Below are positions 1 to 34,455 of a DNA stretch of 34,455 nucleotides, one piece after another. The stretch comes from Gammaproteobacteria bacterium (lineage in GTDB: Bacteria > Pseudomonadota > Gammaproteobacteria > Thiohalospirales > Thiohalospiraceae). The stretch lies in contig WFXP01000122.1 in the NCBI GenBank assembly GCA_015490535.1, positions 1 through 34,455 of the forward strand, given 5' to 3'. The notes below the pieces were generated by a model. That model was not told where the DNA came from. It ran no database searches and saw only the letters and a program-made list of their open reading frames with translations. How positions within the stretch are numbered: the stretch's first letter is position 1; each line of letters starts with the position of its first letter. The position numbers and the translations under genes were made by a program.

Positions 1-2
1 CC

Positions 3-218
3 CCCGACTTCTTTCTCTACGACGCCGACCGCAAGCTGGTCTATCGCGGCCAGTTCGACGACGCCCGCCCGCGCAACGACGAACCGGTCACCGGCAAGGA
101 TCTGCGCGCCGCAGTGGAGGCGGTGCTGGCCGGCAAGCCGGTGCCCGAAGAGCAGAAACCCAGCCTGGGCTGCAATATCAAGTGGAAGCCCGGTAACGAG
201 CCCGACTATTTCGGATAG
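3..218 (+). CDS. Thioredoxin-like (AhpC/TSA-type) protein, C-terminal part
   Basis: The first 71 codons read open in frame 3 from the window edge and end at TAG 216-218. The visible piece starts PDFFLYDADRKLVYRG, which matches the beta-strand and turn after the cis-proline region of thioredoxin-fold proteins that reduce or transfer disulfides. It ends in a tail with SLGCNIKWKPGNEPDYFG; a GCxIKWK tail of this kind is, to my knowledge, typical of a thioredoxin-family group annotated as AhpC/TSA-like. The CxxC active site would lie upstream of the window and cannot be checked. The gene is cut by the window, not broken. It converges on the SIMPL gene, with a foldback element filling the gap. Family assignment is fairly safe; substrate unknown. 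Confidence 0.75.
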   Translation, partial: PDFFLYDADRKLVYRGQFDDARPRNDEPVTGKDLRAAVEAVLAGKPVPEEQKPSLGCNIKWKPGNEPDYFG

Positions 219-248
219 AGCGGGGCTCTGAAACCGGGGTTTGGGCTG

Positions 249-598
249 GTCCTCTTTACAAGGTAATAGATCAGGAGGGTCTTCCTCAAATCGTGTGGGT
301 GAAATGGTAAATCATCCTTGACAGGCAGAATGCACGCCGGAAAATGGTCGGCAGAAGGGGATTGGGGAAACTTTGGGATAGCCGAACCAGCTGCAATTGG
401 CCCAGGTGGTGGATATCCGCCACTCCCCGGCCAGCCGGCCCCAATCCCCTTCTGGTTAACGATTATGTGGCGTGCATTCTGCCTGTCAAGGACGGAGCCG
501 CTACGCGGTGATTTACCATTTCACCCACACGATTTGAGGAAAACCCAATCCGGATTCAGCGTCCCTCTGGATCCTAACCTGTTACCTTGAAAGAGTAC
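249..598 (-). mobile_element. Foldback (MITE-like) element, family A copy 1
   Basis: About 350 bp, almost wholly an imperfect palindrome. The outer ends are GTCCTCTTTACAAGG (249) and CTTGAAAGAGTAC (to 598). Next inside are arms reading CTTCCTCAAATCGTGTGG and its complement, then arms with TTGACAGGC and GCCTGTCAA, then a GGGGATTGGGG/CCCCAATCCCC pair, with GGATATCC near the centre. It fills the gap between two converging genes. The asymmetric insert reading GCCGCTACGCGG lies in the right arm, so this copy is inverted relative to copies 2 and 4. The right-hand TA plus the terminal base of the element forms the stop codon of the SIMPL gene. No transposase gene is present. Confidence 0.85.
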
Positions 599-1302
599 TA
601 ATCTCTCACCAGCTCGATCACCCCGCTGACGCCGATCCGCACCGTCTGTTCGCCGGCCTCCAGCGGCGGGGCGCTGGCCATTTTCGCCTCCATCCCGTCC
701 ATGGCGTATCTCATGGGTATGGGACGGCCGCGGGAGCCGGCCGGAGAGATGTTGACGGACACTATGCGGTAGTCCCTGGCATCGAATTGCCGGGCCACCA
801 ACAGGGCCTTCCGTTTGAAACTGGCTATGGCGGCCTCGGTAAGCCGCTGCTCCGCTTGGCGCCTGCTCTCCTCCGACAGCTGGTAGCCGATGTGCTGGAT
901 GGCCAGCCTCTCCTGCAGTTCGCCCAACAGCTCGCTGAGCAGGGCGGAGTCCTTGCTCTCCAGGCGGAGAGACTGGCGTATCCGCCAGATCCCGGTCAGC
1001 TTGCCGTTCTGGTAAACCGGGCTGGTCTGGTAACCCAACGTCTGGATCTTAATCCCGGCGGCCCTCTCCCGCGCCCGCTCTATGCCCCAGGCGATGGCCT
1101 GGTTCACCCTTTCCGCCACCTGTGCGGCATTGCGCCCCTGTTGCTGCAGATAGAGGATCGCCACCAGCGTGTCATTGGCTATCTCCTCGCTGGCCTCCGC
1201 CCCCAGGGAGACCCTGTCGTAGCTGGTGGCGTCATCAGCCGCCAGACCCGAAGAAAAGCAGTACAACAGCAGCAGTGCAATGATCCCAGTAGCCTTGCCC
1301 AT
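598..1302 (-). CDS. SIMPL-domain (DUF541, YggE-like) secreted protein
   Basis: A 234-residue protein. The start is set at ATG 1302-1300 because MGKATGIIALLLLYCFSSGLA is a clean signal peptide ending in a Leu-Ala-Ala context; the longer open frame upstream lacks a sensible N-terminus. The mature part has the SIMPL/DUF541 layout: an opening strand with VSLGAEASEEIANDTLVAIL, a helix with NQAIAWGIERAR, then IKIQTLGYQTSPVY followed by the WRIRQSLRLES strand, and a C-terminal repeat of the fold. E. coli YggE, from this family, is a periplasmic protein linked to oxidative stress; the role here is inferred only by family. It diverges from the sensor kinase gene, with 177 bp between starts. Its TAG stop (600-598) is built from the edge of foldback copy 1. 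Confidence 0.8.
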   Translation of the reverse strand: MGKATGIIALLLLYCFSSGLAADDATSYDRVSLGAEASEEIANDTLVAILYLQQQGRNAAQVAERVNQAIAWGIERARERAAGIKIQTLGYQTSPVYQNGKLTGIWRIRQSLRLESKDSALLSELLGELQERLAIQHIGYQLSEESRRQAEQRLTEAAIASFKRKALLVARQFDARDYRIVSVNISPAGSRGRPIPMRYAMDGMEAKMASAPPLEAGEQTVRIGVSGVIELVRD

Positions 1303-1479
1303 GCCGAAAATCCCTGTTTTTGTCCAAAAAATCACTGTACCACGATCGCCACGCGGAATCCCGAATCGGTCGTGAAGCCTGCCCGGGTGGAGCAGCAGGG
1401 GAGTGCCGGGTTCCGCTAATGCTTGCCACGGCAATCCGGTTCAGCCAGAATCGGGGTATTTGCGGTCTGCAATAATATA

Positions 1480-4400
1480 ATGAAAGCCGGAACTACTCTG
1501 CTGATGCTGCTGTTTCTGGCTCTGCCGTCGCTGCCTGCCGCGGCGGCGGGACCCGGTGCGCCGGAGCCCGTCACCATTTCGATACCGGACAACATGACCA
1601 CCGTCAGTGCCATCGATGCCGATGGCAACCCTACCGGTATGGTAGTGGAGTTCTGGCGCCTCTGGGGGGAGAAGACCGGCCGCCAGGTGCGGTTCCGGCT
1701 CGCCAGCATGCCCCGTTCCATTGCCGATGTGCGGGAGGGCAGGGCGGACATTCACGGGATCCTGTTCTACTCCAGGGAGCGTGCCAGGGAGCTGGACTTC
1801 AGCACTCCTTTCTTCACCGTTCCGGCAACCCTGTTCTATCGTACCGACGGGCCGGGAGAGTCCACCCTGGAGTCTTTCCGGCAGGCGCGTATCGCCACCT
1901 ATCCACCTCTGGGGGAGCTGCTGCGCGGCCGGCTGCCGGACGCCACCATAACCACCCTGGACACCGCGAAACAGATGGGGGTGGCTCTGGCCCGCGGCGA
2001 GATTGACGCCTTTCTGGCCGATGAGCCATCCGCGGAGCTTGCGCTGGTGGAGGCTGGAATCCGGGGCAGGGCGGCCAGGATCTCTCCGCCCATGCTGAAC
2101 GCCGGGATCCATGCCGGCGTGGCGCGCGGCAACAGGGAGCTGCTGGCGCTGGTGGAGACCGGCATCGCGGCGATTTCGGAGCGGGAGCGCAGGGAGCTGG
2201 TGAACCGCTGGCTTCCGGACTATGTATCCCCCGTGGGTGAGGAGAGCGGACCGGATCGGGGGCCGGCGCTTACTCCGCAGCAGAGGGAGTGGCTGGGCCA
2301 ACACCCCGTGATGAAGCTGGGGGCGATCTCCTCCTGGGCACCTGTTGAGTTCGTCGGTCCCGATGGGGGCTACCGGGGGATCAGCTCCGACTATGTGGAG
2401 CTGCTCGCCTCCCGCTTGGGGATCTCCATGCAGCCGCAGCCCGCCATGACCCGCCGCCAGCTGATTACCGCTCTGGCGGAGGGAAGGATTGACATTCTGT
2501 CCAGCGCCGTAAAGACGCCGGAGCTGGAGAAAAGGTTCAACTTCACCATCCCCTATCTCAGCTTTCCAGCGGTGGTATTCGTGCGAGGGGCGCAGCAGCT
2601 GATTACCGCGCCGGAAGATCTGGCTGGCAAACAGATCGCCATCGAGAGGGACGATCCGGTGGAGGAGTATTTGCAGCTCACCTATCCGAAGCTGGAGCTG
2701 GTGCGGGTGGAGACCCCGGCCCAGGCGATGAAGAGCCTCGCCACCGGCAAGGTGGATGCCTATATCGGTAATCTGGCGGTGGGGGCCTACGAGATCGACA
2801 AGCGGGGCCTGACCAACATCAAGATCGCCTCCCCCACCCTGTTCACCTACAATCTCGCGTTCGCGGTGCGCAAGGAGTGGCCGGAGCTGGTGGAGATCCT
2901 CGATGAGGCCATCGGCTCGCTCACCCAGGAGCAGCGTCAGGCGATCAGGAACCGCTGGTTCGCGGTGCGTTTCGAGCATGCGGTGGATCGTAGCAGGGTG
3001 TGGCGGGCCGCCCTGCTGGCCGGGGGAATAACCGGGTTCCTGCTGCTCATGGCGATACTCTGGAACCGCTCCCTGAAGAAGCAGATCCGGGAGCGCGAGA
3101 GAGCGGAGCGGGAGCTGCGCATCAGCGAGGAGCGCTACCAGCTGGCCACCGAGGCGGCGTCGGAGGGGCTGTGGGACTGGGACATCACCACCAACCAGGT
3201 CTACTACAGTCCGGCCTACATGAAGATGCTGGGTTACGCGCCGGGCGAGCTGCAGGCCACGGAGCACACCTGGCGCGAGCTGCTGCATCCCGACGATCGC
3301 CAGGAGGCCATACGGCTGGTGCAGCAGGCGTTGCGCGAGGGCAAGGACACCTACCAGCACGAGTTCCGGTTGCGCACCAGGAGTGGCGCATACCGCTACA
3401 TGCTGTCACGCGGCAAGGTGGCGGAAAGGGATACCGAGGGTAGGCCGATCCGCGTGGTCGGCTCCCAGGAGGATGTCACCGAACGCAGGCGGATGCAGCT
3501 GGAGTTGCAGGAGGCCAAGCGGCAGGCGGAAGCGGCCAACGAGGCCAAGAGCGGTTTTCTGGCCAACATGAGCCACGAGATTCGCACGCCGATGAACGCC
3601 ATCATCGGCATGTGCCACCTGGTGCTGCAGTCGGATCTCACCGCGCGCCAGCGCGACTTCCTGAACAAGATCAACAGCTCCGCCCACGCACTGCTGGGGA
3701 TTATCAACGACCTGCTGGATTTCTCCAAGATCGAGGCGGGCAAGCTCACCATCGAGCGCACCCAGTTCCGTCTGGACGACATACTGCAGAACATATCGGA
3801 TCTGGTGAGCATAAAGGCGGGGGAGAAGGGCATCGAGGTGCTGTTCTCGGTGGAGCGTGACGTGCCGCGCACCCTGATCGGGGATCCGCTGCGCGTCGGG
3901 CAGGTGCTGCTCAACCTGACCCAGAACGCCATCAAGTTCACCGAGCAGGGAGAGGTGGTGATCGGAATCCGGTTGCTGGAGGAGGATGCCAGGGCCTGCC
4001 GGCTGGAGTTCACGGTCAGGGATACCGGGATCGGCATCAGGCCGGACAAGATCCCCGGCCTGTTCGACGCCTTCTCCCAGGCGGACAGCAGCACCACGCG
4101 CAGATATGGTGGCACCGGCCTGGGGCTCGCCATCTGCAGGATGCTGGTGGAGCTCATGAAGGGGGAGATCGGGGCGCAGAGCGCGCCGGGCCGGGGCAGC
4201 ACCTTCCGCTTTAGCGTGCCGTTCGGCAAACCGGTGGAGGTGGCCCCGCGCAGTCGTTACCCGGAGGTCAGCTTCGACACCATGCGCGCCCTGGTGGTGG
4301 ACGACAACGCCACCGTGCGCCAGGTGTTCCGGGACATGCTGGAGTCGTTCGGCTTCGACGTGAACACCGCGGAGTCCGGCATCGCCGCCCTGCAGGAGCT

Positions 4401-5721
4401 GGAGGCCAACGGCGGCGCGGAGCCCTACGACCTGGTGCTGCTGGACTGGAAGATGCCGGAGATGGACGGCCTGGAGACCGCCCGTCTGATCAGGAAGAAC
4501 CCACGCCTGGAGAAGATCCCCACCATCGTGATGATCACCGCCTACGGCAGGGAGGAGATCATGCACCGCGCCCGGCAGGAGCATCTGGATGCGTTTCTCA
4601 TCAAGCCGGTCAGCCCCTCGGTGCTGTTCGAGACCGTTGCCCAGACCATCGGGGGAGAGCAGATCGGGAGGCGGGATGGCCGTACCGCACCGGGACCGGC
4701 GCCCGTGCAGAGGCTCTCCGGCAGGGTGCTCCTGGTGGAGGACAACGAGATCAACCAGCAGGTGGCGGTGGCCATGCTGGAGAACTTCGGGCTGCAAGTG
4801 GAGATCGCCGGTAATGGCAGGGAGGCGGTGGAGGCGGTGCAGCGGCAGAAGTACGATCTGGTGCTGATGGACATCCAGCTGCCGGAGATGGATGGCTTCG
4901 AGGCCACCCGGCGCATCCGCGCCGCCCGCTACAGCGATCTGCCCATTGTGGCCATGACCGCCCACGCCATGACCGGCGACCGCGAGAAATCGTTGCGGGC
5001 GGGGATGAACGACCATCTGCCCAAGCCCATCGAACCGGACCAGCTGTTCGCCATGCTGGGCCGCTGGCTGAAACCCGCAAGCGAAGAGACCCCCGCCACA
5101 AACGGCAATGGGGTCCGGTTCCCGGAGCTGCCGGGGCTCGACCTGGAGAGGGCCCAGCTGCGCACCGGCAACAACCGCAAACTGCTGCGCAAGCTGCTGC
5201 TCCAGTTCCATGCCGACCATCGGCAGGCGGTTCCGGTCATGCGCAGACTGCTGGCGCGGGGTGACCTGCGGGCGCTCAAGCGCTACGCCCATACCCTGTG
5301 TGGAATAACCGGGAATCTGGCCGCCGACCGGCTCCAGGGGGCGGCGCGCGCCATCGAGCAGGCGGTTACCGACGGAGAGGAGGAGGCGCAGCTGGAGGAG
5401 CTGATCGCCCAGCTGGGGGAGCTCCTCACCCCGCTGCTGGAGCAACTGGAGGAGCTGCGCATACCGCAAGGCAATGGTGGCCTGCCGCCAGGTGAGCGGT
5501 TCTCCAGTGAGGAGCTTAGACAGCAGCTGCGCGAACTGGAGGGTTTGCTCGCGGCGGGGGACTCCGCCAGTATCCCCGCCACCGAGGCCATAGTCCGCCG
5601 CTTGCGGGAGCTGGGAATGGCGGAATTTGCCGAGCGGCTCTCCACCCAGGTGACCGATTTCGAGTTCGACGACGCCGTGGAGACCGTGCAAGAGATTCTG
5701 GGGGAGGTCAATGTACCCTGA
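1480..5721 (+). CDS. BvgS-like hybrid sensor histidine kinase with two periplasmic solute-binding domains
   Basis: A 1413-residue transmembrane sensor. The ATG at 1480 opens a signal peptide ([17 protein letters not shown]); the frame is open upstream only from a TTG with no support, although no strong ribosome site precedes 1480 either. Domains in order: SBP_bac_3 about 25-245, second SBP_bac_3 about 269-494, transmembrane helix about 507-529, PAS about 547-667, HisKA with SHEIRTPMN and phospho-acceptor His699, HATPase about 800-917 (NAIKF, DTGIGI and GTGLGLAI boxes), REC1 with Asp989, REC2 with Asp1131, HPt about 1237-1327 with His1271, and a C-terminal tail. This gives a His-Asp-Asp-His phosphorelay, as in BvgS and EvgS. 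The HPt motif reads HTLCG where HxLKG is usual. An HD-GYP regulator follows 204 bp downstream and is a plausible output. The ligand is unknown. Confidence 0.92.
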
Positions 5722-5925
5722 ACGGCGAACCGCCATTCATCAGATTGTATGGAATATCTGCCGGAATCGCGGCAAGGTGAATCTTCCCTGAGGGGTGGAA
5801 CGCCCCGGCCGCCCAACCCCTCCCGGTGGCCATGCATGCGGCGGGCACCCGGACAGTCAGGGATGATTCGCCCATCTGCCGCTCGATCCGGGCAGGAAAC
5901 GGCAAAGAGCAAGGAGTAACAAGGT

Positions 5926-7044
5926 ATGAGCGACGCTGATCGGAGCAGCACCATCCTCATCGTGGACGATGAACGTTTCAACCTCAACACCCTGATCGGG
6001 ATCCTGCAAGGGGAGTACCGCCTCCTCATCGCCAAGAGCGGCGAACAGGCCCTGGCGCGGCTTGCCACGCCGCCGCTGCCGCAGCTGATCCTGCTGGACA
6101 TACTGATGCCCGGCATTGACGGTTACGAGACCTGCCGGCGCATCAAGGAGAATCCGGATACCGCCAGCATCCCGGTCATCTTTATCACCACCAAGACCAC
6201 GGTAGAGGATGAGCAGCACGGGCTGGAGCTGGGCGCGGCGGACTACATTACCAAACCCTTCAGCCCGGCCATCATCAAGGCGCGGATCAGGACCCAGCTG
6301 AAGCTGAAGAGGGCCCTCGACGCCCTGAAGGATCAGAACCAGCTGCTGGAGCGCAAGGTGGCGGAGCGCACCCTGGAGATCGCCCTGACCCGGGACGTCG
6401 CCATCCACGGCATGGCGGCCCTGGCGGGAACCCGGGATCACGAGACCGGCAACCACATCCGGCGCACCCAGCACTACATCCGGCTGCTGGCGCGCCACCT
6501 CAGCCAACGGCCACGCTTCCGGGAGTTTCTCACCGAGCAGAACATCGACACCATGTTCAGGTCCGCGCCCCTGCACGACATCGGCAAGGTGGGGATCCCG
6601 GACAACATCCTGCTGAAACCGGGCCGGCTGGACAGGGAGGAGTTCGAGGTGATGAAGACCCACGCCACCCTGGGACGTGATGCCCTGCCGGTGGACGGGG
6701 AGCGCCCGGGATCCATTCCGTTCCTGAGCATGGCGCGGGACATCGCCCACACTCACCACGAGAAGTGGGACGGCAGTGGCTACCCGCAGGGGTTGAAAGA
6801 GACCGATATCCCCTTGCCGGGGCGCCTGATGGCGATTGCCGACGTGTACGACGCGTTAATCAACGAGCGGGTGTACAAGCCCCCCTTCTCCCACGAAACC
6901 GCCGTGGAGATTATCCAGGCGGGGAGGGAGAAGCAGTTCGACCCGGAGGTGGTGGACGGCTTTCTCCAGCTGCAGGAGGAGTTCCACGAAATATCCAGGC
7001 AGTTCAGCGACCCCCCTTCCACCGGCGCTGCTGCTCCTGTCTAG
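5926..7044 (+). CDS. Response regulator with HD-GYP phosphodiesterase domain
   Basis: A 372-residue protein: REC about 8-125 with phospho-acceptor Asp58 (LILLDILMPGIDG) and conserved lysine in the YITKPF motif, a short coiled linker, then an HD-GYP domain about 155-355. The metal-binding HD pair is His217-Asp218 (LHDIGKVG), and the GYP motif is intact at 285-287 (WDGSGYPQGL). The family hydrolyses cyclic di-GMP, so the likely role is phosphorylation-controlled lowering of that messenger. AAGGAG at 5911-5916 precedes ATG 5926 by nine bases. It lies on the same strand as the hybrid kinase and may receive phosphate from its HPt; that pairing is inference. The stop TAG at 7042-7044 coincides with the left end of foldback copy 2. 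Confidence 0.92.
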   Translation: MSDADRSSTILIVDDERFNLNTLIGILQGEYRLLIAKSGEQALARLATPPLPQLILLDILMPGIDGYETCRRIKENPDTASIPVIFITTKTTVEDEQHGLELGAADYITKPFSPAIIKARIRTQLKLKRALDALKDQNQLLERKVAERTLEIALTRDVAIHGMAALAGTRDHETGNHIRRTQHYIRLLARHLSQRPRFREFLTEQNIDTMFRSAPLHDIGKVGIPDNILLKPGRLDREEFEVMKTHATLGRDALPVDGERPGSIPFLSMARDIAHTHHEKWDGSGYPQGLKETDIPLPGRLMAIADVYDALINERVYKPPFSHETAVEIIQAGREKQFDPEVVDGFLQLQEEFHEISRQFSDPPSTGAAAPV

Positions 7045-7372
7045 TGCTCCTTCAAGGTAAAAATAAGCCAGGAAGGCCTTCCTCAAATCGTGTGGGTGAA
7101 ATGGTAAATCACCGCGGAGCGGCTTGGTCCTTGACAGGCGGAATGCACGCCACATACTCGGTAGCCAAGAGGGGATTGGGGCCGTCTGGCCTGGAACCTG
7201 GCGGATATCCACCACCTGCGCAAATTGCGACTGCTCCGGCTATCCCAAAGTGCCCCAATCCCCTCCTGCCGACCAGCTTCCGGCGTGCATTCCGCCTGTC
7301 AAGGATGATTTACCATTTCGCCCACACGATTTGAGGAAGACCTTGCTGACTTATTTTATCTTGAAGGAGTAC
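7044..7372 (+). mobile_element. Foldback (MITE-like) element, family A copy 2 (most complete)
   Basis: Ends GTGCTCCTTCAAGGTAA and the complementary ATCTTGAAGGAGTAC. The first inner arms (7078-7111 and 7306-7339) pair at 33 of 34 positions. The next arms (7128-7151 and 7282-7305) pair at all 24 positions. A GGGGATTGGGGC/GCCCCAATCCCC pair and a GGATATCC centre follow. The asymmetric insert (GCGGAGCGGC) is in the left arm. It fills the space between two converging genes. The left TAG is the stop of the HD-GYP gene, and the right end encodes the last codons and stop of the small secreted protein. Flanking dinucleotides are TA and CA. Confidence 0.88.
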
Positions 7373-7709
7373 CAGCCGGTTTTTCCCCCAGCTCCTTGGC
7401 GCAGATGGCCGGGCCGCGGGACATAAACCTTCCCGCGGTCGCCACCTCCTTCTGCTTCAGCTTGCTGCGCAGCTCGAGGCTCTTCTCCTTCTCTTTCTTC
7501 AGGGTGGAGACCAGGAACTGAAAGCCCGTCGGAGAGAGCTCACGGGCGGCCTTGTTGGAGGTACACTCGCACACCGCCCGTGACAGATCGCCCGATTCCA
7601 GACAAGCCGTAACGAACCCCTCATGATCGTACCCGAGCGCCACTCCTGCCTGAATATTCGCCGACAGGGCGACCAAAAACACCAATAGAAAAATTTTGTT
7701 GATTTTCAT
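7356..7709 (-). CDS. Small secreted cysteine-containing protein of unknown function
   Basis: A 117-residue protein that I do not recognise. The ATG at 7709-7707 gives MKINKIFLLVFLVALSANIQA, a typical signal peptide; the frame runs further upstream but without a better start. The mature part has cysteines in ACLESG, VCECTSN and PAICAKE, a helix-rich charged stretch (LKKEKEKSLELRSKLKQKE) and no known catalytic motif. The paired cysteines suggest a disulfide-stabilised periplasmic protein. The ribosome site is weak. The last codons (GTPSR and stop) lie inside the right end of foldback copy 2, so insertion of the element has probably replaced the original C-terminus. It diverges from the epimerase gene across a 371-bp gap. 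Confidence 0.6.
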   Translation of the reverse strand: MKINKIFLLVFLVALSANIQAGVALGYDHEGFVTACLESGDLSRAVCECTSNKAARELSPTGFQFLVSTLKKEKEKSLELRSKLKQKEVATAGRFMSRGPAICAKELGEKPAGTPSR

Positions 7710-8080
7710 AGGCAAACACAAAGACCATCCCTGGCCCCCTTGGAAAAATAACCTGTTATATCTGCTCAGTGGCATATATCCATACCACTATTTCCACGGT
7801 TTGGTCAAGCGCAAACTCGCGGCGGCGACGGATGCCGCCGGCCCGCGGTGTTTGCCAAATCACCGGCGGTTCAACCATTTGGGTGACCGCAAACCGCGCA
7901 GGAATAAGGGGCCCGGCACGAACACCGTTAAAGTGCCTTAATTAAGGCGCCGATTGGTGGTAGTATTCCGACGGGTCTTGCGGCCCGCCCGGCGCGGGGG
8001 GAATAACCATAATTCAGCCGGCAACGGGACACCCTGCCGGAATGCGCGGGGATTCAGGTGCCGTTTTCTTGGGGAAGGAC
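7710..8080. other. Divergent intergenic region with a perfect 14-bp palindrome
   Basis: A 371-bp gap between the minus-strand secreted protein and the plus-strand epimerase. No reading frame here looks coding. GCCTTAATTAAGGC at 7935-7948 is a perfect palindrome in an otherwise GC-rich stretch, about 135 bp before the epimerase start, and could be an operator. GGGGAAGG just before ATG 8081 is the ribosome site. I see no convincing sigma-70 pair. Confidence 0.35.
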
Positions 8081-9088
8081 ATGAAGATACTGGTAACAGG
8101 TACCGCCGGATTCATCGGTTCTGCGCTGGCGCTGCGTCTGCTGGAGCGCGGTGATCAGGTTGTGGGGATCGATAACGTCAACGACTACTACGATGTCAAC
8201 CTGAAGCTGGCGCGGCTGGAACGACTCAAGAAGTATCCGGGCTATACCGATATCCGCGCCAGCCTGGAGGACAGGGAGGCCATCCTCGGGGCGTTCGCCT
8301 CCCACAAGCCGCAACGGGTGGTTAATCTGGCTGCCCAGGCGGGGGTGCGCTACTCCCTGGAGAACCCCTACGCCTACATCGACGCCAATGTGGTTGGGTT
8401 CATCAATATCCTGGAGGGGTGCCGCAACCACGAGGTGGAGCACCTGGTATATGCGTCCAGCAGCTCGGTGTATGGCGCCAATACCAGTATGCCGTTCTCG
8501 GTCCACCAGAACGTCGATCATCCACTCAGCCTGTACGCCGCCAGCAAGAAGGCCAACGAACTGATGGCCCATACCTACAGCCATCTCTACGGCCTGCCCA
8601 CCACCGGGCTGCGCTTTTTCACCGTGTACGGCCCCTGGGGCAGGCCGGACATGGCGCTGTTCCTGTTCACCCACAGCATCTTTGCCGGGGAGCCCATCGA
8701 GGTGTTCAACCACGGCCACCATCGCCGCGACTTCACCTACATCGACGACATCGTGGAGGGTATCGTACGCACCCTGGATCGGGTGGCGGAGCCCAACCCG
8801 GAGTGGCGGGGCGACCAGCCTGATCCCGGCACCAGCTCCGCGCCGTGGCGTATCTACAACATAGGCAACAGCAGTCCGGTGGAGCTGCTGCGCTATATCG
8901 AGGTGCTGGAGCAGTGCATCGGCAAGAGCGTGGAGAAGAGAATGCTGCCCATGCAGCCGGGAGACGTTCCCGCTACCTGGGCGGATGTACAGGCGTTGAC
9001 CGACGACGTGGGCTACAAGCCTTCCACTCCAATAGAGGAGGGGGTCGCGCGTTTCGTGGAGTGGTACCGGGAGTATTACAAGGTTTAG
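8081..9088 (+). CDS. NAD-dependent epimerase, UDP-glucuronate 4-epimerase type
   Basis: A 335-residue extended short-chain dehydrogenase. ATG 8081 follows GGGGAAGGAC closely and starts exactly at the first Rossmann strand ([15 protein letters not shown]), with the NAD motif Gly7-x-x-Gly10-x-x-Gly13. [19 protein letters not shown] at about 31-49 is characteristic of UDP-glucuronate 4-epimerases (CapI/LspL group). The catalytic SSSSVYG region is near 127-132 and Tyr152-x-x-x-Lys156 is present (YAASK). [13 protein letters not shown] marks the C-terminal substrate domain. The family interconverts UDP-glucuronate and UDP-galacturonate for surface polysaccharide. It stands alone here, converging on the dehydrogenase operon across 83 bp with no obvious terminator. 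A related UDP-sugar epimerase specificity remains possible. Confidence 0.87.
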
Positions 9089-9171
9089 CAGGCGGCGCCC
9101 CGCCAGCGCGTTGCGGTGAGCGACACGGGCAGCGGCCGCTGATTCCCCGCCGGGCGGACGGTCCCGCTCCG

Positions 9172-12100
9172 CTACCTGCGCCTGCTGCGCCGCAGGCGTG
9201 AGAGCAGGCGGCGGGCCATCTCCCCGAACATCTCGGTCTGGGTGGGATGGGGATGGATGGCGTGGGCCACCTGCTCCAGGGTCATTTTCCCGGACACCAT
9301 CATCACCGCCTCGCCAATCAGCGTATCGGCGTGATCGGCCAGGAAGTGCACTCCGACGATACGCTGGCTGGCCTTGTCCGCCACCATCTTGATCATGCCC
9401 CGGGTCTCGTTGGTGATCATCGCCTTGGCATCGATGCTAATGGGCATCTTCACCTCCACGGCGTCGATCCCCTTGTCCCTGGCCTGCGCCACGGAGAGCC
9501 CCACGAAGGCCGCCTCGGGACGGGTGAAGATCACGCCGCAGTCCAGATCCTGATGGTATCTCATCTCCTCTCCCAGCAGGGTGGCAGCCGCGACGCGCCC
9601 CTGCTGGGCGGCGGTATGGGCGAGCATCAGGCCGCCGATCACATCTCCCACGGCAAAGATGTGCGGCACGCTGGTGCGGCAACGGGCGTCCGCCTTGATC
9701 ACCCCGTTCTCCACCTTCACCCCGGCCGCCTCCAGGCGGAGCGGCTCCAGCAAGGGCCGCTTTCCGGTGGCCATCAATACCCTGGCGCACTTCCGCTGGC
9801 GGCGTTTCCCGTCGGCATCCTCGTAGCTCACCGTCATGTTCCCCGGTTCGCCGTCGATATTCAGCACCTTGACGCCGGCGTGGATGGTCAGGTTGGGATC
9901 GTCGTTCAGCGCCGCGGTGAGCTCCCGGGCGATCTCCGGCTCCACCTCCGCGAGGATGCGCTCCTGCCCCTCCAGCAGGGTGACGCTGGTGCCGAAATCC
10001 TGGAAGATCTGGGCCATCTCCACGCCGATGGCGCCGCCACCGATCACCACCATCCGATCCGGTACTCCGTCGAGACTCCAGACCGTGTCCGAGGTCAGCA
10101 CGCCGCCGCTTGCCAGCCCCTCTTGCGCACCGGGGATGGGCGGCACGAAGGGGGGGGCGCCGGTGGCGATGACGGCGGCCCCGAAGGTGATGGTCTCCCC
10201 CTCCGAGCCGTTGCCCGGCCGGGCGCGCTCGTGGGGATTGGCGCTGTTTCCGGAGCTGTCCACGAACACCGCATGCTCGCTCTCGAAACGGGCAAAGCCC
10301 TGGATGACCTTGATCTTCACGCCGGTGTCGGTTTTGAGCGCCATCTCGCCACGGCTCTCCAGTATTGCGCGGCGGGTCTGCTCCAGCCTGTCCCAGTCCA
10401 GGGTGGCGCCGGTGGTCCCCTCGACACCCAGATGCCGGTCGTGGGCGCGGTCCCGGATACGGTCCGCCGCCGCACGCCACGCCTTCGAAGGGATACAGCC
10501 GCGCCACAGGCATTCGCCGCCGGGGAACGGGGCATCGTTGATCATCGCCACCCTGATACCATGGGAGGCCAGATCGCGGGCGCAATCCTCGCCGCCCGGT
10601 CCACCACCGATCACTACTACGTCGTAGTCCCACTCCCCTTCCGGGATGGCGGGCCCCGTTGGCCCCATCCACTCCTCGGGCTGCTCGATATTCTGCTTGA
10701 GGGTGTTCAGAAACTGCGCCACCTCGGCCCCGTTCACCACCCGGTGGTCGGCGGTGATGGTGAGCGGCATGCCCTCCGGTCCGGCGGTGGCGATGGCCAG
10801 GATGGCGGCGGTTCCCGGCGTGGGAATGGCGTCGAAATAGCTGACCCCCAGCATCCCCATGTTGGAGACCATGAAGGTGGGGTTGGCATACTCCTCCGGC
10901 GCGAGACGGCGCTTGCGGGCTCGCGCCACCAGATCGCCCCACGCCTCGTTGAGCTGTTCCAGGGTGCGGGATTCGCAGTTGCGCAACACCGGTACCACCA
11001 GCCCGCCACCCTCTGCGGAGACCGCCATGCCGATGTCCACGTTGCTGCGCTCCACCAGCCTGTCCACCGGCTGGTAGCACCAGTTGATGCTCGGGTGCCT
11101 TGCGATGGCCGTGGCGCACGCCTTGGCTATGGCCACGGTGACCGAGATCCCCTTCTTCCTGGCCGCCCGGAGCAGGGCTTCCGGCCGGGCATGTACCGTG
11201 ACATGGAAGGTGGGCATGGTCAGGGAGGCGCTCATGGAGGCGGAGACCGCCTTCTCCATGGCGTTCATGGGGCGTCCCTCGCCCGGCACCTGGATCTCCG
11301 GCAGGGGTCGGCCCGCCGGGGCCGTGGCTGCCGCCCCGGAACGGCTCTGCTGGACGTCGGAGCCGGTTATCGCGCCTTGCGGGCCGCTCCCCTTCAGCCC
11401 CTCCAGATCCACTCCCAGCTCCCCGGCCAGCTTGCGGGCGTATGGGGTCGCCCTGCCGCCGGCGGGCCTTGGCGCCGGAGCAGCGGCGCCCCTGGTGGCG
11501 GGGGCGGCGGGACGGTCGGTGGCCGGAGATCCGGTTTCCGGAGCGGAGGGCTTTCCGGCGGGCGCCGCCGGGGCGGCCGCCCCCTCTTCATGCACCACCT
11601 GTTCCGGCTTCTCCACCAGGTAGGCCATCGGCTCGCCCACGGCCACCACCGAATCCAGCGGCGCACGCGGCCCGGAGAGATACCCTTCCCGGAACACCTC
11701 CACATCCATGATGGCCTTGTCGGTCTCCACCGTGGCGACCACGTCACCGCGCTCCACCTTGTCGCCCAGACCTTTCTCCCAGCTCACCACCACTCCCTCG
11801 GTCATAGTGTCGGAGAGCTGGGGCATCCTGATTACGTGCAGGGTGCCCTCCGGTTGTCCGGCCGGGGTTGCCGCGTCGCCCTGCTCCGCTTCCGCCCCCT
11901 GGTCGGACGTGGCCGGCGGCTCTCCCGGCTCCGCCAAAACCGGTTCGGCCGGCGCCTCTTCCCCGGCATCTTTCACCTCCTCCGGAGAGGCCGCCAGCCA
12001 GGCGATGGGTTCGCCCACGGGAACGGTACCGTCCACCGGCGCCAGCGGGCCGGAGAGATATCCCTCCCGGAACACCTCCACATCCATGATGGCCTTGTCG

Positions 12101-12228
12101 GTCTCCACCGTAGCGATGATGTCACCGCGCTCCACCCGGTCACCGATCTGCTTCTCCCAGCTGACTATGACCCCCTCGGTCATGGTGTCGGAGAGCTGGG
12201 GCATCTTTATCGGGTACGGTTCAGCCAT
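9172..12228 (-). CDS. Fused dihydrolipoamide acyltransferase (E2) and dihydrolipoyl dehydrogenase (E3)
   Basis: A 1018-residue protein joining two pyruvate-dehydrogenase subunits. The ATG at 12228-12226 opens directly into the first lipoyl domain. Order: lipoyl 1 (lipoylated Lys45 in VETDKAIMD), acidic Pro-Ala linker, lipoyl 2 (Lys171 in the same motif), Pro-Ala linker, E1/E3-binding domain about 258-292 (ATPYARKLAGELGVDL), acyltransferase core about 310-515, then E3 from about 533: FAD GGGPGG at 541-546, redox disulfide Cys573/Cys578 in GGECLWRGCIPSK, NAD site VIGGGAIGVEMA, and the C-terminal HPHPTQTE His-Glu pair. The acyltransferase site reads DHRVVNG (His495, Asn499), where Asp is usual. 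It should pass acetyl from E1 to CoA and reoxidise lipoate with NAD in one chain. It is third in an operon after E1 alpha and E1 beta. Confidence 0.93.
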   Translation of the reverse strand: MAEPYPIKMPQLSDTMTEGVIVSWEKQIGDRVERGDIIATVETDKAIMDVEVFREGYLSGPLAPVDGTVPVGEPIAWLAASPEEVKDAGEEAPAEPVLAEPGEPPATSDQGAEAEQGDAATPAGQPEGTLHVIRMPQLSDTMTEGVVVSWEKGLGDKVERGDVVATVETDKAIMDVEVFREGYLSGPRAPLDSVVAVGEPMAYLVEKPEQVVHEEGAAAPAAPAGKPSAPETGSPATDRPAAPATRGAAAPAPRPAGGRATPYARKLAGELGVDLEGLKGSGPQGAITGSDVQQSRSGAAATAPAGRPLPEIQVPGEGRPMNAMEKAVSASMSASLTMPTFHVTVHARPEALLRAARKKGISVTVAIAKACATAIARHPSINWCYQPVDRLVERSNVDIGMAVSAEGGGLVVPVLRNCESRTLEQLNEAWGDLVARARKRRLAPEEYANPTFMVSNMGMLGVSYFDAIPTPGTAAILAIATAGPEGMPLTITADHRVVNGAEVAQFLNTLKQNIEQPEEWMGPTGPAIPEGEWDYDVVVIGGGPGGEDCARDLASHGIRVAMINDAPFPGGECLWRGCIPSKAWRAAADRIRDRAHDRHLGVEGTTGATLDWDRLEQTRRAILESRGEMALKTDTGVKIKVIQGFARFESEHAVFVDSSGNSANPHERARPGNGSEGETITFGAAVIATGAPPFVPPIPGAQEGLASGGVLTSDTVWSLDGVPDRMVVIGGGAIGVEMAQIFQDFGTSVTLLEGQERILAEVEPEIARELTAALNDDPNLTIHAGVKVLNIDGEPGNMTVSYEDADGKRRQRKCARVLMATGKRPLLEPLRLEAAGVKVENGVIKADARCRTSVPHIFAVGDVIGGLMLAHTAAQQGRVAAATLLGEEMRYHQDLDCGVIFTRPEAAFVGLSVAQARDKGIDAVEVKMPISIDAKAMITNETRGMIKMVADKASQRIVGVHFLADHADTLIGEAVMMVSGKMTLEQVAHAIHPHPTQTEMFGEMARRLLSRLRRSRRR

Positions 12229-12266
12229 GGGATTCGTTACGCTCCGGATGGGTTGTGGTTCAGGGT

Positions 12267-13247
12267 CTATCTGGAGAACTGGGCCAGCACTGCCTCCACC
12301 ACATCGCGGGCGGTGGGCAAAGCGGCCTTTTCCAGGCTGCGGTTGTAGGGGATGGGCACATTGACCGCGGATACCCGCAGCGGGGCGGCGTCCAGCTCGA
12401 AGAAACACTCCTCGTTGAGGATCGCCATCACCTCGGAGCCTACGCCGACGGCCGGCTCCGCCTCCTCCACTATGACGGCGCGGTGGGTCCTGGCGACGGA
12501 AGCGGCTATTCCCGCCCGGTCCAGGGGGTTCAGCGCGAAGAGATCCACCACCTCGGCCTCGATGCCATGCTCCCTGGAGAGCACCCCCGCCGCCTGCAGC
12601 GCCCAGTGCACCGAGATGTTGTAGCCAAACAGGGTCACGTCGCGCCCCTCGCGCACCACCTCGGAACCCTCCAGCGGGTGGAAGTACTCCCCATCGGGCA
12701 CCTCCCCCTTCAGGTTGTACATCAGCTCGTGTTCATTGATGAACACCGGATCCGCGCAGCGCACCGCCGACTTGAGCAGTCCGTAGGCCTGTTTCGGCGT
12801 GGAGGGGGTAACCACCCGCAGGCCGGCGACTCCCATGAACACCTTCTCCATGCGCGCCGAATGCTGGGCCCCCAGCTGGTGGGCGGTTCCGCCGGGGGAG
12901 CGCACCACGATGGGCGCCTCCAGCTGGCCGCCGGACATGTAGCGCACCTTGGCGGCGGTGTTGAAGATCTGGTCCATCGCCAGCCAGGCGAAGTTCACCG
13001 ACATGATCTCGATGATGGGCCGCACACCGAGGAACGAGGCCCCGATCCCGAGCCCGGTAAAGCCATTTTCCGAGATGGGGGTGTCGATCACGCGGTCCGG
13101 GCCATACTTTTCGTACAACCCCTTGGTGGCCTTGTAGGTGCCACCGGCCACCCCGATATCCTCGCCCATGCAGATCACCAGCGGGTCGTGGGCCATCTCC
13201 TCGTCGTGGGCGCGGCGCACCGCCTCCCAGTACATCAATTCCGCCAT
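12267..13247 (-). CDS. pdhB: Pyruvate/2-oxoacid dehydrogenase E1 beta subunit
   Basis: A 326-residue protein. The ATG 13247-13245 overlaps the TGA stop of the E1 alpha gene as TGATG, which both fixes the start and suggests translational coupling. It shows the transketolase-like pyrimidine-binding domain with GEDIGVAGGTYKATKGL, the conserved DTPISENGF segment (Glu60), VRSPGGTAHQLGAQHS, and a transketolase C-terminal domain from about 200. With E1 alpha it forms the thiamine-diphosphate heterotetramer that decarboxylates pyruvate and acetylates lipoate on E2. The E2-E3 fusion starts 38 bp downstream, so the set is an operon. Pyruvate is the likeliest substrate because the set sits beside fumC and has no branched-chain genes, but acetoin or another 2-oxoacid is not excluded. 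Confidence 0.92.
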   Translation of the reverse strand: MAELMYWEAVRRAHDEEMAHDPLVICMGEDIGVAGGTYKATKGLYEKYGPDRVIDTPISENGFTGLGIGASFLGVRPIIEIMSVNFAWLAMDQIFNTAAKVRYMSGGQLEAPIVVRSPGGTAHQLGAQHSARMEKVFMGVAGLRVVTPSTPKQAYGLLKSAVRCADPVFINEHELMYNLKGEVPDGEYFHPLEGSEVVREGRDVTLFGYNISVHWALQAAGVLSREHGIEAEVVDLFALNPLDRAGIAASVARTHRAVIVEEAEPAVGVGSEVMAILNEECFFELDAAPLRVSAVNVPIPYNRSLEKAALPTARDVVEAVLAQFSR

Positions 13248-14239
13248 CACCGCGCCCCCCCGTGAACCCAAGGATCGTTATCCGCCAGCACGTATCTCTC
13301 CAGCTCCTCCACCTTCGGCTCCGGCGACCGTTCGGCGAACGGGATGACCTCCTGTTCAATCTCCTCCAGGATCCCGGTATCCATCTCCCGGTACTCCTCC
13401 GCGCTCAGCTGGCCCGCCTCGATGAGCCGATCGCGCAGCATGATGATGGGATCGCGCTTGCTCCACTGGCGCTCCTCCTCCTTGGCCCGGTAGGCATTGG
13501 AGTCGGACATGGAGTGCCCGCGGTAGCGATAGGTCAGCAGCTCCAGGAAGTAGGGGCCCTTGCCGGAGCGCACATGCGCCACGGCCTCCCTGGCGGCGGC
13601 ATACACCTTCTCGATATCCTGGCCATCCACCTGGGCGGCCGGGATGTCATAGCCGCATACCCGCTTGTACTGTTCCACCACCGCGGTGGAGCGATCGATG
13701 CGGGTCCCGATGCCGTACAGATTGTTCTCGCACACGTAGAGCACGGGGAGCTGCCACAGGCTGGCCATGTTGAGCGCCTCGTGAAAGGTGCCCTGGTTGT
13801 TGGCCGCGTCCCCCAGGAAACAGATGGCGATCTCCTCCTCCCCCTTCAGCTTCAGGGCCTTGGCGATGCCGGCGGCAAGCGGAAACGGCCCCCCCACCAG
13901 CGCATAGCCGCCCATGAAGCGGTGCTTCACGTCGAATATGTGCATGGAGCCGCCGCGCCCCTTGCTGGAACCGGTCTCCTTGCCGAACAGCTCGGCCATC
14001 ACCTCCCTGGGATCCGCGCCGCACTTGATGGCATGCACATGGTCCCGGTAGCCGGTGATGACATAGTCCCGCCCCGGCCGGGCCGCCTCCAGAACGCCGA
14101 TGGCGCATGCCTCCTGGCCCGGATAGAGGTGGAGAAATCCACCTATCTTGCGCTCCACGTAGGCCTCGTAACAGCGCTCCTCGAAGCGGCGCGCATAGAG
14201 CATCTCGCGCAGCAGCCGTTTTTTGTCAGCGGCGTCCAT
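13247..14239 (-). CDS. pdhA: Pyruvate/2-oxoacid dehydrogenase E1 alpha subunit
   Basis: A 330-residue protein of the usual length for bacterial heterotetrameric E1 alpha. It begins MDAADKKRLLREMLYARRFEE, contains HLYPGQEACAIG, GYRDHVHAI and KGRGGSMH, and carries the thiamine-diphosphate site from GDAANNQG (143-150) to ENNLYG (Asn172-Asn173). The first motif is GDA rather than GDG, a variant I believe occurs in other E1 enzymes. YRYRGHSMSDSNAYR is the phosphorylation-loop region. It is the first gene of the minus-strand operon E1 alpha, E1 beta, E2-E3, and is divergent from fumC. A CCCCC-GAGCAA-GGGGG inverted repeat lies about 20 bases before its start on the leader, without a T-run. Confidence 0.93.
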   Translation of the reverse strand: MDAADKKRLLREMLYARRFEERCYEAYVERKIGGFLHLYPGQEACAIGVLEAARPGRDYVITGYRDHVHAIKCGADPREVMAELFGKETGSSKGRGGSMHIFDVKHRFMGGYALVGGPFPLAAGIAKALKLKGEEEIAICFLGDAANNQGTFHEALNMASLWQLPVLYVCENNLYGIGTRIDRSTAVVEQYKRVCGYDIPAAQVDGQDIEKVYAAAREAVAHVRSGKGPYFLELLTYRYRGHSMSDSNAYRAKEEERQWSKRDPIIMLRDRLIEAGQLSAEEYREMDTGILEEIEQEVIPFAERSPEPKVEELERYVLADNDPWVHGGAR

Positions 14240-14389
14240 CCGAACTCCCGTGGTTGCACCCCCCGAGCAAGGGGGCGTATAGCAGTCATAAAAACGCGTA
14301 TAATCGGCTTTTTGCGGTATCAGGTCAAGGCAACCGGGGGCGTGCGGGACCGGCTGCTTGTCATGCCGGACGGCAAAGGAGGGAGCGAT

Positions 14390-15787
<1,398 letters not shown>

Positions 15788-15812
15788 ATCGGCACCGTGG
15801 CAGATTGCGCCA

Positions 15813-16168
15813 GTACTCATTTAGCAAGATAATAATCAGGAAGGTCTTCCTCAAATCGTGTGGGTAAAATGGTAAATCATCCTTGACAGGCGGAATGCAC
15901 GCCGGAAGCTGGTCGGCAGCAGGGGATTGGGGAGAGTTTGGGACAGCCGGACCAGTTGCAATTGGCGCAGCTGGTGGATATCCGCCACTCCCCGGCCAGA
16001 CACCCCCAATCCCCACCTGGCTACCGAGTATGTGGCGCGCATTCCGCCTGTCAGGGATGAAGCCGCCACGCGGTGATTTACCATTTTACCCACACGATTT
16101 GAGGAAGACCCGATCAGGATTCAGCGTCCATCCAACTGAATCCTAATTTATTACCTTGGAAAGAGCAC
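15813..16168 (-). mobile_element. Foldback (MITE-like) element, family A copy 3
   Basis: About 356 bp. Ends GTACTCATTTAGCAAG and CTTGGAAAGAGCAC, both flanked by CA. The inner arms match copies 1, 2 and 4: TCTTCCTCAAATCGTGTGG against CCACACGATTTGAGGAAGA, and TTGACAGGCGGAATGC against its complement. The asymmetric insert (GCCGCCACGCGG) is in the right arm, giving the same orientation as copy 1. It lies between fumC and the 23-residue-repeat gene, 82 bp before the latter's start. A 87-codon open frame across it is a by-product of the palindrome. Confidence 0.86.
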
Positions 16169-16249
16169 CAGTATCTTTTCCGTATGGTATGATCGGCCCG
16201 CTGTTTAAAGGGAGAAACCGGGTAAATATCTGCTAAGGAGGGATCAAAC

Positions 16250-17653
16250 ATGTTCAACAATCACTACAAGGTGTTTTTCCCGGCGCTTGTCGCGCTGGTT
16301 GCCACCGGCATGGCGTCCGCCGAGGAGGGCGTTGATGCGGCCACCGCCATCCCCAATGCCAAACCGGGTGAGTGCTATGCCAAGGTGGTGATTCCGGCAC
16401 AGTACAAGACGGAGGCCGAGGAGGTACTTGTCAAGGAGCCTTCGGAGCGCATCGAGATCATCCCCGCCAAGTATGAGTGGGTGAAGGAGAAGGTGCTGGT
16501 GAAGGAGGCCTCGCAAAAGCTGGTCTCAGTTCCTGCCACCTACGAAACCGTAACCGAAAAGGTTGAGGTTCGTCCTGAGAGCCTGGTCTGGCTTACCAGC
16601 CTGCGCAACAATGCCCCGCAGGCCAGCCCGGCGCTGTTGGAGGCGGCCAAGAATGGCGGGGTGGATCTGGATGCGGCCACGCCCGGCATGTGTTTTCATG
16701 AGCACCGCATTCCGGCGAAATATGAAACCAGGACCGAACAGGTTCTGGTGAGTGAGGCCTCGGAGAGGGTGGAGGTCATCCCCGCCAAATATGAATGGGT
16801 GGAAGAGAAGGTGCTGGTGAAAGAGGCCTCGCAAAAGGAGGTGGCTGTACCGCCGGTCTATGAAACCATAACCGAAAAGGTGTTGGTTGAGCCAGCCAGA
16901 ACGGTGTGGAAGAAGGGGCGCGGGCTGATTGAAAAGATCGACAACACCACCGGAGAGATCATGTGTCTGGTGGAGATTCCGGCCAAATACAAGACCATCA
17001 CCAAGCGCGTACTCAAAACGCCGGCTTCCACCAAGGTTATTGAAATTCCGGCCCAGTACAAGACGGTAAAGGTGCGCAAGCTGGTATCCGCCCCTCAGGA
17101 GAAGCGCATCGAGATCCCGGCCAAATACAAGACCATTACGAAGCGGGTCCAGGTGTCTGAGGACGAATTTGTATGGCATGAAATACACAACAAGGAGCTG
17201 GATGCCAGCAGTCGAACCGGCAACCAGATCTGCCTGCAGAAGAGACCCGCCGTATACAAGACCGTAACCCGCCGTGTGGTGAAGACCCCGGCTGCCACCA
17301 AGACGGTGGAGATCCCTGCCCAGTACAAGGTTGTAAAGGTACGCAAGCTGGTATCCGCTCCCCAGGAGAAGCGCATCGAGATCCCGGCCAAGTACACCAC
17401 TATAACCAAACGAATCAAGATCTCCGATCAAAGGGTGGAGTGGCGCTCGGTATTGTGTCAGACTAATATGAAGCCGGAGATCATCACCCGGCTACAGCGT
17501 GCCCTCAAGGCTGCCGGATTTGATCCCGGACCTATCGATGGAGTGGTAGGCGCGGCCACCTTGCGGGCGGTCGGTAACTATCAGCGCGAAAAGGGGCTGC
17601 CAACCGGTGGACTTACCATGGATACGCTGAAGTCACTGGGGATAACAATATAG
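16250..17653 (+). CDS. Secreted protein of twelve 23-residue repeats with peptidoglycan-binding domain
   Basis: A 467-residue protein. AAGGAGGG precedes ATG 16250 at about seven bases, and residues 1-24 are a signal peptide (VALVATGMASA). The body is four modules, each running from a Cys to a Trp (42-114, 148-220, 239-309, 328-398). Each module holds three repeats of the type P-A-K-Y-x-T-x-T-K-R-V-L-V-K, with the prolines exactly 23 residues apart (49/72/95, 155/178/201, 244/267/290, 333/356/379). Residues about 406-464 are a PG_binding_1 domain (LQRALKAAGFDPGPIDGVVGAAT). I infer an extended beta-structured periplasmic or surface protein held to the cell wall. The repeat region is unrecognised. 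A lipoprotein paralogue lies at 31466-32608. Transcription probably ends at the 17871-17905 terminator. Confidence 0.85.
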   Translation: MFNNHYKVFFPALVALVATGMASAEEGVDAATAIPNAKPGECYAKVVIPAQYKTEAEEVLVKEPSERIEIIPAKYEWVKEKVLVKEASQKLVSVPATYETVTEKVEVRPESLVWLTSLRNNAPQASPALLEAAKNGGVDLDAATPGMCFHEHRIPAKYETRTEQVLVSEASERVEVIPAKYEWVEEKVLVKEASQKEVAVPPVYETITEKVLVEPARTVWKKGRGLIEKIDNTTGEIMCLVEIPAKYKTITKRVLKTPASTKVIEIPAQYKTVKVRKLVSAPQEKRIEIPAKYKTITKRVQVSEDEFVWHEIHNKELDASSRTGNQICLQKRPAVYKTVTRRVVKTPAATKTVEIPAQYKVVKVRKLVSAPQEKRIEIPAKYTTITKRIKISDQRVEWRSVLCQTNMKPEIITRLQRALKAAGFDPGPIDGVVGAATLRAVGNYQREKGLPTGGLTMDTLKSLGITI

Positions 17654-17870
17654 CAGCCAGCAAGAGGTGGACGGGGCCAACCGGCTGTGGGGTTCCCGGC
17701 TGGGCCGCGGAGGCGGCCCGGGAAACCGGCGGTCACGGAACGGAAAACGCCAGTCCGCCAAAGAGGCGCATGATCGTTTTTCGACGTAACGACGCGCGAA
17801 TTTCGAGGACCAGCTGAACGGTCAAGTTAGGGAAGAGGGTTTTCCTGTTCATCCCTCCCCCCCGAGGGAG
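17654..17870. other. Untranslated stretch between repeat-protein gene and terminator
   Basis: About 217 bp with no coding frame I can support. It ends in a strong intrinsic terminator, so it is either a long 3' untranslated region of the repeat-protein gene or holds a small RNA. I see no known RNA family motif in it. Confidence 0.3.
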
Positions 17871-17905
17871 AAGCCTCCCGCAGTCATGCTGTGGGAGGCT
17901 TTTTT
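17871..17905 (+). terminator. Strong rho-independent terminator
   Basis: AAGCCTCCC (17871-17879) pairs perfectly with GGGAGGCTT (17893-17901), continued inward by a G-T pair and CAG/CTG around a TCATG loop, and followed by a run of T. It serves plus-strand transcription arriving from the repeat-protein gene or from an unseen small RNA. Confidence 0.9.
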
Positions 17906-17929
17906 ATATTTTGGCAGAGCCATTGCTCA

Positions 17930-18015
17930 CTGACCGGGACAATTGGATGGTAAAGCGAGCCTCAGCAGGCGGTCGGGCGCTGAATTGAGGCTTTGCCATC
18001 GATCGTCTTGATTGT
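17930..18015 (-). repeat. Hairpin repeat, family C copy 1
   Basis: GACAATTGGATGGTAAAGC pairs imperfectly with GCTTTGCCATCGATCGTC, and AGCCTCA pairs with TGAGGCT inside. Read on the minus strand it contains GCCCGACCGCCTGC and, further on, ATTGTCCCGGT. The same two blocks, similarly spaced, occur on the plus strand at 24733-24778, which suggests a dispersed repeat of unknown nature. The rest of the gap down to holC holds a GCAGGCTG/CAGCCTGC hairpin at 18063-18088 and nothing coding. Confidence 0.5.
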
Positions 18016-18198
18016 TGCCGGGTTACCCACCACCAATATGTGCCGCGTCCAGGATCTCAAAGGCAGGCTGGAGCAAGGCGCAGCCTGCGGGCGAGGGTCG
18101 CTCCACCGGCAGAAATACACGGACCGGACGGAGGATGGAGTGGCAGCATGGGATCTGGCCTGTCTCCCCGGGTTGTGCCGGTAATCTGCCCGGTCGAT

Positions 18199-18621
18199 TC
18201 AATCGATGCTGTGATGGACCAGGGGGTATCCCCGCTCCTGATAAAAGCGGTAGCGCTGGCGCCCTCTATCTCGCCGTTGCGGATCCTGGTCCACGATCTC
18301 CGCCAGCCGCCGGAAACGGCTGAAGCAGGTGGGGATGTCATCTGCCAGATTGATCAGCAGATCGCTCTCTGCAGCCGGTTCGCTGCCGCAACCGATCAGC
18401 ACCGGCACCTCCTCCCCGGCCTGGGCAAGGCTGTGGGGGATGAAACTGCCGGGCCGGAAGGTCCAGAGCAGCTGATCCAGCTGCTCCGCCTGCTCGGGGG
18501 TGGCACTGTTGAGATGGACCCGGTAGCCGGCGCGGAAAGCCTTTTCCGCAAGGCGGCAGGCAAAACGCTCGCGGCCGGAGGCGTCGCTGGTTGCCAGGAT
18601 ATAGAAATCCACCTGGGTCAC
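18199..18621 (-). CDS. holC: DNA polymerase III chi subunit
   Basis: A 140-residue protein, close to the length of E. coli HolC (147). It starts with GTG 18621-18619, which overlaps the pepA stop as GTGA; this is the usual arrangement of the pair in gammaproteobacteria. The N-terminus VTQVDFYILATSDASGRERFACRLAEKAFRAGYRV, read with its first codon as Met, and the later segments LLWTFRPGSFIPHS and PVLIG fit the chi family: the beta-alpha-beta fold that binds SSB and, through psi, the clamp loader. RFYQERGYPLVHHSID is the C-terminal helix end. It is translationally coupled to pepA. Confidence 0.9.
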   Translation of the reverse strand: MTQVDFYILATSDASGRERFACRLAEKAFRAGYRVHLNSATPEQAEQLDQLLWTFRPGSFIPHSLAQAGEEVPVLIGCGSEPAAESDLLINLADDIPTCFSRFRRLAEIVDQDPQRRDRGRQRYRFYQERGYPLVHHSID

Positions 18622-20111
18622 CGGGACGTCCTGTCCAGCAGATACTGGGTGAGCAGTGCCACCGGACGACCGGTGGCGCTCTTCTTCTCGCCGCTCCGCC
18701 AGGCGGTGCCTGCGATATCCAGATGGGCCCAGCGCTGTTTCTCGGTGAAGCGCGCCAGGAAGCAGGCTGCGGTGATGGTGCCCGCCGGGCGTCCACCTAC
18801 GTTGGCCATGTCGGCGAAGTTGCTCTTGAGCTGCTCCTGGTACTCCTCCCATAGCGGCAGCTCCCAGGCACGATCGCCGCTCTCGTTACCGGCCCGGATC
18901 AGATCATGCACCAGCGGCGGGTGGTTGCCCAGCACCGCTGACGCCTGATGGCCCAGGGCGATGACGCAGGCACCGGTAAGGGTGGCGATGTCGATTATCA
19001 CCTCCGGCCGGTAACGCTCGGCGTAGGTGAGGGCGTCACACAGGATCAGACGTCCCTCGGCGTCGGTGTTGAGAATCTCGATAGTCTGGCCGGAGAGGCT
19101 GGTGACGATGTCTCCCGGCTTGCTGGCATTGCCACCGGGCAGATTCTCGGTGGCCGGGATCAGGCCCACCACGTTCAGCGGCAGCCGCAGCTCGCTCAGG
19201 GCGCGGAACACCCCCAGCACGCTGGCCGCACCGCACATGTCATATTTCATCTCGTCCATGGCCGCGGAGGGCTTGATAGAGATTCCACCGGAGTCAAAAG
19301 TCACCCCCTTGCCCACCAGCACCACCGGCCGATCGCCCCTCTTGGCCCCCTTGTACTCCAGGATGATAAGCTTCGCCGGCTGGCGGGAGCCGCGCGCCAC
19401 GGAGAGCAGGGCACCCATGCCCATCTTCCCCATCTCCTTCTCTTCCAATACCTTATGGGTAATTGACGGCTGGCTCTTGGCCAGCGACGCGGCCTGCCGG
19501 GCCAGCCAGGCGGGAGTGCAGATGTTGGCCGGAGTGTTTCCCAGATCACGAGCCAGCCGCTGCCCGGCTGCTATGGCCTCCCCTTCGGCCAGCGCCCGCT
19601 TTCCCTCCGCCAGCGCCTGGCGGTCGGTCACCATCAGGGTCATGCGCCGTAGCGGGCGGGAGGCGTTTTCCGGCTTGCTCTTGAACTGCTCGAAACGGTA
19701 CAGGGCCTGAGCCGTGGTCTCCACCACCTGGCGCACCTTCCAGTGCAGATGACGCCCGGTTACCGGCAGCTCCGCTAGGTAGCTGGCCGCCTCCATGGCT
19801 CCGGTCTCGTTCAGGGTCAGCGCCGCCTTGCGTACTATCTTGCGATAGCGACTGTCGGCCAGCTCCCGCTCGGGGCCGCATCCCACCAGCAGCACCCGTT
19901 GAGCGGCGATTCCAGCCACCGCCGGCAGCAGCAGTACCTGGCCCGGCCTGCCGTCCATATCGCCACGCCGCACCACCTCGCCCAACAGGCCGCCGCTGGC
20001 CTCATCGAGCCTTTGCGCCGCGTCCGACAGGCGCCGTTTCTCGAACACCCCCGCAATCACACAGGCGCTGCGCTGCTGCTCCGGGGTGCCGCTTTTTACG
20101 CTGAACTTCAT
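18618..20111 (-). CDS. pepA: Leucyl aminopeptidase (M17 family)
   Basis: A 497-residue protein, close to E. coli PepA. ATG 20111-20109 is preceded by AGGAG at five bases; ten further codons of open frame upstream are not used by the family. The two-zinc active site is complete: Lys268 and Asp273 (VGKGVTFDSGG), Asp291 (KYDMCGAA), Asp350 and Glu352 (NTDAEGR), with catalytic Lys280 and Arg354. It removes N-terminal residues from peptides in the cytoplasm, and in E. coli also binds DNA in Xer recombination and carAB control; whether that applies here cannot be read from sequence. It is divergent from lptF with 66 bp between starts, a conserved gammaproteobacterial layout. Confidence 0.95.
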   Translation of the reverse strand: MKFSVKSGTPEQQRSACVIAGVFEKRRLSDAAQRLDEASGGLLGEVVRRGDMDGRPGQVLLLPAVAGIAAQRVLLVGCGPERELADSRYRKIVRKAALTLNETGAMEAASYLAELPVTGRHLHWKVRQVVETTAQALYRFEQFKSKPENASRPLRRMTLMVTDRQALAEGKRALAEGEAIAAGQRLARDLGNTPANICTPAWLARQAASLAKSQPSITHKVLEEKEMGKMGMGALLSVARGSRQPAKLIILEYKGAKRGDRPVVLVGKGVTFDSGGISIKPSAAMDEMKYDMCGAASVLGVFRALSELRLPLNVVGLIPATENLPGGNASKPGDIVTSLSGQTIEILNTDAEGRLILCDALTYAERYRPEVIIDIATLTGACVIALGHQASAVLGNHPPLVHDLIRAGNESGDRAWELPLWEEYQEQLKSNFADMANVGGRPAGTITAACFLARFTEKQRWAHLDIAGTAWRSGEKKSATGRPVALLTQYLLDRTSR

Positions 20112-20177
20112 ACTGGCTCCTGATTGTCTGGGTGAATCCATATATCATTACCATGTTTTTGCAGACTCCGCATCAAG

Positions 20178-21278
20178 ATGATTATCGACCGCTATCTGTT
20201 CCGGGAGATAACCGGGGTGTGGCTCGCCATAACCCTGGTGCTGCTGCTGATCTTCACCGGAAACCAGCTGGTGGTGCTGTTCAACGAGGTGGTGGCGGGT
20301 GATCTGATCGGGCGCCAGGTGCTGGAGATGCTCGGGTTTACCCTGTTGAACAGTCTGGGGTTGCTGCTCCCTTTCGCCCTTTTCATCGCCGTCCTGGTCG
20401 CCCTGGGAAGGATGCACCGGGACAGCGAGATGATCGCCCTGGCCGCCTGCGGCGTGGGAATCGGGAGGCTGCTCAGGACTGTAGGTATCGTGGCCATCGG
20501 CCTGGCGCTGGTGACCGGAGTCTTGTCGCTGCTGCTCTCCCCCTGGGCCGAGTACCGCATGCAGCGGCTGGTGGATGAGGCGAGGTCGGTCAGCGAGATC
20601 GGCGGGATCCCGGTGGGGACCTTCCGCAGCTTCAGCGCGGATAGTGGTGAGGGGGTCTTCTATGTGGAGCAGGTGGACGTGAAGCGGGGGCGGCTCAAGG
20701 AGGTGTTCGTGCAGTTGCCGGGAGAGCGTCCGCTGGAGCAGAACGTCATTGCCGCCAGGGAGGGTTATCAGCAAATTGACGAACAGACCGGGCAGCGCTA
20801 CCTGATTCTGCTCGACGGCACCCGTTACGAAGGGATACCCGGAGAGGCGGAGTTCCGCATCGTCCGCTTCGAGCAGCACGCGGTGCGTATCGACACGCGG
20901 CGCAGCTATCGCGATCCACGGCTGCGCGCCATTCCCACCGCCCGGCTGCTGGACGCAGGCGGGCTGGAGGAGAGCGCCGAGCTGCAGTGGCGGTTGAGCA
21001 TACCCTTTTCGGTGATCCCGCTGGCGCTGCTGGCGGTGCCGCTGAGCCGTACCTCGCCGCGGCAGGGGCGCTATGCGCGACTGTTCAGCGCCATCCTGAT
21101 CTATGTCATCTACGCCAACATGCTGGGGGTGGCGCGCAGCTGGCTGGAGCGGGGCGAGACCCCCCAGCTCCTCGGACTGTGGTGGGTACATCTGCTGATG
21201 CTGCTCTACGTGACCTTCGAGGTGGTGCGCCAGAGCGGAATCAGGTGGCGCCTCGCTGCGCGGGGAGGGGAGGCGTGA
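20178..21278 (+). CDS. lptF: LPS export ABC transporter permease LptF
   Basis: A 366-residue inner-membrane protein. MIIDRYLFREITGVWLAI is the standard LptF opening with the coupling helix and first membrane span. Three N-terminal spans (about 11-33, 52-76, 97-120) and three C-terminal spans (about 270-350) flank a periplasmic beta-jellyroll domain (about 135-260). With LptG and the ATPase LptB it extracts lipopolysaccharide from the inner membrane and passes it to LptC and LptA. The TGA stop overlaps the GTG start of lptG (GTGA), so the two are translationally coupled. Confidence 0.95.
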   Translation: MIIDRYLFREITGVWLAITLVLLLIFTGNQLVVLFNEVVAGDLIGRQVLEMLGFTLLNSLGLLLPFALFIAVLVALGRMHRDSEMIALAACGVGIGRLLRTVGIVAIGLALVTGVLSLLLSPWAEYRMQRLVDEARSVSEIGGIPVGTFRSFSADSGEGVFYVEQVDVKRGRLKEVFVQLPGERPLEQNVIAAREGYQQIDEQTGQRYLILLDGTRYEGIPGEAEFRIVRFEQHAVRIDTRRSYRDPRLRAIPTARLLDAGGLEESAELQWRLSIPFSVIPLALLAVPLSRTSPRQGRYARLFSAILIYVIYANMLGVARSWLERGETPQLLGLWWVHLLMLLYVTFEVVRQSGIRWRLAARGGEA

Positions 21279-22345
21279 ACATTCTGGATCGCTATATCGG
21301 GCGCACGGTGATCACCGGCACGCTGACCACGCTGGCGGTGCTGCTCGCCCTCTATATCTTCATGACCTATGTGGGGGAGCTGCGGAAGGTGGGGCGGGCG
21401 CAATATACCGCTTTGACGGCGCTGCAGTTCACCCTGCTGACCCTGCCACGCTGGGCCGGGGATCTGTTTCCCATGGCGGCCCTGATAGGCAGCCTGATGG
21501 GCCTCGGCAACCTGGCCAGCAGCAGCGAGCTGACGGTGATGCGCGCTGCCGGGGTTTCGGTGATGCGCATCACCTGGGCGGTGGCGAAGGTGGCGCTGCT
21601 GATGATGGTTGCGGTGGTTCTCATCGGGGAGCTGGTGGCGTCCCACAGCGAACAGTACGCCTTCAAGCTGCGCGCCGCCGCGCTGCAGAAGCATGTGTCG
21701 GTCAATACCGGCTCCGGTCTCTGGATCCGGGAGGGAAACAGCTACATCAACGCCCGCACGGTATATTCCAACCGCCGTTTGGGAGGGGTTCACATATACG
21801 AGTTCAGCGCCGCCAAGCAGCCGCTCAAACTGACCTACGCCCCGCAGGCCGGCTACCGGGAGGATGGGAGCTGGCTCCTGGAGGATGTGAGCCAGACCCG
21901 CTTCTCCGAATCCCGCGTTACCGCCGCACGGCGGGATGAGCTGGTATGGCGCGGAATTCTCGATCCCGGACTGATCGATGTGGTGGCGGTGGAACCACAG
22001 GGTCTTTCTTCCCGCGAGCTGCTGCGCTACATCGGCTATCTGGAGAACAACGGGCTCAATTCCGACCGCTACCGGGTGGCCTTCTGGAGCAAGCTGGCGG
22101 CACCGTTCGCCACCGGGGCCATGATGCTGCTGGCGATCCCTTTCGTCTTCGGAGCCATGCGCTCCGTGAGCGCGGGCAGCCGGCTCCTGGCCGGCACCCT
22201 GATCGGGATCGGCTTTTATCTGTTCAACCACAGCCTGGGGCAGCTGGGGGTGGTCTACTCCATCCCCCCGTTTCTGAGCGCCACCCTGCCCACCATTTGC
22301 GCTGTGGCCGTCACTTGCTATATGCTGCAGAAGGTAAAAAACTGA
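21275..22345 (+). CDS. lptG: LPS export ABC transporter permease LptG
   Basis: A 356-residue protein beginning at GTG 21275, which overlaps the lptF stop by four bases. MNILDRYIGRTVITGTLTTL is the typical LptG N-terminus. It shows the same plan as LptF: three spans, a periplasmic jellyroll domain (about 130-265) and three C-terminal spans, with FWSKLAAPFATGAMMLLAIPFVFG in the fourth span region. It partners LptF and LptB in LPS extraction. Foldback copy 4 begins directly after its TGA stop (22343-22345), so the natural terminator, if any, has been displaced or replaced. Confidence 0.95.
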   Translation: MNILDRYIGRTVITGTLTTLAVLLALYIFMTYVGELRKVGRAQYTALTALQFTLLTLPRWAGDLFPMAALIGSLMGLGNLASSSELTVMRAAGVSVMRITWAVAKVALLMMVAVVLIGELVASHSEQYAFKLRAAALQKHVSVNTGSGLWIREGNSYINARTVYSNRRLGGVHIYEFSAAKQPLKLTYAPQAGYREDGSWLLEDVSQTRFSESRVTAARRDELVWRGILDPGLIDVVAVEPQGLSSRELLRYIGYLENNGLNSDRYRVAFWSKLAAPFATGAMMLLAIPFVFGAMRSVSAGSRLLAGTLIGIGFYLFNHSLGQLGVVYSIPPFLSATLPTICAVAVTCYMLQKVKN

Positions 22346-22607
22346 GTTCTTCCCCAAAGCGTGTGGCTAGAATGGTAAATCACCGCGTAGCGGCTCGCTC
22401 CTTGACAGGCGGAATACACGCCACATACCCGGTAACCAGGAGGGGATGGGGGTCGTCTGGCTGGGGACAAGCGGATATCCACCACCTGCGCGAATTGCAA
22501 GTGATCCGGCCAATTCCAAGGTGTCCCCAATCCCCTTCTGCCGACCATCTTCCGGCGTGCACTCCGCCTGTCAAGGATGATTTACCATTCGATTTGAGGA
22601 AGACCCT
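22346..22607 (+). mobile_element. Foldback (MITE-like) element, family A copy 4, ends worn
   Basis: About 262 bp. It retains the inner palindrome (GTGTGGCTAGAATGGTAAATC on the left and TGATTTACCATTCGATTTGA on the right, the second lacking the CACCCACA block), the TTGACAGGCGG arms and the GGGGAT/ATCCCC region. The outer GTACTCC ends seen in the other copies are missing. The asymmetric insert (GCGTAGCGGC) is in the left arm, so it has the same orientation as copy 2. It follows the lptG stop without a gap. Confidence 0.8.
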
Positions 22608-22757
22608 AAAACTGAAGCCCGCCATCCGGAAATAGCGCGACGAACATACTGCCTCTGAGGCAAGGGTCGCCTTCCCGCGATTTCAGACGGAAACACCGGA
22701 TGACCTGGCAACAGAAAAGCCCGTTTCGACGCCACGGCTGAAGGAGGGGTGATATCC

Positions 22758-24569
22758 ATGAAACAGACCACCGACACCATCTCTGCCGAAACCGCCGGTA
22801 CCATTCCCGGACTGTTCCGGGAGCGGTTGCGGCGTACCCCCGATGCTTCCGCGTACCGTTACCTTGACGACCGCAGCGGACAGTGGAGTGACAGTACATG
22901 GCGACATATGGCGGCACAGGTGGCGCGCTGGCAGCGGGCGCTGCAGGGGGAACGGCTGCAGCCGGGCGACAGGGTGGCGGTGATGCTGGCCAACTGCCGC
23001 GAATGGGTGCTGTTCGATCAGGCGGCGCTGGGACTTGGGCTGGTGGTGGTGCCGCTGTATGTGAACGACTCTCCGGAAAACCTCTCTTACGTGCTGGAGG
23101 ACAGCGGCGCGCGGCTGCTGCTGATTCAGGGGATCTGGCAATGGCGCCAGTTTGTGCAGGTGGCCAACCGCCTGCGCCACCTGCAGCGGGTGCTCACCGT
23201 CGACGAGATAGAGGCGGAAGAGGAGGAGCCCCGGCTGCGCTGGATTGAGGAGTGGCTTCCCCCGTCACGGCCGGAGCAGGAACTGATCTCCGCCGAAAGC
23301 GGGCCTGATGAGCTGGCAACCATCGTCTATACCTCCGGGACCTCGGGGCGGCCCAAGGGGGTGATGTTGAGCCACCGCAATATACTCAGTGATGCGGAGG
23401 CCGGATTGAAGGTGGTCCCTGTCTATACCGACGACCTGTTCCTCTCTTTCCTGCCCCTGTCGCACACCCTGGAGCGCACCGTCGGCTACTATCTGCCCAT
23501 CATGACCGGCTCCTGCGTGGCCTTCGCCCGCTCCATCCAGCAGCTCAACGCCGACTTCAAGAGCGTTTGTCCCACCGTTTTCGTCTCTGTGCCGCGTATC
23601 TTCGAGCGTGTTCACGCGCGTATCGAGGAGCAGCTGCGCGGCAAGTCACCGCTGGCCCGGCGCCTGTTCCGGCTGACGCTGAAGGTCGGGTGGCGGCGCT
23701 TTGAGAAAAGCCAGGGACGCGCCGGATGGCACCCCTCCCTCCTGCTCTGGCCGCTGCTGGATCGCTTGGTGGCGCGCAAGATTAAGGGTAATCTGGGAGG
23801 GCGGGTCCGCTTCACCGTGTGTGGAGGCGCCCCGCTGGCACCGGATGTTGCGCGGCTCTTCATCAGCCTGGATATCCCCATCCTGCAGGGATACGGCCTG
23901 ACCGAAGCGAGCCCGGTAATCAGCGTCAACCGCCTGGAAGACAACATCCCGTCCTCCATAGGCAGGGCGCTTCCGGGTGTGGAGGTGCGCCTGGGGGAGA
24001 AGGATGAGCTGCTGGCGCGCGGCCCCAACGTGATGCTTGGCTACTGGAACAACCCCAAGGCCACCAGGGAGGTCATCGACGAAGAGGGTTGGCTGCACAC
24101 CGGGGACAAGGCCAGTATCGACGGAGAGGGGCGCATCTCCCTGACCGGCCGCCTGAAGGATATTCTGGTGCTTGCCAACGGGGAGAAAATCCCCCCTGCC
24201 GAGATGGAGATGGCGATCATATCGGATCCCCTTTTCGAACAGGTGATGGTAATTGGCGAGCAGCGCCCGTTTCTGAGCCTGCTGGCGGTGCTCAACCCGG
24301 AACAGCTGGAGCTCCTGATACAGGAGCGCAAGATACAGAAGGTTCAGGATGAGCTGTTGCGCGATCGCGAGGTGGAGTCGGTGGTACTGCAGCGCATCTC
24401 GCGCCGCACCGCCATCTTCCCGGGCTATGCCCAGATCCGGCGTGTCCACATGACACTTACCCCCTGGACGGTGGAGGATGGTCTGATTACACCCACGCTG
24501 AAACTGCGCCGCAACCAGATTCTGCGGCACCATGCCGATGAGGTGGAGCGGATCTACGCCGGCCACTGA
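22758..24569 (+). CDS. AMP-dependent acyl-CoA synthetase (long-chain fatty acid-CoA ligase type)
   Basis: A 603-residue protein. AGGAGGGG at 22742-22749 supports ATG 22758; a GTG three codons earlier falls on the ribosome site itself. The adenylation signature YTSGTSGRPKGV is at 191-202, followed by LPLSHTLERTVGYY, GYGLTEASPVIS, GWLHTGDKASID and the hinge/C-terminal segment GRLKDILVLANGEKIPPAEME. The large insertion after the first motifs (EEQLRGKSPLARRLFRLTL) is typical of the membrane-associated FAA1/FadD15-type ligases, not short acyl-CoA synthetases. It activates fatty acids with ATP and CoA. It stands alone between foldback copy 4 and a structured gap. Exact chain length is not deducible. 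Confidence 0.88.
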   Translation: MKQTTDTISAETAGTIPGLFRERLRRTPDASAYRYLDDRSGQWSDSTWRHMAAQVARWQRALQGERLQPGDRVAVMLANCREWVLFDQAALGLGLVVVPLYVNDSPENLSYVLEDSGARLLLIQGIWQWRQFVQVANRLRHLQRVLTVDEIEAEEEEPRLRWIEEWLPPSRPEQELISAESGPDELATIVYTSGTSGRPKGVMLSHRNILSDAEAGLKVVPVYTDDLFLSFLPLSHTLERTVGYYLPIMTGSCVAFARSIQQLNADFKSVCPTVFVSVPRIFERVHARIEEQLRGKSPLARRLFRLTLKVGWRRFEKSQGRAGWHPSLLLWPLLDRLVARKIKGNLGGRVRFTVCGGAPLAPDVARLFISLDIPILQGYGLTEASPVISVNRLEDNIPSSIGRALPGVEVRLGEKDELLARGPNVMLGYWNNPKATREVIDEEGWLHTGDKASIDGEGRISLTGRLKDILVLANGEKIPPAEMEMAIISDPLFEQVMVIGEQRPFLSLLAVLNPEQLELLIQERKIQKVQDELLRDREVESVVLQRISRRTAIFPGYAQIRRVHMTLTPWTVEDGLITPTLKLRRNQILRHHADEVERIYAGH

Positions 24570-25006
24570 GAAGGTTGCGCGTCACGGTTGCAGCGGGTAC
24601 ATTAACTATTGCTAAGATAGTCGATAGTAAGGCATCCTTCAGAGCGGCCGGGGGCTGGACGACCATCCGCGGCCATGCGCCGGCTTGCCGCGGGAGCACC
24701 GCGGCGGCGCCACCGGGTCTTGCTGCTGGCAAGCCCGACCGCCTGCGGATGGTCGTTTGCCATCGATTGTCCCGGTAGCAGTTTCTGCTTTACCGTTCGC
24801 TACCCTTTCCGCGGCCGTATCCGGAAAGTAAAGACTCTTGGGGGGGTTGAAAAGCGAGCATGGTGTCCGATAACCGTAGTGAGTGGTTGCGGGCAAGGTG
24901 CGCGCCTGATCCGGCAGCAGCTCCCCTGGCTTGTGGCAACAACCCCCATACCCGGCTCCCGGAGAGCCGGGCGAAGGGCATCTTGGATATTGGGAGAGAC
25001 GATTAG
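24570..25006 (+). other. Structured 437-bp non-coding region before the PAS/GGDEF gene
   Basis: No frame looks coding. A nested inverted repeat spans 24658-24757: outer arms ACGACCATCCGC (24659-24670) and GCGGATGGTCGT (24745-24756), middle arms GGCTTGCC (24682-24689) and GGCAAGCC (24728-24735), inner arms GCCGCGG (24687-24693) and CCGCGGC (24699-24705). A second hairpin, CCCGGCTC/GAGCCGGG, is at 24951-24971, some 36 bases before the next start. There is no T-run after either. It could be a 3' structure of the synthetase mRNA, a leader RNA for the next gene, or a relic repeat. Confidence 0.45.
24733..24778 (+). repeat. Dispersed repeat, family C copy 2
   Basis: It carries GCCCGACCGCCTGC followed by a variable spacer and TTTGCCATCGATTGTCCCGGT. 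The minus strand of the 17930-18015 repeat has the same first block exactly and TTTACCATC-AATTGTCCCGGT for the second. It overlaps the right side of the nested hairpin at 24658-24757. Confidence 0.45.
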
Positions 25007-25840
25007 ATGACGATGCAAGTTGAACCGCCTTTGATGGAACGCCTGCTGAACATGGCGCCGATAGGCATACTGCTGCTCGATGCGGCGGGCAGGATATCTT
25101 CGGTAAATTCAACTCTGCTCCAGTTTCTCAATGTGAGCGCCCAGGATCTGCAGGGCAAGAGCAAGAGCGACCTCTCTGAGCCCCAGCTGCAGCTGCTGTT
25201 CGAGCAACAGACCATCTTCATCCCCGCAGGCGGCGGCCAACCCGAGCGCTGGATCAAGTGTGATGCCCATCAGCTGGACAGCAACTGGAGGATCCACTAC
25301 TACACCGATATCACCCGCCAGCACCGCCTGGAGGGGGAGCAGCGGAGGATGGAAGAGGCGCTGCGCGAGCACTCCTCCACCGATCCGGAGACCGGATTGT
25401 TCAACCGCCGCGGCCTGCTCAGCCGCCTTGAGCCCCAGGTGTCGCGCTGCCGGCGCTACAACACCCGCATGTCGGTGGTAATGATCCGGCTGTTGCGTGA
25501 TCAGGGCAAACGGCCCCTGGAGAGAGGTGACCTGCCTGCCGTCGCACGCCTCATCAAGGATCAGGCGCGCTGGGCCGACACCCTGGCCCGAATGAGTGAA
25601 GATGAGCTGCTCATGGTGTTGCCGGAGACCTCCAGCCAGGGCGCCTGTGAACTGGCAGAGCGGCTGGTGCAACAGATCCAGAAACTGTCCGTCACGGGGC
25701 TGGAGGAGAGCACTCTGGGAGGCGCGTTCGGGGTAACCGCGTGGCGCACCGGGGATGATACCAACACCATGCTGACCAGGGTCGCCGATGCGATGGAGAA
25801 GGCGCGCGCCGCCGGCGGCAACTACGTGGCCATGGCCTGA
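25007..25840 (+). CDS. PAS protein with degenerate GGDEF domain
   Basis: A 277-residue cytoplasmic protein with no membrane span. GGGAGAG lies about eight bases before ATG 25007; a second ATG two codons on is equally possible. The N-terminal PAS domain is about 8-105 (MAPIGILLLDAAGRISSVN), then a short coiled coil and a GGDEF-fold domain about 122-277 opening with STDPETGLFNRRGL, the usual family start. The active-site motif that should read GGDEF is SEDEL at 197-201: both glycines are gone, and the loop needed to hold GTP is lost. I infer it is not an active diguanylate cyclase, but may bind ligand or partners. It converges on the GT4 gene across 117 bp without a clear terminator. Confidence 0.82.
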   Translation: MTMQVEPPLMERLLNMAPIGILLLDAAGRISSVNSTLLQFLNVSAQDLQGKSKSDLSEPQLQLLFEQQTIFIPAGGGQPERWIKCDAHQLDSNWRIHYYTDITRQHRLEGEQRRMEEALREHSSTDPETGLFNRRGLLSRLEPQVSRCRRYNTRMSVVMIRLLRDQGKRPLERGDLPAVARLIKDQARWADTLARMSEDELLMVLPETSSQGACELAERLVQQIQKLSVTGLEESTLGGAFGVTAWRTGDDTNTMLTRVADAMEKARAAGGNYVAMA

Positions 25841-25957
25841 GGGACCACGAGAAGAGCCGGCAGGTACCCCCGGTTCGCGATCGACCCTACAGCTTCCCGA
25901 TCCGGCACACGGAGTGAACGCAATAGATGGAGGGGGACGTCAGGGGGGGGGATGAGG

Positions 25958-27094
25958 TCACTCCTCGGCTCTGCCGCGGGCGCCGAGCTCCGCATAGAGC
26001 TCCTCCCACTTGGCCACGACGGGCGCCAGACCGTAATGCTCCTGCACCAGCTTTCGTCCCGCCTCTCCCATGGCGCGGCGCTGCTCCTCCGGCAACTCCA
26101 TCATCTGCCGGATGGCGGAGGCGAGCCGGTTCGCATCGCGTGGCTCCACCACGAAACCGCTTGTCCCGTCACGCACCACCTCGCGGTTCCCGCCCACATC
26201 AGTTGTCACGATGGGCAGGGCGCTGGCCGCTGCTTCCAGCAGAACCATCGGCATCCCTTCCCAGGCGGATGACATCAGGTAGCCGTCCACCCCTTTCATG
26301 AGTCGTTGAACGTCGTCCCTGAGCCCGAGGAAACGCACCCGATCTCCGATCCCGAGCGCCTGCGCCAGCGGGGCCATATTCTCCTCCAGGCCGTCCCCAC
26401 CCACCAGAAGCAGCATTCCACTCCCCATCTCCGTAGCCTTGGCAAAGGCATGCAGCATGTTGGGATAGTCTTTCGCCTGGTCGAATCTGCCTACGGCGAG
26501 CCAGATGAATTCGGCCGGAGGAAGCCGCAGCTCCTGCCGGATCTCCCGGCGCAGCTTCGGATCAGGGCGGAACAGCTCAAGATCCAGCCCATTGGGGATA
26601 AAACGGATCCTGTGGGCCGGAACCGCGCCTATCCGTACGTAATGCTCCGTCGCGGCGCGGCTAATCTGGGTGGTGATATCGGTCAACGGATCGGTGATCC
26701 TGTAGGCCAGCTCCCGCAGCCGCCCACCCTCGTTGATATTGTGGGCGGTGGATACCACCGTTGGTATCGATACCAGCAGCCGCACCAGCCTCCCCATCAG
26801 GTTGGCGTGAACCATATGGCAGTGCAGTATTTCCGGCCGCCACTCACGCAGCAGCCTGGCCAACCTGAACAGCTTGTAGGGATTGGGCAATTTTCTGCGC
26901 ATCTCCAGGGACGCAAACCGGACCCCTTCCGCCTCCAGCCGCTCTACCAGCGCCTCGGGCGGCAGCATGGAAACGACCCCCACCCTCCATCCCCTGCGGC
27001 GCAGCTCCCTGGCCAAATAGAAGATCTGCATCTCGGCCCCCGCGAGCGTCATGGAGGTGGAGAGGAAACAGATGGAGGGGGGCTGGCTGTTCAA
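25958..27094 (-). CDS. Glycosyltransferase family 4 (GT-B fold)
   Basis: A 378-residue protein. The only start that includes the first Rossmann strand (SICFLSTSM) and reaches the family length is TTG 27094-27092; there is no ATG before Met15 and no good ribosome site, so the start is uncertain. The N-domain has TLAGAEMQIFYLARELRRRGW and HCHMVHANLMGRL. The C-domain has WLAVGRFDQAKDYPNMLHAF, VRFLGLRDDV and the donor-binding EGMPMVLLE (E-x7-E) motif, which is the GT4 retaining signature. Such enzymes add sugars to surface polysaccharide or glycolipid. It is the third minus-strand gene after the acetolactate-synthase-like and EEP genes, 138 bp from the EEP stop, and may be separately transcribed. 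Confidence 0.85.
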   Translation of the reverse strand: MNSQPPSICFLSTSMTLAGAEMQIFYLARELRRRGWRVGVVSMLPPEALVERLEAEGVRFASLEMRRKLPNPYKLFRLARLLREWRPEILHCHMVHANLMGRLVRLLVSIPTVVSTAHNINEGGRLRELAYRITDPLTDITTQISRAATEHYVRIGAVPAHRIRFIPNGLDLELFRPDPKLRREIRQELRLPPAEFIWLAVGRFDQAKDYPNMLHAFAKATEMGSGMLLLVGGDGLEENMAPLAQALGIGDRVRFLGLRDDVQRLMKGVDGYLMSSAWEGMPMVLLEAAASALPIVTTDVGGNREVVRDGTSGFVVEPRDANRLASAIRQMMELPEEQRRAMGEAGRKLVQEHYGLAPVVAKWEELYAELGARGRAEE

Positions 27095-27232
27095 CTGGTT
27101 TAATGGCTGACACTTTTCAGGTGATTGGGCAGTTTATCCCGGGGTCCCGGCGAAACGCAAATCAACGGTGGAGCTTTCGGCTTCTTCCGGTGGCTGGCGG
27201 GGAGGCTCCAGTAATCCGGGGCGAGATTCAGA

Positions 27233-28051
27233 TTAGAGCATGACCGAGTCCGGTATGCTGATCTCCATAGCTATGGGGAGGTGATCGGAGAAAGAGTGGC
27301 GCAGCACCTTGGCTTGCCGCACCTTCAGCTGGGGCGTCACCAGGATGTGATCGATATTGCGGTTCGGCTGCCAGCTGGGAAAGGTGTGAAACCTCTCCAG
27401 CGGCTCCCGCAGATGGGTCCTGCGGAAAAGGTAGCGCAGCTCCATACTGTCCGGCTGGCAGTTCATATCGCCCATCAGGATTACGTGTGGATACTGGTTG
27501 ATCAGATCCGCCAGGTAGCTGATCTGCTCCAGGCGCACCCTCCTGCTGAGGGCCAGATGGATGTTGAACACCACCAGCGACTCCTCCCCGTGCCCGAAAC
27601 GGGCTGCAGTAAACCCCCGCCCCGGGATCAGGCCCGGCAAACGCTGCTCGGCCACCTGCGTCGGCCTTACCCGGCTGAGCAGGCCGGTGGCATGGCGCGC
27701 TATCCGCCCCACACGGCGATTGACCCGATGGTGCCAGAATGGAAACCCGGCCCGTTCCGCCAGATATTCGGTCAGATTGATGAAGTTGCTGCGCAAGCTG
27801 CCGGCATCCAGCTCCTGCAGGCCCACTATGTCGTAATCCCGCAGCAAACAGGCGATCTGATCCAGATTGCAGAAGCGCTCCGCATGCGGTAGAAAGTGTC
27901 TCCAGCCGCGGGTAAGGTAGTGGCTGGGACGTTGCGTGGTTATTCCCACCTGGATGTTGTAGCTGAGCAGCCGCAGACGGGTGCCGGCCACAGGCTGCCG
28001 CAGCACGCTCTCCAGGCTTGTGGCCGGTTCCGGGGCGCTCAGACCGGGCAT
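27233..28051 (-). CDS. Endonuclease/exonuclease/phosphatase (EEP) family protein
   Basis: A 272-residue protein from ATG 28051-28049. It has the metal-dependent DNase I-like motifs in order: LLSYNIQVG with Asn32, VGLQELD with the catalytic Glu, NIHLALS, ILMGDMNCQP (Asp and Asn), IDHILV and the terminal SDHLPI with the catalytic Asp-His. No signal peptide is obvious. EEP members hydrolyse phosphodiesters in nucleic acids, phosphoinositides or other substrates, and the substrate is not identifiable here. Its first 13 bases overlap the end of the acetolactate-synthase-like gene, so the two are co-transcribed and probably coupled. Confidence 0.87.
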   Translation of the reverse strand: MPGLSAPEPATSLESVLRQPVAGTRLRLLSYNIQVGITTQRPSHYLTRGWRHFLPHAERFCNLDQIACLLRDYDIVGLQELDAGSLRSNFINLTEYLAERAGFPFWHHRVNRRVGRIARHATGLLSRVRPTQVAEQRLPGLIPGRGFTAARFGHGEESLVVFNIHLALSRRVRLEQISYLADLINQYPHVILMGDMNCQPDSMELRYLFRRTHLREPLERFHTFPSWQPNRNIDHILVTPQLKVRQAKVLRHSFSDHLPIAMEISIPDSVML

Positions 28052-29673
28052 ATCATCTCCCCAAGCTGCTTGGTCAGTTTCAGGTTTTCGCTGTAATCCA
28101 CCGGGCAGTCTATCACGGTGACACCGTCACTGCGTAGCGCCTCACCCAGGGCGGGCAACAGCTGCTCGGTGGCCTCGATGCGCACCCCGCGCGCACCGAA
28201 AGATTCGGCATAGGTGACGAAGTCGGGGTTGTTGAAATCCACGTTGGACTTGCGCCCGAACCGGTTCATCTGCTTCCACTCTATCAGGCCGTAGCCACCA
28301 TCATTCCAGATCAGCACCACCAGCGGGACACCGAGCCGCACGGCGGTCTCTATCTCCTGGGAGTTCATCAGGAAACCGGCGTCGCCGGTAACCGCCACCA
28401 CCCGGCGGTCCGGCATCGCCAGGCTGGCGGCGATGCCGCCGGGGACCGCAATCCCCATACTGGCGAAGCCATTGGAGATAATGCAGGTGTTGGGGCGTTC
28501 ACAACGAAACATCCGCGCCATCCAGATCTTGTGGGCCCCCACATCGCATACCGCTATATCCGGCAGATCCATGGCGGTGCGCAGATCCCAGATCAGCTTT
28601 TGCGGCTTGACGGGAAAGCTCAGGTCATCCCGGTGACGGTTCATATCCTCCACCAGGGTCTCCCGCAGGGCGCGCATCGCATGCCCGGTATGGGGGGTGG
28701 CCAGCTCCGCAATGCGCAACAGGCTGTGTTTCAGATCCCCCACCACTCCCACCTTGACCGGATAGTAAGCGTCCACTTCGGCGGGAGACATGTCTATGTG
28801 GACTATCTCCCGATCCTTGGTGGGGTGCCAGAGATAAGGGTGATACTCCACCAGATCGTAACCGATACAAATGATCACGTCGGCCTGGTCGAAGCCGCAG
28901 TTGACATAATCCTTGGACTGAAGCCCGGCACTGCCCAGCGCCAACGGGTTCTTCGCAAACGGCACCACCCCCTTGGCCATGAACGTGTTGGTCACCGGGA
29001 TGTTGAGCCGCGCCGAAAAATCCGCCAGCTGCTGCCAGGCCCGCCCCCGGATCACCCCGTTGCCCGCCAGGATTATGGGGTTCTTCGCCCCCGAAATGAT
29101 CTCGGCCGCATGCTCCACGCGCTCCTGGGGAGGCTCCGGCATGGTGGCGTGCCTTACCGGCAGGGGGACATCTTCTATGGGCATCTCCGCGATATTCTCC
29201 GGGAACTCGATGAAACAGGCCCCGGTCTTCTCGGTCTGGGCCACCTTGAACGCCTTGCGCACCACCTCGCTGATAATATTGGGGGTCAGCAAACGGGAGG
29301 AGTACTTGGTAACCGGATGGAAGATACGCTCCAGGTCCAGTACCTGATGGGACTCCTTGTGCAGCCTGTTGGTGGCCGCCTGGCCGGCAATTGCCACCAG
29401 AGGGGCATGGTCCATGTTGGCGTCGGCGACCCCGGTGATCAGGTTGGTCGCTCCCGGCCCCAGAGTGGCCAGGCAGACCCCCGGCCGGCCGGTAAGACGC
29501 CCATGCACGTCCGCCATAAAGGCCGCCCCCTGTTCGTGGCGCACGGTGATGAAGCGAATCGAGGAGTCCAGCAGCGCATCCATGAACTCCAGGTTCTCCT
29601 CCCCCGGAATGCCGAATATGCACTCCACCCCCTCATTCTCCAGACACCTTATGAACAGCTCGGCAGCCTTCAT
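28039..29673 (-). CDS. Thiamine-diphosphate enzyme, acetolactate synthase large-subunit type
   Basis: A 544-residue protein with the three-domain ThDP layout. N-terminal pyrimidine domain: FGIPGEENLEFMDAL and catalytic Glu47 in RHEQGAAFMA. Central domain: PIILAGNGVIRG. C-terminal pyrophosphate domain: GDAGFLMNSQEIETA through NDGGYG. GLIEWKQ lies after the cofactor motif, as in acetolactate synthases, which condense two pyruvates or pyruvate plus 2-ketobutyrate. No small regulatory subunit follows, so a catabolic or stand-alone form is likelier than the valine-pathway enzyme; other pyruvate-using ThDP enzymes are possible. It overlaps the EEP gene by 13 bp. A 154-bp MITE-like element starts 27 bp upstream of its start codon. 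Confidence 0.85.
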   Translation of the reverse strand: MKAAELFIRCLENEGVECIFGIPGEENLEFMDALLDSSIRFITVRHEQGAAFMADVHGRLTGRPGVCLATLGPGATNLITGVADANMDHAPLVAIAGQAATNRLHKESHQVLDLERIFHPVTKYSSRLLTPNIISEVVRKAFKVAQTEKTGACFIEFPENIAEMPIEDVPLPVRHATMPEPPQERVEHAAEIISGAKNPIILAGNGVIRGRAWQQLADFSARLNIPVTNTFMAKGVVPFAKNPLALGSAGLQSKDYVNCGFDQADVIICIGYDLVEYHPYLWHPTKDREIVHIDMSPAEVDAYYPVKVGVVGDLKHSLLRIAELATPHTGHAMRALRETLVEDMNRHRDDLSFPVKPQKLIWDLRTAMDLPDIAVCDVGAHKIWMARMFRCERPNTCIISNGFASMGIAVPGGIAASLAMPDRRVVAVTGDAGFLMNSQEIETAVRLGVPLVVLIWNDGGYGLIEWKQMNRFGRKSNVDFNNPDFVTYAESFGARGVRIEATEQLLPALGEALRSDGVTVIDCPVDYSENLKLTKQLGEMICPV

Positions 29674-29699
29674 TCCCCTCCCTCATGCAGTGGTATCTT

Positions 29700-29853
29700 G
29701 TAACTATTCAGCTCACCCCTGAAATCCGCCATTTCTGCGTTGAAAAATGGTCATTTACCCTCCGTAAACTCCCATTTTTCGCCTCGAACTGACGAATTTC
29801 AGAGGCGATCTAAACATTTACAGGCATGTTTCAATACCATGCTGAATAGTTAC
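29700..29853. mobile_element. 154-bp MITE-like element, IS66-type ends
   Basis: Perfect 13-bp inverted ends GTAACTATTCAGC (29700-29712) and GCTGAATAGTTAC (29841-29853), with patchy complementarity further in. It is flanked by GGTATCTT (29692-29699) and GATATCTT (29854-29861), an 8-bp direct duplication with one mismatch. An 8-bp duplication and GTAA-type ends are features of the IS66 family; the exact parent is not identified. There is no coding frame inside. It lies in the 278-bp gap between dsbA and the acetolactate-synthase-like gene. Confidence 0.75.
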
Positions 29854-29951
29854 GATATCTTCTCGTTATCGGCCGCCACCGCCACAACTCCACCCCCGGG
29901 CGTACCGGTGATGGCGGATCGCACCCGGCCGGCCGCTGCCTCCGGATCAGG

Positions 29952-30602
29952 CTACTTTTTCACCCCGGCGGCCGCCATCTCTTTGCCCACCAGATAGTCC
30001 ACCACCTTGAGCATCTCGGAGTAGGATCGCGCACTGGAGGCGCCCACCCGGTATTTCCCGTTGACTATCATGGCCGGCACCCCGTCGATGCCGTAGTCTC
30101 TGGTCATCTCGACAGCCCGTTTTACCTGGCTCTTGACCGCAAACGAGTCGAATGTCTTGAAAAACTCCTCCTTGCTCACCCCGTGCTCTGCGAACAGCAG
30201 CTGCAGACTGGCAGGGGTGGGAAACTTGCGCCCCTCCTGGTGCATGGCGTCAAACAGCGCGTCATGGAGCTCGCCGCTGATACCCAGCGCCTTGGCTGTA
30301 TAGAAGGCCTGGGCATGAAGCCCCCATAGCTTGTTGAACACCGCAGGCACATGCAGAAACTCGACGCCGGCTGGCTTGCGCATCAGCCACCGCTTGATGT
30401 AGGGGTCGAAATCATAACAGTGGGGACAGCCATACCAGAACAGCTCCACCACCTCCACCTTGTCTCCCGATACGGTGGGGACGGGCGGGTCCACCCATTC
30501 GTAGTCCACCCCCTCCCGATATTCAGCTGCGGCCGCTCCCGCGACCCCCGCCATAACGAGCAGCGCAATGAGCCGCAGCCACCTCACACCGGAATTCTTC
30601 AT
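29952..30602 (-). CDS. dsbA: Thiol:disulfide interchange protein, DsbA family
   Basis: A 216-residue periplasmic oxidoreductase. ATG 30602-30600 follows AGAGGTGG and gives a signal peptide (MKNSGVRWLRLIALLVMAG...AGAAAAEY). The thioredoxin fold contains the active site Cys59-Pro-His-Cys62 (ELFWYGCPHCYDFDPY), the usual DsbA CPHC, an alpha-helical insertion (about 90-170) and the cis-proline loop GVPAMIV near residue 180. It introduces disulfides into exported proteins, for which the Cys-containing secreted proteins of this window are plausible substrates. TTGACA occurs on the minus strand at 30686-30681, but no good -10 lies at the right distance. Confidence 0.9.
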   Translation of the reverse strand: MKNSGVRWLRLIALLVMAGVAGAAAAEYREGVDYEWVDPPVPTVSGDKVEVVELFWYGCPHCYDFDPYIKRWLMRKPAGVEFLHVPAVFNKLWGLHAQAFYTAKALGISGELHDALFDAMHQEGRKFPTPASLQLLFAEHGVSKEEFFKTFDSFAVKSQVKRAVEMTRDYGIDGVPAMIVNGKYRVGASSARSYSEMLKVVDYLVGKEMAAAGVKK

Positions 30603-30902
30603 TAAAGCCACCTCTTGGTACTGGTTGCAGGAAACAGGGTTATATAGTGCCGAAGGAGCCACAAAAGTTCCATAATGATTTGTCAAACCCGCTGAATCCT
30701 ATATCCTATGAAGCTTGGCAGCCCGATATGTTGGCTTCCGGGCAGCCCGCAGGGCCGTGTCACCGCCGGGGAGGAGGGGACACACCCAGCGGAGTGTCCC
30801 CAGCCTACCGGTTTCAACAGTCGGGCCGTCGAGGCCAATACACATACGCGACCGCAGGGCGGCCAGATGCGGACCGCAGCGGAAATCCAACGGGAGTGAC
30901 AA
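30603..30902. other. Divergent intergenic region with one hairpin
   Basis: A 300-bp gap between dsbA and the CNBD gene. GGGGACAC (30776-30783) and GTGTCCCC (30794-30801) form a perfect 8-bp stem with a 10-base loop, roughly 100 bases before the CNBD start. There is no T-run, so a leader structure or binding site is likelier than a terminator. No coding frame is supported. Confidence 0.35.
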
Positions 30903-31391
30903 ATGGACAGCGCCACCATCCAGCTTACCGAGTTCCTCAACCAGCAGTATCTTTGTGAATCGCTTACCATCAGGGAGATCGAGACCCTGCTGGAGTACAC
31001 CGAACTCATCACGTTCAGGAAAAAGGAGGTTATCGCGGATATCGGAGAGGTGGGAGAGGCGCTCTATTTCGTGGTTCGGGGACAGGCCGCCCTGGTCTAC
31101 GACGACGGGAACCAGCAGATAGAGGTAGGGCGCATGAACGAGGGGGAGCTGATGGGAGAGATGTCGTTCTTTGACCGCCAGCCCCGCCTGGTGCGCATGG
31201 TCGCCACCTCGGACGACACCAGGCTGCTCAAGCTGACCCGGACCATGTACAAGAGGCTCCGCGTGGAGCACCCCTTCATTGCCGTAAACCTGCTGGAGCA
31301 CGCCATCATCAGCCTGGATCACCTGATTCGCCGGGTCAGCACCGACGTGGCCACGTTCAACCGCTACTTCTACTCGGCCGGGAAAAAGTAG
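30903..31391 (+). CDS. Stand-alone cyclic nucleotide-binding domain protein
   Basis: A 162-residue protein. GGGAG lies about eight bases before ATG 30903. Residues about 20-130 form a Crp-like cupin: ITFRKKEVIADIGEVGEALYFVVRG, then GRMNEGELMGEMSFFDRQPRLVRMVA, which is the phosphate-binding cassette (GE-MSFF-R-), and LLKLTRTMYKRL. After the long helix (AVNLLEHAIISLDHLIRRVS) there is no helix-turn-helix or kinase domain, so it lacks its own output and probably works through a partner or as a sensor subunit. Whether it binds cAMP or cGMP is not certain. It converges on the lipoprotein gene with a shared terminator between them. Confidence 0.85.
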   Translation: MDSATIQLTEFLNQQYLCESLTIREIETLLEYTELITFRKKEVIADIGEVGEALYFVVRGQAALVYDDGNQQIEVGRMNEGELMGEMSFFDRQPRLVRMVATSDDTRLLKLTRTMYKRLRVEHPFIAVNLLEHAIISLDHLIRRVSTDVATFNRYFYSAGKK

Positions 31392-31418
31392 CAGCCCCGC
31401 ACCGGGCGCACCAAGAAA

Positions 31419-31441
31419 AAGGCCGCTTGAACAGCGGCCTT
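31419..31441 (-). terminator. Rho-independent terminator for the lipoprotein gene
   Basis: AAGGCCGCT (31419-31427) and AGCGGCCTT (31433-31441) form a perfect 9-bp stem around TGAAC. On the minus strand the stem is followed by TTTTTC, so it ends minus-strand transcription from the repeat lipoprotein. On the plus strand only a short T-poor tail follows, so termination after the CNBD gene would be weaker. Confidence 0.85.
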
Positions 31442-31465
31442 GTAACGTGCAATGCGGTCTCCACC

Positions 31466-32608
31466 TTAAATCGGTGAAACCCCCAACGCCTTCACTGTCT
31501 CGATGTTCAGGTACTTGTCCACCGGCAGATTGTTCTTGCGCTGGAAAGCGTTAACCGCGGCCATGGTTTGCGAACCGATTACGCCGTCGATGGGTCCGGG
31601 ATCGAACCCCTTGGCCTTCAGGGCGCGCTGGATTTCGGCGACCTTGCCGCGTGTCATGTTGGTTTTGCACAGGATGCTGCGCCACTCCATGTGCCCGTCT
31701 GAAACCTTCTCCTTACGGGTTACAGTGGTATAGACGGCCGGGATTTCAATGGTCTTGGTCTGGGCCGGAGTTACCAGCTCCTTGACTGTAACGGTCTTGT
31801 ATTTTGCCGGCACCTTGACCTTCACGGTGTGCTCCGGCTTGTCAACCACACGCTTCCGGACCGTTTTGTAGACCGCAGGAATCGGCACCTTCTTGGTGGT
31901 AGCCGGGCTCTTCAAGACTCTGCGGGTAACGGTTTTGTAAGTCGCCGGGATCTCTACCAGGCACATAATCTCCCCCGTGGCCTCATCGATACGCTGGATG
32001 GGACCGGTGCCCTTTTTCCAGGTGGTGTAGGCCGGCTTGACCAGGACCTTCTCGGTAATCGTCTCATACTTTGCAGGTACGGTGACGATCTTTTCGCCCG
32101 CAGGCCTGACCAGCACGCGCTCCTCAACCCACTTGTAGGTGGCAGGAACCACCTTCAGCTTCTCATGAGCCTCCTTGACCAGCACGCGCTTGGTAACCGT
32201 CCGGTACTTGGCGGGAATCACCTCGATGCGGCTGCTTGCCTCCTTTTTTACCACCTTCTCGGTTATGGTTTTGTATTTGGGCGGCACCCACACACGCGCA
32301 TAGCACTCGCCCGGCTTGGCATTGGGGGGGAGCATATGCCCGTCGTCGGTTGCCACCGCTGCGGGAGCCGGGGCGGCACTCTTCTGCTTGGCCAGCTCCT
32401 CGGCCCTGGCCTGCAGGGCGCGCTCCTTCTCCGCCAGCATGGCCTCCTTGCTCTTCAGAGCCTCCAGGCGAGCGTCACATTCAGGGCACTCCGGGGCCTC
32501 GCCAGCGGAGGCGGTCTTTTCCGGCGAATGGGTGTGGGAACATGCCCCAAGCAGCAGCGCCATGGACGCCGCCACGGCCGCTTTTTCCCAAGTCTTCAAT
32601 GTTTTCAT
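31466..32608 (-). CDS. Lipoprotein of eight 23-residue repeats with peptidoglycan-binding domain
   Basis: A 380-residue paralogue of the 16250-17653 protein. ATG 32608-32606 follows GAGGAAG; the longer frame upstream runs through a foldback element and is not used. The lipobox is LGAC with lipidated Cys23. Residues about 40-76 contain CPEC and a coiled coil (LKSKEAMLAEKERALQARAE), then an Ala-Pro linker. Two modules run from Cys102 to Trp197 and Cys216 to Trp309, each with four repeats whose prolines are exactly 23 residues apart (109/132/155/178 and 221/244/267/290). PG_binding_1 is about 318-376 (IQRALKAKGFDPGPIDGVIG). I infer an outer-membrane-anchored protein gripping peptidoglycan, like a tether. 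It has its own terminator at 31419-31441. Confidence 0.87.
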   Translation of the reverse strand: MKTLKTWEKAAVAASMALLLGACSHTHSPEKTASAGEAPECPECDARLEALKSKEAMLAEKERALQARAEELAKQKSAAPAPAAVATDDGHMLPPNAKPGECYARVWVPPKYKTITEKVVKKEASSRIEVIPAKYRTVTKRVLVKEAHEKLKVVPATYKWVEERVLVRPAGEKIVTVPAKYETITEKVLVKPAYTTWKKGTGPIQRIDEATGEIMCLVEIPATYKTVTRRVLKSPATTKKVPIPAVYKTVRKRVVDKPEHTVKVKVPAKYKTVTVKELVTPAQTKTIEIPAVYTTVTRKEKVSDGHMEWRSILCKTNMTRGKVAEIQRALKAKGFDPGPIDGVIGSQTMAAVNAFQRKNNLPVDKYLNIETVKALGVSPI

Positions 32609-32658
32609 TTTCACTTCCTCTGCTTCGTTTTTATCCAACAAAAAACACTCCCTGCTCC

Positions 32659-32929
32659 CTAGTACTCCGTCAAGATTATAACTCAGGATGCAGAACTTCC
32701 CGAACCGGCCAAGGCAAGGTGCACTCCGCAGGGAATGGCATGCCCTTTCCAAGGAGAGCAACGCAGCATTGGCCGGTTCGGGAAGCTCCCTTCGGGCCAG
32801 GCAGGAGGCGGTCATCTGCGGTGTTGCGCTCTCTTGAATTAGCCATGGCTAGTCCTGCGGTCGCGCGCCTAGCAGATGACCGCTTCCTGACCGGTCGCAT
32901 CCTAAGTTATAACCTTGACGGAGTACTAG
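32659..32929. mobile_element. Foldback (MITE-like) element, family B
   Basis: A 271-bp element bounded by CTAG at both sides. The 33-bp inverted ends (32659-32691 and 32897-32929, starting CTAGTACTCCGTCAAG) pair at 31 of 33 positions. Inside are two hairpins: a perfect 17-bp pair (32696-32712 with 32769-32785, CTTCCCGAACCGGCCAA type) and a 17-of-18 pair (32802-32819 with 32872-32889, CAGGAGGCGGTCATCTGC type). The outer ends resemble those of family A, but the interior does not. A C-TA/TA-G border would fit a TA-duplicating (IS630/Tc1-like) transposase; that is inference. There is no transposase inside. Confidence 0.85.
32675..32680 (-). promoter_or_regulatory. Possible -10 box inside the element end
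   Basis: On the minus strand the left end of the family B element contains a consensus TATAAT pointing at the repeat lipoprotein gene, 67 bases before its ATG. No good -35 hexamer is seen at 16-18 bases, so this is only a candidate, but there is little room for a promoter between the element (32659) and the start codon (32608). Confidence 0.3.
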
Positions 32930-33016
32930 AATGTGAGCACGGCCGTGGTTCAGACAATTCACTCATTTATCGCGCTGTTATTATACCCTCCTCCAGTCGT
33001 CCTGTGGAATATCCGT

Positions 33017-33454
33017 TTACTCAGTTTTTACAGGGATGCGTATCTTCTGTCCCGGATAGATCAGATCCGGATCCTTGATCACCTCACGGTTGGCTTCGAA
33101 GATAACGGGATAGTCCGCAGCGCTGCCCAAAAAGCGCTCGGCGATTCGGGAAAGGGTGTCCCCCTCAACAATGGTGTAATACTCTACCTTGAGGGTCTGC
33201 TCTGGCGCTGCCACCCCATCCGCCCGCACGGTGTGAACCCCCTGGATATTTCCGGCCATGAGGACAACCTTTTCACGCGCCTCAGCGGACTCCGCACGAC
33301 CGGAGAGAGTGACCGTTCCTTCCTCATAGAGCACCCTCAATCCGGCTACACCCGGATTGTCGTTCTCTATCTCCTGCTGGATCTTTTCGGCAGGATCATC
33401 CTCTTTGCCAAACAGCTTCTTGCCAACGTTGGCTACGAAATCAAAGAGTCCCAT
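33017..33454 (-). CDS. kbp: BON and LysM domain protein (Kbp/YgaU type)
   Basis: A 145-residue protein, close to E. coli Kbp (149). ATG 33454-33452 follows GGAGG at six bases and starts with MGLFDFVANVGKKLFG, the family N-terminus; the open frame continues upstream without support. The BON domain spans about 25-85 (NPGVAGLRVLYEEGTVTLSGRA...VVLMAGNIQGVHTV). The LysM domain spans about 95-143 (YYTIVEGDTLSRIAERFLGSAADYPVIFEANREVIKDPDLIYPGQKIRIP). In E. coli the homologue binds potassium and is induced by osmotic stress; that function is not demonstrable here. A good promoter lies upstream at 33532-33560. Its stop is 88 bp from the family B element. Confidence 0.88.
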   Translation of the reverse strand: MGLFDFVANVGKKLFGKEDDPAEKIQQEIENDNPGVAGLRVLYEEGTVTLSGRAESAEAREKVVLMAGNIQGVHTVRADGVAAPEQTLKVEYYTIVEGDTLSRIAERFLGSAADYPVIFEANREVIKDPDLIYPGQKIRIPVKTE

Positions 33455-33531
33455 CTGGCGCCTCCTCCCCTGCGGCAGAACCGTTTGCTGCCGCCAAAAT
33501 CCAGCCATAACCAGAGAGTTATACCGCATAC

Positions 33532-33560
33532 ATTATATGCAAGATGATTTATGCTTGCAA
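33532..33560 (-). promoter_or_regulatory. Sigma-70-like promoter for the BON-LysM gene
   Basis: On the minus strand TTGCAA (33560-33555) and TATAAT (33537-33532) are separated by exactly 17 bases. The -10 is a full consensus match; the -35 matches TTGACA at four of six. It lies about 78 bases before the start codon and faces it. Confidence 0.65.
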
Positions 33561-33772
33561 ACCTCATGGGAACAGCATGTTGTATCGATGCCCAACCGGG
33601 CGCACCGGCCCGGATATTTCGCCGGTTACCGGCCGCGGCAACGGCCCAGGCTTTCGAATCAATTGTCCTGTTGGCCCGGCACGATCAATCTCTCTGTTGA
33701 AAAACTTTCAAGGACAAAGTGGTTCTGCCGCCACGCGCTCAGGCTGTTGCGCCGGCGCCATACACCGATGGA
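33561..33772. other. Intergenic stretch with no visible feature
   Basis: Between the kbp promoter and the stop of the minus-strand yceI copy I see no supported coding frame, terminator or repeat. Confidence 0.4.
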
Positions 33773-34351
33773 TCACTGCCGTATCCCCTCGATGGAGAGC
33801 CAGATGTGCACCTTCTCCGCCGCCGGTCCCAGGATGTGCCCCTCTTTCATCCCGTAGTCGGAGAGATTCAGCACCGTGCTGCCTTCGAAACCACGCCGGT
33901 AGCCTCCCCAGGGATCCTTGCCGGCACCCACCTGGCGTACGTCGATGACGATCTCCCGGGTCACACCGCGCAGGGTGAATTTCCCCTTGAGTCGCGCCCT
34001 GCCGTCGCCCAGATCTTCCCAGCCGGTGCTGACGAAGGTGGCCTTGGGGTATCTCTTCACGTCGAAGAAGCGTTCGTCCCGCAGATGCTTGTCGCGCTCG
34101 GCGTGATTGCTGTCGATGCTGGCCACGTCGATCTCCACCGATACGCGGTTGTTGGCCGGGTTGGTCTCGTCGTAGGTGAATTCTCCCGAAAAGCGGTTGA
34201 AGCGCCCCTCCAGCCAGCTGAAGCCAAGGTGCTGGATGCGGAAGGTGATGAAGGCATGCATCCCTTTGGTGTCGATGAGATAGCGTTCGGCCGCCTGCGC
34301 CGTATGCTGGGGGTAGAATAGTCTTTCACACCGCAGAAGGAGGTAGACCAA
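33773..34351 (-). CDS. YceI-family protein with abnormal N-terminus
   Basis: Mature YceI sequence is complete: AERYLIDTKGMHAFITFRIQHLGFSW, then FSGEFTYDE, VEIDVASIDSNHAERDKHLRDERFFDVKRYPKATF, FTLRGVTREIVIDV and the terminal HIWLSIEGIRQ, forming the lipocalin-like barrel that binds isoprenoid-type lipids in the periplasm. A signal peptide should precede TAQAAERY, but the frame instead reads back into LLRCERLFYPQH to a TTG at 34351-34349 with no ribosome site. So either the start is misjudged, or this copy has lost its export signal and is decaying. The first 48 bases of the mature part are repeated in inverted orientation at 34408-34455. It is head-to-head with an intact-looking yceI start. 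Confidence 0.7.
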   Translation of the reverse strand: MVYLLLRCERLFYPQHTAQAAERYLIDTKGMHAFITFRIQHLGFSWLEGRFNRFSGEFTYDETNPANNRVSVEIDVASIDSNHAERDKHLRDERFFDVKRYPKATFVSTGWEDLGDGRARLKGKFTLRGVTREIVIDVRQVGAGKDPWGGYRRGFEGSTVLNLSDYGMKEGHILGPAAEKVHIWLSIEGIRQ

Positions 34352-34455
34352 TGTCCAGGAAAATTTTCACCTTTCTCGCCCTGATGCTGGCCATCACGAG
34401 CATCACCGCGCAGGCGGCCGAACGCTATCTCATCGACACCAAGGGGATGCATGCC
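34253..34455. repeat. Inverted duplication of the yceI 5' region
   Basis: The arms 34253-34300 and 34408-34455 are reverse complements at 47 of 48 positions; the one difference is a synonymous Lys codon (AAA/AAG). The 107 bases between hold the signal peptide and ribosome site of the plus-strand copy. The right arm stops only because the window stops, so its true length is unknown. Confidence 0.85.
34351..34455 (+). CDS. YceI-family protein, N-terminal part
   Basis: Thirty-five codons up to the window end. AGAAGGAGG stands about seven bases before ATG 34351, an excellent ribosome site. MSRKIFTFLALMLAITSITAQA is a clean signal peptide, and AERYLIDTKGMHA begins the mature YceI domain, so this is an exported lipid-binding-type periplasmic protein. 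The remainder lies outside the window. Its mature N-terminus is identical to that of the minus-strand copy. Confidence 0.8.
   Translation, partial: MSRKIFTFLALMLAITSITAQAAERYLIDTKGMHA

Follow-up and report, generated by a model that had tools for sequence, protein, structure and literature searches.

The window (the whole stretch of 34,455 nucleotides analysed here) carries a single frame in which E2 and E3, as a rule two distinct proteins of the pyruvate dehydrogenase (PDH) complex, are joined. In 2-oxoacid dehydrogenase complexes E3 is, by textbook account, a loosely bound, exchangeable and shared component. A fusion kept throughout a lineage would instead fix E3 at 1:1, free the peripheral subunit-binding domain (PSBD) for E1 and impose both trimer and dimer symmetry on a single chain.

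Domain organization and operon

The gene lies on the minus strand, with its ATG at 12228 and its stop codon at 9174–9172, and the encoded chain has a calculated mass of 107.6 kDa. Pfam places two Biotin_lipoyl domains, E3_binding, 2-oxoacid_dh, Pyr_redox_2 and Pyr_redox_dim in this order in the one frame, each above its cut-off and with E-values from 1e-12 to 1e-66. A chance match is excluded by these values together with the conservation of the domains across dozens of genomes. The lipoyl domains, PSBD and 2-oxoacid_dh core follow each other as expected for a PDH E2. An earlier note on this DNA, made from the sequence alone, had described a 1018-residue frame with two lipoyl domains, a PSBD, an E2 core and a complete E3, which is what Pfam finds; the span it gave, 9172–12228, is also correct, although the minus strand was left unstated. 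Open reading frames on the plus strand within this span were considered and are taken as by-products of the 65–70% GC composition. Residue positions refer to the 1018-amino-acid numbering throughout. The features are as follows.

13247–14239, minus strand: E1 alpha subunit of pyruvate dehydrogenase, 330 amino acids, first gene of the operon (PF00676, 292 bits; TIGR03182, 421.5 bits, cut-off 393.85)
12267–13247, minus strand: E1 beta subunit (Transket_pyr and Transketolase_C; NF006667, 367.6 bits, above cut-off)
9172–12228, minus strand: fused E2–E3 (dihydrolipoyl acetyltransferase–dihydrolipoyl dehydrogenase), 1018 amino acids (Pfam architecture and full-length homologues)
11998–12213, minus strand: lipoyl domain 1 (LD1), residues ∼6–77, with the ETDKA lipoylation motif (PF00364 in two stretches, and motif count)
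11611–11832, minus strand: lipoyl domain 2 (LD2), residues ∼133–206 (PF00364 and motif count)
11350–11454, minus strand: PSBD, residues ∼259–293 (PF02817, 48 bits; matches to the PSBDs of PDB entries 1w4i, 2eq8 and 1ebd chain C)
10681–11271, minus strand: E2 acetyltransferase core, residues ∼320–516, with the DHRVVNG motif (PF00198, 158 bits; E2 cores in the PDB)
10630–10680, minus strand: E2–E3 joint, residues 517–533, PEEWMGPTGPAIPEGEW (conservation, constant length and AlphaFold2 pLDDT; see below)
9214–10629, minus strand: E3 (dihydrolipoyl dehydrogenase) domain, residues 534–1005 (PF07992, 224 bits; PF02852, 99 bits; Foldseek)

The fusion is the last gene of an E1alpha–E1beta–E2E3 operon in which all three genes run in the same direction. 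The ATG of E1 beta at 13247 overlaps the stop codon of E1 alpha (with a TTG start the open reading frame reaches 13271), and 38 bases separate the end of E1 beta from the ATG of the fusion. The encoded E1 is of the alpha2beta2 type and, from the TIGR03182 score above cut-off, pyruvate-type. The same gene order is present in all named loci with sufficient upstream sequence (about 32).

Distribution of the fusion

About 41 of the 185 sampled genomes of the class carry the fusion, its own genome counted. In 38 class genomes one match spans both E2 and E3, mostly at 64–74% identity and at 57% in the lowest case. Within the order of the window the fusion is intact in three genomes (G003, G004 and G011), while two others have partial copies at contig ends, one running across the joint (G002) and one with the E3 part only (G006). 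We further scanned 84,980 species with patterns derived from the E2 of the fusion family, which diverged fusions elsewhere could escape. This gave 40 named gammaproteobacterial contigs carrying the fusion at 54–86% identity, from Thiohalomonas, Thiogranum, Sulfuriflexus, Thiohalobacter, Chromatiales and unclassified MAGs, and E2 and E3 are fused in every case where the contig is long enough. No fusion was found beyond the Gammaproteobacteria in limited sampling. Among the matches listed, a 120-genome sample of the phylum has separate genes only, and so does the plasmid collection. The word 'unusual', used by the earlier note, holds across bacteria but not within a large part of the Gammaproteobacteria, where the fusion is common.

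Adjacent separate E2 and E3 genes are common, and many other genomes have a stop codon between them, which is the setting in which an assembly or sequencing artefact could lose the stop codon and merge two neighbours. The same joint, in sequence and in length, nevertheless recurs in the ∼41 class genomes and the 40 named contigs, which are independent assemblies, and there are single-contig genomes among the carriers. These independently assembled homologues exclude the sequencing error that the note had named as its possible undoing, and we give the artefact practically no weight.

Spread by plasmids was also considered and set aside; the best plasmid matches stay below 60% identity and the annotated ones are separate genes. 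At seven loci (L048, L051, L053, L054, L056, L058 and L063) the fusion has one lipoyl domain instead of two.

The joint between E2 and E3

The 17-residue joint (Pro517–Trp533) has a constant length in 55 of 60 homologues, and Pro517, Trp520, Gly525, Pro529, Gly531 and Trp533 are invariant. Over about 60 homologues, the mean frequency of the majority residue is 0.795 in the joint, 0.804 in the E2 core and 0.806 in E3. In the same comparison the two linkers that flank LD2 reach 0.44 and range in length from about 29 to 61 residues; the linkers elsewhere in the fusion proteins are variable and of the Ala/Pro kind. A fixed E2–E3 geometry can be argued from this, since the joint shows the conservation of a folded domain and the flexible linkers do not. 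The segment from the E2 core through the joint to E3 was modelled as a single chain with AlphaFold2 using 35 sequences (mean pLDDT 85.5, pTM 0.80). The model contains a short helix at residues 518–521, and the pLDDT is 84–95 in the blocks that include the joint. On the natural reading of the model and the conservation, the joint would be a constrained connection rather than a flexible tether.

The peripheral subunit-binding domain

The retained E3-binding domain had seemed puzzling at first sight. It is indeed present, but is explicable as a dock for E1 by analogy with Geobacillus stearothermophilus, which has an alpha2beta2 E1 and where the PSBD binds either E1p or E3 (PMC2663715). In the fusion E3 is attached covalently and E1 is of the same type, so that the PSBD would be available to E1.

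Positions 265, 269 and 286 are taken to correspond to Arg135, Arg139 and Arg156 in the G. stearothermophilus numbering. Arg occupies the first in 56 of 57 homologues. At position 269 all 58 homologues have Gly, Ala, Thr or Ser and never a basic residue, and at position 286 all 58 have Val, Glu, Ala or Ile. The two closest unfused E2s retain the arginine at 269 and lack it at 286, and Val is likewise found at 286 in the solved PSBD 1w4i. A non-basic residue at 286 is therefore not tied to the fusion, being found in its nearest unfused relatives as well. If either loss reflects relaxation following the fusion, that of the arginine at 269 is the likelier one, although the pattern is suggestive only.

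These data also bear on an alternative in which the fused gene yields two working enzymes, with an internal start near Met521 or proteolysis in the joint liberating an E3 that then binds the PSBD. Retention of the PSBD is in line with this, as is the ATG codon that 46 of 60 homologues have at residue 521, yet 13 homologues have no start codon at this place and a Shine–Dalgarno-like 4-mer precedes only 11 of 47 start-like codons. A conserved joint that is predicted to be ordered and a 269 position without a basic residue do not fit it either. The internal start was rejected, its Shine–Dalgarno context giving no support, and we consider the two-enzyme alternative as a whole improbable.

Active sites

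The E2 core keeps its catalytic histidine in the motif DHRVVNG, where Asn replaces the usual Asp. DHRxxNG is present in 60 of 61 homologues, and its His and Gly are invariant. SucB of the fusion genomes has SYDHRxxDG. The loss of Asp is not peculiar to the fusion, since the nearest unfused E2s have Tyr or Phe at this position (DHRVVYG and DHRVVFG). The change to Asn could lower the acetyltransferase activity and counts against the explanation that we favour below.

The features that define an E3 are present: the FAD/NAD and dimerisation domains, the redox CX4C motif (GGECLWRGCIPSK) and the C-terminal HPHPTQTE. Both redox cysteines are found in all readable homologues, and His992 and Glu999 in 58/58 of those readable there. 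Comparison of the E3 domain with solved E3 structures using Foldseek gives target TM-scores of 0.86–0.91. The curated lipoamide dehydrogenase model TIGR01350 is the best-scoring NCBIfam model, but its 379.2 bits fall below the cut-off of 408.8, a second point against the favoured explanation.

Other E3 genes and glycine cleavage

The own genome of the fusion (G000, 92% complete) contains one 2-oxoacid_dh protein and one Pyr_redox_dim protein, the latter being the fusion itself. The separate lpd gene that the earlier note proposed looking for was not found in this 92% complete genome, in which GcvH and GcvP are both encoded. Of 35 fusion genomes, 18 lack a second 2-oxoacid_dh and 17 have additional E2 genes, in most of them a classical SucB; where coordinates were compared, an E3-type frame is found near the additional E2 gene. 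In the complete genome G142 the other Pyr_redox_dim proteins are glutathione-reductase-like (from motifs only) and a transhydrogenase (NF003585, 651.9 bits), and in the complete G135 they are glutathione-reductase-like and mercuric-reductase-like as assigned by motifs only; none of these looks like Lpd. Those of G054 and G194 are glutathione-reductase-like and transhydrogenase-like, also by motifs only. GcvH is present in 35/35 fusion genomes and GcvP in 9/9 tested, including G000, G142, G135 and G054. Because glycine cleavage is encoded where no stand-alone lpd is found, the fused E3 is probably the sole E3, and the L-protein of glycine cleavage, in several near-complete fusion genomes. Further E3-like proteins exist in other fusion genomes, for example G003 and L151.

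Three genomes of the same genus (L151, L009 and L015) encode a stand-alone E3-like protein (GGTCLFEGCIPSK) that is about 40% identical to the fused E3 and that the own genome lacks. The L151 protein has the motif HPHPTLSE, and those of L151 and L009 score just below the lipoamide dehydrogenase cut-off. Four fusion genomes (L135, L146, L147 and L183) encode Lpd-like proteins with CLNxGCxPKK replacing CIPSK, along with four or five GcvH-like genes; these Lpd-like proteins may be connected with the lipoate-binding-protein (sHdr) pathway of sulfur oxidation. The own genome has a divergent second GcvH-like gene (G000 C160:2717-3058), which perhaps encodes a lipoate-binding protein of sulfur oxidation.

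Proposed mechanism and assembly

The explanation that we favour, and consider probable, is that the chain is a combined PDH E2 and E3 that works with the alpha2beta2-type E1 and assembles with E2 trimers alternating with E3 dimers, the fused E3 being shared with glycine cleavage where it is the only one. The chemistry would be that of other PDH complexes. By homology, E1 would dock onto the PSBD, decarboxylate pyruvate and acetylate a lipoyl domain. The lipoyl arm would bring the acetyl group to the E2 core, yielding acetyl-CoA, and then move to the E3 domain on the same core for reoxidation with NAD+. In genomes without another lpd, the fused E3 would also serve the glycine cleavage system.

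The 1:1 stoichiometry of E2 and E3 follows directly from the single chain, as had been anticipated, provided that the chain is uncleaved. E2 cores have to be trimeric and E3 dimeric, so the fused chains most likely build a closed assembly of alternating E2 trimers and E3 dimers at this ratio, its geometry being set by the conserved joint. A hexamer of two trimers and three dimers (∼650 kDa), similar to OdhA, and a 24-mer with 12 E3 dimers on its two-fold axes seem about equally likely.

Alternatively, the E2 core could be an ordinary 24-mer or 60-mer from which E3 hangs loosely while the PSBD recruits additional, separate E3, and the fusion would be a neutral accident of no architectural significance. 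The short helix 518–521 could still act as a trimer–trimer knob in such a core, and 17 of the 35 fusion genomes do have a further E2 gene, mostly SucB, with E3-type genes elsewhere. On the other hand, the joint is conserved on a par with the folded domains, and in several fusion genomes there is no stand-alone Lpd that could be recruited. We regard this arrangement as unlikely, somewhat less so than release of a separate E3.

The alternating particle can also be taken further. In a widespread class of PDH, E3 dimers would then be a structural element instead of a peripheral enzyme, tied to the E2 trimers by a rigid joint in a PDH architecture that is as yet unsolved, with a PSBD wholly given over to E1 and an E3 that is the only one for glycine cleavage in several species. 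All of this holding at once is a tentative proposition, which we would sooner doubt than accept.

Relation to known systems

A fusion of this kind is probably already known. Powles and Rawlings, writing in Microbiology in 1997, reportedly found an unusual E2–E3 subunit fusion in the PDH complex of the chemolithoautotroph Thiobacillus (Acidithiobacillus) ferrooxidans. Going by that description, it resembles the present case in that a single frame of the PDH operon encodes both the E2 core and E3. The pyruvate dehydrogenase of A. ferrooxidans is encoded by three genes, AFE3068-70 (PMC2621215), which is consistent with E1alpha, E1beta and E2E3. No paper describing an E2–E3 fusion was found in the open-licence literature, nor, as far as we searched these papers, any description of its breadth, the conserved joint, the PSBD pattern or the missing lpd. 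The note had allowed that a wide distribution already described would undo its claim; the distribution is indeed wide, and the prior description amounts to the one case reportedly found in 1997.

The probable 1997 description limits the surprise, while an unusual machine design becomes testable through the conserved joint and through the several genomes that lack a spare E3 gene. The fusion is a natural system in which to ask whether mobility and exchange of E3 matter for catalysis, and how glycine cleavage runs when the only E3 sits in PDH.

The fused E3 also matches the lipoyl-E3 of Neisseria, P64k (PDB entries 1bhy, 1ojt and 5u25), a PDH E3 whose chain also includes a lipoyl-type domain. 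Unlike the fused E2–E3, P64k has no acetyltransferase core or PSBD. The unfused E2s of alpha2beta2-type PDH in Gammaproteobacteria (L176 and L177) are 41–43% identical to the fusion. They lie after E1beta, and also after E1alpha where the contig includes it, but stop after the core, and in L177 no E3 lies directly downstream. They have DHRVVYG or DHRVVFG and an arginine at the Arg139 position of the PSBD, whereas the fusion has DHRVVNG and a non-basic residue.

Actinobacterial OdhA/KGD (E2o–E1o) shares with the fusion an obligate-trimer E2 domain joined in one chain to another enzyme of its complex that is an obligate dimer (PMC10415282). In OdhA the result is a homohexamer of two trimers and three dimers with the trimer–trimer helix diverted (PMC10415282). 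The partner there is E1o and the lipoyl groups are supplied in trans (PMC10415282), whereas here it is E3 and the chain contains lipoyl domains and PSBD.

Neighbouring genes

Divergent from the PDH operon is a gene of the fumarase/aspartase family at 14390–15787 (plus strand). Its product is best fitted by class II fumarase (550.9 bits), yet falls below the cut-off of that model, and it passes the cut-off of the model for the aspartate ammonia-lyase subfamily. Two related proteins that consist of PAKYKTVTKRVL/PAKYETVTEKVLV-type repeats and end in a PG_binding_1 domain are encoded 14 kb apart on opposite strands, at 16250–17653 (plus) and 31466–32815 (minus). At 1423–5721 (plus strand) lies a gene for a large hybrid sensor kinase. 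The protein contains two SBP_bac_3 domains, PAS, HisKA, HATPase, two receivers and an Hpt domain, and after it comes an HD-domain response regulator.

Follow-up and report, generated by a model that had tools for sequence, protein, structure and literature searches.

The two facing copies of yceI at the end of the window (the whole stretch of DNA analysed, which is the entire contig C122 and amounts to 34,455 bases) are, most probably, one ordinary yceI that is read twice via a foldback chimera at the contig end, i.e., an assembly-end artefact, and the foldback is probably not a real genetic feature. Such an explanation is favoured because the arrangement lies at a contig end, because the contig stops 12 nt past the base in which the repeat arms differ, because neither a second yceI nor its usual cytochrome b561 neighbour was found in the bin, and because the arrangement is absent in the relatives. 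Contig-end foldbacks of this kind can pass for a switch or a duplicated gene; comparing the loop with what normally lies upstream of that gene in a relative is a simple way to recognise them.

A probable single yceI in two pieces

The features of the window end are as follows, with the same-genus sister genome G001 and its yceI locus L005 serving as references:

33773..34300, minus strand: yceI (bcnA-like lipocalin) mature domain (PF04264, 143.6 bits; 96.3% nucleotide identity to the G001:C277 yceI)
34253..34303, minus strand: left arm of the inverted repeat, first mature yceI codons (from the complementarity of the arms)
34294..34300, no strand assigned: junction microhomology CCTGCGC, common to the antisense yceI and the sister-genome b561 tail
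34301..34320, plus strand: last cytochrome b561 (lcoA-like) codons, ...RMLGVE and stop (aligning to the b561 end in L005)
34336..34342, plus strand: yceI ribosome binding site AAGGAGG (from the sequence)
34351..34455, plus strand: yceI start, signal peptide and first mature codons (91% nucleotide identity to L005 for window 34294-34455)
34405..34455, plus strand: right arm of the inverted repeat (from the complementarity of the arms), stopping at the contig end

The inverted repeat occupies the final 203 bases, its 51-nt arms being paired at 49 of 51 positions (96% complementary) across a 101-nt spacer, and, because the window spans the whole of a contig, base 34455 is also where that contig stops; the genome is a fragmented one (171 contigs, 92% complete). 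The first-pass annotation had described facing yceI copies joined by an inverted repeat at this very end, and its description of the parts is borne out: the plus copy has a ribosome site and a signal peptide (AAGGAGG, then the ATG at 34351, then MSRKIFTFLALMLAITSITAQAAERYLIDTKGMHA) before running off the contig end, the minus copy has a full mature domain without a signal peptide, its own start being severed by the junction, and the two indeed match at 47 of the first 48 mature bases. Within those 48 bases the copies differ only by AAA vs. AAG, a synonymous change (Lys) 13 nt short of where the contig ends; the arms have one further mismatch, between 34301 and 34407, which sits at the junction. 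The match of the arms is far beyond chance because both of them are one gene segment. The plus fragment and the remainder of the minus copy join in frame into an intact YceI of 194 aa, 187 of which are identical to those of G001, and, having the YceI domain, a signal peptide (contributed by the plus fragment) and cytochrome b561 upstream, the joined gene fits a YceI/BcnA lipocalin.

In the sister genome G001, yceI is present once (L005 1447-2031), directly behind a cytochrome b561 gene that ends in ...LRRMLGVE (that b561 gene, L005 871-1418, is itself split by a frameshift, being either a sequence error or a pseudogene). Window positions 34294-34455 align to L005 1391-1551 (91%), while the minus strand of 33773-34308 aligns to L005 1495-2031 (96.3%), and the loop, which contains the b561 tail followed by the same yceI's ribosome site and signal peptide, is therefore nothing other than the ordinary upstream region of that gene. 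In other words, the segments that are joined inverted in the window are neighbours ~100 nt apart within one L005 locus. A b561 gene lies directly upstream on the same strand in 76 of the 86 yceI loci examined from elsewhere, whereas a head-to-head (opposite-strand) yceI pair is seen in 0 of these 86, and the foldback was absent from all of the 11 other genomes of the family in which it was looked for. This linkage has been published as the lcoA-bcnA pair (PMC9113575), an operon in which the gene for a secreted YceI directly follows b561, and the window loop, likewise, carries a b561 end; unlike the operon, however, the window has only the last b561 codons, and these are on the wrong side of the foldback. 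Searches of the rest of the bin found neither b561 nor another yceI, so the true upstream flank is either unassembled, unbinned or lost.

The junction and its plausible origin

There is a single abnormal point, 34294-34300, at which the antisense yceI switches into the b561 tail. The antisense yceI reads GGCCGCCTGCGCGGTG and the G001 b561 tail GACACCCTGCGCCGC, with the 7 nt CCTGCGC being common to both (the b561 side of this comparison comes from the sister genome, the b561 of the genome itself not being assembled), and the contig switches inside them. For an inverted junction placed at random in the same region, the probability of sharing at least 7 nt is ~0.00055, and a switch at an inverted microhomology is what 3'-end snap-back or template switching typically leaves behind. 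A join made by the assembler itself was considered and rejected, as a 7-nt overlap would be far below the usual k-mers; with 7 nt being too few for such a join, there was presumably a physical chimeric molecule, formed either in vitro or in vivo.

We infer that the chimera originated in vitro, and its formation might have proceeded as follows. The organism would carry one ordinary b561-yceI (lcoA-bcnA) gene pair, and, at the library preparation or amplification stage, the 3' end of an antisense yceI strand would have lain within the b561 tail, its last bases being ...GCGCAGG-3'. This end could have folded onto the CCTGCGC ~100 nt back, either on the same strand or on a sister strand, primed itself there and been extended as the opposite strand, giving a molecule that would read, along the window, as antisense yceI, the loop in sense and the yceI start again. 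The assembler would then have placed this chimera as the final ~155 bases of the contig, with the true continuation into b561 missing.

Comparable artefacts have been described. Inverted joins are the main class of MDA chimeras (85% inverted, with 2-21 nt of complementarity; Lasken and Stockwell 2007, PMC1855051), most of which have been argued to arise on neighbouring displaced strands rather than from hairpins (PMC1855051). The window junction resembles them in that nearby segments are joined inverted at a short complementary sequence, and differs in its spacing of only ~100 nt. Partly single-stranded DNA also yields inverted chimeric reads, induced by hairpins or microhomology, when its ends are repaired, and mismatches between short repeats then show up as false variants (PMC8674242; PMC10908179). 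A near-perfect short inverted repeat with one part of the read inverted is what is seen here as well, and the mismatch at 34301 may be such a false variant, although those reads were described for human libraries and as single reads, whereas the present case is a contig end.

Two observations count against an artefact. One is the synonymous base between the arms, as a pure single-molecule snap-back needs an error or a second strain to produce it. The first-pass annotation had cited this very difference as a weak argument against a pure artefact, and a weak one it is, since strain variation or a read-end error suffices so close to the contig end. The other is that, among ~78 readable contig ends (84 were sampled, six of them apparently masked), only this one has a foldback within single-copy coding sequence. 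A systematic tendency of the assembly to produce foldbacks was accordingly rejected as a candidate explanation, the other clear terminal inverted repeats being mostly in multi-copy palindromic elements.

Alternative readings of the facing copies

A chimeric join, an invertible switch and an inverted gene duplication had all been put forward in the first-pass annotation. The chimeric join is the best supported of them because the loop is the normal upstream region, because the junction falls within a 7-nt inverted microhomology and because the feature ends with the contig; the inverted duplication gives the same junction, and the switch found no support.

A real inverted duplication, present in some or all of the cells, is unlikely. 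Snap-back at CCTGCGC/GCGCAGG would, in that case, have truncated b561 and left one yceI without its start and signal peptide, and the same junction sequence would be expected in vivo: in bacterial tandem inversion duplication, snap-back at a short quasi-palindrome yields just such a junction. The one-base difference between the arms, the failure to find b561 in the rest of the bin and the variation in gene order within the genus would all be in keeping with it, but the arrangement is absent from all relatives and would disrupt a conserved gene pair, and the contig stopping 12 nt past the differing base looks like a thinly covered tail. A tandem inversion duplication would also show a second junction and a complete second copy; neither a second junction nor copy-number evidence is seen here, where the contig ends inside the right arm. 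Were the duplication real, it would add a new example of a conserved gene pair being split by snap-back duplication. That it is fixed in the lineage, with a secreted and a signal-less copy facing each other across the 101-nt loop, the inversion of which would move the start from the one to the other, is highly improbable.

A phase-variable switch, in which recombination between the yceI arms would invert the loop and thus move the ribosome site and signal peptide between the copies, is barely credible. Geometrically, inversion of the loop would indeed give a complete minus-strand gene, but both arms are coding sequence from one gene rather than known recombinase sites, and no relative has two facing yceI copies. 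The recombinase search, which covered two families, found no serine recombinase (resolvase) in the bin and three tyrosine recombinases, all of them on other contigs, leaving C122 with none of either family; the switch was rejected, as there is no recombinase near the repeats. An ordinary diverged yceI paralogue continuing beyond the contig end is just as remote a prospect, for, even though some relatives do have more than one yceI per genome, the arms are identical at 47 of 48 bases and the loop corresponds exactly to what lies upstream of this same orthologue.

Mixed similarity and repeats along the window

The yceI is 96% identical to that of G001 at the nucleotide level, whereas the long matches over the rest of the window are at 73-81%, which suggests either recent transfer or bin mixing; the similarity to G001 ends exactly at the yceI stop codon. 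The lysM/BON gene, which is found beside uvrA in six sister genomes, adjoins yceI here, and this might mean that genes move between species, that contigs are mixed between bins, or that there is a second (chimeric) join near 33590-33773. The uvrA of this genome is located elsewhere (L161, G000:C105, 3044-5887), not beside lysM/BON, and is 98% identical to that of another genome (G002) over the 1457 bases compared, while the neighbouring window genes are at 77-85%.

A 271-bp MITE-like element with ~33-bp terminal inverted repeats (CTAGTACTCCGTCAAG...) is found at window positions 32659-32929, has many copies in this and the sister genomes, and lies just upstream of a peptidoglycan-binding gene, to whose open reading frame it appears to add a spurious start. 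Two more short repeat families (22331-22611 and 29698-29857) have many copies in G001 and G002, and a considerable share of the contig ends sampled from the bin fall in repeats.
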